Source: Salinibacter pepae
Lineage (GTDB): Bacteria; Bacteroidota; Rhodothermia; Rhodothermales; Salinibacteraceae
Direction: 5' to 3'
DNA: 64,000 bases
Assembly (NCBI RefSeq): GCF_947077775.1
Contig: NZ_CAMTTE010000001.1
Location: forward strand, 3,252,501 to 3,316,500
The notes under the pieces were generated by a model that worked only from the letters and a program-made list of their open reading frames with translations, ran no database searches and was not told the origin of the DNA. Below are positions 1 through 64,000 of the stretch, in pieces; the stretch's first letter is position 1, and each line of letters opens with the position of its first letter. The position numbers and the translations under genes are program-made.

Positions 1-680
1 GGGAGCTGGCCCGCTACATTCAGTCCGAGCAGCTGCTCGCGGGCGTCGGGGCACTGGATCTGTCCGTGGTGGAATTGAAAAACTGGTCGCGCGGTACGCA
101 GTGGCCGGACACAGGGCGCGGCTGGAGGCCGCCGAGCCCCAACCTGCCGACCTGGGAGACCGCGCTGTTGTACCCGGGAATGTGCTTCTTTGAGGGCGTC
201 CGGGTGAGCGAGGGGCGGGGAACGGAGCGGCCGTTCCGTCAGGTCGGCGCGCCGTGGCCGCCGGCGGCGGCCCAGCGGGTGGTCGACACGCTCCGTGCCC
301 GAGATCTGGCTGGCGTGGCCGTGGACACGGCGGCCTTCACGCCTCGCTCCATGCCGGGGGCCCCGGCGCCTCGGTTCGAAGGGGAACAGCTGTACGGTTT
401 CGAGGTGCGGGTGACAGACCGCCGTGCCGTGGAGCCGGTCAGGGTTGGCCTTCACGCCCTGCACGCCATGCATGAGCGCGCGCAGGTGCGAGGGGATACG
501 GCGTTTGTGAGTCGACCCGGGCACCTCACGCGACTGGCGGGCACCGATCGGCTTGTGGCGCAGCTCCGGGCCGGCGCGTCCCCGGAGGCCATCATCGCAT
601 CCTGGACGAAGGGCGTGAAGGATTTCCGTGACCGCCGGGCCTCCGCTTTGCTCTACGAGGCCGAGACGGAACCCCGCTAG
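1..680 (+). CDS. namZ: Exo-beta-N-acetylmuramidase NamZ-like protein (DUF1343), C-terminal part
   Basis: The gene enters from the left edge. The first complete codon is at position 3, leaving 225 C-terminal residues. The family signature is clear: a PSPN..T.ETALLYPG stretch followed by FFEGVRVSEGRGT and a GAPW motif. In this family (DUF1343/NamZ) the protein removes terminal N-acetylmuramic acid from peptidoglycan fragments, usually after export. The signal peptide and N-terminal half lie outside the window. The downstream gene is convergent, with its stop directly adjoining. Its position near dacB and mreD fits a cell-wall neighbourhood. Family call secure; enzymatic specificity inferred. 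Confidence 0.82.
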   Translation, partial: ELARYIQSEQLLAGVGALDLSVVELKNWSRGTQWPDTGRGWRPPSPNLPTWETALLYPGMCFFEGVRVSEGRGTERPFRQVGAPWPPAAAQRVVDTLRARDLAGVAVDTAAFTPRSMPGAPAPRFEGEQLYGFEVRVTDRRAVEPVRVGLHALHAMHERAQVRGDTAFVSRPGHLTRLAGTDRLVAQLRAGASPEAIIASWTKGVKDFRDRRASALLYEAETEPR

Positions 681-926
681 CTACTGCTCCTCCGACGCGG
701 ACTGCTCATCGGGAGCCCACAGAAGCGCGTAGATGATCTCGGCGTATCCGCCAATGATGAGGACCGGGGAGACGTAGAGGGAAATGAAGCCCAGGTACTG
801 CCCCTCAAGGTACATGGCCGTAAAGCCCACCACGATGAGCGCTACGCCGATCAGAAGAAGGACGTAGTTCCAGTTCGCGAAGACAAGCGTCCCGGATTGA
901 TTCCGGCGCCGAGAGGACTGGGGCAT
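681..926 (-). CDS. DUF3098 family small membrane protein
   Basis: An 81-residue protein starting at the ATG complement at 924-926. An upstream in-frame start at 1037 would add 37 residues that look non-coding and would approach dacB. After a basic N-terminus there are two hydrophobic segments (about residues 19-38 and 46-66) separated by a short loop with EGQYLGF, then an acidic tail. This matches DUF3098, a short two-helix family typical of Bacteroidota and often found near ftsX. Function unknown. It is convergent with the preceding gene and divergent from dacB. Confidence 0.68.
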   Translation of the reverse strand: MPQSSRRRNQSGTLVFANWNYVLLLIGVALIVVGFTAMYLEGQYLGFISLYVSPVLIIGGYAEIIYALLWAPDEQSASEEQ

Positions 927-1090
927 GAAGCGAAAGGGCCTAGATGCAAGGCGACACGCCGAGGCGGTGACGAAAGCGGGAGTGTCCAGGGGATGGGGAG
1001 GAGTGCTTTTCGCCAGGTACAAGAAACCATGGATCACTGAGGAAGGTTCCAGCCGTCGTCCATTCTCACAGCCTTAAGTGCCTCTCTTCC

Positions 1091-2524
1091 ATGTACCGCC
1101 GGTGCGTTCTCGTCGCGGGAATCCTGCTCGCCGTGGTGGCCCTGCCGACAGAAGCCGTGGCGCAGCCCCTCCCGGCCCGCATCGATTCGCTGCTTCAGGA
1201 GCGCCGCGCCGCCCACGCGTTTTGGGGCGTCAGCATTTACGACCTCGAGGGCGACAGCCTCCTGTACGAGCGGAACGGGGAGCGCGGCTTTCTGCCGGCG
1301 TCCAACCAGAAGCTGTTCACCACGGCCGCGGCGCTCGATCTGCTCGGGCCGGAGCACCGGTACGAGACGACGCTTTCTTTTGACGGAACGACGCGGGACT
1401 CGGTGATGCGGGGCGATTTGCGGCTCGTCGGATCCGGGGACCCGACGTTCGGAAGCACCGCCCTGGAGCGCACGGACCCCCTCCGCAACTGGGCGGAGCG
1501 ATTGGCCGAGATGGGGGTCCGTCGGATTGAGGGGCGCCTCATTGGGGACGATCAGGCGTTCCTGAATGGGTTCTATCCGGACGGCTGGAGCGTGAGCTAC
1601 CTGACCCGGCAGAAGGGCCAGCAGATGGGCGTCCGCGCCGGGGGGCTCAGCTACCGGGACAACACGGTGCCCGTCACGGTTCGGGCGACGACGCCGGGAA
1701 CGCCGCCCGAGGTGCGCATTCAACCCGAGGGGGTGCTCTCGGTGAAAAACGAGGCCGTCACGAGCGAGCGGTGGCGGGGGAGCACGCTGCTCATCAACCG
1801 CACCTTTTCGACGAACAGGATCGTGCTGACCGGATCGGTGGCGCGGTCCTACGGTGGGGTGCGCAACGTGCCGGTCAGCGACCCGACGGCCTTTGCGCTC
1901 CGCATCTTCCGGGAGCGTCTTCGGGAGGCCGGCATCGAGACGGATCTGGAGCTCGTCAATGCGGAGGCGGTCGATGCCTCGTCCGGGGGGGGCAAGCCCC
2001 TGTTCGTGTACGTCTCGCCGCTGTTGTCCGAGATCGTCACCGAGATCAACAAGCGCAGCAACAACTTCTACGCGGAGCAGGTCCTTCGGACGTACGGATG
2101 GGGGGGCTCCACACGGGGGGGCATTCAGCGCACGGAGTCGTTTCTGCGGCGGGCCGGCATCAACACGCGGCCGCTCTCCCTCAACGACGGGTCGGGGCTG
2201 TCCCGCAAAAACCTCGTCACGCCCCGGGCCCTCCAGGCGGTTCTCGCCCACATGAACGACCACGCGGCCGGCGATGTCTTTCGGGCGTCGATTCCGCGCG
2301 GGGGCGAGCGTGGCACGACCCTCAGCACACGCCTGGGACGAACGGACGTGCGGGCCAAGACCGGATCGCTCGCCTTCGTGCGGGGGCTGAGCGGGTACGT
2401 CGAGCGTCCGGACGGGGGGCGTGTGGCCTTTGCCCTGTTCGCCAACAACTACACCGGGCCGTCCTACCAGATCACCCACACCATGGACGACATCGTCCGG
2501 TTGCTAACCGCCCCTCCATCTTAA
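1091..2524 (+). CDS. dacB: D-alanyl-D-alanine carboxypeptidase/endopeptidase (PBP4 type)
   Basis: A 477-residue class C penicillin-binding protein. The N-terminus is a signal peptide (hydrophobic residues about 7-20, AVA-Q cleavage near 25). All three active-site motifs are present and ordered as in PBP4: SNQK at 71-74 with the acylated serine, SNN at 323-325, and KTG at 423-425. The long insert between the first two motifs is the usual PBP4 domain. The enzyme trims or cleaves peptidoglycan cross-links in the periplasm. The next gene (mreD) begins 48 bp downstream on the same strand, so the two may be co-transcribed. Confidence 0.93.
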   Translation: MYRRCVLVAGILLAVVALPTEAVAQPLPARIDSLLQERRAAHAFWGVSIYDLEGDSLLYERNGERGFLPASNQKLFTTAAALDLLGPEHRYETTLSFDGTTRDSVMRGDLRLVGSGDPTFGSTALERTDPLRNWAERLAEMGVRRIEGRLIGDDQAFLNGFYPDGWSVSYLTRQKGQQMGVRAGGLSYRDNTVPVTVRATTPGTPPEVRIQPEGVLSVKNEAVTSERWRGSTLLINRTFSTNRIVLTGSVARSYGGVRNVPVSDPTAFALRIFRERLREAGIETDLELVNAEAVDASSGGGKPLFVYVSPLLSEIVTEINKRSNNFYAEQVLRTYGWGGSTRGGIQRTESFLRRAGINTRPLSLNDGSGLSRKNLVTPRALQAVLAHMNDHAAGDVFRASIPRGGERGTTLSTRLGRTDVRAKTGSLAFVRGLSGYVERPDGGRVAFALFANNYTGPSYQITHTMDDIVRLLTAPPS

Positions 2525-2572
2525 CGGACCGGCGGGGTCCCCGCACGTCGCGTCTGTCGTCCCCCTTCTTGT

Positions 2573-3040
2573 ATGTCACGTTCTGCCCGTCGACTTCTTG
2601 CTGCGGTTGGGGTGTTTGGGTTGCAGTGGCTCATCGTGGGCCGCCTGCGGATCTACGGGGCCTACCCCGACGCCGTGCTTCTCTTCCTCGGGTGGTACGC
2701 GCTGCGGGAGGGGCGCCGGCGCGGCACGCTGGCGGGGGCGGGGCTGGGCCTGGCCCTGGACGTGGCCTACGGCACGTGGGGAATCCACATGTTCGTGAAG
2801 GCCCTGATTGGGTTTCTGGTGGGCCGGTTTGCGGTGGAGGAGCACACGCCCCTCATTATCCGGCCGCAGCAGGCCCTCCTCGGAAGTCTCGTGGTGGCCC
2901 TGTTGCACAACGGACTGTTCGTTGCGCTCGTCGCGCTGCAGACGCAGGCCACGACGGGCGTTTTGCTGTACGGCCTGTGGCTGGGCTCGGCCGGCTACAC
3001 GGCCGCCGTCGGCGGCATTGTGGCGCTGTTTGCCCGGTAG
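2573..3040 (+). CDS. mreD: Rod shape-determining protein MreD-like
   Basis: 155 residues, almost entirely membrane-embedded, with four to five hydrophobic segments. The IYGAYPDAVLLF and ALREGRRRGTLAG stretches are typical of MreD, an inner-membrane component of the elongasome that works with MreB and MreC. It lies just after dacB on the same strand, consistent with cell-wall function. It is unusual that mreB and mreC are not adjacent. Family call rests on these motifs plus length; a generic membrane protein is the alternative. Confidence 0.72.
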   Translation: MSRSARRLLAAVGVFGLQWLIVGRLRIYGAYPDAVLLFLGWYALREGRRRGTLAGAGLGLALDVAYGTWGIHMFVKALIGFLVGRFAVEEHTPLIIRPQQALLGSLVVALLHNGLFVALVALQTQATTGVLLYGLWLGSAGYTAAVGGIVALFAR

Positions 3041-3082
3041 GGACCTCTCGGGCGTGCGGCGGCAGGGCGCGACCGGGCCCCA

Positions 3083-3991
3083 TCAGGCGACCGTGACGTC
3101 GATCAGGTCGTCGAACGCCGACAGCACGCGCTGGCGGACGGGGGAGCGCTCGTCCATCGGCGTGAGGGGCAGGCGCACGTGTGGCTCCATCCAGCCGAGT
3201 GCAGCGCAGACGTCCTTGATGGGCACCGGGTTTGTCTCCAGGAAACAGGCCCGCATGGCCGGAAGCAACGCGGCGTGCCGGTCGCGGGCCGTCGCCAGGT
3301 CGTCGTCGAGCCCGGCCGCCACGAGTTCGCAGAAGGGCGCCGGCAGGGCGTTGCTGATGACGGAAACCGCCCCGTCCCCGCCCATGGCGAGCAGGGGGAG
3401 CGTCATCTCGTCGTCGCCCGAGTAGACCCCGAAGCCGTCCGGCCGGTGGGCCAACAGGTCGTCGATCTGTTCGATGTCGCCGGAGGCCTCCTTGATGCCG
3501 GCCACATGGGGGACCTCCTCGGCCAGGTGCAGCGCGGTTTCGGGGGCGATGTTGAAGCTCGTGCGGCCGGGCACGTTGTAGAGAATAATCGGCGCCTCGG
3601 CGGCCGCCGCGATGGTCTCGACGTGGGCCGCGAAGCCGGCCTGGGAGGGCTTGTTGTAGTAGGGGCCCACCACGAGCAGCCCATCGGCCCCGGCGTCCAC
3701 CGCTGCCTTGGAGAAGGCGACGCTCTCGTCGGTGTTGTTCGTCCCGGTGCCGACGACAACGGGCACCCGCCCGTCCGCCGCGTCCAGGGCGGCGTCGACG
3801 ATGCGGCGGCGTTCGGCCTCGGTAATCGTCGGATTCTCGCCGGTGGTGCCCAGCACGACGAGGGCAGAGACCCCACCCTCGATCTGGGCGTCGATCAGGC
3901 GTCGAAACGCGGCCTCGTCGATGTCGTCGTCGGACGTGAAGGGGGTGACCAGGGCGGGGGCGACGCCGCGGAAGAGCATGTCGTGTGCCAT
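3083..3991 (-). CDS. dapA: 4-hydroxy-tetrahydrodipicolinate synthase
   Basis: 302 residues, the normal DapA length. It condenses pyruvate and aspartate semialdehyde in lysine/diaminopimelate synthesis in the cytoplasm. The TIM-barrel hallmarks are visible: LGTTGENPT at about 48-55, catalytic Tyr138 in LYNVPGRT with Arg143, and the Schiff-base lysine Lys167 in GIKEASGD. The YYNKP segment is at 111-115. Either the first methionine or the second (residue 5, MLFRG) could be the start. It lies 56 bp downstream of dapB on the same strand, forming a dapB-dapA pair. Confidence 0.95.
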   Translation of the reverse strand: MAHDMLFRGVAPALVTPFTSDDDIDEAAFRRLIDAQIEGGVSALVVLGTTGENPTITEAERRRIVDAALDAADGRVPVVVGTGTNNTDESVAFSKAAVDAGADGLLVVGPYYNKPSQAGFAAHVETIAAAAEAPIILYNVPGRTSFNIAPETALHLAEEVPHVAGIKEASGDIEQIDDLLAHRPDGFGVYSGDDEMTLPLLAMGGDGAVSVISNALPAPFCELVAAGLDDDLATARDRHAALLPAMRACFLETNPVPIKDVCAALGWMEPHVRLPLTPMDERSPVRQRVLSAFDDLIDVTVA

Positions 3992-4047
3992 GGGGGAAGA
4001 AATTGGGGGGATCGGTGGGAGGAGAGGGTGCGGTCGACAAAGTGAGG

Positions 4048-4788
4048 TCAGGCGTTAAGCCAGTCGTCCAGCACGTCGTCCAGCGTGAAGAGGCCGCGAC
4101 GCCCGCGGAGCCACTCGGCGGCCCGCAGAACGCCCGCGGCAAACCCGCGTCGGTTCTTGGCGCGGTGGCGGAGCGCGACGCGGTCGAAGGGACTATCGAA
4201 CGCAACCGTGTGCTCGCCGAACGCCGTGCCGGCACGGGTGGAACTGACGTGCACGGCCGAGGGATCGATCCGTTGGTGTTGCGTCTCCGGCTCGACGTGG
4301 TCTTTGCGGCTGAGCCCGTCCACGACCTGCTCGGCGAGCAGCTGGGCCGTTCCGCTGGGGCTGTCCGCCTTCTTCGTGTGGTGCAGCTCCTGGACGAACG
4401 CGTCGTAGTCGTCGAGCGCATCCATGAGCGTGGTGACGTGGCCCAGGGCCCGGGACAGGACCGCGACACCAATCGAAAAGTTCGGGGCGTACAGCACACT
4501 GGCGTCGTGCTCCTGGACGAGCGTCCGGACGTCATCGAGCGCGTCGTACCAGCCGGTTGTGCCCATGACCACGGGCACCTGCCATCCGCAACAGCGCCGG
4601 AGATGCGGGACGGCCAGCTCGGGGAGGGAAAAGTCGACGGCCATGTCGGCCTCCTCCACGGCCGAGCGGGACGCCTCTAGGAAAGGCCGGTCGGAATGAA
4701 AGCGGGCGACAACCTCGTGGGAGTCGGCTTCGGCCTCCCTCGCCACGGCGCCTCCCATCTGTCCGGTGCCAACGAGCGCAAGCTTCAT
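4048..4788 (-). CDS. dapB: 4-hydroxy-tetrahydrodipicolinate reductase
   Basis: 246 residues when started at the ATG complement at 4786-4788. An in-frame extension to 4914 is rejected because the Rossmann motif (GTGQMGG) must sit close to the N-terminus. The GTTGWY nicotinamide-binding segment follows, then the HHTKKADSPSGT catalytic region with the conserved histidine and lysine. It performs the NAD(P)H reduction step following DapA. It is the upstream gene of a two-gene dapB-dapA unit and lies about 230 bp from the divergent tRNA-Ala. Confidence 0.94.
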   Translation of the reverse strand: MKLALVGTGQMGGAVAREAEADSHEVVARFHSDRPFLEASRSAVEEADMAVDFSLPELAVPHLRRCCGWQVPVVMGTTGWYDALDDVRTLVQEHDASVLYAPNFSIGVAVLSRALGHVTTLMDALDDYDAFVQELHHTKKADSPSGTAQLLAEQVVDGLSRKDHVEPETQHQRIDPSAVHVSSTRAGTAFGEHTVAFDSPFDRVALRHRAKNRRGFAAGVLRAAEWLRGRRGLFTLDDVLDDWLNA

Positions 4789-5018
4789 AGAGAGAAAGGA
4801 ATGGTGAGCGAATGCACGAGGACATTCATACGTGCCGCTCAGTCGTCTTGTTACCCATCCCACCCGTAATGCCTCCGTGGTCGGTCGGAGCAAATTCGAT
4901 GAAACAACGTCCAAACTCCGCCGCTCCGGAACGCGAGAAAAAGCTCAAAGTAGAGCACAATCGCAAATGGCAGTCACGTTACCATGCCCGACATCGCCAC
5001 AACAGACCCCCTGCTTTC

Positions 5019-5091
<73 letters not shown>

Positions 5092-5245
5092 CTTTTGGGT
5101 GCCCTGAGCCGTGACCCTCCCCCCGCCCCGCGGCTCTGGGGCACCTATTTTTTTGTCCACTCGCATCGTTGTGGGGGGCGCCCGGCTACTGCTCCCTGCG
5201 TTCTGCCTTCGTCGTCGCACGCCCTCAGACGCCCGGCCCGGTCCC

Positions 5246-6637
5246 GTGCCAGACCGCAGTCTTTTCCTTTTCCGCCGGGACCTCCGACTGGCCGACAATA
5301 CAGGGCTGGCCCGGGCGTGCCGGGCATCGGACGAGGTCGTCCCGGCGTTCATCTTTGACCCCCGACAGTGCGATCCCGACAACAACGCCTTCTTCAGCGA
5401 GCACGCGTTCGCCTTTCTGGTCCGCTCGCTGAAAGAACTCCGGCGGCGTTTGCGGGAGCGAGGGGGGCGGCTTTTCGTCTTCGAGGGCGCCCCGGCCGCC
5501 ATTCTTTCTGAGCTCGTCTCCGGCGGGGACATCTCGGCGGTCCACGTCAATAGGGACTACACGCCGTTCGCCCGGCGCCGGGACGACCAGCTGCGCTCGG
5601 TGTGCCGGGAGGAGGGGGCCCGGTTTCAGTCGTCAAACGCGCTTCTCTTGACCGAGCCCGAGGAGGTCCAGCCCAGTGGGGGAGGCGCCTACCACACCTT
5701 CACCCCGTTTCGGCGGCGTGCCCAGTCCGTGTCCACGCCCCGTCCGAGGGGCAAGGCGGAGGGGCCGTTCTGCGACTGCGCACTCTCGGTCGAGACGACT
5801 CCGTTGGAGGCGTACGACCGCTACCCCACCGACGACCTTCGGGCGAAGGGCGGACGGGCGGAGGGAATTAAGTTCCTCGAGAAGATCGAGACGCTGGGGG
5901 CCTACCGGGACGCCCGCCACCAGCCGGCGAAAGAGTCGCTGACGGCCCTCTCGGCGCACCATAAGTTTGGCACCATTTCGATCCGGGAGTCCCTGTACGT
6001 GGTGAAGAAGGCGTTCGAAGACTACCACAAGTTGATTAGTCAGTTCTACTGGCGGGACTTCTATACCCACCTCCTCTTCCATCGCCCCGAGCAGTTGACC
6101 ACCTCGCTGCGCCCGATCGGTCGGCACGTGCCCTGGCGCAACGAGCGGGGCGAGTTCGACCGGTGGCACGAAGGGGCCACAGGCGTGCCCTTCGTCGATG
6201 CCGGCATGCGCGAGCTCCGCGAAACCGGCTACATGCACAACCGGGTGCGAATGGTCGTCGCCAGCTTTCTCACGAAAGACCTGCTCGTAGACTGGCGCTG
6301 GGGCGCGCAGCATTTTGCGCGGACGCTCACCGACTACGACCCCGCCGTGAACGCCGGCAACTGGCAGTGGGCCGCCTCGGTGGGCACCGACTACCGGCTC
6401 CGCATCTACAACCCCTACTCCCAGGCCGAGACGCACGATCCGGAGGCCGAGTACATCAAGCGCTGGGTGCCGGAGGTGCGGGACGTGGATGCCGACCGGC
6501 TCGCCTCCGGAACGCAAGAGGACTTCTCGGATGCGGCCCCCAACTACCCGGCTCCGATCGTAGACCGAAACGACGCCTACCATCGTGCAAAAGACGCGTT
6601 TCAAGAGGCCGGTCGCGCCCTGGAAGAGGCCCGGTGA
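5246..6637 (+). CDS. phr: Deoxyribodipyrimidine photolyase / cryptochrome family protein
   Basis: 463 residues from a GTG at 5246, the last start before the conserved SLFLFRRDLRLADN N-terminus. The frame stays open to a GTG at 5111, but that extra 45 residues is unconserved-looking. An N-terminal photolyase alpha/beta domain is followed by the helical FAD domain with FYWRDFY, GVPFVDAGMREL, MHNRVRM and NWQWAASVGTD. The length matches class I CPD photolyases (about 470). It probably repairs UV-induced pyrimidine dimers with light and FADH2. A cryptochrome or (6-4) photolyase cannot be excluded from motifs alone. Confidence 0.87.
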   Translation: MPDRSLFLFRRDLRLADNTGLARACRASDEVVPAFIFDPRQCDPDNNAFFSEHAFAFLVRSLKELRRRLRERGGRLFVFEGAPAAILSELVSGGDISAVHVNRDYTPFARRRDDQLRSVCREEGARFQSSNALLLTEPEEVQPSGGGAYHTFTPFRRRAQSVSTPRPRGKAEGPFCDCALSVETTPLEAYDRYPTDDLRAKGGRAEGIKFLEKIETLGAYRDARHQPAKESLTALSAHHKFGTISIRESLYVVKKAFEDYHKLISQFYWRDFYTHLLFHRPEQLTTSLRPIGRHVPWRNERGEFDRWHEGATGVPFVDAGMRELRETGYMHNRVRMVVASFLTKDLLVDWRWGAQHFARTLTDYDPAVNAGNWQWAASVGTDYRLRIYNPYSQAETHDPEAEYIKRWVPEVRDVDADRLASGTQEDFSDAAPNYPAPIVDRNDAYHRAKDAFQEAGRALEEAR

Positions 6638-7151
6638 GACCGCGCTCCAATTCTAGCTCCCCTGTGCGGGAGGGGGCCGTACAGGGCCAATGAAGAGCGA
6701 TCACTCCCAAGACATATCGTCTTTCCACACTGCTCTGCCCCGAGCTCTGTCGTCTCCGTCGAATCTCCTTGTTCTCTCCGCGAAGTCTTTGTTGGGGGCC
6801 CTTGCACCCTCGCCCAGGCCATCGTATCGTGTGGTTGTGCGTTGCGCACGACAACTAGCTGACCGTCAACCTTTGGGTTGATCGGTCCGGCTACGCGTTC
6901 TGCGGAACGCCACTTAAGCCTGCTCGACAGCGCCCTCCCCCGCCCAGCTGTCGATGCAGGCTTTTTTTGTTTGGGGCAACGAGGGGGCTGCCCGCCGTCC
7001 GCACCCCATCGAGGGGCGGACGCTGAGGCACGAGGCCACACGGGGCCTCCGTTCCCGTTCCCAGCGCTGTGCTGGGACTCTTTGAGGGGCGGGACGGAGA
7101 CCCCTGAAAGGCCACATCAAGGGGCACCACGACCGGCTGCGCCGCGCGAGG
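6638..7151. other. Intergenic stretch with one strong terminator hairpin
   Basis: No convincing gene is seen in these roughly 510 bases; open frames on both strands look random and arginine/proline-rich. The one clear structure is the hairpin and T-run at 6917-6968 (listed separately). This begins the low-density segment that runs to ssrA. Confidence 0.5.
6917..6968 (+). terminator. Rho-independent terminator
   Basis: AGCCTGC-TCGACAGC pairs with GCTGTCGA-TGCAGGCT across a 15-base loop, with a single bulge, and is followed by TTTTTTT. It lies about 280 bp after the photolyase stop. It could end that transcript, or belong to an unannotated small RNA starting in the gap. Confidence 0.75.
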
Positions 7152-7418
7152 TCATCGGGGCGACCGGGTCGTGGGAGGCGGCTGATCCTGGCGGTCCGAG
7201 GAGTCCTTCTCGTCCCAGAAGTAGTGGACGAACAGGGCATAGAGGACCGATGCGACACTGATCTCAACAAACGTGCCGACCGACCACGCGGCAGGAGTCC
7301 CCGCAAGGTAGTTGAAAAGCGCAGTGATCGGAAGCAGAAGCACGAAAAAGATCCCGGCGCGCACGGCACCCTTCTGAAGCGGGGGCTTGGTGCGGAGGTC
7401 GAAGAGGTAGTTGAGCAT
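7152..7418 (-). CDS. Small two-helix membrane protein of unknown function
   Basis: 88 residues from the ATG complement at 7416-7418. The longer frame to 7604 has no plausible coding character before this methionine. There are two hydrophobic segments (about 22-42 and 48-68): a basic RTKPPLQKG stretch precedes the first, and the tail is short and charged with a run of prolines. No family recognised. It could be a superinfection-type or stress membrane protein, but nothing in the sequence shows that. Confidence 0.5.
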   Translation of the reverse strand: MLNYLFDLRTKPPLQKGAVRAGIFFVLLLPITALFNYLAGTPAAWSVGTFVEISVASVLYALFVHYFWDEKDSSDRQDQPPPTTRSPR

Positions 7419-7974
7419 TGGGGATGATGTGTTTGTCGGCAGCCCGTCAAGAAACAGATGCTGAAGGCACTTACGATTGCGGGAACCAGTCCGTTCGGTG
7501 TAGGGAGAAGCCATATCCCTACTCACACTGGACAGTGACATGTTCTGCGTGAATGGGGGCGAGAGCAGAACCCCAGGATGGTTCCCAGGACTCCGTGCGT
7601 GCACGAGGTCGCATCGAGCCCCACGATCGTTTGGGTGTCGCCCGCCCCTGAAATCCCATCAAGATGTGCGCTGCCATCAAGAAGTGTGTTGTCTGTGGAA
7701 AGTGTGTTGTCTGTGGAGGCGACCCGCGTTGTGGTCTGCATGAGGGCTGTGCACGCCTCCAAGTGCGCCCGAATGCTCCCTGCAGATCGTGCGCCGGAGG
7801 GGGCTCCCGTGGACTGTACCCCCGCGGATCAATGGCCACTAGGGGCTGGGGGCGTACCGCGCCCTCAGCGTGGAGGCCTGACGCCCCCCTGCAGGCGCTG
7901 GATGCACGTGATTTGCGTCCGCGTACAACCCGCGGGTCCCCTGTTTGAGAATCCATCCGTCCCCGTGTGGACCT
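7419..7974. other. Gene-poor stretch containing an 18-bp tandem repeat
   Basis: About 555 bases without a supported gene. It contains an 18-bp tandem duplication at 7681-7716. A short frame at 7664-7948 (+) reads cysteine-rich (two CVVCG units, then PRCGLHEGC), but its second half looks random, so it is not called as a gene. Confidence 0.45.
7681..7716 (+). repeat. 18-bp tandem duplication (2 copies)
   Basis: Two adjacent 18-base units differ only in the first base (7681-7698 and 7699-7716), sharing AAGTGTGTTGTCTGTGG. In one forward frame each unit encodes KCVVCG. No flanking target-site or further copies seen. Confidence 0.85.
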
Positions 7975-8178
7975 TTAGCGGCCTGCCGACTTTCCGCAGT
8001 CCGGACAGTAAAGCTCGCCGTTCGGGCCCTTGAACCAGCCTCGTTCCTGAAGAACAACCTCCGGGGCGTTCGGCGAATCGGGATCGGGATAGAGCCCGCG
8101 GGCATCTTCCCGGGTCACGGTTACTCCATCGGTACAGCCGGAGCACTCGTACGTGGAAGGGTAAGAAACATCAGGCAT
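7975..8178 (-). CDS. Small zinc-ribbon-like protein
   Basis: 67 residues from the ATG complement at 8176-8178. An N-terminal CSGC at about 12-15 and a C-terminal CPDC at about 60-63 flank a 44-residue acidic stretch, ending in CGKSAGR. Paired CxxC knuckles suggest a zinc-binding fold. The sequence is acidic and coding-like, unlike its surroundings. The upstream side (8260-8300) is an unusually AT-rich patch that could carry its promoter. No specific family recognised. Confidence 0.55.
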   Translation of the reverse strand: MPDVSYPSTYECSGCTDGVTVTREDARGLYPDPDSPNAPEVVLQERGWFKGPNGELYCPDCGKSAGR

Positions 8179-8312
8179 GGTCGTGGAAAACTGGCGGTGG
8201 GGATATCGGGCTGGCGGGGCACTGCGCCCTGTTCGATGCCGGGGCAAACTTGACGCCTTCTGCGTCGAACAATTTTTAAAGATTAAAATTTTAAGACGAA
8301 GTGCACTTCCAG

Positions 8313-9533
8313 TTACTGAAGCAACACCAATCTAACAAAGTTGCCCCCTGAATCGTCAAGGGACATCCGTAACGGAATCAACAACTCGGGTCGTGGCGTC
8401 TCCCGAATGTCAAAAAATGCCCACGGACGGGGGTCCACAGGGGGAACGGGTACGGTGACGATCGAGATCGGTCCCGGTCCTCGTTGCCCGGCAGGTTCGT
8501 GTTTGTGCACGTGCACCGACCGCACTGAAAGCGCTCGTCGGCCGGGGCCCGACATCTCCGTGTTCGCAGAGTGGGGCCGGTGGCCCGGTTTTGTCTCCCA
8601 CTCGCGTTTCCGGGGCAGTTCCTGCGCGCCATCCAGGCTTCGACTGTACGTTCCCCCTCCGTTGGCGTGCGAGCGCCTGGGGGATGCGCTCAACTTCGTG
8701 CGGGCCGCGTGTCCGGATTGATTGGGCGTGCTCCGAGTGTGGAGGGAGGGCTCCGGCGGAGAAGGCCTGGCCGGGCCTGCGGAGGGTTCGACTGGAAGGA
8801 AAACGTCCTCCGTGCGTAGCCCCAATTGTTTTAGGCATTTGCCATGAGCCTTCCTGACCATTCCCCTCGATAGATGGGGGCCTTTGAGAGGGGGCTGAGC
8901 CCCGTTCTCCCCCCGCAGGCACCGGACAAAATGATCCGCCCAGACCTCACGGTGCCACCGATACGTGCGATCCACGTAGCCCCGTCTGTTCAACTGCGCT
9001 CGGAGGCGCATCGGCGCCCAGGTGACCGTTAGGTCGGGGAGGGCATTCTGGAGAAGCCGGCCCGCGCTGCTCGTACAAACTCCCGTCAGCAAAAATGCCC
9101 CGGTCCCGCACGACCGGGCAAAGTCTTTCCGGATCTGTTTCGCGTCTGATGCGGAGAGATCGAGAACCTGTACCCACGCGCCCCGCCACGTATTTGCCCG
9201 CTTGTATTCCGCCTCTGTTTCGCCGCATTGCCAGTCGGTCTCGAAACTATGCACCTCCCCGTCGATGATCACGGCCGTATGCCCCCGGGGCCAAACGCGG
9301 ACCGGCTCAAGGATGCGCGGGTCGAACCTGCCCTGGTTAAACGTGACGACCTTAATCTCTGGAGGGGAGGCCGCCGCCGTTCCGAAGGGGGGCTCTTCAG
9401 CGGGCTCCGTGCCGTCCTGCGGTGGTTGGTGCGGGGCCGTGAGGGGCGCTTCCTCTTGTTGCTGCAGCGGCAGGACGATGAGGGCCACGCACAGAACGAC
9501 CGACGGAGCCCTGGCAGACTTCACGGATGCCAT
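8313..9533 (-). CDS. Exported protein with possible permuted papain-like (NlpC/P60-type) domain
   Basis: 406 residues from the methionine beginning MASVKSARAP, which opens a hydrophobic signal-like segment (about residues 9-24); a longer frame reaches 9695. Residues about 60-200 look like a real domain: PRGHTAVIIDGEVHSFE, an aromatic ANTWRGAW segment, then GVCTSSAGRLL. A histidine early and a cysteine later in this order is typical of circularly permuted NlpC/P60 folds, which cut or transfer peptide and ester bonds. The C-terminal half is low-complexity and may be non-native or a frameshifted extension. No defined family; cautious call. Confidence 0.4.
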   Translation of the reverse strand: MASVKSARAPSVVLCVALIVLPLQQQEEAPLTAPHQPPQDGTEPAEEPPFGTAAASPPEIKVVTFNQGRFDPRILEPVRVWPRGHTAVIIDGEVHSFETDWQCGETEAEYKRANTWRGAWVQVLDLSASDAKQIRKDFARSCGTGAFLLTGVCTSSAGRLLQNALPDLTVTWAPMRLRAQLNRRGYVDRTYRWHREVWADHFVRCLRGENGAQPPLKGPHLSRGMVRKAHGKCLKQLGLRTEDVFLPVEPSAGPARPSPPEPSLHTRSTPNQSGHAARTKLSASPRRSHANGGGTYSRSLDGAQELPRKREWETKPGHRPHSANTEMSGPGRRALSVRSVHVHKHEPAGQRGPGPISIVTVPVPPVDPRPWAFFDIRETPRPELLIPLRMSLDDSGGNFVRLVLLQ

Positions 9534-10208
9534 CAACACGTGCACGTGGGCTCTCTCAGCAGCGATTCGCTCCGACAGTCGTGGGGCAGGGAGGCCGCAG
9601 GCCACGTTCTCCCGTCGACGCGCCTGCGCCGCATACGCCCCCAGTGCCCCGCACTGGCCCTCCGCGCGGGGGCTTCTCGGTTTGAGTCTACACAAACAGA
9701 ATAAAAAAAGTCAATCCGCCCGGCCGATCGAACCGGATGACGCGTTGAGACTTGGGGGCAGCCTCCTCAGCATGAGGCGAGACTATCGGAGGCGGTGCCT
9801 CAAGCCCGGCGCGAACCAGAAATGGGATCAGAGGTGTCGGAAGTGTCGCGTCCGGGGGAGAGGGGGACGTGCCGCAATTACCGTCTACGCTCGGTGTTTT
9901 GGCCTGCACTCTGGGATCCATGCGTCCGATGTTGATGGGGCCGAGCCCCCTCCGCGCGGCGGCGGCTCATGCCGTCCCCAAGGCCCACCTGCGTGTCGCA
10001 TCGGCGCCCCGGATCGCCGCGGGCTTGCACTCCAGGGGCACCCGCCCCGGGCGTGGTCGGGGTGGTGACAGCGGCCGATGCGGACAACGCGGGGCCGACG
10101 CGGCTCAGCCGTGTGGTACTAGATTTACACAAGTCGTCCGAATCTCGCTTTCTGCGACTCTGTTCGAAGGACTCGATCGAAGCATGTCCCATTCCCCCCA
10201 AGATTCTC
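9534..10208. other. Gene-poor stretch with an A-rich tract
   Basis: About 675 bases with no gene I can support. The A-rich tract near 9693-9714 reads on the minus strand as TTGACT followed by a T-rich spacer, a possible promoter pointing to the exported protein at 8313-9533. Short frames on both strands are arginine-rich and look random. Confidence 0.4.
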
Positions 10209-11468
10209 GTGCAGAGGTCCTCTCCCGAAGCGTCTCCGTCCGGTCCGACCGAAGAGGGGACAAAGGACCACGGGGCCGAAGGCACGACGTCCCCCCGATC
10301 CTTCGCCTACGAGGAACGCTTTCCCGACGCCCAGTCCGCGTTTGGGCTTGACCTGAGTCCGCCCGACGCGGCGGCGTCCTCGACCCTGGTGTTCTTAGAT
10401 ACCTCGGCGCTCCTTCTTCTGTACGACGCGACCGAGGCGGCGGCCCGGGCGGCCCTCGATGCGTTCGGTCGGCTGCGGGCGGACACTCGGCTGATCGTGC
10501 CCGGGCACGCAGCCCGGGAGTACGCCGTTGTGCGCTCCCACAAGATCACGGATCTGTACGACGACCTATCCCGGCAGGTGAGGCCGCCGGCCCTCCCGAA
10601 GCGAGCAGGGGCGTTCTCGAATCGGGCGCTCGTCGAGAGCCTTGGGCATGCGGACCGCCTTGATGAGCTCCGTCAACAGATCGCTGCGCTGACGGAAGCA
10701 TACCAGCACGAAGCCCGAACGCTCATGGGAAAACTCGAAGCCTGGGCGGGGAACGACTTTATCAGTGAGGCCTACGGTGCGCTCTTCGAGGGCGAGGCCG
10801 TTCAGGATCTGGATGCGACCGTCCGGGACGTCACGGCGGAGGTCCAGCGTCGGGATGACATCAGCCGCCCCCCCGGCTACCTCGACAGCGGCAAGGACCA
10901 GAACGCCGCCGGGGATCTGCTGATCTGGAACACCCTTCTGGCGGTCGCCGCCCGCCGCGACCGGGACGCGGTGCTGGTGACGCAGGACCGGAAGTCCGAC
11001 TGGTGGCATCAAGGCGGCAAAGGCACCGCCCTCTATCCCCGGACGGAGTTGATTCACGAGTTTGACCAGCAGACCGGGGGGCGATCCTTTGGCCTGCTCA
11101 CCCTGCCGGGCCTGCTCCAGGCGATGGACGTCGAGGCGACCCACGTACAGCGGGTGCGGGAGGCGGTCGGCGAGGCGCCGTCGACCGAAACCATCGAGGT
11201 CGTGGGGCCGGCCGAGCGGGTCCGGACCGTCGCCACCGTGGCCACCAGCGCACACGACGCCCGGTCGACTGGGGACGGGCGCCTCGGGACCCGGCGGGCA
11301 ACCAGTTTGCAGGTGCGAGAGGACGAGGCGGCCGCGGTTGCGCAGCTCGCCCGCGACGCCGATCTGGATGTGACCCGCAACGCCGACGGTCGGGTCGCCC
11401 GGGCCTTTGAGCGGCAGCAGAACAAGGCCTCTGAAGAAGACCCCGCCGGCGGAGGGCCGGCGGAGTAG
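10209..11468 (+). CDS. PIN-like domain protein (PIN_8/DUF4935 type), putative RNase
   Basis: The PIN fold begins at TLVFLDTSALLLLYD (the first acidic ligand), continues with the RLIVPGHAAREY segment, and has the second acidic cluster in PGYLDSGKDQNAAGDLLIW and AVLVTQDRKSDWW, then RTELIHEF. This order matches large PIN-like proteins (PIN_8), predicted metal-dependent RNases. A C-terminal charged, helical extension of about 130 residues follows. The start is uncertain: the frame is open from 9969, no ATG lies near the domain, and GTG at 10209 is chosen to leave a short leader. It lies in the accessory segment beside a DUF2513 gene, so a toxin or defence role is possible but unproven. Confidence 0.6.
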   Translation: MQRSSPEASPSGPTEEGTKDHGAEGTTSPRSFAYEERFPDAQSAFGLDLSPPDAAASSTLVFLDTSALLLLYDATEAAARAALDAFGRLRADTRLIVPGHAAREYAVVRSHKITDLYDDLSRQVRPPALPKRAGAFSNRALVESLGHADRLDELRQQIAALTEAYQHEARTLMGKLEAWAGNDFISEAYGALFEGEAVQDLDATVRDVTAEVQRRDDISRPPGYLDSGKDQNAAGDLLIWNTLLAVAARRDRDAVLVTQDRKSDWWHQGGKGTALYPRTELIHEFDQQTGGRSFGLLTLPGLLQAMDVEATHVQRVREAVGEAPSTETIEVVGPAERVRTVATVATSAHDARSTGDGRLGTRRATSLQVREDEAAAVAQLARDADLDVTRNADGRVARAFERQQNKASEEDPAGGGPAE

Positions 11469-11567
11469 TAGCTCACCCCCGTGCACGGCGCCCGGTCAGG
11501 CCGGGCACAGATACACCCCGAAGACGACCCCAAACGCGATAGAACCCATCCCACAAGCCCCCAACTC

Positions 11568-11993
11568 ATGGACGTTGACTTGGACCTGCTCGCCGCCCTC
11601 CTCGAATCCCATGAGGAGTTCGACCACCACGACGCTCCTGATTTCCCGGCGGCCCCCGGCGTCCTCGTCGACGACGGCGACGCGCCCGTTGCGTCGGGGC
11701 AGCTGAGGCCCGCCGACCGGATTGCGAAAGAACGTGTGGACGAGACCGATTCGGACCAGCCCGCAACGAAAGAAGTGCGACAGCGTGAGCTCCAGACCGT
11801 CTATCACCACGTTGGGCTGCTGGTCCACGCCGAATGTTTGACTCCCCAGGAGGACTTTTACGGGGGCCTGCCGGCCCTTGAGAGCCCCGACAGCCACGAT
11901 GTCCATGTCCTCACCATGAAGGGGCACCAGCTCCTCGACCGGCTCAGGGACGACAGCGGCGGCGACGGGGACATTGGCTTTGCGACATCCTGA
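11568..11993 (+). CDS. DUF2513 family protein
   Basis: 141 acidic residues from ATG at 11568. The N-terminus (VDLDLLAALLESHEEFD) and the later pattern TVYHHVGLLVHAEC, then VHVLTMKGHQLLDRLRDD, match the DUF2513 layout: a winged-helix-like protein whose members carry YHxxLLxxAG and LTWEGHxFLDxxRDD. An antisense frame covers the same DNA but lacks this conserved pattern. It follows the PIN-domain gene by 99 bp on the same strand, so the two may form a unit. Function of the family is unknown; several members occur in mobile regions. Confidence 0.58.
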   Translation: MDVDLDLLAALLESHEEFDHHDAPDFPAAPGVLVDDGDAPVASGQLRPADRIAKERVDETDSDQPATKEVRQRELQTVYHHVGLLVHAECLTPQEDFYGGLPALESPDSHDVHVLTMKGHQLLDRLRDDSGGDGDIGFATS

Positions 11994-12313
11994 ACGCCCA
12001 CCGGAGGCGCCCTGCCCGGGCGGCGTGGTCCATGGCCCCATGCGGGTGGACGTACTGGGCGGCCCCAGAGACAGGCCGAGGCGAGAAGTCCACACTCCCG
12101 CTGCGGGGCCTCGCTCCCGAAGTTTGGCCTGCGTGAGGGGGGAGGGCAGTCCCGACACGCCCCGCCTGGAACCGCAGCGTCCCGTGCCGGACGACGCTGG
12201 ACGACCAGCACCATGGCCTCTCATGAGTGACGGAACGGGTTCTACCCGTCTTCCGTGGGTGCCCCCGCAATATTTTTCGATCCCTCGCCCTTCCGCACCC
12301 CGTCCGGCCCAAG
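11994..12313. other. Intergenic stretch, nothing recognised
   Basis: About 320 GC-rich bases with only random-looking frames. I see no RNA structure, repeat or clear regulatory site. Confidence 0.4.
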
Positions 12314-12562
12314 ATGATTGAGGCGTTCTTCGACCTCCGTTCCAGATTCCGCTCTCGTCTGCTCACCGCGTCCGCCCTTGAGCGGATTGGGCTTCTTGCC
12401 GGTGCCTTCTTTCTGGCGTCCCTCCCGATTGCCCCTCTGCTCGCGGTGGTCATTCCTGGGTTTGAGGGATGGGGGCTTTTCCAAAGAACGTGCACGGCGG
12501 TCCTTTGGGGTGTAGGCATGCACTCCTTTGGGGAGTGGACGGAATCGCAGCACGCAGGGTAA
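12314..12562 (+). CDS. Small membrane protein of unknown function
   Basis: 82 residues from ATG at 12314 (an upstream in-frame ATG at 12227 adds only basic, non-conserved-looking sequence). A basic N-terminus (FDLRSRFRSRL) is followed by one strong hydrophobic segment (about 22-45) and a weaker one (about 52-70), ending HSFGEWTESQ. No family recognised. The coding call rests only on length and hydrophobic pattern. Confidence 0.4.
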   Translation: MIEAFFDLRSRFRSRLLTASALERIGLLAGAFFLASLPIAPLLAVVIPGFEGWGLFQRTCTAVLWGVGMHSFGEWTESQHAG

Positions 12563-12692
12563 GGCCGGTGCCGTCCCGCGATTTTCGTCGAGCCCGTGGC
12601 GTTCTAGGCCCTAGATGTGTGGTAGGAGGGGGGGCTGAGTCCTGAGACGCCAAAATGGGGCGCGCATCGATCACGTCAACGGCCGCGGCGTC

Positions 12693-13208
12693 TCATGATT
12701 GTCCAGGGCCGTGCTGCTCTTGATCTTGACTGTGGGGCGTCCCTGGCTCGAAGGTAGTGATCACAAAGATGATCAGGGGCTCGGGACCCGTGTTGCGGAC
12801 CGCGTGGAGCGCGTTTCCGCGCACTGTCGTGATCGTGCCTTCTTCAATGGGAACGCTGCGCGCCTCGGCCTCGGCGTGATCCTTTTCGAGGTAGGTCCCC
12901 TCGCCCCGCATCACGACGTAGAGCTCCTGTTCGTTGCGGTCGCCGTGCGTATGGAAGCCGGCGCTGTCTCCACGGGTGGGGAGCACCATGTAGGCCCCGA
13001 TTCGGTTGTTGACGAGCTCCCCGTCCTCGAACATCTGCAATAGGTACGTGGTGCCGGAGCCGCCGTACATCTCCTCCCGCTTGTCGTAGCGGACGGCCGA
13101 CCGCGGCTCGGCGCCGTAATGGTGTACGGTCGTGTCCATGACCGCGTCGAGCAGGGCGTCGAGGCGCTGCTTTTCGTCGGGGGAGAGGGGGCTGCGCTTG
13201 CGGGCCAT
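12693..13208 (-). CDS. Cupin domain protein
   Basis: 171 residues from ATG at 13206-13208 (MARKRSP); the frame extends upstream but without conserved sequence. It carries both cupin motifs: GFHTHGDRNEQELYVVMRGEG with two histidines and a glutamate as metal ligands, and NALHAVRNTG with the third histidine. A helical N-terminal lead (PDEKQRLDALLDAV) precedes the barrel. Single-domain cupins of this type include dioxygenases, isomerases and sensory proteins; substrate unknown. It is the last protein gene before the ssrA terminator. Confidence 0.75.
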   Translation of the reverse strand: MARKRSPLSPDEKQRLDALLDAVMDTTVHHYGAEPRSAVRYDKREEMYGGSGTTYLLQMFEDGELVNNRIGAYMVLPTRGDSAGFHTHGDRNEQELYVVMRGEGTYLEKDHAEAEARSVPIEEGTITTVRGNALHAVRNTGPEPLIIFVITTFEPGTPHSQDQEQHGPGQS

Positions 13209-13710
13209 GAGGAGAGAGGAACGTGGAGGGGGATAGACAGGGGCCGACAGGGCCCGTCGGTCACCGAAGCGGGCTGTGCCTCGGCTGGAAGGAGTGGTTC
13301 CCTCGCGAGACAACCTCGGAGGCAAGAGGGAAAGGGGCCGGAAGCAGAAAGGTTCACAACAGTCCCTCTACACCTCGTTGCCGATGGGGGCGTGGGAATT
13401 GCGCCGGTACCCGTTGTGGCCCTTTCGGCCCCGGACATGATCTGCCGCATCGCTCTGCTGCCGCGCGTGACCGCCGATTGATCGGTAGAACGGTCTCTTT
13501 CTGGACGGGGCCGGGGCGCATCAAACCCGTGCGGGCGCTGGCCGGACCGCCACCGAAGGCCTTCACACGCGGCGCCGCCATATAGCTGCCATATAGCCTG
13601 TGCGGTTCATTGAGGCGGCGAAGGGAATCTGAGTCAGCCAGTCCCCGGTGAAGGTGTGGGCACTCACATGAATACCGGTGACACACGCCCAGCACGCCAT
13701 CGCGAAAGGG
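13209..13710. other. Intergenic stretch between cupin gene and ssrA terminator
   Basis: About 500 bases without a supported gene. A ten-base direct repeat, GCCATATAGC, occurs at 13577-13586 and 13588-13597. Otherwise nothing recognised. Confidence 0.4.
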
Positions 13711-13753
13711 CAAAAGGAAAGCCCCTGAGCCGCCACGGGGGCGATTCAGGGGC
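13711..13753 (-). terminator. Terminator of ssrA
   Basis: On the minus strand, GCCCCTGA pairs with TCAGGGGC, with an inner CGCC/GGCG pairing, followed by CTTTCCTTTT. It lies 8 bases after the mature 3' end of tmRNA. Confidence 0.72.
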
Positions 13754-13761
13754 GTACGCTG

Positions 13762-14127
13762 TGGAGATGCCGGGAGTCGAACCCGGGTCCGTGTAGCCGC
13801 ACAGGCAAACCTCTACCTGCATAGTGGACGCATTGGTGGTTCACGGCGCCCGTCTGCCCATCCACGAGGCCAGGGCGGCGCTGAGACTGGTTAAATTTCA
13901 CCGGCGCATCCGCAGTCGGAGAACGCGGCGGCTACACCCTTTTTGTCGATGTCTCACGCTCCCCAAGGGCCAGGAGCGACGCGAGACAGATGGGGGCTGT
14001 TACGCCGCCATCGCGTACGAATAATCGTCCGCAGTTACAGTTCCTGACAGGTTTTACGAAGCGAATCAGGCTGCTCGGCAGGTCAGTCTGCTGCACGCTT
14101 ACTACACGTCGAAGCCGTGTCATCCCC
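13762..14127 (-). ncRNA. ssrA: tmRNA (transfer-messenger RNA)
   Basis: A 366-nt one-piece tmRNA. The 5' end reads GGGGATGACACGGCTTCGAC, and the 3' end is a T-arm with GGGTTCGACTCCCG closing on CATCTCC plus discriminator A. The acceptor strands pair with a G-U at the third position; CCA is not encoded. The tag reading frame is at 14000-14032: resume codon GCG, peptide ADDYSYAMAA, then TAA. With SmpB it rescues stalled ribosomes and marks the product for proteolysis. The tag matches the one I recall for Salinibacter ruber. Confidence 0.97.
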
Positions 14128-14338
14128 ATATGTGAAAGAGCGGTGCGCAGAGCAGTTCATGTGTTTTGGATTGTGCATCTACGCACCTATTCCGACGCAT
14201 CTTTGCGGGCGATGTTCCCGCGGGGGAGGAGGCCACCGACCCCACACACAAACCCCACACACAAACACGCGGCGCTTCCGCCGGTAGGGGTTCTTGAGCC
14301 AACTGCTGTTGCAGCAACCTTCGGCACCGCTTGCATCC

Positions 14339-15184
14339 ATGCCCGACCCAGACGCGTCCCCTGCCGACAAGATCTACGAATCCCAGTTCGCCGAGCCCGC
14401 CGGGCGGCTGGAGGCGTACGCGGACCTGGCGGCCATTGTGAAGCAGCTGCGGCGCGACTGCCCGTGGGACCGGGAGCAGACCCACGAGTCGGTAAAACAC
14501 CTGCTCATTGAGGAGGCCTACGAGGTGGTGGCGGCCATCGACCATGGAGACTGGGACGAACTGGCGGAGGAGCTGGGCGACGTGCTTCTGCACGTGCTCT
14601 TTCACGCCGCTATTGCGGAGGAGGGCGGACGATTTACGCTCGCGGACGTGATTGAGGCAGAAACGGACAAGCTCGTCCGGCGCCACCCGCATGTCTTTGG
14701 GGACGCGGCGACGGGCGACGCGGATGCGGTGGCGGCCTCCTGGGAGGAGATCAAGCAGCGGGAGAAGAGCGGCGAGGCGGAGGAGGCCTCGGTGCTCGAT
14801 GGGGTGCCGGCCCAACTGCCGGCTTTGCTGCGGGCCCAGCGGGTACAGGAAAAGGCAGCGGGCGTGGGGTTCGAGTTTCCGGACCGAGACGAGGCCTGGG
14901 AAAAAGTCCAGGAGGAGTTGGGGGAGTTTCGGGAGGCGGTGGCGGACGACCGGTCCCCGGAACGGCGGCAGGACGAGTTTGGCGACCTGCTGTTCGCCCT
15001 GGTGAACTACGCCCGGTACACGGACGTGACGCCGGAAAATGCCCTGCGGGAGACCACCGATCGGTTCACGCGACGTTTTCAGGACGTGGAGTCGCGTCTG
15101 TCGGGACAGGGGACGTCCATCGACGAGGCGGATCTTGCGGAGCTGCGTCGGCTCTGGAGGGACGCGAAGACGCGGGAGGAGTGA
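14339..15184 (+). CDS. mazG: Nucleoside triphosphate pyrophosphohydrolase MazG
   Basis: 281 residues from ATG at 14339; an ATG at 14294 would add 15 residues. The two MazG repeats are visible: CPWDREQTH then EEAYEVVAAID and EELGDVLLHVLFHA (Mg-binding EExxE and ExxD pattern), and later EELGEFREAV with DEFGDLLFALVNYAR. The length is close to E. coli MazG (263). It hydrolyses NTPs/dNTPs to monophosphates, clearing aberrant nucleotides. It precedes a HAS-barrel-like gene by 93 bp on the same strand. Confidence 0.92.
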   Translation: MPDPDASPADKIYESQFAEPAGRLEAYADLAAIVKQLRRDCPWDREQTHESVKHLLIEEAYEVVAAIDHGDWDELAEELGDVLLHVLFHAAIAEEGGRFTLADVIEAETDKLVRRHPHVFGDAATGDADAVAASWEEIKQREKSGEAEEASVLDGVPAQLPALLRAQRVQEKAAGVGFEFPDRDEAWEKVQEELGEFREAVADDRSPERRQDEFGDLLFALVNYARYTDVTPENALRETTDRFTRRFQDVESRLSGQGTSIDEADLAELRRLWRDAKTREE

Positions 15185-15277
15185 ATCGCGCGAGGAACGA
15201 GCCGCAACCCTGCCCTGGGAAACACATACGCTTGAGACGCAAGCGCTTCTGGTTTTTGGAACAACTGTGCGCACACG

Positions 15278-15880
15278 ATGGCCGACGAAACCGCCGCGGT
15301 GGGGGAAGTGATTGAGGCCACGACCCGACAATTTGTGGCCGAGGTATATGAGGAGGCCGACGCGCCGGACTTTGGGGCCTGGGTGCGCGTGGAGCCGGAC
15401 GGGGCGCCGACGCTCTACGGGCTGGTAAGCCACGTGGAGACGGGGAGCTACGACACGAACCGGCAGGCCGTGGCACTCGGCCTCTCGCCCGAAGAGCGGG
15501 CCCAAGAGATGCCGATGGTGGACGAGCTGCTCCGCACCACCGTCCGCGCACAGATGCTGGCCTGCCGGGGGCCCGACGGGGACATCCGGCAGACCCTTCC
15601 GCCACAGCCCCCGGACATCCACGACTTCGTCACGCCCTGCACGGACCCGGAGGTTCGGGCCTTCGCGGCGCCCTACGACTTCCTCCGCACCCTCGTCGAG
15701 CACCCGGACCCGGACGTGCCCGTCGACGACCTTCTCGTGGCGGTGCTCCGCGGCATCCACGCGGCCCACGGCGGGGAGGGGGGCGGCCGCGAACCGGTCG
15801 TGCGGGCCGGACGTGCCCTAAGCCGGCTTCTGGACGACGACCACGAGCGCCTGCAGTCCATTCTCCGGCGGGTGCTGTAA
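15278..15880 (+). CDS. HAS-barrel-like conserved protein
   Basis: 200 acidic residues. The N-terminal half (GEVIEATTRQFVAEVY, then DFGAWVRVE, LYGLVSHVETGSYD, AVALGLSPEE) resembles the small HAS-barrel domain found at the start of HerA-type ATPases and in stand-alone cyanobacterial proteins. The C-terminal half (LLRTLVE, LLVAVLRGIHAA) looks helical. No catalytic residues identified. The protein probably binds a partner rather than catalysing a reaction. It lies between mazG and another small unknown gene on the same strand. Confidence 0.6.
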   Translation: MADETAAVGEVIEATTRQFVAEVYEEADAPDFGAWVRVEPDGAPTLYGLVSHVETGSYDTNRQAVALGLSPEERAQEMPMVDELLRTTVRAQMLACRGPDGDIRQTLPPQPPDIHDFVTPCTDPEVRAFAAPYDFLRTLVEHPDPDVPVDDLLVAVLRGIHAAHGGEGGGREPVVRAGRALSRLLDDDHERLQSILRRVL

Positions 15881-15971
15881 CCCCCATCGCGGTGCGGGGG
15901 CGTAACTTCTTCGGGGCGAGGCCGTTATTCGATCGCCCCACAGCGTCCGATGGACTCTCCTTACACATCCC

Positions 15972-16244
15972 ATGTCCGAATCGCCCGCCCCGCCGGACGA
16001 GCCGTCCCGTTCCGAGGTCGTCCGGGACGTGGTAATCTTTCAGGCCAAGCTGTGGCTTGAGGGGGTCAAAGACGTGGCCCTGATGCCCCTATCGTTCGGC
16101 GCGGCCGTTCTGGACTTCGTCGTTGGGAGCTCCACGCTCTACGCCGTGATGAAGCTCGGCGACCGGTTTGAGCGATGGGTTCACCTGTACGGCGCGCTGG
16201 GGGACGACGCCGCGGCATCGTCCGACCCCCGGTCGGGCGGCTGA
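15972..16244 (+). CDS. Small conserved protein of unknown function
   Basis: 90 residues. A polar N-terminus is followed by a conserved-looking core (VVIFQAKLWLEGVKDVA), a hydrophobic segment (about 37-53, SFGAAVLDFVVG) and an amphipathic LGDRFERWVHLYG stretch. I have the impression of similar proteins in other bacteria but no function is known. Same strand as the upstream HAS-barrel gene, 91 bp apart. Confidence 0.55.
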   Translation: MSESPAPPDEPSRSEVVRDVVIFQAKLWLEGVKDVALMPLSFGAAVLDFVVGSSTLYAVMKLGDRFERWVHLYGALGDDAAASSDPRSGG

Positions 16245-16301
16245 GCCCGACATCCGGGCGGCAGGCCCAGTCGAGGGCGAGGCGCACCCATCAGAGACCA
16301 A

Positions 16302-16805
16302 TCAGAGGATGACCCCAACCCGAATCGGGAGGACCAGGGTGGTCGACTCCTGGCCGACGAGGAATCCAGGGTTGAACTCGACGAACAGCGAGCTTTCGTC
16401 GAGCAGCCACGCCCGGCCGACGCCCAGGTTGAAGGTTGGGCCGCTCTCGGTGTTCGTGTCGCCGAACGGGACGTAGGCGCCCGCCCCAGCGTGCACGTAC
16501 ATGTTTTGGGCGCGAGCGGTGGAGAACGACACGATGGCCGATACCTGCGGGTCGAGGGCGAAGGCCGCCTGGTCGCGCCCCCGAAAGATAAAGCCCGTCA
16601 GGCCGGATCCCAGCGCCAGGGATACATCGGAGTTCAGGGGCGTGGACGCCCGAAAGTGAAGGCCGGGGCCCACGTTGCCGCTGGCCGTACTTCCGAGCAT
16701 CTGGATGCCGAGTCCGAACCGAGAGGGGCGGTCGTCCTGGGCCTGTGCCGGGGCCAGAGAGAGCGTGAGCCCGAGAAAGAGCAGGAGACACGAGAGGCGT
16801 CGCAT
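16302..16805 (-). CDS. Exported outer-membrane beta-barrel-like protein
   Basis: 167 residues from ATG at 16803-16805. Signal peptide: basic MRR, hydrophobic core, cleavage after APAQAQ near 23. The rest alternates short amphipathic strands and glycine/polar turns (LGSGLTGFIFRG, VHAGAGAYVPFG, FNLGVGRAWLL, FNPGFLV), ending in a beta strand, as in small outer-membrane barrels. No specific family. Convergent with the gene upstream of it on the map. Confidence 0.62.
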   Translation of the reverse strand: MRRLSCLLLFLGLTLSLAPAQAQDDRPSRFGLGIQMLGSTASGNVGPGLHFRASTPLNSDVSLALGSGLTGFIFRGRDQAAFALDPQVSAIVSFSTARAQNMYVHAGAGAYVPFGDTNTESGPTFNLGVGRAWLLDESSLFVEFNPGFLVGQESTTLVLPIRVGVIL

Positions 16806-17012
16806 GGAAGAACGAGGGGGTGGAATCAAGGAGAAGGGCGCGTCGTAGCACGTACCAGTCCGAAGGGACAGAGACTGCCGAGATCCTCTCGACTGCCTTT
16901 CGGAACGTACGTTTCCGGGAGGCGATGATCAATAGGAACGGCACGCGACCGGCTGCGTGCCGCCCCTCCTCCGCGTATATTCGCCGTTCTCTCATCTTTC
17001 GACGCGACAGTC

Positions 17013-18260
17013 ATGCCTCAGCCCGCTCCGCCCGATCCCAAGACGGCGCCGTCAGCCCCCGACGTGTCCACCGCCGAGACGTGGGACCCGACCGCCTTCG
17101 ATCCGCCCGACTTTTACGACCTCGAAGCGCTTCTGTCCGAGGAGGCCAGGCACGTCCGGGACGACGTGCGAACCGTCGTGACGGAGGACGTGATGCCCAT
17201 CATTGAGAAGTACGCCCAGCGCGGCGAGTTTCCCCGTCACCTGATCTCGACATTCGCCGAGCACGGCCTCCTGGGCTCCACGCTTCCCGCCGAGTACGGC
17301 GGCGAGGGGCACAGCAACATCGCCTACGGCCTGATCATGCAGGAACTGGAGCGGGGCGACTCCGGCCTCCGGTCGTTCTGTTCGGTCACGGGTGCCCTGG
17401 TGATGTACCCCATTTGGCAGTACGGCAGCGATGCGCAGCGGGAGCGCTGGCTGCCGGCCCTGGCGAATGGCGAGGCCATCGGCTGCTTCGGGCTCACGGA
17501 ACCGGACGTCGGCTCCAACCCCGCCGAGATGCAGACCCGCGCCCGGCGCGACGGAGACGGCTGGGTGATCGACGGACACAAGCGGTGGTCCACCAACGCC
17601 ACCATCGCCGACGTCGCCGTGATCTGGGCGAAAGACGAGGACGACACGGTGCGCGGCTTTCTGGTGGAGACGGACCGCGACGGCGTCGAGACGCCCCCCA
17701 TCGACGATTCATGGTCGCTACGGGCGGCGGTGACGAGCGAGGTGGTGCTCGATGGCGTGCGCGTTCCGGATGCGGCCCGCCTGCCGGAGGTATCGGGGTT
17801 GAAGGGCCCCCTCTCGTGCCTGACCCAAGCCCGGTACGGCATCTGCTGGGGCACCATCGGGGCGGCCATGGCCTGCTTCGATACGGCCCGGCAGCATGCG
17901 CAGAACCGCGAACAGTTTGGGGGGCCCATCGGCCGGTTCCAGCTCATGCAGGAGCGCCTCGTCGACATGGTGCAGGAGATCACGAAGGCGCAGCTCCTGA
18001 ACTGGCGCCTGGGCACCCTCAAGGAGGCCGGCACGATGCGCCCGCAACAGGTCTCCCTCGCTAAGCGCAACAACTGCCAGACCGCCCTGGACGTGGCCCG
18101 GTCGGCCCGGCAGGTGCTGGGGGGGAACGGCGTCACGAGCATGTATCCGGTGATGCGCCACATGAACAACCTGGAGAGCGTGGTCACCTACGAAGGCACC
18201 CACGAGGTACACACCCTCATCGTGGGGGAGGACGTCACGGGGCTGAACGCCTTCACGTAG
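17013..18260 (+). CDS. Acyl-CoA dehydrogenase (glutaryl-CoA dehydrogenase-like)
   Basis: 415 residues. The standard acyl-CoA dehydrogenase order is seen: an N-terminal helical domain; CFGLTEPDVGSNP for FAD/substrate contact; a beta domain with KRWSTNATIADVAVIW; and a C-terminal helical domain with NREQFGGPIGRFQLMQ, RQVLGGNGV and the catalytic-base segment TYEGTHEVHTLIVG. The TQARYGICWGTIGAA segment is characteristic of glutaryl-CoA dehydrogenases. Oxidation of an acyl-CoA (possibly glutaryl-CoA) is inferred; a group I acyl-CoA dehydrogenase of other specificity is possible. Confidence 0.88.
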   Translation: MPQPAPPDPKTAPSAPDVSTAETWDPTAFDPPDFYDLEALLSEEARHVRDDVRTVVTEDVMPIIEKYAQRGEFPRHLISTFAEHGLLGSTLPAEYGGEGHSNIAYGLIMQELERGDSGLRSFCSVTGALVMYPIWQYGSDAQRERWLPALANGEAIGCFGLTEPDVGSNPAEMQTRARRDGDGWVIDGHKRWSTNATIADVAVIWAKDEDDTVRGFLVETDRDGVETPPIDDSWSLRAAVTSEVVLDGVRVPDAARLPEVSGLKGPLSCLTQARYGICWGTIGAAMACFDTARQHAQNREQFGGPIGRFQLMQERLVDMVQEITKAQLLNWRLGTLKEAGTMRPQQVSLAKRNNCQTALDVARSARQVLGGNGVTSMYPVMRHMNNLESVVTYEGTHEVHTLIVGEDVTGLNAFT

Positions 18261-18508
18261 AGGGCACGGCCCGTCTGGGCGCCGACGAATGCCGTCGCCG
18301 ATGAGGCCGTTACAACGACGCAACGGACGATCCCCCGGCCGGGTCTGGCACCGGATTTGTGCACTACTATGGTGCTATGGAACGGCCGGATTTGCCCTCT
18401 GAGATGAGGCCAGCCGTCAGTCTGTCACGGGGCATTGGTGATGGAGTGACGGCCCCGACACGACATTCCGACACCGCATCCGCTGAATAAACCAATACCC
18501 TGACCCAT

Positions 18509-19090
18509 ATGCCTACGACCAAGACGCAAACGACCGACACTGCACACGGCGAGCCCTGGCGCCCGCAGCAGATGATCGAAGACAACCCGATCGGGCTGGA
18601 CGAGGAGGTTGTCGAGCAGTTGATCCCGAAGCTCGATGAGATCCAGTGCACGCTCTGGACCCTGTACCACCAGTACCAGAAGCACCACTGGCTCGTCGAG
18701 GGACCGCAGTTTAACGACCTCCACCTCTTCCTCGAAGAGAATTACGAGGAGGTCCACAAGTACCTCGACCGTGTGGCCGAGCGCATCACGGCCCTGGGCG
18801 GCATCCCGACCAGCGCGCCCGACGCGCAGGCGGAGCTGTCCCACGTGGAGCACGAGCCGGAAGGCACCTATCGCGTCCGACAGATGCTCCAGCACGACCT
18901 GGACGCGGAGCGCACCCTCGCCGAGATCCTGCGGGAGGTTATCTCGGAGGCGCAGGACCTCGGAGACCCGGGGACCGAACGCACGCTCAAGAAGGCACTG
19001 ACCAAGGTCGAGGATCGGGCCCACCACCTCGATCACTTCCTGGGTGAAGACAGCCTGGAGCACGGGCGTCCGAACGGCGAAACCGCCTAG
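18509..19090 (+). CDS. dps: Dps family DNA-binding ferritin-like protein
   Basis: 193 residues. The Dps ferroxidase signature is clear: LYHQYQKHHWLVEGPQF with the histidine, then NDLHLFLEENYEEVHKYLD supplying the aspartate and glutamate across the dimer. An extended polar N-terminus of about 30 residues precedes the four-helix bundle and could serve in DNA or inter-subunit contacts. The family oxidises iron with peroxide and protects DNA. It is followed 45 bp downstream by a strong terminator, so it is monocistronic at its 3' end. Confidence 0.9.
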   Translation: MPTTKTQTTDTAHGEPWRPQQMIEDNPIGLDEEVVEQLIPKLDEIQCTLWTLYHQYQKHHWLVEGPQFNDLHLFLEENYEEVHKYLDRVAERITALGGIPTSAPDAQAELSHVEHEPEGTYRVRQMLQHDLDAERTLAEILREVISEAQDLGDPGTERTLKKALTKVEDRAHHLDHFLGEDSLEHGRPNGETA

Positions 19091-19135
19091 CCCCCCCCTG
19101 TCGCGTCCGCATCCGTGTGGACGAACACACGCAAG

Positions 19136-19170
19136 AGCCCGGTGTCGGCCTGTCCGGCACCGGGCTTTTT
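19136..19170 (+). terminator. Rho-independent terminator after dps
   Basis: AGCCCGGTGTCGG pairs with CCGGCACCGGGCT around a short loop and is followed by TTTTT. It closes the dps transcript. Confidence 0.88.
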
Positions 19171-19381
19171 ATGTGCGGGGGCCGTGTGCGGACACAACGA
19201 CTCGGCCGAGGGGAATCGTCCGGGTGGCCGTGCCGGATTCAAAACACATCGATCACAAAGTCCCTCGGAACGACCGTCCCGCAGCGAGCGTGATCTACCG
19301 GCGCTCTTCTCCCAACGGGTCGCCGTGCCATCCCGCCGTCGACCGCCTGTCTCTTTGTCACCTCCGAATATTTTAGTTTCT

Positions 19382-21970
19382 ATGAAGCGTTTGGTTGTCG
19401 TTGAGTCCCCGACCAAGGCCCGGACCATCCGAGAATTTCTTCCGGAAACCGGGTATCGCGTCGAGGCGAGCATGGGACACATTCGGGACCTTCCCGCGTC
19501 GGCGGACCAGATTCCCTCGGAGTACAAGGACGAAGACTGGTCGCGGCTCGGGGTGAAGGTGACCAATGGGTTCGAGCCGCTCTACGTGGTGCCGCCGGAC
19601 AAAAAGGAGGTCGTCCGGGACCTGAAACAGGCCGTGTCGGACGCGGACCGGCTCTACATCGCGACGGACGAGGATCGGGAGGGCGAGTCGATCGGATGGC
19701 ACCTCATCCACACCCTCGACCCCGACGTGCCGGTCGAGCGGATGGTCTTCCACGAGATTACGGAGGACGCCATCCAGCGGGCCCTGGACGACACGCGCGA
19801 CATCGACCAGCACCTCGTGGAGGCGCAGCAGACGCGTCGCATCCTGGACCGGCTCGTGGGGTATTCGATCTCGCCGCTGCTCTGGCGCAAGATCAAGCCG
19901 AAGCTCTCGGCGGGCCGCGTGCAGAGCGTGGCGGTGCGGCTGCTGGTGCGGAAGGAGCGGGAGCGCATCACGTTCGTGCCGGCCACCTACTGGGACCTCG
20001 ACGCGCAGCTGGCCAAGCAGGGCCTCGGGGTGGAGGCCGAGATGACGCACCTGAACGAGGTGCGGCTCGCGTCCGGCAAGGACTTTGACGAGGACACCGG
20101 GCGGCTCAAAGAGTCGCTGACTGAAGGGGAGGACGTGGTGTTGCTCGACGAGGAGCAGGCCACCGCCCTTGCCGAGGGGCTCCCGGAGGCAAGGTGGCGC
20201 ATCGACGACATCAAAGAGCGGACGCGCACGAAGTCGCCGTTCCCGCCGTTCATCACGTCCACCCTCCAGCAGGAGGCCAACCGCAAGCTCAATCTCTCGT
20301 CGAGCCGGACGATGAGCGTCGCGCAGTCGCTCTACGAGAACGGCTACATCACCTACATGCGGACCGACTCGACGAACCTGTCGTCCGAGGCGGTGGAGGG
20401 GGCCCGGCGCACCGTCGCCCAGCGGTACGGCGACGAGTACCTGAGCGACGGGGTGCGCCAGTACAGCTCCTCGGACAGCGCCCAGGAGGCGCACGAGGCC
20501 ATCCGGCCGGCCGGGTCGGAGATGAAAACCAAAGACGAACTCGGGCTGAGTGGCATCGAGGCGGCGCTCTACGACCTGATCTGGAAGCGGATGCTGGCCA
20601 CCCAGACGGCGGACGCCAAGGTTCGCTACACGAACGTGTACTTCGACGCCGAGGTGGACGGGGACGTGGCCCGCTTCCGCGCCTCCGGCAAGCGGCTTGA
20701 CTTTCCCGGCTTCTTCCGCGTGCTGGTGGAGGGGAGCGAGGACCCGGAGGCGGCCCTGCGGGACCAGGAGCGCCCCCTGCCGCCGCTCGAAGTGGGGGAG
20801 ACCGCGGCGCAGACGGCCGACGATGAGGGATTCCAGGTCCGGTCGGTCGAGCCGCTCGGGCACGAGACAAAGCCGCCGTCCCGCTACACGGAGGCCTCCC
20901 TCGTTGAGACCCTCGAGGAGGAGGGCATCGGCCGCCCCTCCACGTACGCCTCCATCATCGGCACCATTCAGCAGCGCGGCTACGTGCGGAAGAAGGGCAG
21001 CGCGCTCGTGCCCACCTTCACGGCCTTCGCCACGAATAACCTGATGGAGACCCAGTTTGAGCCGCTGGTGGACGTCCACTTCACGGCGGAGATGGAGGAC
21101 GTGCTCGACGACATCGCCCGGGGGCGCAAGGACCCGACGCCGTACCTGCGAGACTTCTACAAAGGAGAGGAGGGCGTCGAGACGCGCGTGGAGCAGGGGC
21201 TCGACGACATCGACCCCAAGCAGATCAGCGAGATGTCGTTTCCCGATCAGTGGGGCGAGTACGTGGTGCGCGTGGGCAAGTACGGCGCCTACGTCGAGGG
21301 CGAAATGGACGGGGCCACCGTCACCGCCTCGATCCCCGACGACCTGGCGCCCGGCGACACGACGGAGGAGCGCCTGCGCGAGATTCTGGAGGAGGCCAAC
21401 CGGGGCGACCGCGTGCTTGGCATCCACCCGGAGGCCAGCCTCCCGGTGCTGCTCAAGTCCGGCCCCTACGGCCCGTACGTCCAGCTCGGCGACGACGAAG
21501 AGGAGGACGACCCGAAGCGCGTCTCGCTCCCGCCGGACGTGGAGCCCGAGGACGTCGATTTCGACCTTGGCGTCCGGATTGTCGACCTGCCCCGCACCCT
21601 CGGCGAGCACCCGGACACCGGGAAGGAGATTGAGGCCGACATCGGCCGCTACGGGCCGTACGTGCGGCACGAGGGCACCTTCGCGTCGCTGCAGAAGGGC
21701 GACGATGTGCTGGAGGTGGGGCTGGAGCGCGCGCGGGAGCTGATTCGGCGCAAGGAGAACCGCAACCAGCCGGATCGGGTCCTCGGCCCCCACCCCGGAT
21801 CGGACGAGCCGGTGGAGGTATGGAATGGCCGCTACGGGCCGTACGTGAAGCACGACGGCACCAACGCGTCCCTCAAGGACGACCAGTCGATCGACGACGT
21901 GACGATGGACGACGCCCTCGACCTGCTGGCGGAGAAGGGGGACGAGGCCACCCAGAAGGTGCGGGAGTAG
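19382..21970 (+). CDS. topA: DNA topoisomerase I
   Basis: 862 residues from ATG at 19382, chosen because the Toprim motif VVVESPTKA must lie at the extreme N-terminus; the open frame to 19115 is discarded. Metal-binding TDEDREGE is at 95-102 (Asp96, Glu97, Asp98). The nucleophilic tyrosine is Tyr325 in ITYMRTDST. In place of the E. coli-type four-cysteine zinc fingers, the C-terminus holds at least four copies of a KYGAYV/RYGPYV repeat separated by acidic linkers. It relaxes negative supercoils by single-strand passage. Confidence 0.96.
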   Translation: MKRLVVVESPTKARTIREFLPETGYRVEASMGHIRDLPASADQIPSEYKDEDWSRLGVKVTNGFEPLYVVPPDKKEVVRDLKQAVSDADRLYIATDEDREGESIGWHLIHTLDPDVPVERMVFHEITEDAIQRALDDTRDIDQHLVEAQQTRRILDRLVGYSISPLLWRKIKPKLSAGRVQSVAVRLLVRKERERITFVPATYWDLDAQLAKQGLGVEAEMTHLNEVRLASGKDFDEDTGRLKESLTEGEDVVLLDEEQATALAEGLPEARWRIDDIKERTRTKSPFPPFITSTLQQEANRKLNLSSSRTMSVAQSLYENGYITYMRTDSTNLSSEAVEGARRTVAQRYGDEYLSDGVRQYSSSDSAQEAHEAIRPAGSEMKTKDELGLSGIEAALYDLIWKRMLATQTADAKVRYTNVYFDAEVDGDVARFRASGKRLDFPGFFRVLVEGSEDPEAALRDQERPLPPLEVGETAAQTADDEGFQVRSVEPLGHETKPPSRYTEASLVETLEEEGIGRPSTYASIIGTIQQRGYVRKKGSALVPTFTAFATNNLMETQFEPLVDVHFTAEMEDVLDDIARGRKDPTPYLRDFYKGEEGVETRVEQGLDDIDPKQISEMSFPDQWGEYVVRVGKYGAYVEGEMDGATVTASIPDDLAPGDTTEERLREILEEANRGDRVLGIHPEASLPVLLKSGPYGPYVQLGDDEEEDDPKRVSLPPDVEPEDVDFDLGVRIVDLPRTLGEHPDTGKEIEADIGRYGPYVRHEGTFASLQKGDDVLEVGLERARELIRRKENRNQPDRVLGPHPGSDEPVEVWNGRYGPYVKHDGTNASLKDDQSIDDVTMDDALDLLAEKGDEATQKVRE

Positions 21971-22049
21971 GTCGTGAGGTGCGTGCGCAACACAGGAGAG
22001 ACCAAGATCACGCAGCACGAATCAGGCATCACGTTTCGCGCAGCACGCA

Positions 22050-23024
22050 TCAATACTCCGGAGAGTGCTCCTCCCGGAGCGACGCCAGGATGGCCAGGTA
22101 GCTCTCGTGCCGCTCCGCGTGGACATCGCCCCGCTCCACGGCGGCCTTCACGGCGCAGTTGGGCTCATGGTCGTGCGTGCAGTCCGGAAACTGACAGGCG
22201 TTGACGTAGGGGGATAGGTCGGGAAAGTAGTGGGCCAGGTCCTTCGGGTGCACGTTGCGCACCCCAAACTCGCGGACGCCGGGGGTGTCCACCACGTAGC
22301 TGTCGTCCGAGAGGGCATGCAGCTCGGCATGGGTCGTGGTGTGGGTGCCCTTCTCGGTGGTCGAACTCACGGAGCCCGTTCGCAGCTCCAGGTCCGGCTC
22401 CAGGGCGTTGAGGAGCGTGGATTTGCCGGCGCCGGAGGGGCCGGTGATGGCGTTGACCTGCCCGTCGAAGGCGTCGCGGAGCCGGTCGAGCCCGAGTCCC
22501 TCCGTGGCGCTCGTCGCAAGCACCGGATAACCAAGGTCGGCGTACCGCAGGTGCAGGTCCATGACGTCCGGCAGGTCGTCCTGCGTCATGAGGTCGATCT
22601 TGTTAATGATCAGGCCCGCCGGGACGTCCTGCGCGGCCGCCCCGACGAGCAGGCGGTCGAGGAACCGCGGGTTGAGGGCGGGCCGCCGCACGGCCTGCAC
22701 GCTCCAGATGCGATCGACGTTGGCCACGAGGACGTGCTCCTGGCCCTCCCGCGGCCCCGCGGCCCGCCGGCTCAGCTTGTTCGTCCGCTCGTGGATGTCC
22801 GTGATGAAGCCGGTCTGGTCCTCGTCGGCCACCCGGAGCGTTACTCGATCCCCGACGGCAATCGGGTTGGTGACGTCCTGTCGAGTCAGCCGAAACTTGC
22901 CCCGCATGCGCGAGGGAATGGTCCGGTCCCCGACCTGCACGTCGTACCAGCTGCCGGTTGAGCTCGTCACGACCCCTTCGAGAAGGGGGCCATCGGACGT
23001 GTCCGTCGGGGGGGGAGAGGTCAT
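22050..23024 (-). CDS. rsgA: Ribosome small-subunit-dependent GTPase A
   Basis: 324 residues. The circularly permuted GTPase order is diagnostic: G4 NKID at 141-144 precedes the P-loop GPSGAGKS at 195-202 and G3 DTPG at 246-249. An OB domain lies N-terminal and a C-terminal zinc knuckle uses Cys277, Cys282, a histidine of THDH and Cys290. It acts in late 30S subunit maturation. It is convergent with topA; the two stops are 79 bp apart. Confidence 0.95.
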   Translation of the reverse strand: MTSPPPTDTSDGPLLEGVVTSSTGSWYDVQVGDRTIPSRMRGKFRLTRQDVTNPIAVGDRVTLRVADEDQTGFITDIHERTNKLSRRAAGPREGQEHVLVANVDRIWSVQAVRRPALNPRFLDRLLVGAAAQDVPAGLIINKIDLMTQDDLPDVMDLHLRYADLGYPVLATSATEGLGLDRLRDAFDGQVNAITGPSGAGKSTLLNALEPDLELRTGSVSSTTEKGTHTTTHAELHALSDDSYVVDTPGVREFGVRNVHPKDLAHYFPDLSPYVNACQFPDCTHDHEPNCAVKAAVERGDVHAERHESYLAILASLREEHSPEY

Positions 23025-23144
23025 ACCTGAACGTTTGATCGGGAAACCATCTGTTCCTACTGCACGTCAGCGTGACGCCGACACTTGGCACTTCCGTGTA
23101 GATGCTGTCTCTAAACGAGGCCCCGCGCCCAACAGTTCGTTCCC

Positions 23145-23438
23145 ATGCCGACCGATGACGACTACGAGCAGACCCGCCGCCGCTTCGACGAGCTCGAGGT
23201 GGAGCAGCAGGCTCAGTTCCTCATTGAGGCCTCCGCCTCGGCCCTGGCGAAGGGCATTGAGCAGGCGGGGAAGGCGCTTGCCGATGGACTCGAGGACGCT
23301 GTTCGGCGTCCGCATCGGTCGTCGTGCGGGTCTCAGCCCGCCGGGCCGGGCGCCGCGGAGCCGGAAACGGCCCAGCGACAGGCCCCGAAGGGGGGACCGA
23401 AGGGCGGCGGAGGTGCGCCCGCCGATGCGGACGCCTAG
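23145..23438 (+). CDS. Small hypothetical protein with helical N-terminus
   Basis: 97 residues from ATG at 23145. The N-terminal 50 residues are acidic and helical (FDELEVEQQAQFLIEASASALAKGIEQAGKAL broken at the glutamine cluster), with coding-like character. The C-terminal half is a glycine/proline/alanine-rich tail and looks disordered. No family recognised. It is followed 57 bp later by another small gene on the same strand, and the two share a helical amphipathic style. Confidence 0.5.
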   Translation: MPTDDDYEQTRRRFDELEVEQQAQFLIEASASALAKGIEQAGKALADGLEDAVRRPHRSSCGSQPAGPGAAEPETAQRQAPKGGPKGGGGAPADADA

Positions 23439-23495
23439 CCCCGAGCAGAGAGCCCGCGGCAGCAGACGCCTCCTTTCATCGACCCGCCCCGACAC

Positions 23496-23738
23496 ATGTC
23501 CCAGGAACGTTCTTCGGAGCGCCGCGAACCCCACAACCTGAACTGGCTCGGGAAGACGGTCCATGCGGGGGGCACTGTGCTTCGCCTGACGGCCAACCTG
23601 GTGGAGGCGACTGCCGACCGGGTCTCGAGTATCGCCGCCGAGTCCAAGAAGGCGTTCGACCGTGAGCTTGATCCGAACATTGAGGAGGCCCGGGTGATCG
23701 AAGAAACCCCGCGCCGGGACGCCGAGCCCGAAGCGTAA
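23496..23738 (+). CDS. Small hypothetical helical protein
   Basis: 80 residues, strongly charged. A central amphipathic helix (LGKTVHAGGTVLRLTANLVE) is followed by a second (SIAAESKKAFDREL) and an acidic tail. No cysteines, no membrane segment, no known motif. Likely a real gene on composition and on its tandem position after the 23145 gene. Confidence 0.48.
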   Translation: MSQERSSERREPHNLNWLGKTVHAGGTVLRLTANLVEATADRVSSIAAESKKAFDRELDPNIEEARVIEETPRRDAEPEA

Positions 23739-23912
23739 CGGGCCCCGTTCACTTCTCTTTTCGGTGGAAAGCCGATCCCACCCCCGTCTGCTCCCACTGA
23801 CGGCCGGGCCGCACTGCCCGAACGCGTCTCGGGGGCCTCAGTCCGCCCTTTAACGGTCGCGGCGGATGCACCAGCAGGCCTGCCTCGCGTCCGGAAGCAG
23901 CAAGCGGGCCGG

Positions 23913-25781
23913 TCAGGACGACGAGAAGACGTGCTTCTGGATGGCGGTGTCGAGCTCGTCGCGCTTGAAGGGCTTGGAGAGAATGCCGTCCACCTCGTCG
24001 TGGGCAGATTCGGTCTCGGTGTAGCCGGTCAGCAGCACCACGGGAAGGGCGGGGGCCTCGTCCTTCAGGGCGTGGGCCAACTCCGCCCCCGTCATCTCGG
24101 GCATGCCGAAATCGGTAAACACGATGTCGTACGCGCCGGCGGAGAACATCTCCAGCGCCTTCGCCCCCGATGCGGCCCGATCCACCTCGTGGCCGCTGAG
24201 CGTGAGGAGGCGCGTGACGGTGGAACGGACCATCTCCTCGTCGTCCACCACGAGGATGGACACCCCCTCGGGCGCTGCCGGCTCGTCCGACGGCTCGTCC
24301 ACGGGGGCCTCGGCGGCGGGGGCCGGATCGCCCTCGGCGGGCGGGAAGGTGAGGGTAAACCGCGTGCCCTCGCCGGGCTCGGACGACACGTCGATGGTGC
24401 CCTCGTGCTCCTGCACGATGCCGTAGCTGGCCGCGAGGCCCATGCCGGTGCCGTCGTCGCCCTTCGTGGTGAAGAGGGGCTCGAAGATGTTCTGCTGCAC
24501 CTCGTCGCTCATGCCGATGCCCGTATCGCCGACGTCGACGCACACCTGCCCGGCCCGGTCCGTGTAGGTGTCGAAGCGGAGCGTACCGCCCTCGGGCATG
24601 GCCTGGACGGCGTTCAGGACGAGGTTGACAAACACCTCGCGCAGCTCGGACGCGGCCCCCAGAACGTCCGGGACGTCCGCCAGGTCGGTCTCGACCGAAA
24701 TTTCGATGCCCTGGCGGCGGGGCTCGTTGTACCAGTACGGCTCGGTGAGGGTAATGCAGTCCTCGATCAGGTCCGTCAGGCTCAGGGGCTCGAAGTGCTG
24801 CTGAGTGTCGTGACGGATGTAGCGCTGGAGCTTCTCGATGAGGGCCGCGCCGTCCTCCGCCGTCGTCTCGATGGTTTCGATGGAGGGGCGGATCGAATCG
24901 GTCAGCGAGGCGCGCTCCACCTGGTCCTTGAGAAGTTCAACGTGGCCGATCAGGCCGCTCAGCAGGTTGTTCAGGTCGTGGGCCACGCCCATCGTCATGC
25001 GGCCGAGGGTTTCCATGCGGTGCCGCTGGGTCTGACTCAGCATCCAGGACGGCGGCTCGGCCAGCACCTCCCCGCTCGCCGTGACGGCGCGGGGGCTGTC
25101 CTCCCCGGAGGCATCGTCGTGCACGGGAATGAAGTTGAGCAGGACGGGAAGGGGCTCCTCGCGGTGATGGGTTTGGGCGGACACGAGCCGGTTGGTGACG
25201 AGGGACCCCTTCCGGGCCCGGAGCACCGCGGACTCGGCCACCTCCTGGTCCTCGTCGGACAGGCGGGCCCAGGGCCGATCGCGGGTGCCAAGGATGGAGG
25301 TCCACGGGTCGTTGCAGTATTGCGCGTCGCCCGACAGGGAAAAGGTGGCCGTAAGCAGTTCGGGCTCTACGGTGGGAACCGGACCGGACGCATTCTCGCC
25401 GGGCGAGGGAGGGCCGTTGCCCGAGGGCAGCGCGTCCGGGTCGAGGTCGCGTTCCGTCATCGGGTAATCGGCGGACGGTGAGTCGCGCTCGTCCGGCCGG
25501 TCGGGCGCATCGGGAAGGGGCTCTCTGTTGGGGGAGGGCTCCGTGTTGAGGTGCTCCTCCAAGGCGTCGAGAAGGCGTTCGGCGTTCTGGGGCGGCACGA
25601 TGACCCGGCTTTTCAGGCGGGCCTGCACCGTCCCGGGCACGATCCGAACGAAGTCCACCACGACCTCCTCGGGCGACGACCGGACCAGGACCGAATTTGC
25701 GTAGGTGCCCTCGGCCATCTCCTCGTCCACGTCGAGGGGAAGCTCCTCCGGAACGTCCCGGAGGCCGTTGAAGTCCGGCAT
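23913..25781 (-). CDS. DUF3467-PAS-histidine kinase-receiver hybrid protein
   Basis: 622 residues from ATG at 25779-25781; the open frame continues upstream into the preceding gene and is discarded. The N-terminal 75 residues are a DUF3467 domain (EEMAEGTYANSVLVRSSP, VDFVRIVPGTVQARLKSRV, PQNAERLLDALEEHL). A proline/acid linker and a PAS-like region (about 145-245) follow, then HisKA with phospho-His268 in GVAHDLNNLL. The HATPase N box is FVNLVLNAVQAM, with DTGIGM and GTGMGLA. A C-terminal receiver has phospho-Asp557 in FTDFGMP and Lys in SKPFKRD. DUF3467 is normally a stand-alone protein of about 100 residues. It follows the cystathionine beta-synthase gene by 50 bp. Confidence 0.88.
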   Translation of the reverse strand: MPDFNGLRDVPEELPLDVDEEMAEGTYANSVLVRSSPEEVVVDFVRIVPGTVQARLKSRVIVPPQNAERLLDALEEHLNTEPSPNREPLPDAPDRPDERDSPSADYPMTERDLDPDALPSGNGPPSPGENASGPVPTVEPELLTATFSLSGDAQYCNDPWTSILGTRDRPWARLSDEDQEVAESAVLRARKGSLVTNRLVSAQTHHREEPLPVLLNFIPVHDDASGEDSPRAVTASGEVLAEPPSWMLSQTQRHRMETLGRMTMGVAHDLNNLLSGLIGHVELLKDQVERASLTDSIRPSIETIETTAEDGAALIEKLQRYIRHDTQQHFEPLSLTDLIEDCITLTEPYWYNEPRRQGIEISVETDLADVPDVLGAASELREVFVNLVLNAVQAMPEGGTLRFDTYTDRAGQVCVDVGDTGIGMSDEVQQNIFEPLFTTKGDDGTGMGLAASYGIVQEHEGTIDVSSEPGEGTRFTLTFPPAEGDPAPAAEAPVDEPSDEPAAPEGVSILVVDDEEMVRSTVTRLLTLSGHEVDRAASGAKALEMFSAGAYDIVFTDFGMPEMTGAELAHALKDEAPALPVVLLTGYTETESAHDEVDGILSKPFKRDELDTAIQKHVFSSS

Positions 25782-25831
25782 GCGCAGACGGCTCGTGCGG
25801 ACCGTCTGGTCGGGGGCGAATTCGAGCGTCG

Positions 25832-27259
25832 CTACGCGGCCCCGTTGCCGTTGCTCTGCCCCACATCGGCGAGCGCGCTGATGAGGTCGCTCTTGGTCAG
25901 AATCGAGTAGCTGCCTCGGCTCTCCGGGCCGTGATCGACCAGCACGGCGCCCGCGTCCTCTTCCAGGTAGGCGGAGAGGTGCTCGAGGTGCAGGGAGGCC
26001 GGAACCACCGGAAACGGCGTGCCCATGATGTCGCGGACGGGGGCTTTGCGGGACTCCGGGTCCTCGATGAGCTCGTTGAGGACGCGTGTTTCGGTAATGC
26101 TGCCGACAACCTCCTGGTCCGCGTCCAGGACGGGCATCTGTGAGATGCCCTGGTCGGTCATGGTTTCGATGACGTTGCCGAGGTTGTCGTCCGGCGCGGC
26201 GGCGATCACGTCCGTCTCTTCCTGCTGCACGTTGAGGACCTTGTCGGCCGTCACGTCGGGGCTCTTTTCCAGGAAGCCGTGGTTCTGCATCCAGTCGTCG
26301 TTGTAGGTCTTCGACAGGTAGCGGAAGCCCGAATCCGGAAGCAGGACGACCACCACGTCGTCCGGCGAGAGCTCGTCGCGGTGGGCCTTCACCCACTGGA
26401 GGGTGCCGGCAACGGCCAACCCGCAGGACTGTCCGATGAAGAGGCCCTCCTCCCGCGCCAGCCGGCGCGTCATCTGCATGGACGCCTTGTCGCCCACCTC
26501 CACGAAGTCGTCGACGACGTCGAAGTCCATGTTGTCGGGAAGAATGTCCTCCCCCACCCCCTCGGTGAAGTAGGGATAGATCTCGTCCTCGTCGAAGACG
26601 CCCTCGTGGAAGTACTTGTGAAAGACCGACCCACAGGGATCCACCCCAATCACGCTAATGTCGTCGTCCTGCTCCTTCAGGTAGTTCGCCGTGCCGCTGA
26701 TGGTGCCCCCCGTTCCGGCCCCCGCCACAAAGTGCGTGATTCGGCCCTCCGTCTGCTCCCACAGCTCCGGCCCCGTCGTCTCGTAGTGGGCCTTCGCGTT
26801 GGCGGGGTTGTCGTACTGGTTCAGGTAGATCGAATTGGGGATCTCCTCGGACAGGCGGCGGGCGACCGAGTAGTAGCTGCGGGGATCGTCCGGCTCCACG
26901 TTGGTGGGGCACACCAGCACCTCGGCGCCCAGGCCCCGGAGCACGTCCACCTTCTCCTGGCTCTGCTTGTCCGTGGTGGTGAAAATGCACCGGTACCCCT
27001 TGGCGATGGCGGTGATGGCGAGTCCCGCGCCCGTGTTGCCGCTGGTCCCTTCGATGATGGTGCCGCCCGGTTCGATGCGCCCCTCCTTTTCGGCCTCCTC
27101 AATCAGTGCACGCCCAATCCGGTCCTTCACCGAGCCCCCCGGGTTGAAAAACTCCACCTTCGCGAGAATCGTGGGGGGGAGGTCACTGCCAATTTCATTC
27201 AGCCGAACCAGGGGCGTGTCTCCGATCGTGCCGAGGACGCTGTCGTGCCACATAGGCAT
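25832..27259 (-). CDS. cbs: Cystathionine beta-synthase / cysteine synthase with CBS pair
   Basis: 475 residues. An N-terminal fold-type II PLP domain contains Lys45 in GGSVKDRIG (Schiff base), EGTSGNTG for substrate carboxylate, and GAGTGGTISG for the PLP phosphate. The C-terminal 120 residues form two CBS repeats (DNLGNVIETMTDQGISQMPV and a second ending SILTKSDLISAL), the usual regulatory module. It makes cystathionine from serine and homocysteine, or cysteine from O-acetylserine. The window also carries ahcY, which supplies homocysteine. A conserved T-rich motif lies about 75-90 bp upstream (27334-27347). Confidence 0.92.
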   Translation of the reverse strand: MPMWHDSVLGTIGDTPLVRLNEIGSDLPPTILAKVEFFNPGGSVKDRIGRALIEEAEKEGRIEPGGTIIEGTSGNTGAGLAITAIAKGYRCIFTTTDKQSQEKVDVLRGLGAEVLVCPTNVEPDDPRSYYSVARRLSEEIPNSIYLNQYDNPANAKAHYETTGPELWEQTEGRITHFVAGAGTGGTISGTANYLKEQDDDISVIGVDPCGSVFHKYFHEGVFDEDEIYPYFTEGVGEDILPDNMDFDVVDDFVEVGDKASMQMTRRLAREEGLFIGQSCGLAVAGTLQWVKAHRDELSPDDVVVVLLPDSGFRYLSKTYNDDWMQNHGFLEKSPDVTADKVLNVQQEETDVIAAAPDDNLGNVIETMTDQGISQMPVLDADQEVVGSITETRVLNELIEDPESRKAPVRDIMGTPFPVVPASLHLEHLSAYLEEDAGAVLVDHGPESRGSYSILTKSDLISALADVGQSNGNGAA

Positions 27260-27333
27260 AGGTAAAGAAAACAGGTGAGCGGACGGGGGGTGAGAACGAG
27301 GGCGGGGGAGTCCACAGGTGAGACTCCGCCACT

Positions 27334-27347
27334 ACTTGTAAAAATAA
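27334..27347 (-). promoter_or_regulatory. Putative promoter or regulatory motif shared with ppsA
   Basis: On the minus strand TTATTTTTACAAGT, 75 bp upstream of cbs. The same 14 bases with one change (TTGTTTTTACAAGT) lie 99 bp upstream of ppsA. AT-rich islands of this sort stand out sharply from the GC-rich background. Confidence 0.4.
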
Positions 27348-27398
27348 CACGACGGGCAACGGTTTCGGGGCGGACGACCCATGCCTGGAACGGAGCCG

Positions 27399-28484
27399 CT
27401 ATTTGCGGGCCCACCAGAGCACGAGCAGGGCCACCACGGCGAACGTGAGGTGGGGAAGCCAGGCGGTCCAGGCCGGGCTGAGGGTGCCGGCGTACCCGAG
27501 CGGCTCCGCGAGCTTCTGAACGGAAAGGTAGACGAAGGCGATGAGCAGCCCGATGGCGAACCGAACAGCCTGCCCGCCGCGGCGGCGGGTGGAGGCGATG
27601 GGCACCCCAATCAGAACCAGCAAAAGATTGGCGAAGGGGTACGCGAACTTATTGTAGTAGGCGACCAGCGGCCGCGTGAGCCCCCCGACGCCGGACCGGC
27701 GCAGGGCCGCCAGGTACTCCGCGGCCGCCGGAATGGTCATGGCCGCCACGTCATTTTTTGAACGGGCGAGGTCGCGGGGGTAGACCTGAAGGGTTGTGTC
27801 CAGTGAGGCGATGGTGCGTTTGCGCTGCGTCTCGCCCTTCACGAACGTGCGGCGTGTTACGTCGTCCAGCCTCCACACCTCGAGGGAGTCGTCCCATTCC
27901 ATCCGGTTGGCGTCGACCCGGCGGGCCAGGCGGGCGTCCCCCGCCAGCTGCTGGAGGGAGACGGTGTGGGCCCGCTCGCGGTCCGCGTCGTAGTAGCCCA
28001 CCGAGAGGATGCTGTTGGGGCCGTTTCGGCGGTGAATCTCGCTCGTCTGGACGCTCTTTTGGTTGCCGGGCAGGTATTCGTTCTCGTAGCGCACCACCAC
28101 CTCGTTTGTCTTGGGCACCACCCATCCGTTGAACCCGAACATGAAGACGGTGACGAGCAGTCCCACCCCCAGGTACGGCCGCAGGAGCTGGTAGAGGGAC
28201 ACCCCGGAGGTCTGCAGGGCCACGAGCTGGAGCTCCTGCGCGAGGGTGCCGGTCAGGTAGATGCAGGACAGAAACAGCGCCAGCGGGGAGGTGAGCCGGA
28301 TGATTTCCGGGACGTAGTTGGGGTAGAAGACCGTAAACACCTCCCAAATGGTGGCCCCGCCGTCGAGGAAGTCGTCGCTGTACTCGACCCAGTGCAGCAC
28401 GATGAAGAAGACGAGGAGGGCCCCGACGAACAGTACGAAGCCCTTCAGCAGCCGCTTGATGATGTGCCGTTCGAAGGTCGACAT
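27399..28484 (-). CDS. lptG: LptF/LptG family permease (YjgP/YjgQ)
   Basis: 361 residues from ATG at 28482-28484 (MSTFERHIIKRLL); the open frame upstream is rejected. Three transmembrane helices at each end (about 15-35, 52-75, 95-120 and 275-300, 305-325, 335-357) flank a periplasmic jellyroll region with short beta strands, the LptF/LptG layout. LQLVALQTSGVSLYQLLRP is the family coupling-helix region. It forms the membrane part of the lipopolysaccharide extractor with LptB. The partner permease is not in the window. LptF or LptG assignment is tentative. Confidence 0.86.
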   Translation of the reverse strand: MSTFERHIIKRLLKGFVLFVGALLVFFIVLHWVEYSDDFLDGGATIWEVFTVFYPNYVPEIIRLTSPLALFLSCIYLTGTLAQELQLVALQTSGVSLYQLLRPYLGVGLLVTVFMFGFNGWVVPKTNEVVVRYENEYLPGNQKSVQTSEIHRRNGPNSILSVGYYDADRERAHTVSLQQLAGDARLARRVDANRMEWDDSLEVWRLDDVTRRTFVKGETQRKRTIASLDTTLQVYPRDLARSKNDVAAMTIPAAAEYLAALRRSGVGGLTRPLVAYYNKFAYPFANLLLVLIGVPIASTRRRGGQAVRFAIGLLIAFVYLSVQKLAEPLGYAGTLSPAWTAWLPHLTFAVVALLVLWWARK

Positions 28485-28629
28485 GGCAGCGGGGGGGCGT
28501 GAGGGGAGAGGGCGGGGCGGACGGGATCGCTTGCGAACACCCCGCAAAAATGAGCAGCCTGCTAGACCTTGTCCGCCCCGACCATTTACTTGCCAGCAAA
28601 TTCGACGTTCATCCAATCCGCCCTACTCC

Positions 28630-29808
28630 ATGAAGCTCCACGAATACCAAGCAAAAGGTCTCTTTCGCGACTACGGCGTATCGGTTCCGGACGGCATCGT
28701 GGCCGAGACAGTCGACGCGGCCGTCGACGCGGCGCGCCGGCTGGAGGAGGAGAACGACGCCACCTTGTTCATCGTGAAGGCGCAGATCCATGCCGGCGGG
28801 CGCGGCAAGGGGGGCGGCGTCAAGCTCGCCCACAGCGTCGAGGAGGTCCGCGAGCACGCCGACAACATTTTGGGCATGGACCTGGTGACCCACCAGACCG
28901 GCCCGGAGGGCCAGACGGTCCGCAAGATTCTCGTAACCGAGGGCGTCGACATCGACCAGGAGTACTACTTGGGCGTCACCCTGGACCGGGAGACGAGCAT
29001 GAACGCCATCATGGTGTCGACCGAGGGCGGCGTCGACATCGAGACGGTCGCGGAGGAGTCCCCCGAGAAGATCCAGCGGGTGTGGGTGGACCCCTCGATT
29101 GGCCTGCGGCCGTTTCAGACCCGCCAGCTCGCGTTCGCCATGGGGCTGGAGGGCGATGCCTTCAAGCAGGCCGTCGCGTCGATTCAGGGCCTGTACGAAG
29201 CGTTCGAAGAGAACGACTGCACGCTCGCGGAGATCAACCCGCTCGTGCAGACGCCCGGCGGCGACATCGAGGCCGTCGACGCGAAGGTGAACCTCGACGA
29301 CAACGCGCTCTTCCGCCACCCGGACCTGGAGGAGATGCGCGACCTCCACGAAGAGGACCCGACGGAGGTGAAGGCCGGGGAGCACGGACTGAGCTACATC
29401 ACGCTCGACGGCAACGTGGGCTGCATGGTGAACGGCGCCGGCCTCGCCATGGCGACGATGGACATCATCAAGCTGGCCGGCGGGGAGCCCGCGAACTTCC
29501 TCGACGTGGGCGGGGCGGCAAGCGCCGAGACGGTGGAGGCGGGCTTCCGCATCATTCTGGAGGACCCGAACGTGGAGGCCCTGCTGCTCAACATCTTTGG
29601 CGGCATCGTGCGCTGCGACCGGGTGGCCCAGGGCGTCATCGAGGCGGCCAAGAACATCGACATCGACGTGCCGCTGATCGTCCGCCTGCAGGGCACCAAC
29701 GCGGAGGAGGGCAAGCGGCTGCTCGACGAGAGCGACCTCTCGCTCCGGTCGGCGGTCCTGCTGAAGGAGGCGGCCGACGAGGTGACCGCGGCGCTGGGGG
29801 AGGACTAG
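28630..29808 (+). CDS. sucC: Succinate-CoA ligase (ADP/GDP-forming) beta subunit
   Basis: 392 residues from ATG at 28630 (MKLHEYQAKGLF), the standard SucC start. The ATP-grasp N-terminal region includes IVKAQIHAGGRGKGGGVKLA; the EINPL metal/nucleotide segment is at about residue 205, and the C-terminal domain has GNVGCMVNGAGLAMATMD and LNIFGGIVRCD. It makes the TCA-cycle succinyl-CoA synthetase with SucD. sucD is usually adjacent but is absent here: the next gene is on the opposite strand and unrelated. Confidence 0.96.
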   Translation: MKLHEYQAKGLFRDYGVSVPDGIVAETVDAAVDAARRLEEENDATLFIVKAQIHAGGRGKGGGVKLAHSVEEVREHADNILGMDLVTHQTGPEGQTVRKILVTEGVDIDQEYYLGVTLDRETSMNAIMVSTEGGVDIETVAEESPEKIQRVWVDPSIGLRPFQTRQLAFAMGLEGDAFKQAVASIQGLYEAFEENDCTLAEINPLVQTPGGDIEAVDAKVNLDDNALFRHPDLEEMRDLHEEDPTEVKAGEHGLSYITLDGNVGCMVNGAGLAMATMDIIKLAGGEPANFLDVGGAASAETVEAGFRIILEDPNVEALLLNIFGGIVRCDRVAQGVIEAAKNIDIDVPLIVRLQGTNAEEGKRLLDESDLSLRSAVLLKEAADEVTAALGED

Positions 29809-29832
29809 TGCAGGCCGGCGGGACGGGACGCG

Positions 29833-30951
29833 CTACTCCTGTGCAGCCGAGCCGCTTGCCGCGCCGCCAAACCGGACGCGGAGGCCAATTCCGAGAAGTT
29901 GATTTACCGAGTCGAAGGGGCCGGTAATGCTTCCCTTAGGTGGGCGTTCTACTTGAACGTCCTCGGGATAACTTGTGCCGTCAATGGCGTTGTCCGGAAG
30001 GGTGAAGTTGAATCGGGACTCCACGAAGAAGGACCACGTGTTGCTCAGAGGAATGTCGACCCCGCCGCCCACGGAGGGGCCAAACCCCGGACTGGCAATG
30101 CCCCCGCCCCCGAAGGTGACATTGGCGCCTGCGTCCAGGTACGCCGCAACCGCCTCGCCCGCAGCGCCAAACGTATAGCGAACCAGAAGTTGCGGCGTGT
30201 GTCGCCAAGAGTCCGCGATGTCGTTGTTCCCCGTCGAGTATCCGACAATTGGATAGTTGCCAGTCTGAACACCGAGCACGAGGGCCAAGTTTGAGGAAAA
30301 CTCGTATCCGAGTTCGGCCGTAAAGAGGTACGGGGCCCCGAATCCGGTGCTTGCCTCCTGAAAGTCAAAGGGATGACCGGTGGTCCCAACCGGAAGGTCG
30401 CCGGTGTAATCCGAGAGGCCGACCCCGATAAGTTTAAGAAAGAGCCCTCCCTCGTTACGTCGCGGGGGAGCAGGAGAAGGCTCTTCTGTATCGGTCTCCG
30501 CGTCTGCTGTATTTTCGATATTCTCCTCCCGCCGCACCAAGGAGACGAACAGGTCGTAGGCAGGCGGGTCGTTGACCGGATCGGCCGTGTACCCGGGATC
30601 GATCTGGAGGATATTGGTGACCGCGGAACGGGCCTGGACGAGGGCGCCCTGTCGCAGTGACGCCAGCGTGATGAGCCGATACGCCTGGATCACGATCTCG
30701 TCGTCAAAGGCCGACCGGTCTGTGCACTGAGAGGCGAGTGTGACTGCCTCCTGGTAGTTGCGGTTCAAGTACGCCTCCTCCGCAGCCGTTACGGTACCGG
30801 TGCACGGAGACGCTGTGTCTTGTGCGTGGACGGTTCCTGGGGAGACCGCCACGAGTGTCCCGCAGGTCAAAAGGGCGAGTGCGAGGACGCGTCGCGCTGT
30901 GATGCTACGACGGGCACGTTGCCACGGGAAAGCAACGGAGGGACGAGACAT
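29833..30951 (-). CDS. Exported outer-membrane protein with TPR-like N-terminus and beta-barrel C-terminus
   Basis: 372 residues. A long basic leader and hydrophobic stretch (about 21-40) end at TVHAQ. Residues about 50-125 are helical and repeat-like (EEAYLNRNYQEAVTLASQC, LITLASLRQGALVQARSAV), like a short TPR module. A proline/acid linker precedes a C-terminal half of alternating strands (YLFTAELGYEFSS, LVLGVQTGNYPIVG, QLLVRYTFG, GLRVRFGG), likely a barrel ending in a beta strand. No named family. It may assemble or anchor something at the outer membrane. Confidence 0.62.
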   Translation of the reverse strand: MSRPSVAFPWQRARRSITARRVLALALLTCGTLVAVSPGTVHAQDTASPCTGTVTAAEEAYLNRNYQEAVTLASQCTDRSAFDDEIVIQAYRLITLASLRQGALVQARSAVTNILQIDPGYTADPVNDPPAYDLFVSLVRREENIENTADAETDTEEPSPAPPRRNEGGLFLKLIGVGLSDYTGDLPVGTTGHPFDFQEASTGFGAPYLFTAELGYEFSSNLALVLGVQTGNYPIVGYSTGNNDIADSWRHTPQLLVRYTFGAAGEAVAAYLDAGANVTFGGGGIASPGFGPSVGGGVDIPLSNTWSFFVESRFNFTLPDNAIDGTSYPEDVQVERPPKGSITGPFDSVNQLLGIGLRVRFGGAASGSAAQE

Positions 30952-31267
30952 TTACGCTAGGGCGTTTAGGGAAGTAAACTGTTCGGCACTTAGCAAAAGG
31001 GTCACTTGGCGAAGGAAGCTCTCAGTGAGAGAAAATGGGACCTGTCTCGGCAATAGAAGAAGGCCCGAACCGCGTCACCCCGCAGGGCACAGGCACGGAT
31101 GCATGCCATTCCGTCGATGCTGCTCAATCAAAGCTTCGTGCTTGCTGTATCGCCCTGCTCCGAAGACGATGCCGACCGTAATTTTTAAAGACGATCGCGG
31201 TGACGGGGTCTGTCATCGGTTGAGTACGGGTGCCTCGTCGTCTGTCTGACCCAATATCGCATTATGA

Positions 31268-31299
31268 TCTAAAATCTCTCATCTCTAAAATCTCTCATC
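31268..31299. repeat. Perfect 16-bp tandem repeat (2 copies)
   Basis: TCTAAAATCTCTCATC occurs twice in direct succession. It is AT-rich against a GC-rich background. Confidence 0.9.
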
Positions 31300-31424
31300 A
31301 ACGTGTGCACGCTACCAAAGTAGCTTCGGTGTCCTCCAGAGAGACAGAGAAGCCGCTCGTGCGGTGATTCACAACCTTCGACGCCTTCCCCCCAGCCCAA
31401 GTGCTGGGCGTCCGGTTCAGTTTA

Positions 31425-31460
31425 AACTTGGAAGATTCCTCTAACTTGGGGGATTTCTCC
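31425..31460. repeat. Imperfect 18-bp tandem repeat (2 copies)
   Basis: AACTTGGAAGATTCCTCT is followed directly by AACTTGGGGGATTTCTCC (14 of 18 identical). It lies about 145 bp upstream of the first amidohydrolase start and could be a regulator-binding pair. Confidence 0.75.
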
Positions 31461-31604
31461 AAAAAGAAAGATAGAAGGGGCGGATGCATGCTCTTCTCCC
31501 CAGACTGCCGCGCCGTCTTTGGCTCGCTTGCGAGTGCGAGGGGCACGTCATACGTTCTATATACCCAGCGCAACTTGTCTTTTTCGAACCGTCCTCTGTT
31601 CCGC

Positions 31605-32897
31605 ATGCGGACTGTCCTTCTCCTCCTGAGCCTCGCGGGACTGTGCCTCTGCGCGCCCGCTCAGGCTCAAGACCGGCCTCACGTCTTCCGAAACGCCACC
31701 CTCTACCCGATTCACGACGAGCCCATCGAGCAGGGGGTCCTGGTGGTGGAGGACGGCACGATTCAGGCCGTCGGGCCGGTCGGATCGGTCGACGTGCCCG
31801 CGAACGCGGTGGAGCACGACGTGGCGGGGAAGGAGATCATGCCCGGCCTCGTGGACACGCACTCCCACATCGGGGAGGTGGGCGGCGGGGATGGGTCCGC
31901 AGCAATGCACCCGGACGCCCGCACGATCGATGCCATCAACGTGCGCCACCCGTCGTTGCACCGGGCCCGCGCCGGCGGCATCACGACCGTCCAGCTGATC
32001 TCGGGCTCTGGCCTCCTGATGAGCGGCCAGACCACCTACCTCAAGTTGCGTGAGGGGGGCACGGTGTCCGAACTGTCGGCCTGTGAGGAGAAACCGGTTG
32101 GGGACTGCGGCGGCATGAAGATGGCCAACGGCACGAACCCCCAACGGGCGAGCGGGGCCTTCCCCGGCACCCGGGCTCGGGCCGCGGCCATGGCCCGCGA
32201 GCAGTTCGTGGCGGCGCAGGAATACCGGCGCAAGAAAAAACAGGCCGACGATCCGTCGGAGGCGCCGGACCGCAACCTCCGCATGGAGGGCCTGATCGAC
32301 GTGCTGGAGGGGCGGCGGACGGTGCACTTCCACACGCACCGGCACGACGACATTCTCACCGCGATCCGGCTGAGCGAGGAGTTCGGCTTCGACCTCGTGC
32401 TGCACCACGTCAGTGAAGGATGGAAGGTGGCCGACGAGATTGCGGAGGCCGACGTCCCGGCCTCCATCATCGTGCTCGACTCGCCGGGTGGCAAGCACGA
32501 GGCCGACGAACTGGTCTACCGCACGGGGCGGGTGCTCGAGGAGGCGGGCGTAGACGTGGCCTACCACACCGACGACCCCATCACCGACTCCCGGCTGTTC
32601 TTGCGGTCCCCGGCCATCGGGGTGCGGGCGGGCATGCCCCGAGACGCGGCGCTCGAATCGGTGACCCTGGCGGGGGCGCGCATGCTCGGCATGGAGGACG
32701 AGGTGGGATCACTGGAGGAAGGCAAAGACGCCGACTTCATCGTGCTGTCCGGCGACCCGCTCAGCGTGTACACCAAGATCGAACAGACCTGGGTGGAGGG
32801 CACGCCGGTCTTCGACCGATCCGATCCCGAGGACCGCGAGTTTGCTACCGGTGGGTACCGGGTCTACGACGGGGCGGCCCAGCACGTCCATGAGTAA
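31605..32897 (+). CDS. Secreted amidohydrolase (imidazolonepropionase-like)
   Basis: 430 residues from ATG at 31605; the open frame to 31401 lacks a signal sequence. Signal peptide: MRTVLLLLSLAGLCLC, cleavage after APAQAQ. The composite fold opens with a small beta domain (NATLYPIHDEPIEQGVLVVE, PGLVDTHSH). Metal ligands are intact: DTHSHIG (HxH), HFHTHRHDD, LHHVSEG and the late aspartate in AYHTDDPITDSR. Likely a periplasmic metal-dependent hydrolase of cyclic amides or dipeptides; substrate unknown. A paralogue follows 61 bp downstream on the same strand. Confidence 0.86.
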   Translation: MRTVLLLLSLAGLCLCAPAQAQDRPHVFRNATLYPIHDEPIEQGVLVVEDGTIQAVGPVGSVDVPANAVEHDVAGKEIMPGLVDTHSHIGEVGGGDGSAAMHPDARTIDAINVRHPSLHRARAGGITTVQLISGSGLLMSGQTTYLKLREGGTVSELSACEEKPVGDCGGMKMANGTNPQRASGAFPGTRARAAAMAREQFVAAQEYRRKKKQADDPSEAPDRNLRMEGLIDVLEGRRTVHFHTHRHDDILTAIRLSEEFGFDLVLHHVSEGWKVADEIAEADVPASIIVLDSPGGKHEADELVYRTGRVLEEAGVDVAYHTDDPITDSRLFLRSPAIGVRAGMPRDAALESVTLAGARMLGMEDEVGSLEEGKDADFIVLSGDPLSVYTKIEQTWVEGTPVFDRSDPEDREFATGGYRVYDGAAQHVHE

Positions 32898-32958
32898 CGC
32901 CTGCCTCGCCCGCTGCCTCTTGTCTGTCTGCTTCCGTCTCTCAACTGAGCGTTCTGCC

Positions 32959-34176
32959 ATGTCGACGTCGCGTCTTCGCCCCCGCCGCCTATCCATTCTG
33001 CTCGCCGCGCTCCTGCTGTGGGGCGGCCTGCCCACGGCCTCCGCCCAGCCGCAGCGGGCCGTGCGGGCGGATACCCTGTACACCATGACCGGCGACCCCA
33101 TCGAGGAGGGGGTCGTGCTCATCGAGAACGACACGATTGCGGCCGTCGGGCCCGCGCCGGAGGTCGACGTGCCGGCGTCCGCCGAGGTGCACGAGGCGTC
33201 CGTCGCCACCCCGGGCCTGATCGACCCGCGGGGCACGGTGGGCCTGTCGGGCATCTACAACGTGCCCGCCGATCAGGACCAGCTTGACACCTCGGAGCCC
33301 ATGCAGCCTGCGCTCCGGGCCCTCGACGCGTACAACCCGCGGGAGCAGCTCGTGTCCTTCGTCCAGCAGCTGGGCTTTACCACCGTCCACACCGGCCACG
33401 CGCCGGGCGCCCTCATCAGCGGGCAGACGGCCACGTTCTCGACCGCCGGCACGACGGTCGAGGCCTCCCTGCGCGATTCGATCACCACGGTCGCCTTCAC
33501 GCTGGGGCCCGACGCGCAGGCCCGCTTCGAGCAGCCCGGGACCCGGGCCAAGGGGGTCGCGATGCTCCGACAGGCCCTGCTCGACGCGCAGGCCGCGATG
33601 GACGGGGGCGAATCGGAGGGAGATCTGGGGCAGGCCGTTCTGCAGGATGTGCTGCGCGGCGAGGTGCCGGCCCTCATTACGGCCCACCGGGCCCACGACA
33701 TCCAGACGGCCCTGCGCCTGCAGGAGGAGTTCGGCTTTGACCTGATTCTGGACGGGGCAGCGGAGGCGTACCTGATGCCCGAAGAGATCGCGGAGGCCAA
33801 CGTCCCCGTCATTCTGCACCCGACCATGGCCCGCCCCTCGGGCACCACGCAGAACGCCGCCTTCACCACGGCGGGCGTCCTGCACGACGCGGGCGTCCCC
33901 GTGGCCATCCAGACCGGCTGGGAGCCCTACGTGCCCAAGACCCGCATTGCGCTCTACGAGGCGGCCATCGCGATGGCGCACGGCCTGCCCCGTGAGGCGG
34001 CCCTGGCCAGCATCACCCGCGAGGCGGCCGAGATCCTCGGGCTGGAATCCGTTGGGACCCTGGCCCCGGGACAGCGCGCCGACCTGGCGCTCTTCGACGG
34101 CGACCCGTTCGAGTACACCACGCACGTCTGCACCGTCCTGAGTGGGGGAGAGGTGGTGAGCGACGAGTGCAAGTAG
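32959..34176 (+). CDS. Secreted amidohydrolase paralogue lacking metal ligands
   Basis: 405 residues from ATG at 32959. The signal peptide runs to ASAQ near 30. It has the same architecture as its upstream neighbour (ADTLYTMTGDPIEEGVVLIE; PGLIDPRGTVGLSG; TAHRAHDIQTALRLQEEFGFDLIL; PREAALASITREAAEILGL). Where the neighbour has DTHSHIG, this protein has DPRGTVG, and LHHVSEG is replaced by LDGAAEA. The usual zinc ligands are therefore gone. It may be a non-catalytic partner of the first protein or have a different chemistry. It follows that gene by 61 bp, so the two are probably co-expressed. Confidence 0.8.
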   Translation: MSTSRLRPRRLSILLAALLLWGGLPTASAQPQRAVRADTLYTMTGDPIEEGVVLIENDTIAAVGPAPEVDVPASAEVHEASVATPGLIDPRGTVGLSGIYNVPADQDQLDTSEPMQPALRALDAYNPREQLVSFVQQLGFTTVHTGHAPGALISGQTATFSTAGTTVEASLRDSITTVAFTLGPDAQARFEQPGTRAKGVAMLRQALLDAQAAMDGGESEGDLGQAVLQDVLRGEVPALITAHRAHDIQTALRLQEEFGFDLILDGAAEAYLMPEEIAEANVPVILHPTMARPSGTTQNAAFTTAGVLHDAGVPVAIQTGWEPYVPKTRIALYEAAIAMAHGLPREAALASITREAAEILGLESVGTLAPGQRADLALFDGDPFEYTTHVCTVLSGGEVVSDECK

Positions 34177-34218
34177 GCGGGGGCAAGTAGGCCGGGGGCA
34201 CGCGGGGGGACAGGGGCC

Positions 34219-34998
34219 TCACTCGGCCGACCGCGTCACGATGTTCGTCGCGTCGACCCAGGAGACCGGGGTTGGCACCTCGCCCTTCCGCACGATCGCC
34301 CCGAGGACATCGTCCGTCGCCGAGAAGGGCCGAACCGACCACTCATCTGCAGGGGCGGAAGAGGGGGCGCTGGAATCGGGCGCGTCGCGGAGGGCCACAA
34401 CTGTGGAGCCGTCGGCGATGCTCTCGACGGTCGTCGGCGCACGACGCAGGCCCTCGCCGGTCGCTTTGAGAAACGCCTCCTTGCACGTCCACAGGTGCAG
34501 GAGGGCCGCCTCTCGGCAAGAGGCGGGCCGGGATCGCCACCGGTCCCGCTCCGAGGCGGTAAGGACCCGTTCTGCGAGCGACGGGGCGTCGACCGTTCGG
34601 GTGTGGGGCTCCACGTCGATTCCTACAGGCTGATGCCGGCTAAAGGCCACGACGACCACGGGGCCGGTGTGGCCGATGTTGAAGTGGAGGCGGGGGCCAT
34701 CGGCCGGCGGGTCCTGCAGTCTGGGCTTGCCGTGAGGGCCCTCCGCGATTGCGAGCGAGGCGGGCGTGCAGTTCTGCCAGCGGGACAGGACGAGGCGGAC
34801 GAGGGCGCGGCCGGCGAGGTGGCGGTGCCGGTCGGCCGCGAACGCGTAGCGACGGGCCCGGTCGTGCTCGGACGGAACGGTGAGCGGGCGCAGCACCACC
34901 TCCGGATCGCCGCCGAGGGCATTCATGCGAAGTCGCCAGACGCTAACTGGGTGCCCCGCCGGCCACGACGACGTCCATGTGGGGGCGGGCAGGTGCAT
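34219..34998 (-). CDS. 4'-phosphopantetheinyl transferase (Sfp type)
   Basis: 259 residues from ATG at 34996-34998. The two family motifs are present: VGIDVEPHTR (Mg-binding) and WTCKEAFLKATGEGL. The LHFNIGHTGPVVVVAFS segment corresponds to the conserved FNxSH(T/S) region. It transfers phosphopantetheine from CoA to a serine on carrier proteins of fatty-acid, polyketide or peptide synthesis. The size fits Sfp-type rather than AcpS. No carrier protein or synthase lies nearby. It follows a DUF498 gene on the same strand, 14 bp apart. Confidence 0.9.
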   Translation of the reverse strand: MHLPAPTWTSSWPAGHPVSVWRLRMNALGGDPEVVLRPLTVPSEHDRARRYAFAADRHRHLAGRALVRLVLSRWQNCTPASLAIAEGPHGKPRLQDPPADGPRLHFNIGHTGPVVVVAFSRHQPVGIDVEPHTRTVDAPSLAERVLTASERDRWRSRPASCREAALLHLWTCKEAFLKATGEGLRRAPTTVESIADGSTVVALRDAPDSSAPSSAPADEWSVRPFSATDDVLGAIVRKGEVPTPVSWVDATNIVTRSAE

Positions 34999-35012
34999 GT
35001 CGGGGCGCCGTG

Positions 35013-35405
35013 CTAGCAGGTGGAATGAAAGAGGCCCGCGACGGCCTCGTCGGCGGCCTGCAGCTCGTTGTACCGGTCCACGGCCGAGTCGGTCGGAAGC
35101 ACGTGGGGGGCCACGCCCGCGTCGTCGAGCCGATCGAGGGTCTTTGGCTGCACCTGGAGCCGCTCGTTCATGCCGCGGGACAAGACCACGACCGAGGCCC
35201 CGTGCTCCAGCAGTTCCTCCACGTCGGCCGGTTGAATGCCCGGCGTGTGGGACGTGCCGGTCTCGTTCCAGTCCCACACGCGCGCCCCGCCCGGATACAA
35301 CTTGGCGTCCTTGAACGACCGGGTGCCGTCGTCGGATGCGAATTCGACCTCAAGGCGGCCCCACGACACGTGCGTGATGCGCGGCGACGAATCGAGGTCT
35401 GGCAT
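35013..35405 (-). CDS. Mth938-like domain (DUF498) protein
   Basis: 130 residues from ATG at 35403-35405. The fold signature is visible: ITHVSWGRLEVEF, then KLYPGGARVWDW, the conserved GIQPADVEELLEHGASVVVLSRGM split by turns, and LDDAGVAPHVLPTDSAVDRYNEL. This matches the DUF498/Mth938 family, related to a mitochondrial complex I assembly factor (NDUFAF3). Bacterial function is unclear. Immediately upstream of, and probably co-transcribed with, the phosphopantetheinyl transferase. Confidence 0.83.
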   Translation of the reverse strand: MPDLDSSPRITHVSWGRLEVEFASDDGTRSFKDAKLYPGGARVWDWNETGTSHTPGIQPADVEELLEHGASVVVLSRGMNERLQVQPKTLDRLDDAGVAPHVLPTDSAVDRYNELQAADEAVAGLFHSTC

Positions 35406-35504
35406 GGCGACAAAAGGGCGCGTGACGGAAGCGACGTGTGACATATCCTCCAACGAGGAGGGCATTTCCAAAACGCCACTCTGGGGGGGCAGGTTCAGGC
35501 CCGA

Positions 35505-36920
35505 CTACGTCACGATCGTGCAGGTGCCCGTCTCGTACGCCTCCCGCAGGGCCTCTGTGGCGGCGGTCCGGAGTGCCTCGGGGGTCTCGTCGGTCCACAG
35601 GGCCACGCCGACGCTCGCGCCGCCTTCGAGTTGTCCCTGCTCCTGCGCCATCGCCGCCTCGAAGTCTGTGATCCACGGCTCGATGGTGTCGGGCCCGGCT
35701 CGGAAGAAAACGCCGTACGTGAGCTCACCGAACCGTTCGACCCGCTGACTGGGGGCTTTCTGTTCCAGGCGGGCCTCAAACAGGCGCTCGGCGGAGGCGA
35801 CGGCCTCCTCGCCCTGGCGGGCGATGGATTCGGCCCGGTTGAGGTGAACGAGGGCCAGAGCGAGCGGCTCCGACGATGAGCGGGCGGTCTCCATCTCCTC
35901 CGCGATGAGTTCGCGGCGGGGACGGGGCGACGCCTCCGGGTCCTCGTCCGCCTCGAGGTCTGCCTCCGGTGTGCCGTTTGCATTCGGGGCCAGCAAATCG
36001 GCGTCCTCAACCTCGTGTGGCCCTTCGGGGGAAGAGGCTTGCTCCGGCCCGTCGGGCGACCGGTCCGTGTCGAGCAGGAGGGCCACCGTGTCGGCGAAGT
36101 GGGACAGCACAGTGCGCGCCCGAGACGCCCCGAGGTCGACATCCGAGGAAGCGTCCGCCACGAGAAACGTCGTGGAGGACGAATCCGGCTGGGCGGCGGG
36201 GGCGAGGGCCAGGTGGTCTACCGTCGGCGGATCGTCGTAGTAGCCCAGGTCTTCGACTGCCACCTCAGCCCCGGTGAGGGACCGGTAGGTCACCGATTCC
36301 CGCGACATTGTGGCGGTCAGAAGGGGCGTCTGGGTGTCGAACGAGCCGCCCTTCCGAACCGACGGGTGCCGGCTGGCGAGGGCCTTAATCCGGTAGGTCA
36401 GCGCCACGTCTTCCTGGACGAGAAGACCGACCGTTCGGGCGTCCAGGGCTGCGCGCGCGGCCTCAAGCAGAGGCGCGAACACGGAATCCGCCTCCTCGTC
36501 CGTGTCTTCCGGGGCCGGTGGGGCCGCGGCGGGCGAGGGCTGAGGCGTGTCGACGGACGCCGGAGGGGGGGCGGAGGAGGCGTCCGATTCAGCAGGGGCG
36601 GCCGTGTTGGGGGGCGTCCGGGGACCGCTGTGCTCGGCCGCCTCGTCCGGGGAGGGCTCCGACGCGTCGGGCCCCGCCCCCTTCGGCTGGATGTCCATGA
36701 TTCCGAGGTCGTCGAGCGATGGGTCCTCGGCGTCGGGCGCAGGGCTGGGGCGCTCCGGGGCCGCCTGGCCCTGCCCGAACGCGGTCCAGAGCCACCAGCC
36801 CAATCCCCCGAGGCCGCCGACGAGGATCAGGCCCGTCGCGACGTAGAGCCACGGACGGCCGAACAGGACGGCAAGTCCGACGACGAGGACGGCCAAGAGC
36901 ACGAGCAGGAAACGGACCAT
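35505..36920 (-). CDS. Membrane-anchored protein with GAF-like and degenerate GGDEF domains
   Basis: 471 residues. Two N-terminal membrane helices (about 3-22 and 25-46) are followed by a long proline/alanine/acid-rich linker (about 50-145). A GAF-like sensor region (about 150-270) contains LLVQEDVALTYRI and FLVADASSDVDLG. The last 140 residues follow a diguanylate cyclase layout (RRELIAEEMETARSS, LALALVHLNRAE), but the signature loop reads RFGELTYGVFF instead of GGDEF. It therefore probably cannot make cyclic di-GMP and may sense or scaffold. Solitary on its strand. Confidence 0.62.
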   Translation of the reverse strand: MVRFLLVLLAVLVVGLAVLFGRPWLYVATGLILVGGLGGLGWWLWTAFGQGQAAPERPSPAPDAEDPSLDDLGIMDIQPKGAGPDASEPSPDEAAEHSGPRTPPNTAAPAESDASSAPPPASVDTPQPSPAAAPPAPEDTDEEADSVFAPLLEAARAALDARTVGLLVQEDVALTYRIKALASRHPSVRKGGSFDTQTPLLTATMSRESVTYRSLTGAEVAVEDLGYYDDPPTVDHLALAPAAQPDSSSTTFLVADASSDVDLGASRARTVLSHFADTVALLLDTDRSPDGPEQASSPEGPHEVEDADLLAPNANGTPEADLEADEDPEASPRPRRELIAEEMETARSSSEPLALALVHLNRAESIARQGEEAVASAERLFEARLEQKAPSQRVERFGELTYGVFFRAGPDTIEPWITDFEAAMAQEQGQLEGGASVGVALWTDETPEALRTAATEALREAYETGTCTIVT

Positions 36921-37017
36921 TCGGGGGGGCGGAACTCCCTGTGCGAGTGAAAAGTGATGGGGAATAGAAGGTATCTCGACCCACCGGTAATGTCAACAGA
37001 ATGAATCCCGATTCGCA

Positions 37018-38220
37018 CTACGCGCTGGCAGGGCGTGCCTCCAGCGAGCCGTTCGTCGGGATGGTGTCGACGTCGGGGGGCAGGTCGACCGGCGGGAGCC
37101 GGAACGGGAGATCGCGGCCCTCGGGCACCGGATTCGGCTCGGCCCAGAGCGTCCCGTCGTAGCTCTCCATGAGCACGTGGTCGCCGGCTCGGCCCTTCAC
37201 GTAGCTGCGGTTGAGGGGCACTTTGCCGTGGGGCGTGTCGAGGACGTAGTCTGGAATCGCAAACCCGGACGTTCGGCCCCGGAGTTGTCGCATGATGTGC
37301 ATGCCCACCTCGATGGGCGTACGCAGGTGGCCGGTGCCGCCGATAATTTGTGCCTGGTAGAGGTAGTAGGGGCGCACCCGCATGCGGACGAGCCCTTCGT
37401 TGAGGGCTTTCATCGTGTCGGGGTCGTCGTTCACGCCCCGCAGGAGCACCGTCTGGTTGCCCACGGGGATTCCGGCGTCCTTGAGGCGGCCAATGGCCGC
37501 GGCGGCATCGTCGGTGAGCTCGTTCGGATGGTTGAAGTGGGTGTTGATCCAGAGCGGGTGGTACTCGGCCAGAAGGGCGCAGAGATCGTCGGTAATCCGG
37601 TACGGAAGCTTCACCGGCATGCGGGAGCCAAAGCGGATGAGCTCCACGTGGTCGATCGCCCGCAGCCTGCTGAGAAGCCACTCCAGGTTGGCCTCGTTGA
37701 AGGTGAGCGGGTCGCCGCCCGTGAGCAGCACGTCGCGAATCTCGTCGTGGGCGGCGATGTAGTCGATCGCCGCCTGGTGCTCGTCGGTGCGCATGAAGTA
37801 CTCGGCATCCCCCACCATCCGCTTGCGCAGGCAGTAGCGGCAATAGATGGCACACTCGGCGGTGACGCAGAAGGCCACCCGGTCCTCGTAGTTGTGAATC
37901 AGGTTTTTGACCGGCTCGTGCCCGGTCTCGTCGAGGGGGTCGAGCTCGTCGACAATGTCGGGCCCGAACTCGTCCATCGTGGGCACGGCCTGGCGCCGCA
38001 CCGGGCACGACGGGTCGTCGGGGGCCATCAGGTGGGCGTAGTACGGGGTCACGTTCCACCGAAACGCGTCCCCGGCCCGCTCGATGGCCGCGCGCTCGTC
38101 GTCCGTCGGGCGAATCCACTTCCGAAGCGCCTCGGCACTGTGGATGCGGTTTTGCATCTGCCAGCGCCAGTCGGTCCACCGTGGATGGTCGGGGCCGGGC
38201 CGCGAATTGGAGGGTGCCAT
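37018..38220 (-). CDS. kamA: Lysine 2,3-aminomutase (radical SAM, PLP)
   Basis: 400 residues from ATG at 38218-38220 (MAPSNS). The radical-SAM cluster is CxxxCxxC at Cys123, Cys127, Cys130 (CAIYCRYC). LLTGGDPLTF, RFGSRMPV, the NQTVLLRGVND segment and the PLP-binding C-terminal region PHGKVPLN follow, as in KamA. It converts L-lysine to L-beta-lysine. Full-length KamA and not the shorter EpmB is favoured by length and the C-terminal PLP region. The adjacent ATP-grasp ligase lies upstream on the same strand, 113 bp apart. Confidence 0.93.
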   Translation of the reverse strand: MAPSNSRPGPDHPRWTDWRWQMQNRIHSAEALRKWIRPTDDERAAIERAGDAFRWNVTPYYAHLMAPDDPSCPVRRQAVPTMDEFGPDIVDELDPLDETGHEPVKNLIHNYEDRVAFCVTAECAIYCRYCLRKRMVGDAEYFMRTDEHQAAIDYIAAHDEIRDVLLTGGDPLTFNEANLEWLLSRLRAIDHVELIRFGSRMPVKLPYRITDDLCALLAEYHPLWINTHFNHPNELTDDAAAAIGRLKDAGIPVGNQTVLLRGVNDDPDTMKALNEGLVRMRVRPYYLYQAQIIGGTGHLRTPIEVGMHIMRQLRGRTSGFAIPDYVLDTPHGKVPLNRSYVKGRAGDHVLMESYDGTLWAEPNPVPEGRDLPFRLPPVDLPPDVDTIPTNGSLEARPASA

Positions 38221-38333
38221 CGGGGGGCGTGTGTTCGTGGTGGGGAGCACTCTGCAGGGGGCTTACACGGGATGCACAGACGGAACGTTGCGCCTGTGGG
38301 GCAGAGGGAGGGCGCGCGTAGGGTCAGGCGGAA

Positions 38334-39335
38334 CTACTCAAGTCCGAGTCGCCGCAGCCCCCGTCCGAACACCTCGGCGAGGTAGTCGACGTAGTCACGG
38401 CCCATGAGCTCGGCGACGATCGCGAAGGTGTCGTCGGGCTTAAACGTCGGCAGCGGGTTGATTTCGAGAAACCAGGGGGTTCCGTCGCCGTCGACCCGGA
38501 AGTCCGCGCGGGCGAAGTCGCGGCAGTCGAGCGTGTCGAACGCGCGCAGGGCCAAGGTCTGCAGACGGTCTTCGAGGGCGGGGGCGAGCGTGCCCCGCAA
38601 TTCGTATTCCCACTCCTCATCCGCGGTGGGGGCGCCGCGGTGCTCCAGGGCGTGCAGGCCGATGCCGGTGGTCGGTTCTACGCCGCGCTGGAGAACGGGC
38701 AGCGCCTCGGGCGGGTCGTGCCCCACGACGGCCACCGTAAACTCGCCGCCGCCCGCCACGAAGGGCTCCGCGACGGCGTCCTGGTCGTACGTCGTCGTGA
38801 TGCGGTCCACCGCACGCCGCAGGGCCGCAACGGCCTCGACCTTGCTGTCGGGCGTGATCCCCTTCGACGTCCCCTCGTAGCGTGGCTTCACGAACAGGGG
38901 AAAGGCACCCGGAAGGGCGTCTGCGTCGACGGCTTCGGACGCACCATAGACCCGATGTGGCGGAGTGGGGATGTCCGCGGCCGCGACGAGGGTTTTCGTC
39001 CAGGCCTTGTCCAGCGTCACCGAGAGGGTGAGCGCGTCGGAGCCGAGGCAGGGAACGCCGGCCATCTCCAGCAGAATCGGGACGTAGGCCTCCCGGTTTC
39101 GGCTGTGGGCCCCCTCCGTGATGTTGATCGCGGCGTCGAGCGACAGTCCCTCCCCGAGCCGGTTGCGCAGGTCGGCCGCGGTCCCGACGCGGACGGGGGT
39201 GTGCCCGAGGTGCTCCACGGCGGCCGCGAGGGTGTCGACCGTCTCTTTGGGCTCGTACTCGGCGTCGGCGTCCGGCGGGTCGTCGTCGGCCCACGAATAG
39301 GCGTCGAAGGTGTCGTAGAGGAGGCCGATGCGCAT
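38334..39335 (-). CDS. ATP-grasp ligase, D-Ala-D-Ala ligase-like
   Basis: 333 residues from ATG at 39333-39335 (MRIGLLYD). The frame is open to 39515 and a second start at 39350 is possible. ATP-grasp features are present: INITEGAHSRNREAYVP, LDKAWTKTLVA, LFVKPRYEGTSKGI, then the metal-binding ADFRVDGDG and FLEINPLPTF. These match the D-alanine ligase superfamily. The last motif (NPLPTF) differs from the NTLPGF(T/M) of true Ddl enzymes. Its pairing with lysine 2,3-aminomutase suggests the substrate may be beta-lysine or another amino acid, but this is inference. Confidence 0.8.
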   Translation of the reverse strand: MRIGLLYDTFDAYSWADDDPPDADAEYEPKETVDTLAAAVEHLGHTPVRVGTAADLRNRLGEGLSLDAAINITEGAHSRNREAYVPILLEMAGVPCLGSDALTLSVTLDKAWTKTLVAAADIPTPPHRVYGASEAVDADALPGAFPLFVKPRYEGTSKGITPDSKVEAVAALRRAVDRITTTYDQDAVAEPFVAGGGEFTVAVVGHDPPEALPVLQRGVEPTTGIGLHALEHRGAPTADEEWEYELRGTLAPALEDRLQTLALRAFDTLDCRDFARADFRVDGDGTPWFLEINPLPTFKPDDTFAIVAELMGRDYVDYLAEVFGRGLRRLGLE

Positions 39336-39415
39336 GGGGGCGGACGGTATTCGAGCGTGTCGTTGGTTCCAGGCCGTCCTGCCGGGCGTGGGGACAGCGG
39401 TTCTGGTACTGTGTG

Positions 39416-39545
39416 TTGCGTATTTCGTATTGCGTATTTCGTACTGCACCTCTTCGGCTGCATCCACCCGAAAGGCCGGGGCGAAGGACAGTCCACCGCG
39501 TGTCTCGTTACGCAATACGCACTACGCAATACGCACTACGCAATG
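39416..39545. repeat. Two facing arrays of 14-bp repeats (imperfect inverted repeat)
   Basis: The left arm (39416-39443) is two perfect copies of TTGCGTATTTCGTA. The right arm (39509-39536, with a partial third unit to about 39545) is two perfect copies of TACGCAATACGCAC. The arms are near reverse complements (12 of 14 per unit) separated by 65 bases. It lies between divergent genes (ligase on the left, small unknown on the right). Confidence 0.85.
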
Positions 39546-39634
39546 CGTTTCCGAACTTCACCGCCTCCCCAACAAATCCAGAGTTGCGTCGTTCGCTCCG
39601 CGTCTCGACTCTGCGGAGGCAAAACTCCAGACCG

Positions 39635-39961
39635 ATGCCCCAGAAGGTGCTGATTGTACGCACGGGGCCCGACGGCCACGCCGATGGCCACGAGGGGCTC
39701 GACGAACTCAACCTTGAGCTGGAACGGGGATGGCGCGTGCACACCGTGAGTCCGATGGGTGGGGCCGGTGACGCGGGGGAGGCGCCGTGCCACGCGGCGC
39801 TCTTGGTCCTGGAGCAACGGGGCGAGGGACCCACGGTGGCGGTGGAAGCCCTGGAGCGTGCCGAGTCCGAGGCCCAGTCGGTCGTCGAGGAGATCATGCG
39901 GGACACGGGAAAGGTCATCGAGGGCAACGGTGCCGATCCGCCCAACGAGCCTCATTCGTGA
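39635..39961 (+). CDS. Small hypothetical protein
   Basis: 108 residues from ATG at 39635 (MPQKVLIVRTGPDGHAD). The N-terminus resembles a strand-turn Rossmann-like start, with a GWRVHTVSPMGGAG segment and an acidic C-terminal helix (AVEALERAESEAQSVVEEI). The upstream in-frame region is non-coding repeat sequence and is excluded. No family recognised. Confidence 0.55.
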   Translation: MPQKVLIVRTGPDGHADGHEGLDELNLELERGWRVHTVSPMGGAGDAGEAPCHAALLVLEQRGEGPTVAVEALERAESEAQSVVEEIMRDTGKVIEGNGADPPNEPHS

Positions 39962-40017
39962 CGCGGAAGGGCCCGCGGCAATCAACCGACCGCTCCCGAC
40001 GGCGAACGTCATCGGGT

Positions 40018-40440
40018 TCAGTCTTCGAGAGCCCGAAGTTCTTTTGCATCGAGTACGAGGGAGGATTCCTGCCAAAAGCCCACGTCCCCGATGCCGGTCC
40101 ACGTGTCGATGCCCACCTTGACCTCGGTCACCGCTCCGAAATCCCCGTAGAAACGCTCCAAAATCTGGGCAATCCTTGTTGCTTCCCGCCGCGACACACC
40201 CGAGGTCGCCGTGTCGTCCATCACCGAAAGGGTGTCGACAGTGCTGCCTGCGAACGTGATTTCGACGTGGCGCCCGTCCGAGTACTGGAGGACATCCACC
40301 CTGGGGTGCTCGCCCCGCGGAGGAATCAGTCGTTGAATCTCGTCTTCCTCTGTGGCGAGGCGGTACCCGGCCTGTCCGTCGACGCAGGCGCCAAAGGCAA
40401 GAACGAGAACGAGCCCAAAGACGAGTCGCACGTCGTTCAT
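40018..40440 (-). CDS. Predicted lipoprotein of unknown function
   Basis: 140 residues from ATG at 40438-40440. Signal peptide MNDVRLVFGLVLVLAFGAC ends in the lipobox AFGAC, with cysteine about 19, so it is probably lipid-anchored. The mature part has short strands (RVDVLQYSDGRHVEITFAG), an arginine-rich helix (RREATRIAQILERFY) and a charged end. No recognised domain. Convergent with the small protein at 39635-39961 on the left; divergent from the antiporter. Confidence 0.6.
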   Translation of the reverse strand: MNDVRLVFGLVLVLAFGACVDGQAGYRLATEEDEIQRLIPPRGEHPRVDVLQYSDGRHVEITFAGSTVDTLSVMDDTATSGVSRREATRIAQILERFYGDFGAVTEVKVGIDTWTGIGDVGFWQESSLVLDAKELRALED

Positions 40441-40625
40441 GGGAGAGGCCGTAACCCGATGGCAGGAGACCGACCGCGCTGCTTCTTTCGGACGCGTAAA
40501 ACCACGACGCATGCATGAGTGGTTCCATTCCGGAAGCGCCAGTCCGCCTCCGGTCGGGCAAGTTGGCGTCCCTGGTGCACAGTTGCTTACTTGGGCCTGG
40601 ATTTGCTTCTGGATTAACCTGCCTA

Positions 40626-42245
40626 ATGTCCATGCCCGACGCCGCCGAGCCCGACGCCTCGATCACTGACGTGCAGGAATCCGGATCTGTTGCGCCCGAG
40701 TCCGACGAGAACCCTGATGAAGGGACGCCGTGGTGGCGGCGCTGGCTGGTGGCGGCGCTGGTGCTGGGGGGGCTCGGGGCGGCAGTCTACGTGGCCGGCG
40801 ACATTCCCAAGACCAACGGCCACTACGGCTTCTGGTCGGTCCTGCCGCCGCTCATCGCCATCGTGCTGGCCTTCTGGCTGCAGGAGGTGGTGAGCGCCCT
40901 CTTCATCGGCATCGCGGCGGGCGGCATCATTGCGGGACAGGTCAACATCATCGACGCCTTTCTGCTCCCCGCGATTGGCACGGAGGACTTTGCGCTGATC
41001 CTGCTGGTCTACCTGTGGGCGTTGGGGGGGCTCATCGGGCTCTGGACCCGGACGGGCGGAGCGATTCGGTTTGCGGAATGGGCGGGGGAGAAAATGGTGA
41101 CCGGGCCCAAGACCGCCAAGTTTTTTACCTGGCTGATGGGGCTTCTCTTCCACCAGGGCGGCACCATTTCGACGGTCCTCACCGGGGCGACGGCCCGCCC
41201 GATCGGGGATCAGCACGACGTGTCGCACGAGGAACTGTCGTACGTGGTCGACTCGACGGCGTCCCCCGCCGCCACCCTTATTCCGTTCAACGTGTGGCCG
41301 ATCTACGTGGGGGGGCTGGTGGCGGGCACCATTCCGCTCATCGAGACGTCGCAGGAGGGCATTGCGTTTTTCTTCTCGTCGATCTGGGCCAACTTCTACG
41401 CGCTCTTTGCGGTCGCCCTGACGCTTCTCTTTGCGTGGGAGGTGCTGCCGTGGGTGCCGAGCAAAAAGATGCGCGACGCCACCGAGCGGGCCCGCACGAC
41501 CGGCAAGCTGGACCGGGACGAGGCCACGCCCCTCACCTCGCGGGAGCTGACAGAGATGAACGTGCCGGACGACTACACGCCCGGTCTCGTCGATTTCGTT
41601 GGGCCCATCGGGACGTTGCTGGCGGTCGCCATCCTGCCGTACCTGTACACCTATTTTTACCTTGGCAATACCGAGGACCCCACCCTCCTCATCGCCGAGG
41701 CGTTCGTGCTGGCGGTGCTGGCGGGGCTGGGCCTGGCGCTGTTCAAGGGAATGGAGTTTCAGGAGGCAATTGACGGGTTCATCGACGGCTGCAAGGGGGT
41801 CACCATCGGGGCCATCATCCTCGCGCTGGCGGTGTCGCTGAAGGAGGTGGCCGACGCCATGGGCACCGCCGAGTACGTGGTGGCCAGCGTCGGTGAGGCG
41901 ATCCCGCCCGCCGTGCTCCCGGGCCTACTGGTGGTCCTTTGTCTCATCATCGCCTTCTCCACCGGCACGTCGTGGGGCACCTACGCGGTCGTCTTCCCGG
42001 TGGCCCTGCCGCTGGCGTGGAGCGTCTCGCAGGACCCGCTCTTTATCACGCTCTGCTTCGGGGCGGTCGTGGGGGGGAGCGTCTACGGGGACCAGTGCTC
42101 GCCCATCTCGGACACCACGGTCCTCTCGTCGCTGGCGACGGGGGCGGACCTGATGGACCACGTGAACACGCAGCTTCCCCTCGCGTCGGTCGCCGGCGGG
42201 CTGGCCATCGTCCTCTACACGGTCTTGGTTGTGCTCCTTGTGTAG
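40626..42245 (+). CDS. nhaC: Na+/H+ antiporter NhaC family protein
   Basis: 539 residues from ATG at 40626 (MSMPDA). An acidic cytoplasmic head of about 45 residues precedes some twelve membrane helices. Family motifs are visible: FLLPAIG, FHQGGTISTVLTGATARPIGD, IIAFSTGTSWGTYAVVFPV and VYGDQCSPISDTTVLSS. It probably exports sodium in exchange for protons, an expected need in a halophile; exchange of organic acids (as in related NhaC members) is an alternative. Monocistronic by neighbours on either side. Confidence 0.87.
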   Translation: MSMPDAAEPDASITDVQESGSVAPESDENPDEGTPWWRRWLVAALVLGGLGAAVYVAGDIPKTNGHYGFWSVLPPLIAIVLAFWLQEVVSALFIGIAAGGIIAGQVNIIDAFLLPAIGTEDFALILLVYLWALGGLIGLWTRTGGAIRFAEWAGEKMVTGPKTAKFFTWLMGLLFHQGGTISTVLTGATARPIGDQHDVSHEELSYVVDSTASPAATLIPFNVWPIYVGGLVAGTIPLIETSQEGIAFFFSSIWANFYALFAVALTLLFAWEVLPWVPSKKMRDATERARTTGKLDRDEATPLTSRELTEMNVPDDYTPGLVDFVGPIGTLLAVAILPYLYTYFYLGNTEDPTLLIAEAFVLAVLAGLGLALFKGMEFQEAIDGFIDGCKGVTIGAIILALAVSLKEVADAMGTAEYVVASVGEAIPPAVLPGLLVVLCLIIAFSTGTSWGTYAVVFPVALPLAWSVSQDPLFITLCFGAVVGGSVYGDQCSPISDTTVLSSLATGADLMDHVNTQLPLASVAGGLAIVLYTVLVVLLV

Positions 42246-42281
42246 GCTTGTGCCGGCGACGCGGACGCGAGGGGCGACCGG

Positions 42282-44678
42282 TTAGGCGGCGCGGGCCTCC
42301 GCCTGCGCGACGTGCCGGAGGACGTTGGGGACACTGTCGGGGGTGACGGAGATGGAGTCGATGCCAGCCTCAACCAGGAACTCCGCAAACTCGGGATAGT
42401 CGCTGGGGGCCTGCCCGCAGATGCCCACCGGGCGCCCGGCGGCGTGGGCCTCCTCGATCAGCTCCGCAATCCGCCGTTTCACCGCCGCGTTGCGCTCGTC
42501 GAACAGGTGGGTGAGGCGCTCCGCGTCCCGGCCCACGCCCAGCGTGAGCTGGGTCAGGTCGTTCGTGCCGATGGAGAAGCCGTCGAACCGCTCCGCAAAC
42601 GTGTCGGCCAGGGCGATGTTGGCCGGGATTTCGGCCATTACGTACACCTCCAGCCCATTCGTGCCGCGCTTCAGGCCGTGGTCGGCCATCACGTCGAGCA
42701 CCCGGTCCGCCTCGTCGGGCGTGCGGCAGAAGGGCACCATGGCCACCACGTTCGTGAAGCCCATCTCGTCGCGAACGCGCTTCAGGGCCCGGCACTCCAG
42801 CGCAAAGCCCTTCTCGTACGCGTCGCTGTAGTAGCGAGAGGCGCCGCGCCAGCCGAGCATCGGGTTTGCCTCCTCGGGCTCAAACCCGCGCCCGCCGATG
42901 AGGTCGGCGTACTCGTTGGTCTTGAAGTCGCTGAGGCGGACGATGACCGGGTGGGGGTGCTGGGCGGCGGCAATCGTGGCGATGCCCCGCGAAAGGTGGT
43001 CGACGAAATACTCCGCCTTGTCGGCGTACGCCTGGGTCAGCTTCTCGATGCGACGCTGGGCGGTTTTGTCCTCCACCTCGTCGAACGCCACCAGCGCCAG
43101 CGGGTGGACCTTGATGATGTTGTTGATGACGTATTCCATGCGGGCGAGGCCGACCCCCTCCACCGGCAGCTTCCACCAATCGAGCGCCGCGGACGGGCTC
43201 GCCAGGTTCAGCATCACTCGGGTGTCGGGGGCCGGAAGCGCGTCGAGGTCGATCTCCTCGCTCTCGTAGTCGAGCTGGCCCTCGTAGACCTGCCCGGCGT
43301 CGCTGTGGGCACACGACAGGGTTACCGTCTGGTCGTCGCGGAGCGCCTCCGTCGCGGTTTCGGAGCCGATGACGGCCGGAATGCCGAGCTCCCGGCTCAC
43401 GATTGCAGCGTGAGACGTGCGCCCTCCCCGGTTCGTGACCACACCGCCGGCCCGCTCCAGGATGGGGCCCCAGTCGGGATCCGTCATCTCGGTGACGAGG
43501 ATGTCCCCGTCCTCGAACCGCTCGGCCTCGTCGACGCTGTCGAGCACGCGGGTCGTCCCCGACACGATGGACTTCCCGATGCCGACGCCCATAACCAACG
43601 GCGATGCCTCCTCCGTCAACCGGTACGTGCGGAGCGTGCCTGCGGCCTGCTGGGACTGCACCGTCTCGGGCCGGGCCTGCACCACGAACAGGTCGCCACT
43701 GTCCCGGTCGCGGGCCCACTCCACGTCCATCGGGCGGTCGTAGTGCTCCTCGATGATTCTTCCCCACCGGGTCAGTGCGAGGATTTCCTCGTCGGACAGC
43801 ACGAAGCCGGACTGCTCGTCGTCGGTGGTCGGCATCGTGGTCGTGCCGCCCTCGCCCGTGGAGACGATCTTCTGGGCCTGGTCGCCCTGGGTCTTCTCCA
43901 GGATGGGAGAGAGGGTCTCGTCCTTCACGAAGGGGGTGTAGACGGTGTACTGGTCCGGATTCACGATGCCCTTCACGACACTCTCGCCAAGCCCGTACGC
44001 CGCGTTGATGACGCTCGTGTCGGGGAAGCCCGTCTCGGTGTCGATCGTGAAGAGGACGCCCGACTTGTCCGCCCGCACCATCTTCTGGATGCCCACCGAC
44101 AGGGCGACGTCGAGGTGGTCGAAGCCCTGCTTCTCGCGGTAGCCCAGGGCACGGTCGGTGAAGAGGGAGGCAAAGCATCGCTTGCAGGCCGTGAGGACGG
44201 CGGTGACCCCACGCACGTCCAGGTAGCTCTCCTGCTGGCCCGCGAAGCTGGCGTCGGGCAGGTCCTCGGCCGTTGCGCTACTCCGCACGGCCACGTCTGC
44301 GGCGTCGGCGCCGTAGGCGGCGCTGAGGGACCGGTAGCCCTCCCGAATTTCCTCCGCCACGTCCTCCGGGAAGGCCCCCTGCCGGATTCGTGTGCGAATG
44401 GTCGTGCCCGTCTCGTTTAGGGACTGCTCCCCTGCGTCCCAGGCTTCGAGCTCCGCCCGAATGTGCTCCGTGAGGTCGTTCGCCTCCAAAAAGCGTCGGT
44501 AGGTGTCGGCGGTCGTTGCAAACCCGTCGGGTACGCGAATGCCGGAGTCCTTCAGGGCCCCGATCATTTCGCCGAGGGAGGCATTCTTTCCACCAACCAA
44601 AGAGAGGTCTTCGTTGTCGAGCGTCTCGAACCAACGAATCGCGGAGGTTGTCCTGGAGGGCGTCGTGGCGTTGGGCAT
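42282..44678 (-). CDS. ppsA: Phosphoenolpyruvate synthase
   Basis: 798 residues from ATG at 44676-44678; upstream open frame discarded. The ATP-binding N-terminal domain (LVGGKNASLGEM, VRSSATAEDLPDASFAGQQ) is followed by the phosphohistidine domain with GGRTSHAAIVSRELGIPAV and the C-terminal PEP-binding barrel (MLGWRGASRYY, SIGTNDLTQLTLGVGRD, GICGQAPSD with the catalytic cysteine). It converts pyruvate plus ATP to PEP, AMP and phosphate for gluconeogenesis. A T-rich motif shared with cbs lies about 100 bp upstream. Confidence 0.95.
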   Translation of the reverse strand: MPNATTPSRTTSAIRWFETLDNEDLSLVGGKNASLGEMIGALKDSGIRVPDGFATTADTYRRFLEANDLTEHIRAELEAWDAGEQSLNETGTTIRTRIRQGAFPEDVAEEIREGYRSLSAAYGADAADVAVRSSATAEDLPDASFAGQQESYLDVRGVTAVLTACKRCFASLFTDRALGYREKQGFDHLDVALSVGIQKMVRADKSGVLFTIDTETGFPDTSVINAAYGLGESVVKGIVNPDQYTVYTPFVKDETLSPILEKTQGDQAQKIVSTGEGGTTTMPTTDDEQSGFVLSDEEILALTRWGRIIEEHYDRPMDVEWARDRDSGDLFVVQARPETVQSQQAAGTLRTYRLTEEASPLVMGVGIGKSIVSGTTRVLDSVDEAERFEDGDILVTEMTDPDWGPILERAGGVVTNRGGRTSHAAIVSRELGIPAVIGSETATEALRDDQTVTLSCAHSDAGQVYEGQLDYESEEIDLDALPAPDTRVMLNLASPSAALDWWKLPVEGVGLARMEYVINNIIKVHPLALVAFDEVEDKTAQRRIEKLTQAYADKAEYFVDHLSRGIATIAAAQHPHPVIVRLSDFKTNEYADLIGGRGFEPEEANPMLGWRGASRYYSDAYEKGFALECRALKRVRDEMGFTNVVAMVPFCRTPDEADRVLDVMADHGLKRGTNGLEVYVMAEIPANIALADTFAERFDGFSIGTNDLTQLTLGVGRDAERLTHLFDERNAAVKRRIAELIEEAHAAGRPVGICGQAPSDYPEFAEFLVEAGIDSISVTPDSVPNVLRHVAQAEARAA

Positions 44679-45228
44679 AGGGGATGGGGGAACTGCTGAC
44701 GAAAGGAATGAGGAGGACCGGTGTCCAGAAGACGCATTGTGCGTCGGTTCTAAACAACCCGCCTTGTATGCACCAGACTTGTAAAAACAATATGACCGCT
44801 GCGTCCCGGTTTTGAAAGCGCTTCCAGCACGCGTGACAGGATCGTCGAGTTGATTATCATTCGACAAACTGTCCGCCGCTTTTGGACGGTGGCCTTTTCG
44901 GGCCGGAGGGGGGCGCGTGCAGTGTGAAGCGTCCTCGGTTGGGGCCTCTCCCCGACGAGACCCTCCGAAGGACTGTTTGCCGCACGACGACATGGGGCGG
45001 GCCCCGGCAGCAAGGGGGGGCGCCCCCGAAGATCACAGATGAATTGGGGGGAGATTTCCGCCAAACTTACAAACTGTTGGCCGGCGCCCCGGTAGCATCA
45101 ACCGATCAGTAGCGTTTTCCACCGGGCTGTCGCGCACGCACTCCGGACTTCCGGTCGCGTGGGGCATATTTCGTCGCGGTCTGGGATCTCTTGGATCTGT
45201 CTACCACAAACCAACGCCATCAAGCCAC
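44679..45228. other. Divergent intergenic region between ppsA and ahcY
   Basis: 550 bases without a gene. On the ppsA side there is the T-rich motif at 44777-44790. On the ahcY side I looked for a SAM or SAH riboswitch and saw no matching core. Rest unremarkable. Confidence 0.45.
44777..44790 (-). promoter_or_regulatory. Putative promoter or regulatory motif upstream of ppsA
   Basis: On the minus strand TTGTTTTTACAAGT, the near-identical partner (13 of 14) of the site upstream of cbs. Distance to the ppsA start is 99 bp. Confidence 0.4.
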
Positions 45229-46506
45229 ATGGACCACAAAGAAGGACACTACAAGGTACGCGACTTGGGCCTGGCCGACGAGGGCCGCAAGCGCATTGAA
45301 TGGGCCGAGAGCCGGATGCCCGTGCTCATGGAGCTCCGTGACGAATTTGCCGACGAGAAGCCCTTCGAGGGCTACAAGATCAGCGGCTGCCTGCACGTCA
45401 CGAAAGAGACCGCGGTGCTTGTCGAGACCCTGCAGGCCTGCGGCGCCGAGGTGGCCTGGAGCGGCTGCAACCCGCTCTCGACGCAGGACGACATCGCCGC
45501 CGCCCTCGCCAACGGCGGCACCGAAATCTACGCGTGGCACGGGCTCGACACCGAGGACTTTTACTGGTGCATCGAGCGGACGATCGACACGCCGCCGCAC
45601 CTCACGCTCGACGACGGCGCGGACCTTATCTTTACCGTCCACTCCGACCACCCGGAGATGGCCGACCACATCATCGGCGGCTCCGAGGAGACCACAACGG
45701 GGGTGCACCGGCTCCGGGCGATGGACAACGACGGGGAGCTGCAGTATCCGGTGTATGCCGTCAACGACGCGGAGACGAAGTGGGACTTCGACAACGTGTA
45801 CGGCACCGGCCAGTCGACGATCGACGGCATCCTGCGCGCGACCAGCACCATGATCGCGGGCAAGAACTTCGTGATCGCGGGCTACGGCCACTGCGGGCGG
45901 GGCGTGGCGACCCGTGCCAAGGGCATGGGCGCCAACACGATCGTGACGGAGGTCAAGCCGGCGAAGGCGCTGAAGGCGACCCTCGACGGCCATCAGGTGA
46001 TGAGCATGGACGAGGCCGCCGAAAAGGGCGACATCTTCGTCACGGCCACCGGCATGAAGGACGTGATTCGGGGCCGTCACTTCCTGAAGATGAAGGAGGG
46101 GGCGATCGTCGCCAACACCGGCCACTACGACGTGGAGCTCAACCTGGAGGAGCTCGCCGAACTCTCCACCGACGCCCGTGAGGTCCGCACGAACAACCGC
46201 GAGTACACGATGGAGAACGGCAAGCGCGTGTACGTGCTCGGCGACGGCCGCCTGGTGAACCTGGCCGCGGCGGAGGGCCACCCGAGCGAGGTCATGGACA
46301 TGAGCTTCGCCAACCAGTTCCGCGCCCACCTCGACCTCGTCCAGCGCCACGAGTCCGACGCGATGTTGGAGGACAAGGTGTACGACATCCCGCAGGACAT
46401 GGACGACGAGATTGCGGAGGTGAAGCTGCGCACGATGGGCATCCAGATTGATGCCCTCTCCGACGAGCAGGAGCACTACGCCACGGACTACTCCGCCGGG
46501 ACGTAA
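45229..46506 (+). CDS. ahcY: Adenosylhomocysteinase
   Basis: 425 residues. Motifs in order: EWAESRMPVLMELRDEF, the SGCLHVTKETAVL substrate segment, NPLSTQDDIAAAL, the NAD-binding IAGYGHCGRGVATRAKGMGA core broken at the glycines, VTATGMKDVIRGRH, GHYDVELNLEEL, and a C-terminal DGRLVNLAAAEGHPSEVMDMSFANQ in separate short runs. It hydrolyses S-adenosylhomocysteine to adenosine and homocysteine, keeping methylation going; homocysteine can then be used by the cystathionine beta-synthase in this window. Followed 48 bp later by a strong terminator. Confidence 0.97.
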   Translation: MDHKEGHYKVRDLGLADEGRKRIEWAESRMPVLMELRDEFADEKPFEGYKISGCLHVTKETAVLVETLQACGAEVAWSGCNPLSTQDDIAAALANGGTEIYAWHGLDTEDFYWCIERTIDTPPHLTLDDGADLIFTVHSDHPEMADHIIGGSEETTTGVHRLRAMDNDGELQYPVYAVNDAETKWDFDNVYGTGQSTIDGILRATSTMIAGKNFVIAGYGHCGRGVATRAKGMGANTIVTEVKPAKALKATLDGHQVMSMDEAAEKGDIFVTATGMKDVIRGRHFLKMKEGAIVANTGHYDVELNLEELAELSTDAREVRTNNREYTMENGKRVYVLGDGRLVNLAAAEGHPSEVMDMSFANQFRAHLDLVQRHESDAMLEDKVYDIPQDMDDEIAEVKLRTMGIQIDALSDEQEHYATDYSAGT

Positions 46507-46554
46507 CCCACGGCCCCTAAGCACGTGCGACCGCTCCCGGTCGCGGATGCCTGC

Positions 46555-46596
46555 GCCGCTTCGCCCCGACGTTGTTCGGGGCGGAGCGGCTTTTTT
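46555..46596 (+). terminator. Rho-independent terminator after ahcY
   Basis: GCCGCTTCGCCCCGA pairs with TTCGGGGCGGAGCGGC around a short loop, followed by TTTTTT. Confidence 0.93.
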
Positions 46597-46732
46597 ATTG
46601 GTCGCCTCACTGGTGTCCCCAAGTCCTGTGGGGGGCAAAACTAACCGCCGCCCGCCGGTAAATGGGACGAACCAGACGTGTCTCTTGAGAACTGTGCCGC
46701 GTTGTCGTGTTTTGACGGCACGACTCCGCCTC

Positions 46733-47054
46733 GGGGGCCCGATTCCGGGAGGGGCCCGTGCGCTGCTTGAGGCCGTACGGTCCACGGAAGCGTCGAAACT
46801 CCTCGTCGATGCCCAAAACATGACGGCCCACGACAAGGGGGACCAGAGGTGGCTCGGGAACGAATGGATGCCCAAGGTATCGAGTCCGGGATCGGGCACT
46901 CCGTCACGGTCCACGAGGTGAATCCATTCGCGGAGACCGAGATGAGAGGCCTTCCTGTCCCGGCTCGACGGACACGACGTTCCGTCAGTCATGCCCTCCG
47001 ACATGGAAAAAGCCCGAGCGTGGATCGCGGACAAGTATCGTCTGCGGGGAGACG
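46733..47054 (+). pseudogene. Decayed STAS/SpoIIAA-like gene with frameshifts
   Basis: Pieces of one small protein are found in sequence but in different frames. In frame 2: RALLEAVRSTEASKLLVDAQNM and DQRWLGNEWMPKV, each typical of Bacteroidota SpoIIAA-like/STAS proteins. In frame 1: GIGHSVTVHEVNPFAETEM. Back in frame 2 after a stop at 46943: EAFLSRLDGHDVPSV then MEKARAWIADKYR, the expected C-terminal helix. No start codon is evident. At least two frame changes and one stop argue for a pseudogene unless the sequence itself is in error. Confidence 0.48.
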
Positions 47055-47427
47055 CCCCCTGGTTTGCGTCCCGCAGAAAGGCAGCCGCCAACGAACGGCA
47101 CCGCCGATGGCGGAGCGGGAGCGCCGGACGTTCCGCTACGGGCAGGATCACGTGATATCGGAGTGAGGTGTGCGTGTCGTGAGTGGGCGGACACCTCGTA
47201 AGTGGGCGGGCACCATAGGGCCAGGGCCGGGCTGCGGTGTGACGGCGGTGCGGATTGACGCGCTTGCGGGGTCATGTCGGTCATTTGTGAAAGAGAGGCG
47301 TGATAAGGGACGGGAGGACGAAAAGCCATTTCTTTTTCGACGGGCATGGGTTTAATTCAAGAACGCGTTGCGGCCGTATGCGCTGCGGCCGCTGTGGCTC
47401 TGCGAATCCGTCTCTACCGCGATACCC

Positions 47428-48150
47428 ATGACTGAGCTGCGATACCTGCCCGACAGCGACGATGTCACCACCTTCACCGCCGCCGTCACGGACGCGACCG
47501 ACGACTACATCGTCCTCGACGGCACTTATTTCTATCCGGAGGGCGGCGGCCAACCCGCCGACCACGGCACGCTGCGCTGGGACGAAGGCGCGGCCGACGT
47601 GACCGACGTGCAGAAGGAGCACGGGGCGGTGCGCCACTACATCGACGACCGGACGGGGACGCTGCCGGCGGAGGGCGATGAGGTGACGGGACAGGTGGAC
47701 GAGGCGCGCCGCGGGACGCTGCGCCGCATGCACACGGCGCAGCACGTCCTGTCGAAGGTCGTGCTGGATGTGTTTGGGGCCCAGACGGCCGGCAATCAGA
47801 TCCACACGGACCGCTCGCGCATCGACTTCGAGCCCGCCGACTTCTCCGAGGAGGACGTGGCGGTGATCGAGGAGCGGACCAACACGGCCATCGAGCAGGA
47901 CCTGCCAGTCGAGAAACAGGAGATGGCCCGTGCCCGGGCGGAGGAGCAAACCCCGGAGGGCCGCGGGCTGCTCGACCTCATCCCCGACCACGTGGACCCG
48001 CTGCGGATGGTACGGATTGGTGACCTCGACCTCTGCCCGTGCGGCGGCACCCACGTGGACCGCACCCGCGACATTGGGCGGATCCGCATCACCAACCGCA
48101 CGTCGAAGGGCGCGGAGGTGGATCGGATCGAATTTGAGCTGGAGGACTGA
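47428..48150 (+). CDS. alaX: Alanyl-tRNA editing protein AlaX-like
   Basis: 240 residues from ATG at 47428. It has the free-standing editing-domain signature of alanyl-tRNA synthetase: TYFYPEGGGQPADHG, the zinc ligands His102 and His106 in HTAQH, and Cys205/His209 in CGGTH. Size and the extra N-terminal domain fit the longer AlaX class. It would deacylate mischarged Ser- or Gly-tRNA(Ala). It is first in a same-strand run with the pantoate kinase (66 bp) and the acylase. Confidence 0.9.
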   Translation: MTELRYLPDSDDVTTFTAAVTDATDDYIVLDGTYFYPEGGGQPADHGTLRWDEGAADVTDVQKEHGAVRHYIDDRTGTLPAEGDEVTGQVDEARRGTLRRMHTAQHVLSKVVLDVFGAQTAGNQIHTDRSRIDFEPADFSEEDVAVIEERTNTAIEQDLPVEKQEMARARAEEQTPEGRGLLDLIPDHVDPLRMVRIGDLDLCPCGGTHVDRTRDIGRIRITNRTSKGAEVDRIEFELED

Positions 48151-48216
48151 TCGGTTCCCCGGTCCTTCGCGCCTCCCGTTGATCGCCCGTTGTCTTCTGG
48201 ACGACCGCCGGCCTCC

Positions 48217-48999
48217 ATGTCCGTTACCGCCCACGCCCCGGGGAGCGTCACGCCGATCTTCGTGCCGCGCGACGGCCGGTCGTCGCTCGGCATCAGCTTT
48301 GCCACGGCCGACGGCGTGACGGCGACCGTTGAGTCGGCCCGCGAGACGCTCGTCTACCTGGACGGCCGCCCCGCGCAGGTAGCGCCGGTGAGTGGGGTCC
48401 TCGACCGGCTCGGCGTCACGGCGACGGTTCGCCTCGAGACCGACGTGCCGATTGGCTGCGGCTTCGGGGCCAGCGGGGCGGCCACGCTCGCCACGGCGCT
48501 GGCCGCCAACGAGCGGTTCGACCTGGGTCACGACCGTGACGCCCTGGCGGAGATGGCGCATCGGGCCGAGGTGGCGGCGGGTACGGGCCTCGGAGACGTC
48601 TTCATCCAGGAACGGGGCGGGCTCGTGTGGGACGTGGGGGACGGCCTGACGCACGCTACGCGCAGCACGCGGATCGAGTACCAGAGCTTTGGGGGCATCA
48701 CGACCGCCGCGGTGCTGGGGGACGAGGGCACCCTGGGGCAGGTGACCGCCGCGGGCCGGGCCGCCCTGTTGGGCATCGATCCCGACGGGCCGATCGCAGA
48801 CCTGCTCGAAGCGTCTTGGGAGTTTGCCCAGGCGACCGGCCTTGCCACCGACCGTGTGGCGGAGGCCGTCGCGTCGGTGCGGGCGGCGGGCGGCACGGCC
48901 ACGATGGCGATGATCGGAGAAACGGTCGTCGCGGCCGGGGCCGAGGGCGGGCTCGACCACGACACGCACATCACGCCGGAGGGCGCGGCCCTTGCATAG
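48217..48999 (+). CDS. Archaeal-type pantoate kinase (GHMP family)
   Basis: 260 residues from ATG at 48217. The GHMP ATP loop is VPIGCGFGASGAATLATAL, followed by AHRAEVAAGTGLGDV, a strongly conserved segment of haloarchaeal pantoate kinases, plus EYQSFGGI and a late ATMAMIGETV. It would phosphorylate pantoate in the archaeal route to CoA. Bacteria normally use pantothenate synthetase and pantothenate kinase instead. Some other GHMP kinase is possible but fits less well. Transfer from haloarchaea is a reasonable inference, unproven here. Confidence 0.78.
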   Translation: MSVTAHAPGSVTPIFVPRDGRSSLGISFATADGVTATVESARETLVYLDGRPAQVAPVSGVLDRLGVTATVRLETDVPIGCGFGASGAATLATALAANERFDLGHDRDALAEMAHRAEVAAGTGLGDVFIQERGGLVWDVGDGLTHATRSTRIEYQSFGGITTAAVLGDEGTLGQVTAAGRAALLGIDPDGPIADLLEASWEFAQATGLATDRVAEAVASVRAAGGTATMAMIGETVVAAGAEGGLDHDTHITPEGAALA

Positions 49000-49029
49000 T
49001 CGACACCACCCTCACGCATCTACTCCACC

Positions 49030-51141
49030 ATGCGAGTTTTGACGGCTCAACGCGCGTCCTTGGCCCCCGCAATTGTCCTCGCCCTGCTCGTCGCGGCGGG
49101 GCTCTCGGGGTGTGGTACGGGGCAGGGGCCAGACGAGACGGAAATCCTGTGGGACACCTGGGGGGTGCCGCACGTGTACGGTTCGAACACCGACTCGCTG
49201 ATGTACGCCTTCGGCTGGGCGCAGATGCGGGCCCACGGAGATCGCGTGCTTCGCCTGTACGGGGAGGCCCGAGGGCGGGCCGCTGAGTACTGGGGCGCAG
49301 AGCATCTCGCGTCGGACCGGCGGGTGCGCACCCTGGAGCTTCCGGAGCACGCGCGGCGGTGGGCCGGAAACCAAGACATGCCGTTCGGGGGCTACGTGGA
49401 GGCGTTCGTGGCCGGCATGAACGCGTACGCCGAGGCGCACCCGGACCGCATTTCCGAGTCCCGAACGGCCGTCCTGCCCGTGACGCCGAAAGATGTGTTT
49501 GCCCACACCCTGCGGACGGTCCACGCGACCTTCGTGGCCGGGCGGGACCTGCGGCAGGCCCAGCGCTGGCGGCGCGCCGGCTCCAACGCGTGGGCCGTGG
49601 GGCCGTCCCGGAGCGCAAGCGGCAATGCGATGCTCCTCACGAACCCACACTTGTCCTGGGGCGACCGGTTCACGTGGTTTGAGGCGCAGCTCACGGGGCC
49701 GGACATTGACGCGTACGGGGCGGCCCTCCTCGGCATGCCGTTTCCGGCCGTCGCGTTCAACGATCACCTCGGGTGGACGCACACCGTGAACCCCATTGAC
49801 GCCTCGGACCTCTACCGCCTCCCGCTTGCCGGGGACGGGTACCGGTGGAACGGAGGGGAGCGCCCCTTCAACACGGACACCAAGGTGCTGAAGGTAAAGC
49901 AGCCCGACGGCTCCCTTCGGGCCGATACGCTAACGGTGCGCCGGTCGGTACACGGGCCGGTGGTGGGGCAGCGGGACGGCGCGGCGCTGGCCCTGCGCAT
50001 TGCGGGCCTCACCCAGTCGAAGCTGTTCGAGCAGTACTGGCGCATGCTCCGGGCCACCAATCTGTCGCAGTTTGAGGCCGCCCTCCGTCGGCAGCAGATG
50101 CCGATGTTCAACACCGTCTACGCCGACGAAGACGGGCACATCCTGTACCACTTCGGTGGGCGGGTGCCCAAGCGCGACCGTGGGGGGTGGTCGTACTGGC
50201 AGGGTGTGGTGCCGGGCGACACGTCGGCCACGCTGTGGAACGCCGTCCACGACTACGAGGAGCTCCCCCGGGTGGTGGATCCCCCGAGCGGATGGGTGCA
50301 GAACGCCAACGAGCCGCCGTTTACGTCCACGCTGCCGTCGCGCGTAGACTCCGCCGAGGTGCCCGGCTACATGACGCCGCGCGCCCCCGCACGGCCGGCG
50401 TACATGTTCCGCCCCCAGCGCTCGATCGAGATGCTTGCGGGGGATTCCTCGATCACCTTTGCCGAGCTGCAGGCCTACAAGAACGACACCCGGATGCTTG
50501 CCGCCGACCGGCTCCTCGACGACCTGCTTCCGGCGGCGCGGGCCTCAGACCGCGAACGGGCCCGGCGTGCCGCGGACGTGCTCGCCGAGTGGGACCGGAC
50601 CGCCGACGCGGCGAGTCAGGGGAGCGTGCTCTTTGCCCGCTGGCTGCGCGCGACGGTCGGCGGGGCGGAGGCCCCGTTTGCCACCCCGTACCGGCCCAGC
50701 GCCCCCCGCACGACGCCGGACGGGCTGGCCGATCCGGCGGCGGCCGTCCAGGCCCTCGCGGCGGCCGCCCGGACCGTCGAGGACCGTCACGATTCGCTCG
50801 ATGTGCCGTGGGGGGCTGTGCACCGGCTGGTGGGCCCGGAGGGGTCGCATCCGGCGTCGGGGGGAGATGGGCTTTTTGGCCTCTTCCGGGTTCTCCGATT
50901 TGACGAGATGGAGGGGGGGCGGCGGCGTGCCACGTTTGGGGACTCCTACGTCGCCCTCACCGAGTTCACCGAGGACGGCCCACCACGGGCGAAGGCGGTG
51001 CTGCCCTACGGCAATGCGTCCCAGCCCGGCTCGCCGCACCGGGGCGATCAGCTCCAGCTGTACGCCGAGAAGAAGATGCGGCCGATCTGGCTGCGCCGGG
51101 ATAGCGTACGCGCCCATCTTGAGCGCAGGGTGACGTTCTGA
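49030..51141 (+). CDS. Penicillin acylase family hydrolase (lipoprotein)
   Basis: 703 residues. Signal peptide with a lipobox LSGC (cysteine about 28). This is an Ntn hydrolase made as a precursor: the autocatalytic site is RRAG-SNAWAVGPSRSASG, making Ser185 the N-terminal nucleophile of the beta chain. TNPHLSWGDRFTWFEAQL follows, then the oxyanion region LGWTHTVNPIDASDLY. Family members hydrolyse penicillins, aculeacin or acyl-homoserine lactones; the substrate here is unknown. Last of the alaX-kinase-acylase run (30 bp after the kinase). Confidence 0.88.
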   Translation: MRVLTAQRASLAPAIVLALLVAAGLSGCGTGQGPDETEILWDTWGVPHVYGSNTDSLMYAFGWAQMRAHGDRVLRLYGEARGRAAEYWGAEHLASDRRVRTLELPEHARRWAGNQDMPFGGYVEAFVAGMNAYAEAHPDRISESRTAVLPVTPKDVFAHTLRTVHATFVAGRDLRQAQRWRRAGSNAWAVGPSRSASGNAMLLTNPHLSWGDRFTWFEAQLTGPDIDAYGAALLGMPFPAVAFNDHLGWTHTVNPIDASDLYRLPLAGDGYRWNGGERPFNTDTKVLKVKQPDGSLRADTLTVRRSVHGPVVGQRDGAALALRIAGLTQSKLFEQYWRMLRATNLSQFEAALRRQQMPMFNTVYADEDGHILYHFGGRVPKRDRGGWSYWQGVVPGDTSATLWNAVHDYEELPRVVDPPSGWVQNANEPPFTSTLPSRVDSAEVPGYMTPRAPARPAYMFRPQRSIEMLAGDSSITFAELQAYKNDTRMLAADRLLDDLLPAARASDRERARRAADVLAEWDRTADAASQGSVLFARWLRATVGGAEAPFATPYRPSAPRTTPDGLADPAAAVQALAAAARTVEDRHDSLDVPWGAVHRLVGPEGSHPASGGDGLFGLFRVLRFDEMEGGRRRATFGDSYVALTEFTEDGPPRAKAVLPYGNASQPGSPHRGDQLQLYAEKKMRPIWLRRDSVRAHLERRVTF

Positions 51142-51267
51142 ACGTCCCTCCCCGGTGGTTTGAGAAAAAGCGTCAACCGGGCGTGAATTAAAGAGGGAGT
51201 CGGGACGATCTGACGGCGCGCTGATACCACTACAAGCATCCCCTACGCATCGGCACCGGAGCACGCT

Positions 51268-51744
51268 ATGTCCCTGGAAGATCGTCTCATCAAACGGCTC
51301 GGCCTCGAACCGCTGGACCGCCATATTGCGGGGTGGATGCAGCGCAATGGGCTGTTTGTGCTCCGGGTGGGACTGGCCGCGGTCTTTATCTGGTACGGGA
51401 TCCTGAAGCCCTTCGGCATGAGTCCCGCCGCGGAGCTGGTGCGTCGGACGGTGTACTTCGTCCCGCCGGACCTCTTTATCCCCATCCTGGGCTGGTGGGA
51501 GGTGGCCATCGGGGTCGGCCTCCTGTACCGCCCCCTCAACCGGACCGCCATTTTCCTGCTGTTCCTGCAGATGCCGGGCACGCTCCTTCCGCTCGTGCTG
51601 CTGCCCGAGGTCTGCTTTACACACATCCCCTGGGGACTGACCCTGGAGGGCCAGTACATCGTGAAGAACGCCGTCTTGATCGGCGCGGCGCTCGTGGTGG
51701 GGGGCACCGTCCGGGAGCGTGCGGGGGAGCGGGAACGGGCGTGA
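51268..51744 (+). CDS. DoxX-like integral membrane protein
   Basis: 158 residues. After an amphipathic head, four hydrophobic helices (about 29-48, 66-86, 92-112, 128-148). The FVLRVGLAAVFIWYGILKPFG and GWWEVAIGVGLLY patterns resemble DoxX/DUF417-type proteins. No redox cysteines or catalytic residues visible. Convergent with the ferredoxin gene. Confidence 0.6.
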   Translation: MSLEDRLIKRLGLEPLDRHIAGWMQRNGLFVLRVGLAAVFIWYGILKPFGMSPAAELVRRTVYFVPPDLFIPILGWWEVAIGVGLLYRPLNRTAIFLLFLQMPGTLLPLVLLPEVCFTHIPWGLTLEGQYIVKNAVLIGAALVVGGTVRERAGERERA

Positions 51745-51781
51745 CGCGAGAAGGAGCGGCACGGCCCTACGGGCCCCGTGG

Positions 51782-52126
51782 CTACACGTCCCACGTCAGG
51801 ATGTCTTCCTCGGACTTCTCCTCGTCCTCCCACTCCTCGGCGTCGTCCAGGGGGCCGGTCTTCTCGGTCACGTTGTAGCCCAGCTCGCGCCACTGGTTGG
51901 ACAGGTACTCGTTCCACTGGATGTAGTGTTCGTACTCCTCCGGCAGCTGGTCGTCCGGATAGATGGCCTCCACGGGACACACCGGCACGCACGCGTTGCA
52001 GTCGATGCACTCGTCCGGCTGAATGGCGAGGAAATTGGGGCCCTCGTAAAAGCAGTCGACCGGGCAGACTTCCACGCAGTCGGTGTACTTGCAGTTGATG
52101 CAGGGCTCGGTGACGACGTAAGGCAT
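51782..52126 (-). CDS. fdxA: Seven-iron ferredoxin (FdxA type)
   Basis: 114 residues. The N-terminal cluster is nearly identical to FdxA: Cys9, Cys12 (CINCKYTDC), Cys17, Cys21, Cys25 in [15 protein letters not shown]. The second cluster is [12 protein letters not shown]. This arrangement binds one [3Fe-4S] and one [4Fe-4S]. The C-terminus is a long acidic extension, including [12 protein letters not shown], in keeping with halophilic proteins. Electron carrier in the cytoplasm; partner unknown. Confidence 0.93.
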
Positions 52127-52332
52127 ACAGAAGGGAAAGGCCAGTAAGAGCGCGCGGATACAGCGGACGCCAAATTGCTACAGTGTGGTAGATCAGTTGG
52201 GGAGAGCGGTTCCGAGTGCGCCCGCCCGGGCCGGACGTTTCCGCAGACGTCACGGCCCCGTTGAGTCTTGTCCGTGTCGGCCGCCATTCGTCCCGTGCCC
52301 GGCGGGACGGGTCCTCGTTGGTTGCGATTGAG

Positions 52333-54897
52333 CTATTCCTGATCGAAGAGGTCCTGATCGGCGGCTGGGGAGGAGCGGTCGAAGTGGTCGTACGCCCGCT
52401 GGAGGGCGACGCGCCCCTGCGGCGTGCGCTCCATGAAGCCCTCCTGGATGAGATAGGGCTCGTAGACCTCTTCGAGCGTGCCGGACTCTTCGCCGACGGA
52501 CACGGCCAGGTTCTTGAGGCCGGTGGGCCCGCCGTCGAAGTTGTCGATGAGGGTGAGGAGGATGCGTGTGTCCATGTCGTCGAGGCCCTCCTCGTCCACA
52601 TCGAGGGCATTGAGGGCACGGTCGGCGATGGCCTTCGTAATCTCGCCGTCGCCCTCCACCTCCGCAAAGTCGCGGGTGCGGCGCAGCAGGCGGTTGGCGA
52701 CGCGAGGGGTCCCGCGGCTGCGACGCGCAATCTCGTAGGCCCCGTCGGGGGTGGTCTCCACGTCGAGAATGCGGGCGGACCGTTGCGTGATCTCCTGGAG
52801 GAGGTCTGCGGTGTAGTAGTCGTAGCGGAAGTCGATCCCGAAGCGGGCCCGGAGGGGGGCGGTCAGGAGGCCCTTGCGCGTCGTCGCGCCCACCATCGTA
52901 AACGGGGGCAGGTCGATCTGTACCGTGCGGGCGTTCGGGCCCTGGTCGATGACGATGTCGATGCGGTAGTCCTCCATCGCCGAGTACAGGTACTCCTCCA
53001 CGACGGAGCTCAACCGGTGGATCTCGTCGATGAACAGGAGGTCCCCCTCCTCCAGGTTCGTGAGCACACCCGCGATGTCGGCCGGCTTTTCGAGGACCGG
53101 GCCGCTGGAGGTGCGGATGCGGGCGCCCATCTCATTGGCGATGATGTGCGCGAGGGTTGTATTGTGGTTGTAGAAGCCGTTGGCGACGAACGAGTGCGTG
53201 CCGGGAACGACGAAATCGTACGTCTCGGCTTCCGATTCCTCCACCTCAGCTACAGGATCCCAAAATACATCAGGGCGCGTCAGGGCCTGAAGGGTCTCAT
53301 ACTCCGGTTCATCTTGAACGGTGTCTGGCAGCAGTGAGAGGCGCCGCTGGATCTTCTGCCGCGTCGGGGTTCGGTCCTTTTGTTTGACATGCTCGAAGGC
53401 CCGATGAACAGATCGCGAGTGGGGCGTGGTCTTCTCCAAGAGGGCGTGCATGAGATCGTTTGCGTGTGGCACGAGCTCGCTCCGCGACCACCCGCGGCTC
53501 CTCTCCGATAGTTCGTCGACCCGGTCCTGCTTGCGCTTCAGGCGGAACCCGACAGTATCGTAGAATTGGAGCGCATCCCGACTTCCAATGAACAACTGCC
53601 AGAAGGGGGTGCCGGCCCGCATCTTCTCGGATCGGTACGCGACAATGCCAAGGTTGGCCAGGAGAAGCTGGATCTGTCGACTAAGCGCCTCCGAACGTGT
53701 CCCCCACTCGACGCCGTCCGACCGAGCGTGTCCATCGGCGTCGAAGAGGCCCTGTAGAAATCCGATCACAACCTCGCGGGGGCTTCGGAGGACCCCAGAG
53801 GGAACTTCCTTTTCGTGGGCTCCTGCTCCTTCGAGGCCGAGGGACCGCAGCGCTTTTCCTTTATTCTGGCTGAGCCGGACGCGAGCCGAGCGGTTCTCGT
53901 ACGTTTCTACGCGGGGTGTTTGCTGAAAATGGGTTTGAATAATGTCCTGCAACGTCCTCTGGAGCGCCGTTTCGTCGCAGGTGATGACAATGCCCGAAGA
54001 CGCGTCGCCGCCCTCGAAATGCCCGTCCCCGGTGATTACGCCCATCAGGTAGGCGAGGTCGGTGTCTAAAACGAGTGGCTGCTCCCGTGACTGCCCGGGG
54101 GCGGTGACGAATGACTCGGGGTGATCCGTCGTGCTGATGGTCCGCCCATCGGTAAATGGGAGATCCAATCGGTGAGCCGTGTTTTCCGCCGCACACGAGT
54201 CCGTGATGCCTCGCAGGTCGCAGTACGCAGACCGCAGTTCAACGACAGCTGGAGAGCGCCCCAAAGCCTCAGAAAGTTCAGTGTGAATGTGCTTGACGAA
54301 TCGCTCCGTCCGGCGGCGACGGTCACACGAGGCATCGGGAATCCAGGTCGTTTCTTGCCGCTTAGATCCCCACATCTCCATCCCGGACCCGATGGCGACG
54401 TGATCCTCAGTGGTGAGGTCATCAAGTTTCTTCCACTCGGGGCCGTCCGAGGATGCGACGAGAACGGGGTGATGGAGCGTTCCTTCAAGAACGAATCCGG
54501 AGCGTGTTTCCACCCGTCGCGTGGGAGTGTGGCCGCTCGAATACACATGAGAAGTCGATTCGGGACCCTCCAGGCCGTAAACGGTCGTCTCCTGAGGCTG
54601 AGTCGTGTCGGGCGAAAGATCGTCCGGGAGCACGTCGTCGAAGCGAAGGAGCCCCTCATCGGTAAAGACAAGACTATCGTGCGTGATGCACTTCCCGAGG
54701 CCCGGCGGCCCCGAGAGCAGCACGTGATCGAGCGTTTCGCCCCGCTGGAGCGCCGCTTTCATAAATACGCTCAGGTTCTCCTTAATCTTCTCCTGGCCGG
54801 CAAACTCATCGAGGGACTGTGGGCGCAGGAGCTTTTCGACGTCGTTGTCCGAGCGGTCGGCCTCGGCCTTAAGGGCGTCGGAGCGCGATGTGCTCAT
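52333..54897 (-). CDS. ruvB: Holliday junction helicase RuvB, interrupted by an intein
   Basis: 854 codons: a RuvB of 344 residues split after Lys69. The N-extein ends at the Walker A loop GPPGLGK; the C-extein resumes at [12 protein letters not shown] and includes Walker [11 protein letters not shown], the arginine-finger region [19 protein letters not shown] and the C-terminal RuvB domain ([14 protein letters not shown]). The extein length and sequence are normal. RuvB is the ATP motor that drives Holliday junction branch migration with RuvA. The intein must be spliced out to rebuild the ATP site. ruvA and ruvC are not adjacent. Confidence 0.97.
53161..54690 (-). mobile_element. Intein in RuvB with LAGLIDADG homing endonuclease
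   Basis: A 510-residue intein (residues 70-579). It begins at Cys1 in [15 protein letters not shown] (block A), with block B TLHHPVL. It ends in [18 protein letters not shown] (blocks F and G, terminal Asn), and the first C-extein residue is Thr. Two LAGLIDADG-type endonuclease motifs lie in the middle: [12 protein letters not shown] and [11 protein letters not shown]. The insertion point is GK/TT in the P-loop. By eye the intein DNA has lower GC than the surrounding extein, suggesting later acquisition. Confidence 0.94.
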
Positions 54898-55204
54898 GGG
54901 CGGAAAGGGGGAGACAAGGGAGTGAAGAAGAGGGACCTACCGGACGGCTGTTGGGAGGAGAGGGTTTCATGTGTGCCCATTGTGTCCGAGGGCGTCTGGG
55001 CGAAGAAGGGACGAGGGGGAACGCCCGTCGCAAACTTCTGCCGGTCGTCTCAGTAGAAAGAGTCCGAACAATCGGAATGAATTTTGCTACGACGTATAGC
55101 CGAAAGCGAAAGGAGGCGCCCTGCGCCCGCGCACCCTCCAGCCCGCGCACCCTCCAGACGGCACTTCACGTTCGTCACACCAGGCCGGCCTCGCCCACAG
55201 ACGT
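54898..55204. other. Divergent intergenic region between ruvB and rpoN
   Basis: About 307 bases. No gene and no clear structure seen; it must hold the promoters of both divergent genes. Confidence 0.45.
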
Positions 55205-56719
55205 ATGAGCAGCAACGTCCTCGAGCTCAAGCAAGAGCAAGACCTTCAGCAGAAGCTCTCGCCGCAGCAGATTCAGTACATCAAGCTGCTGCAACTGGAT
55301 ACCTTTGACCTGGAGCGGCGCATCGAAGAGGAGCTTGAAGAGAATCCCCTGCTCGAGGAGGGGCTCGGCGAAGAGGAGCAGCGGGAGGAGGACGAGATCG
55401 ACGCCACGGCCGAAGAGATGGAAAACGAACTGGAGACGGAAGACGACGAGGAGAACTTTGACGTGGAGGACCTCCTCAACAATACCGACGACATGTACGG
55501 CTACAACGCCAGCCCGGGCTATCAGGGCGACGACGAAGACCGCGATCGCCCGATGCCGGCGGATCAGTCGCTGCCCGAGCAGCTCCAGGGACAGATCTCG
55601 TTCCTGAACCTCGACGAGACCGACGAGATCATCGCCGATCAGATTATCGGGTCGATCGATGAAGACGGATACCTGAAGCGAGAAATCAACTCGATCCTGG
55701 ACGACATTCTGTTCAACCACGGCATCGAGATTGAGGAGGAGGACGTGCAGAAGGTGCTGCGGCAGGTGCAGTCGCTTGAACCGGCCGGCATCGCCGCCCG
55801 GGACCTGCAAGAGTGCCTGCTTTTGCAGCTCCGGCGCATGCCCGACGACGTGGACGGGCGCGACACGGCCATCGCCATGCTGGAGGACGAGTACGAGGCG
55901 TTCACGAAGAAGCACTTCGACAAGCTTCAGACGCGGCTCGACGTCGACGAGCGGGGGCTCAAGACGGCCTTTGACCTCATTCGACAGCGCCTCGACCCGA
56001 AGCCGGGCGAGGGCGAGTTCTCGGAAGAGACCAACTACATCACGCCCGATTTCTCGGTGCGGTACGTGGACGGGGAGTTCGTGATCACCCTCAACGGCCG
56101 CAATGCCCCGGACCTGCACGTCTCGCGCCACTACCGCAAGATGCTCGAAAAGCTAAAGGCGCAGAAGAAGTCGGACGACGTGGACGAGGTCGACGAGGAG
56201 ACCGAGGAATTCCTCAAGGACAAGTTCAGCTCGGCGCAGTGGTTTATCGACTCCATCAACCAGCGGCGCCACACGATGTATCTGGTGATGGACGCCATCG
56301 TGCAGCTGCAGGAGGACTTCTTCCGGTACGGGGAGGGGCACCTGAAGCCGATGATCCTGAAGGACATCGCCGAGATCATCGACATGGACATCTCCACGGT
56401 CAGCCGCGTGGTGAACGGCAAGTACGTGCAGACCGAGTGGGGCGTCTACGAGCTCAAGTACTTCTTCTCGGAAGGGCTGGAGACCGTCGACGGGGAGGAG
56501 GTCTCCAACAAGGAAGTGAAGGCCGAGCTCCAGCGGATCGTAGACGCCGAGGACAAGACCGATCCGATGTCCGACCAGAACCTGGCCGACGCCCTCGAAG
56601 AGAAGGGCTTCAAGATTGCCCGTCGCACGGTGTCGAAGTACCGGAAACAACTGGGCATCCCCGTCGCACGCCTGCGCCGGGAGATCGTCCTCAGCGAGGA
56701 GGCGTCCTCGGAGGGCTGA
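55205..56719 (+). CDS. rpoN: RNA polymerase sigma-54 factor
   Basis: 504 residues. The N-terminal region I is glutamine-rich (LKQEQDLQQKLSPQQIQYIKLL) ending in ENPLLEEG. A very acidic region II follows (about 53-110). The core-binding region includes DIAEIIDMDISTVSRVVNGKY (helix-turn-helix), and the RpoN box is ARRTVSKYRK at 472-481. It directs transcription from -24/-12 promoters with an enhancer-binding activator; none is encoded nearby. Divergent from ruvB. Confidence 0.96.
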   Translation: MSSNVLELKQEQDLQQKLSPQQIQYIKLLQLDTFDLERRIEEELEENPLLEEGLGEEEQREEDEIDATAEEMENELETEDDEENFDVEDLLNNTDDMYGYNASPGYQGDDEDRDRPMPADQSLPEQLQGQISFLNLDETDEIIADQIIGSIDEDGYLKREINSILDDILFNHGIEIEEEDVQKVLRQVQSLEPAGIAARDLQECLLLQLRRMPDDVDGRDTAIAMLEDEYEAFTKKHFDKLQTRLDVDERGLKTAFDLIRQRLDPKPGEGEFSEETNYITPDFSVRYVDGEFVITLNGRNAPDLHVSRHYRKMLEKLKAQKKSDDVDEVDEETEEFLKDKFSSAQWFIDSINQRRHTMYLVMDAIVQLQEDFFRYGEGHLKPMILKDIAEIIDMDISTVSRVVNGKYVQTEWGVYELKYFFSEGLETVDGEEVSNKEVKAELQRIVDAEDKTDPMSDQNLADALEEKGFKIARRTVSKYRKQLGIPVARLRREIVLSEEASSEG

Positions 56720-56761
56720 TTCGGGGCCGCAGCCCCTGTGAGGGGCGGGCTGTTCATCCCC

Positions 56762-57562
56762 CTAGCGGCCGTAGGAGAGCGAGACCGTGAGGCCGGCGAC
56801 CGCCGCGAACCGGCCGTCCTGAACGAGCGGATCGAGACCCGTGCCCACCAAAAGCCCAGGCTGCACGCGGGCCCCATCGAGCATGACCGACACGACGGCG
56901 CGGTGGGTGGTCCGGTCCGGGCTTGAGCTGGAGAGGCGGGGCCGTCCCGCCACGCTCAGCCCCGTCATGAACCGCTCGCCGTTCCACCAGAGCTGGGCGC
57001 TGTAGGGAAGCCGCCAGCGGTTCTCCGTCCCGTCCGCGCCGGTGCGCTCGGCCGAGGCGTACGTAAGTCCGGAGCGGAGGCGGAGGGAGGCGCGTCGCCC
57101 GAGGGGAAGACGGCCGTTGAGAAGGACGGAGGGCGCGACGGATTCGTCGCGGAACGCCGCGGTGCGCCCCATGTCTGCGCGCTGCCCCGCCTGCAGGGCC
57201 TCGTTGGTGGGGGTGGCCGGAATGCGGAGGCCGAGCTCAAGCAGGATTGGCAGAGAGGAACTACTCAGACCGAACCCTACGTACGGGTTGCCCACGGCCG
57301 TGGAGGCGGCGGCATCGGTGGCGTAGCGGGCCACCGGCAGCTCGGCCGCCAGCTCCACGTTGTCGTTCAGAGAGCGGGTGGCCGTGAGGAACGCGGCGCC
57401 CGACGCCACCGACGCGTCGTCGGCTGGGAGGTCCGGAACGATCGCCTCCAGGGCGATCTGGTTGGGCTGATAGGGGCGAGACCAGATGGTCTGGCCCTGG
57501 GCCGGGACGGCGAGTACACTCATCCCGGCGATTGCGGTCAGAAGAACGAAAAGGTCGCGCAT
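56762..57562 (-). CDS. Exported outer-membrane beta-barrel-like protein
   Basis: 266 residues. Signal peptide MRDLFVLLTAIAGMSVLAVPAQG, then strand-rich mature protein with many alternating polar/hydrophobic stretches (NVELAAELPVARY, VGFGLSSSSLPILLELGLRI, LRLRSGLTYASAER, AVVSVMLDGARVQPGLLVG) and a final aromatic strand (LTVSLSYGR). Likely an outer-membrane barrel; no named family. Convergent with rpoN. Confidence 0.62.
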   Translation of the reverse strand: MRDLFVLLTAIAGMSVLAVPAQGQTIWSRPYQPNQIALEAIVPDLPADDASVASGAAFLTATRSLNDNVELAAELPVARYATDAAASTAVGNPYVGFGLSSSSLPILLELGLRIPATPTNEALQAGQRADMGRTAAFRDESVAPSVLLNGRLPLGRRASLRLRSGLTYASAERTGADGTENRWRLPYSAQLWWNGERFMTGLSVAGRPRLSSSSPDRTTHRAVVSVMLDGARVQPGLLVGTGLDPLVQDGRFAAVAGLTVSLSYGR

Positions 57563-57725
57563 GGGAGCGTCGGCGGCGGTGAGGGAAACGAGAAGAGATG
57601 GAGGATCCTCCTTGAGGTGAGCGTATCTCTCGACGGGCAGACTGCATCTCTCGTTCGCAGTTCCTACATTATCGTGTGGAATTCAACCAACGACTCGGTC
57701 TTTTCGTCGCCCGCGACTGATTGCC

Positions 57726-59240
57726 ATGCTCGATTCCGTTTCCACCTCCTCAATTGCCGCACGCGCGCCCCGTTCGGACCGGCAATCGCAGCTGGACGCC
57801 CTCCGCCGCGCTTTTACCGGGCTCGACACCGAGTACCCGCTGGCCGACGGCACGACGGCCCCGCGCACCTACCTCGACAGTGCCGCATCGACCCTGCGCT
57901 GCAGCGCGGCCGACGACATCGTCCGGCGGGCCCTCCGCCACTACGCCAACACACACTCGACGCTGCACGCCGGGGCCCGCATCATGACCCACCTCTACGA
58001 ACAGGCGCACGAGATTGTGGGGCGCTTCGTGGACGCCCCGGACGACTACACAACGGTCTTCACCGGGAGTGGGGTGACGGGCGGCCTCAACCGCATGGCC
58101 CGCGTGCTGGCCGAGCGGCGGCCCGAGCGTGACCTCGTCATCACCACCCTCATGGAGCACCACGCCAACGACCTGCCCCACCGCAAGCACGTCGGCGAGG
58201 TGGTGCACGTGCCGTTGGAAAACGATCCGGACGGGGAGGCCGGACGCGTGGACCTTTCTGCGTTGCGGGCCGCCATCGACGAGCACGCCGACCGGCTGAA
58301 CTACGTGGCCGTCACGGCGGCGTCGAACGTGACCGGCATCGTCAACCCGGTCCACGAGGTCGCCCGGCACGCCCACGCGGCGGGCGCCCTGTGTGTGGTC
58401 GACGCCGCCCAATCGGCCGCCCACGTGCCGATCAGCGTGCAGGGACCCGACGCGGCCGAGGCGCTCGACGTCGTGTGCATGAGCGGGCACAAACTCTACG
58501 CGCCCGGCAGCCCCGGTGTGATCGTGGCCCGGGAGGCCCTTTTCGAGGGGCTGGAGCCGCAGGTGGTGGGGGGCGGCATCGTGGATCGGGTGGAGACGGA
58601 CCGCTACAAGATTACAGACGCGCTGCCGGAGCGGGAGGAGGCGGGCACGCCCAACCTGCCCGGGGCGCTGCGGCTGGCCGCTACGCTGCAGCTGCTGGGC
58701 CGCATTGGCATGGACCTCGTGGCGGAGGACGAGCGCGAGCTGGCCCAGTACGCGCTGGAGCGCTTCGCGGCGATCGACGGCCTCACGATCTACGGGTCCC
58801 ACCGGCTGGAGGTGGCCGACCGGATCGGGGTCATCGCCTTCAACCTCGCGGACCTGCCGCACGGCCTCGTGGCCGCGGCGCTGAACGACTACTTCGGCGT
58901 CGCCGTGCGCAACGAATGCTTCTGTGCGCAGCCCTTCGTGCGCGACTTGTTGGGCCGAGCGAGCACTCCCGGAGGGGCCGCCGGCGGCGCGGAGTGTGGG
59001 CCCGAGACGCAGCCGGGCATGGTGCGGGCCTCCCTCGGCCTGTACAATACGGAGCAGGACATCGATGCGGCCGTCAAGGCGCTGTCCGACCTTGCCGCCC
59101 GGCCCGACTGGTACCGGGAGCAGTACCGCCCCCGCCTCGACGGCAGTGGCGACTGGGTCCACCGCTCGTTCGAGCACCCGCCCGGGCAGGCGTTCTCGTT
59201 GGAGGAGGAGGTGGACGCGTGGCTTCAGTCGGCCACCTAG
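57726..59240 (+). CDS. Cysteine desulfurase-like aminotransferase class V protein
   Basis: 504 residues. The PLP fold-type I order is seen: YLDSAASTLRC, the FTGSGVTGGLN cofactor loop, TLMEHHAND, VVDAAQSAAHVP (Asp/Gln contacts PLP), and the Schiff-base lysine in MSGHKLYAPGSPG. A reactive-cysteine loop like that of SufS/CsdA occurs at RNECFCAQPFVRDLLG. This suggests a cysteine desulfurase or selenocysteine lyase. Length is about 90 residues above SufS, with a C-terminal extension. No suf genes adjoin, so the role is not settled. Confidence 0.78.
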   Translation: MLDSVSTSSIAARAPRSDRQSQLDALRRAFTGLDTEYPLADGTTAPRTYLDSAASTLRCSAADDIVRRALRHYANTHSTLHAGARIMTHLYEQAHEIVGRFVDAPDDYTTVFTGSGVTGGLNRMARVLAERRPERDLVITTLMEHHANDLPHRKHVGEVVHVPLENDPDGEAGRVDLSALRAAIDEHADRLNYVAVTAASNVTGIVNPVHEVARHAHAAGALCVVDAAQSAAHVPISVQGPDAAEALDVVCMSGHKLYAPGSPGVIVAREALFEGLEPQVVGGGIVDRVETDRYKITDALPEREEAGTPNLPGALRLAATLQLLGRIGMDLVAEDERELAQYALERFAAIDGLTIYGSHRLEVADRIGVIAFNLADLPHGLVAAALNDYFGVAVRNECFCAQPFVRDLLGRASTPGGAAGGAECGPETQPGMVRASLGLYNTEQDIDAAVKALSDLAARPDWYREQYRPRLDGSGDWVHRSFEHPPGQAFSLEEEVDAWLQSAT

Positions 59241-59254
59241 CGCCCCGCCTCACC

Positions 59255-61375
59255 CTACGCTGCAGCCGCAGCGGTCGCCTCGTCGACGACCTTCTCCTGC
59301 ACGTGGCCCGGCATCTGCTCGTAGTGGCTGAACTTCGTATGGTGCAGGCCCCGGCCCTGGGTGAGTGAGCGCAGCGTGGTGGAGTACTGGTGGAGCTCTG
59401 CCTCCGGCACCTCGGCAGTGATTTTTTGGAACGCCCCCTGCGTGTCGATGCCCTGCACGCGTCCCCGCCGCGTGTTGAGGTCGCTGATAATGTCGCCCGT
59501 GTAGTCGTCCGGGGTGGTGATGGTAACCGTGCGGATGGGCTCCAGGAGGACCGGGCCGGCCTTCTGAAAGGCCTGGCGGAAGCACTCGAAGGCGGCGCGC
59601 TTGAAGGCCGCCTCGTTCGAATCGACCGGGTGCATGTCGCCGTCGTGGATGACGATCCGCACGTTTCCGACGGGAAACCCGGCCACCGGCCCCTCCTCCA
59701 TGGTGTTCAGGACGCCCTTCCGGATGGAGGAGAAGAACTTGTTCATGTCGATAACCCCGCCGACGATGGCGTCGACGAAGTGGATCTCGGCGCCCCACTC
59801 GGTTTCGACCGTCTCCTCCCCCCGCACCTCAATCGCGTCCGGCGGGTCGAACGCGCCGTCGAGGGGCTCGACGAGCATCGAGATGTCGGCAAACTCCCCG
59901 GCGCCGCCCGACTGCTTCTTGTGGCGGTGCTCGGCGGCCGCCCGGTTCTGGATCGCCTCGCGGTAGGAGATGCGGGGGGCTACGAACGCGACCTCCACGC
60001 CGGCCTGCCGCTCGAGGCGCGACTTGGCGATCTGGAGGTGCATCTCGCCCACGCCGCTAAGGGTAAGCTGGTTGAGCAGCGCATCGTGGTTGAAGACCAG
60101 CGACGGGTCTTCGTCGGTGATTTGATGGAGGCCCCGGGCGAGCTTGTCCTCCTGCCCCTCCTGCACCGGCCGCACGGCCATCCGGTAGCGGGGGGCGGGA
60201 AACTGGATGGACGGGATGACGACGTCGGACGTCGGGGCCCGGAGGGTATCGTTCGTGGTGGTGTCCTCCAGCTTCACGAGCGCGCCAAGGTCGCCGGCAA
60301 TGAGGCGGGGGACGTTGTTGCGCTCCTCCCCGTTGAGCGCGTAGATCTGACCGACGCGTTCGGTGGCGCCGGTGCGCGCGTTTTCGAGGTCCTGGCCCGA
60401 CTGGAGGGTCCCGTCGAACACGCGGACGTACGAGTATTCACCGACGTGCTCCTGGGCCATCGTGCGGTAGACGAAGGCCACCGGGTCGTCGTCGGGGTCG
60501 GCCGTCAGCTCCTGGCCGCCCTCGGTCTGCAGCAGCCGGCTGGCGGGGGAGGGGCACACCGACCCGATGAAGTCGAGAAGGCGGGAGACGCCGACCTCCT
60601 CCGTCGCGCTCGTGACGAAGACGGGATATAAGTCCCGCTCAATGATGGCCGCCCGGAGCCCGTTCCGCATCTGGTCGTCCGTCAGCTCGCCCTGTTCGAA
60701 GTAAGCCTCCATGAGCCGGTCGTCACTGGCGGCGATGTCCTCGACGAGCGTCTCGTGGAGCGTGCGGGCCTCGTCCTCAAAGGCGCCGTCGATCGGCTGC
60801 ACCTCCGGCTCGGTCTCGCCCTCCGGGTAGTACAGCTGGCGTATGCGCAGCACGTCGATCAGGGTGCGGGTGCCCTCCCCCGCGGGCAATTGGACCACCG
60901 TCGCCCCCGGCCCGAACCGGTCCTCAATCTCGTCGACGATGCTCCGAAAATCGGCGCTCGCCTGGTCGATGTGGTTGAGGACGAACAGGGAGGGGGTCTC
61001 GGTCTGCTCCCCGTAGGACCAGGCCATTTCGGTCCCGACCTCGACGCCCGAGCGGGCGTCCATTACGTAAAGCGCCGTGTCGGCCACCCGGACGGAGGCG
61101 ATCACCTCGCTGGCGAAGTCGGGGTAGCCCGGCGTGTCGAGGATGTTGATCTTCGTGTCGTCCCACGAGGCGTGAAGCAGCGTCGCAAAAATCGACATCT
61201 GCCGCTCCTTTTCGCTCTCGTGGTAGTCGCTCTGGGTCGTGCCGTCGGGCACGGAGCCGACGCGCGAGATGGCGCCGCTGGCGTGGAGCAGGGCCTCGGT
61301 CAGGGCGGTTTTGCCGCTGCCCTGGTGGCCGACCAGGGCAATGTTGCGGATCTGTTGGGCGTCGGAAACGGTCAT
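59255..61375 (-). CDS. Elongation factor G-like GTPase (EF-G paralogue)
   Basis: 706 residues from ATG at 61373-61375. P-loop GHQGSGKT at 16-23; G3 DTPGYPD; G4 reads NHID where translational GTPases have NKxD. Domains II-V follow (QEHVGEYSYVRVFDGTL; LSGVGEMHLQIAKSRLE; domain IV around YREAIQNRAAAEHRHKKQSGG; YEQMPGHVQEKVV at the end). This is the layout of EF-G-like proteins distinct from the canonical FusA, which is usually found in the str operon. Role in translation or ribosome recycling is unknown. Divergent from the DUF411 gene. Confidence 0.85.
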   Translation of the reverse strand: MTVSDAQQIRNIALVGHQGSGKTALTEALLHASGAISRVGSVPDGTTQSDYHESEKERQMSIFATLLHASWDDTKINILDTPGYPDFASEVIASVRVADTALYVMDARSGVEVGTEMAWSYGEQTETPSLFVLNHIDQASADFRSIVDEIEDRFGPGATVVQLPAGEGTRTLIDVLRIRQLYYPEGETEPEVQPIDGAFEDEARTLHETLVEDIAASDDRLMEAYFEQGELTDDQMRNGLRAAIIERDLYPVFVTSATEEVGVSRLLDFIGSVCPSPASRLLQTEGGQELTADPDDDPVAFVYRTMAQEHVGEYSYVRVFDGTLQSGQDLENARTGATERVGQIYALNGEERNNVPRLIAGDLGALVKLEDTTTNDTLRAPTSDVVIPSIQFPAPRYRMAVRPVQEGQEDKLARGLHQITDEDPSLVFNHDALLNQLTLSGVGEMHLQIAKSRLERQAGVEVAFVAPRISYREAIQNRAAAEHRHKKQSGGAGEFADISMLVEPLDGAFDPPDAIEVRGEETVETEWGAEIHFVDAIVGGVIDMNKFFSSIRKGVLNTMEEGPVAGFPVGNVRIVIHDGDMHPVDSNEAAFKRAAFECFRQAFQKAGPVLLEPIRTVTITTPDDYTGDIISDLNTRRGRVQGIDTQGAFQKITAEVPEAELHQYSTTLRSLTQGRGLHHTKFSHYEQMPGHVQEKVVDEATAAAAA

Positions 61376-61664
61376 GGGGACTGGGGGGATTTCCGCAGAA
61401 CGGCTGAGAAGAGACGGCGGGGCAGAAGCGGCTGATCCACATTCGGACTTCCCCGATTCTTTAAGTTCAAAAAAAGAAAAGGCGGAATCAAGATGGGGAC
61501 CGGGGCAGAACGGGGCATCCCCGACTGCCAAACGCATGAACCCAGAAGCATGGCCCTCGGCGGCCGAATGGACGTGAAGAACAACCGGGGCCCATTGCGA
61601 AACACGGGTTTGGGGGTTGGGGTTCTGAAATTGTCCATTCCCCACAGACTGTGCCCTCACCGCC

Positions 61665-62156
61665 ATGGCTTCGTTCGCATCGTATCAGACTCACCTCAAG
61701 GCGTTTGGGATTGGCATCGTCCTCGCCGCGCTGGGCGTGGGGGCCTACCTGCAGTTTGGCCCGTCGGCATCGGCGGGCCTGCCGACAGTGACGGTGTACA
61801 AGAGCCCCTCGTGTCAGTGCTGTTCGGAGTGGGTCGCCCACATGAAGGAGGAGGGCTTCGAGGTCGAGGTGCAGTCGAAACTACGCATGAAGCCTGTGAA
61901 GAAGCAGGTGGGGCTTCCCGCCTCGCTTGCGGCCTGCCACACGTCCGTGGTGGGCAACTATGTGGTCGAGGGGCACGTGCCGGCGCAGGAGGTGAAGCAA
62001 CTGCTCCGGGAGCAGCCGGACGTCCGAGGCCTCAGCGTGCCGGGCATGCCCGTCGGGTCCCCGGGCATGGAGCGGGGGAATCGGGTGGAACCGTACGAGG
62101 TTGTGACGTTCACCCCATCGGGGGAGACCACGGTGTTTGCCCAATACGGACAGTAG
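61665..62156 (+). CDS. DUF411 family metal-binding protein
   Basis: 163 residues. An N-terminal membrane anchor or signal (about 13-30) is followed by the DUF411 signature: VYKSPSCQCCSEWVAHM with Cys50, Cys52, Cys53; LAACHTSVVGNYVVEGHVP; and GLSVPGMPVGSPGMERGN. Members are associated with copper handling and are periplasmic. The next gene starts 4 bp after the stop, so they are translationally coupled. Confidence 0.9.
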   Translation: MASFASYQTHLKAFGIGIVLAALGVGAYLQFGPSASAGLPTVTVYKSPSCQCCSEWVAHMKEEGFEVEVQSKLRMKPVKKQVGLPASLAACHTSVVGNYVVEGHVPAQEVKQLLREQPDVRGLSVPGMPVGSPGMERGNRVEPYEVVTFTPSGETTVFAQYGQ

Positions 62157-62159
62157 GCC

Positions 62160-62795
62160 ATGTCTCGTCCCCCTTCCCGCCGCCGGATGATGTGCGCTCG
62201 GGTTCTGCTACTGCTGTCCGTGACCGGGCTCGTCCTGGCCTGCGGGACGGGGCCATCGTCGGGGGGCTACGAGCAGGCCGTCATGCAGGACCGCGTGCAG
62301 CGGGACATGCAGATGCGGGAGAAGGAGAGCGTACTGCCCCCCGGCCGCCGGGAGGCCTTCCGAGGGCTCAACTTCTACGAGGTGGACCCGGCCTACCGGT
62401 ACACAGTGCCGCTCCGGCGGTTCGAGACGCCCGACACGGTGATGATCCCCGAGAGCACGGGCGATCTGCGCCCCCAGCAGCGGGTCGGGGAGGTCACGGT
62501 GCCGCTCCCGGAGGGGCCGGAAGAGCTGGTCGTGTTTCGCGGCGAGGGCGATATGCCGCGCGGGCGACTGTGGATTCCGTTTGCCGACTCCACCAACCGC
62601 CACGCCACGTACAAGGGAGGGCGCTATGTGGACCTGCGCCCGACCGATTCGGACTCGGTCGTGGTCGACTTCAACCGGGCGTACAATCCCACCTGCGCCT
62701 ACAATCCGGACTTCGCGTGCCCGCTGCCGCCCCCGAAGAACCGAATCGCCGTGCCGGTGGGGGCGGGGGAGAAGCGCCCCACCTTCGGAGGATAG
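62160..62795 (+). CDS. DUF1684 lipoprotein
   Basis: 211 residues. Signal peptide with lipobox VLACG (cysteine about 28). The C-terminal signature of DUF1684 is clear: LWIPFADST, GGRYVDLRP, VVDFNRAYNPTCAYNP and CPLPPPKNRIAVPVGAGEK. Function unknown; family members occur in many bacteria. It starts 4 bp after the DUF411 gene and shares its transcript, suggesting a common envelope, possibly metal-related, task. Confidence 0.85.
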   Translation: MSRPPSRRRMMCARVLLLLSVTGLVLACGTGPSSGGYEQAVMQDRVQRDMQMREKESVLPPGRREAFRGLNFYEVDPAYRYTVPLRRFETPDTVMIPESTGDLRPQQRVGEVTVPLPEGPEELVVFRGEGDMPRGRLWIPFADSTNRHATYKGGRYVDLRPTDSDSVVVDFNRAYNPTCAYNPDFACPLPPPKNRIAVPVGAGEKRPTFGG

Positions 62796-62831
62796 GGCGA
62801 ATTGCATCTGCGAGCCGAGGCAAATACCTTG

Positions 62832-62920
62832 CAGGCCTGGCCAGGGGTACCCGTTGCTCGTCGAGCACGGGCTGAGACATACCCTTCGAACCTGATCCGG
62901 CTCGCACCGGCGCAGGAAGT
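62832..62920 (+). promoter_or_regulatory. TPP riboswitch (THI element)
   Basis: The conserved thiamin pyrophosphate aptamer core is present in order: GGGGTACCCG, a P3 hairpin GCTCGTCGAGC, then GGGCTGAGA, ACCCTTCGAACCTGATCCGG, and CCGGCGCAGGAAG. The P4 arm CCGG/CCGG closes correctly. It sits just upstream of the short-chain dehydrogenase on the same strand. A GTGC-TTCG-GCAC hairpin follows at 62919-62930, without a T-run, so control of translation is more likely than termination. Confidence 0.93.
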
Positions 62921-63004
62921 GCTTCGGCACCGTCCGGAGACGCGTGCATGAGCGACGTACCGTCTGGCTCTACCGTATTCCTCGTACCAGGAAGCCAGTC
63001 TCTC

Positions 63005-63769
63005 ATGCGTGATCTCGACTCGCAAGTTGTCGTCATCACCGGGGCCAGCCGTGGGCTCGGCGCCGCCATTGCCCGGGCCTTCGGGCGGGAGGGCGCCCGC
63101 GTGGTGGTCAACTACTACCAGAGCCCGGATCGGGCCGAGGCCGTCGCCGCCGACATCGGCGACCGGGCCCTGCCCGTCCAGGCCGATGTGCGCGACCCGG
63201 ACGCCGTGCAGGCGATGATCGACACCGCCACGGGCCACTTCGGGGCGCCCGTCACGACCGCCGTCCACAATGCCCTGATCGACTACCAGTTCGACGCGGC
63301 ACATCGGGAGACCGCCGATACCATCGACTGGGCGGACTATCAGGCGCAGGTGGAGGGGTCGGTGAAGGGGGCCCTGCACCTGCTCCAGGCCTGCCTTCCC
63401 GAGATGCGGGCGGCGGGGGAGGGGCGGTTTGTGGGCATCAGCTCCAACCTCGTACAGGCCCCGGCCGTCCCGTACCACGACTACACCACCGGCAAGGCGG
63501 CCCTTCTCGGGTTCACGCGCAACATGGCGGGCGAGCTCGGAGCGGAGGGCATCACCGTGAACCTGGTGTCGGGCGGGCTGCTCGACGAGACGGACGCCAG
63601 CGCGGCCTCGTCGGACGCCGTGTTCGACGCCATCCGCCAGAACACCCCGCGCGGCACGGTGACCACCCCGGAGGAGGTGGCCGACGCGGTGCTCTTCTTC
63701 GCGTCCCCCTGGGCCCGGGCCGTCACGGGGCAGAACCTGATCGTGGACGGCGGCCTCGTGATGCAGTAG
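63005..63769 (+). CDS. Short-chain dehydrogenase/reductase under TPP riboswitch control
   Basis: 254 residues from ATG at 63005; an ATG at 62948 gives a 19-residue extension without signal character, so the start is not certain. Rossmann motif ITGASRGLGAAIA, cofactor segment VVVNYY, catalytic Ser in GISSNLVQ and Tyr/Lys in YHDYTTGKAAL, and the end motif VDGGLVMQ place it in the classical SDR group, close to 3-oxoacyl-ACP reductases. The riboswitch implies a thiamin-related role. I recall thiamin-regulated SDRs called oarX in comparative studies. Its reaction is unknown. Confidence 0.88.
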   Translation: MRDLDSQVVVITGASRGLGAAIARAFGREGARVVVNYYQSPDRAEAVAADIGDRALPVQADVRDPDAVQAMIDTATGHFGAPVTTAVHNALIDYQFDAAHRETADTIDWADYQAQVEGSVKGALHLLQACLPEMRAAGEGRFVGISSNLVQAPAVPYHDYTTGKAALLGFTRNMAGELGAEGITVNLVSGGLLDETDASAASSDAVFDAIRQNTPRGTVTTPEEVADAVLFFASPWARAVTGQNLIVDGGLVMQ

Positions 63770-63811
63770 CCCCCGCCCGAATCGTGCTCCCCTCACCTCC
63801 ATCCCGCGCTC

Positions 63812-64000
63812 GTGATTCTTCTTGCCCTCGAAACCGCAACTTCCACCTGTGGCGCGGCCGTCCTGGACGGCGACACGGTGGTTGCGGAGGCCCACCTCCA
63901 CCGCCCCCGTGTGCACGCCGAGCGCCTGACCCCGCTGGTCGAAGATGTGCTCGACCACGCCGACGCGACGCCGGCGGCCCTGGATGCCGTGGCCGCATCG
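63812..64000 (+). CDS. tsaB: tRNA threonylcarbamoyladenosine biosynthesis protein TsaB, N-terminal part
   Basis: The gene starts at GTG 63812 and runs off the right edge; 63 residues are visible. The opening ILLALETATSTCGAAVLDGD and HRPRVHAERLTPLVEDVL match TsaB (YeaZ), the partner of TsaD in making the t6A modification of tRNAs decoding ANN codons. The gap to the SDR stop is 42 bp on the same strand, so read-through co-transcription from the riboswitch-controlled gene is possible. Confidence 0.88.
   Translation, partial: MILLALETATSTCGAAVLDGDTVVAEAHLHRPRVHAERLTPLVEDVLDHADATPAALDAVAAS

Follow-up and report, generated by a model that had tools for sequence, protein, structure and literature searches.

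A homologue of 3-oxoacyl-ACP reductase named oarX was reportedly described in 2002, by comparative genomics, as thiamin-regulated under THI elements. In the open-licence literature we find no paper pairing oarX with thiamin. The characterised TPP-controlled pathway of pyrimidine salvage includes, to our knowledge, no short-chain dehydrogenase/reductase (SDR). The words oxidoreductase and dehydrogenase are absent from the main text of one paper on that salvage (PMC10470507), and in PMC7793946, the one further paper found with both terms, TPP riboswitch and short-chain dehydrogenase occur in unrelated places. PMC11452348 argues that ThiV transports HMP in SAR11. A pairing of riboswitch and enzyme has been described in Corynebacterium glutamicum: the 5' UTR of cg0825, which codes for a putative short-chain oxidoreductase, has a TPP riboswitch that was predicted with Rfam at 63.54 bits and seen by RNAseq, and the role of the gene is left open (PMC3890552).

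The window, meaning the whole stretch of 64,000 nucleotides of Salinibacter pepae DNA that was analysed, has these features.

62833–62936, + strand: TPP riboswitch aptamer (THI element, RF00059) with a short P1, a full-model match by cmscan
62948–63004, + strand: in-frame extension from the ATG at 62948, giving a 273-aa ORF; probably untranslated leader
63005–63769, + strand: short-chain dehydrogenase/reductase of the NF006393 (PRK08642) family, 254 aa, by NCBIfam profile
63812–64000, continuing past the window end, + strand: start of a TsaB/TsaD-like gene (PF00814, 92.2 bits), possibly co-transcribed with the SDR
57726–59240, + strand: SufS-like aminotransferase, at 260.8 bits well below the SufS cut-off of 475.1
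13759–14127, − strand: tmRNA, from the default Rfam scan
5019–5091, + strand: tRNA, from the default Rfam scan

The aptamer and the gene that follows it

The default Rfam scan of the window lists the tmRNA and the tRNA only. It omits the aptamer because 62833–62936 scores 51.9 bits (E = 1.2 × 10−9 in a 281-base search), which is below the RF00059 gathering score of 54.3 bits. A sequence-only reading had proposed a TPP riboswitch followed by an SDR gene, and had named a covariance score below threshold as evidence against it. To the letter that is the score we obtain; the riboswitch conclusion is kept because the scores of orthologous leaders reach 74.9 bits. The same reading called the aptamer core complete, which holds for the binding core: GCTGAGA, ACCCTT, GAACCTGATC and P4/P5 are all found, the conserved core (P2, GCUGAGA, P4/P5, GAACCUGAUC) is present within a full-length match, and the TPP core is common to the aligned aptamer regions in two alignments (n = 33 and n = 45). 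It is an overstatement for P1, which has about 3 bp with a mismatch, and the stretch after P4 is 1 base shorter than consensus.

To ask how regularly the two elements go together, the sample is 27 Salinibacteraceae genomes, 14 of them of high quality; some are only 56–90% complete, so that the absence of a single gene is weak evidence. Members of NF006393 occur in 18 of the 27 and in 12 of the high-quality 14, being absent from G041 and G074. A TPP aptamer lies directly 5' of the SDR in all 17 genomes with enough contig; the eighteenth SDR (G064) is partial, begins at a contig edge and is left out. These 17 sites score 49.2–74.9 bits, 12 above 54.3 and 5 below (G000, G013, G024, G066, G069), the window aptamer being among the 5. 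Because the SDR is led by an aptamer in every testable genome, and above the cut-off in 12 of the 17, the predicted aptamer of the window is genuine despite its score, and the proposed order of riboswitch and SDR gene is confirmed. The rest of the order, sampled with 53 genomes, has a more distant SDR member in 5 of them, at 51–55% identity, with no aptamer found there within the available flank.

The window SDR scores 420 bits against the NF006393 cut-off of 292, and 173.5 bits to Pfam adh_short_C2. Classical SDRs carry TGxxxGxG, a catalytic Ser and YxxxK, and here we find TGASRGLG, Ser147, Tyr160 and Lys164, with Ser, Ala or Thr apparently at the place of the tetrad Asn in the alignment as read by eye. 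The AlphaFold model has a mean pLDDT of 87.7 and a pTM of 0.88. Sequence and structure searches with the SDR return generic SDRs and no substrate hint. Translation most likely starts at the ATG at 63005, which is shared with relatives, rather than at the in-frame ATG at 62948, whose offset is found in only G000, G013 and G069 among 17 Salinibacteraceae leaders. Lying inside a riboswitch leader, the ATG at 62948 may lure gene callers to start 57 nt early. The TsaB/TsaD-like gene begins 42 nt 3' of the SDR stop, and such a gene is downstream in 9 of the 18 Salinibacteraceae SDR loci examined, a few short loci being among them.

Candidate switching helices in the leader

Three short arms of the leader could form alternative helices.

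62839–62844, + strand: GGCCAG, the proposed arm for an anti-sequestor in the TPP-free state, lying at the aptamer's 5' edge and complementary to 62964–62969
62964–62969, + strand: CTGGCT, proposed switching arm, able to pair with 62839–62844 or with 62993–62998
62993–62998, + strand: AGCCAG, 3' arm of a hairpin proposed as sequestor, the hairpin ending 6 nt 5' of the start codon

In the proposed mechanism, the GGCCAG arm of the aptamer would pair with CTGGCT when TPP is scarce. With TPP bound, the aptamer would retain its own 5' arm, and the freed CTGGCT would pair with AGCCAG just 5' of the start codon. The direction of control that we infer is that plentiful TPP would turn the SDR down, most likely at translation.

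Support for these helices comes from comparison. In 15 of the 17 Salinibacteraceae leaders, a CTGGCTTC-like arm complements the 5' arm of the aptamer; G060 and G066 had been dropped before the count as their homologous arm was not found. The other partner before the start codon is GAAGCC in 11 of these 15, while G063, G077, G078 and G079 have a different, partly poorer arm; the 3' arms of the sequestor were chosen by visual inspection, those of G063 and G078 being poor. Over the 15 leaders, the anti-sequestor has standard pairs in 92.5% of cells, with 3 of 3000 permutations as high, and the sequestor, with its arms chosen by eye, in 85.8%, with 25 of 3000 as high. A measure counting changes on both sides of a pair is not above permutation for the anti-sequestor (1532 of 3000 as high) or the sequestor (2188 of 3000). 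When single leaders are shuffled, 8 of the 17 are matched or bettered by at most 10 of 200 shuffles, and the window's own anti-sequestor duplex is not significant by that measure (88 of 200).

Ligand-free constrained folds of 62822–63022 give −70.2 kcal/mol with the anti-sequestor and −66.1 kcal/mol with the aptamer plus sequestor, the free minimum being −71.4 kcal/mol; ligand binding could bridge the gap between the two. The anti-sequestor fold keeps TTCCT paired with AGGAA 5' of the start codon. By eye, the Salinibacteraceae leaders have no hairpin with a T run after it, and this, along with the TsaB-like gene so close behind the SDR, favors translational control without proving it. The conserved alternative pairing of the leader appears to fit the same mode of control.

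Thiamin genes and riboswitch neighbors

Among the 27 Salinibacteraceae genomes, ThiD and the ThiE family are found in all 27 and ThiG in 26, each with 14 of 14 in the high-quality set. ThiC is found in one genome (G034; 1 of the high-quality 14), ThiM in none of the 27 and none of the 14, and the FMN monooxygenase family in none of the 27. Control genomes (n = 14) match ThiC in 13, ThiG in 10, ThiE in 11, ThiD in 13, ThiM in 9, and the FMN monooxygenase in 3. With ThiM missing, ThiG kept, and ThiC nearly absent, a salvaged thiazole alcohol would have no kinase, thiazole would be made de novo, and HMP would have to be acquired.

TPP sites in Salinibacteraceae number 55, with 17 leading the SDR and 38 others. 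TenA is directly led by 23 of the 38 and a ThiY-like protein by 7. The one site leading thiC is in G034, the sole Salinibacteraceae genome with that gene. Another 6 lead a large ORF (L068, L073, L077, L086, L093, L094); the two tested, from L068 and L077, are TonB-dependent receptors, the one in L077 followed by a sodium symporter. Two further TPP sites in the genome of the window (3.63 Mb) lead tenA and a ThiY-like gene. The ThiY-like binding protein led by G000:C1:2806448-2806570 (L002, L005) has as its nearest solved relative a protein that binds N-formyl-aminomethylpyrimidine (5.9 × 10−25). Its PF09084 match had nominated a Thi5-type HMP-P synthase, which we set aside, as THI13/THI5 match at 4.8 × 10−12 and weaker. 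The other identified TPP targets are mostly pyrimidine genes, and we read this regulon, from its gene content, as probably serving the acquisition of pyrimidine, SDR included. The suggestion of the sequence-only reading that the enzyme might supply a missing salvage step agrees with this inventory, and for its other suggestion, a TPP-linked reduction, we find no support.

Three smaller observations belong with these sites. TPP-led large ORFs are present in the SDR-less high-quality genomes G041 and G074 and also in the SDR-bearing G024 and G069. The last of the 38, the weak TPP match L098 (46.8 bits) in G069, is followed after about 1 kb by a gene for a second TenA, a divergent one with 33% identity. 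At the ThiY-like site, the downstream neighbor tested is a DUF427 gene and not a transporter part.

For relatives from several phyla, we take the best 80 named loci of a GTDB genome scan, ranked by likeness to the SDR alignment; this is no census, and L100–L104 among them group with Salinibacteraceae. With the TPP model R1, the SDR has an upstream aptamer of its own in 45 of these best 80 loci, in most no more than 250 nt away (about 420 nt in L133 and about 650 nt in L106). A further 8 have the SDR in a thiM-thiE-thiD-SDR operon whose leading aptamer is some 2.4 kb upstream, the only aptamer in 2 is divergent, and 25 have none; one of the 25 (L132) has two bases upstream, too few to judge by. 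R1 was built from alignment A4, with 40 of its 45 regions drawn from these same best 80 loci, so that R1 matches there by construction. Rfam gives a score above gathering at 11 of the 13 own-aptamer loci outside A4, the exceptions being L131 and L147, and no TPP match in the 17 of the 25 R1-negative loci that were run, all but L154, L155, L157, L160, L168, L174, L175 and L178. On the SDR tree (89 rows), the own-aptamer label changes 10 times against a shuffled mean of 29.6. Among the best 80 loci, the thiamin-controlled SDR is present in Bacteroidota, Firmicutes, Actinobacteria and Proteobacteria, and the earlier proposal that the enzyme is tied to thiamin status is borne out by this gene context.

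Neighbors in the best 80 loci were sought by tblastn in flanks of up to 4 kb, less at contig ends. In 27 loci, an NtaA/DmoA-family FMN monooxygenase (TIGR03860) lies at most 300 nt 3' of the SDR; L162 makes a 28th, with the monooxygenase match starting 19 nt before the SDR match ends. The L141 protein (L141:4756-6090) scores 542.9 bits to TIGR03860. A ThiV-like sodium symporter is nearby in 10 loci. At 14, the SDR has thiM, thiD or thiE no farther than about 4 kb away, and in L107, L109 and L110 from Firmicutes thiM comes directly 3' of it. None of these genes, symporter and monooxygenase included, is found at the 25 aptamer-less loci. In the 28 loci, the TPP-controlled SDR and the FMN monooxygenase after it make up an uncharacterised thiamin-related operon, in some with a TPP-led ThiV-like symporter nearby. 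Aptamer-less SDR relatives in Stenotrophomonas, Burkholderia and Caulobacter (such as L120, L135, L175) have none of these neighbors within about 4 kb, and their function may differ.

Role of the SDR and comparison with known systems

The main reading, to which we give a probability of about 0.5, is that a genuine TPP riboswitch represses the SDR, most likely at translation, and that the SDR acts in thiamin-precursor salvage, here in the pyrimidine (HMP) branch, with reduction of a carbonyl pyrimidine the likeliest reaction. What computation establishes is the aptamer with its conserved position, the SDR family, the gene inventory and the operon partners; the branch, the reaction and the cofactor are what we infer. 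The enzyme would belong to a widespread, uncharacterised thiamin-regulated family distinct from FabG, and would most likely use NADPH to reduce the pyrimidine in some carbonyl form; as an example, it might convert 4-amino-2-methylpyrimidine-5-carbaldehyde to HMP, which ThiD would then phosphorylate. The lack of ThiC and ThiM with retention of ThiG, ThiE and ThiD, and the mostly pyrimidine TPP targets, argue for pyrimidine salvage, perhaps by reduction of the HMP aldehyde. A role as replacement for ThiC is set aside: G034 and C. glutamicum have both ThiC and the SDR, which is therefore not tied to ThiC loss.

Against a pyrimidine-only reading, the thiM/thiD/thiE context in 14 of the best 80 loci fits a thiazole substrate equally, and the SDR might then reduce an oxidised, aldehyde form of hydroxyethylthiazole for phosphorylation by ThiM. 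The loci with thiM directly after the SDR speak for this; we nevertheless consider it unlikely, because in Salinibacteraceae, with ThiM nowhere and ThiG nearly everywhere, 17 of 27 genomes keep the TPP-led SDR, and because thiD and thiE share operons with thiM, which makes the context less than thiazole-specific. Lower still do we rate an ordinary FabG-like 3-oxoacyl-ACP reductase, tuned to thiamin since acyl supply needs TPP enzymes. The NCBIfam title of NF006393 suggests it, and the best PDB matches by sequence and by fold are FabG; the window SDR has the same classical fold, with its best structural matches about 27–34% identical. However, it scores below the curated FabG equivalog cut-offs (133.1 vs 297.75 bits for TIGR01830, 157.1 vs 296 for PRK05653.1-3), its regulation differs, and the recurring neighbors are thiamin genes, the FMN monooxygenase and the symporter, fab genes lying outside the neighbor search.

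A rival of another kind, similarly improbable in our view, holds that in the clade of the window the aptamer is decaying, its core kept by recent descent, its P1 too weak, and thiamin control lost in the species. Of 6 possible P1 pairs, the sites in G000, G013 and G024, at 49.7–51.9 bits, do form no more than 3 or 4, with at most one formed pair contiguous with the core. A P1 of 3 pairs is also found in G077, G078 and G079, relatives at 62–68 bits, which weakens the idea that the weak P1 is peculiar to the window. Decay is also countered by a core that is unchanged in these species, while P3 has changed without losing its pairing (by eye, L008 compared with L009), and by the persistence of the leader arms.

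The main reading of pyrimidine salvage has a more speculative extension, which we think doubtful: that the TPP-SDR pair marks an unrecognised oxidative salvage route for the thiamin pyrimidine, with monooxygenase, ThiV and SDR steps. In Actinobacteria and Proteobacteria, the 5-aldehyde would arise from N- or S-substituted pyrimidine fragments through cleavage by the partner NtaA/DmoA-type FMN monooxygenase. Pyrimidine would enter by way of ThiV, and reduction of the aldehyde by the SDR would yield HMP. In Salinibacteraceae the reductase would operate alone, on aldehyde supplied from outside.

Compared with known systems, the locus is like the TPP-controlled pyrimidine salvage of TenA, YlmB, ThiY and ThiV in having the same regulator and the same missing precursor. 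It is like cg0825 in having a TPP riboswitch directly 5' of a short-chain oxidoreductase, and cg0825 is very probably of the same SDR family; this rests on a genome-level match, C. glutamicum being the only one of the 14 control genomes matching NF006393 at E = 10−60, and not on the cg0825 protein itself. The C. glutamicum genome differs in matching ThiC, ThiM and the FMN monooxygenase, none of which, apart from ThiC in one genome, is found in the 27 Salinibacteraceae. The pairing is thus already known from cg0825 and the window is another case, with function open there too. Judged against the open-licence literature, what is added here is the breadth of the pairing, the operon partners, the branch argument, and a candidate expression platform. 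By separating the pyrimidine branch from the thiazole branch, the Salinibacteraceae inventory turns an open annotation into a question of two substrates.
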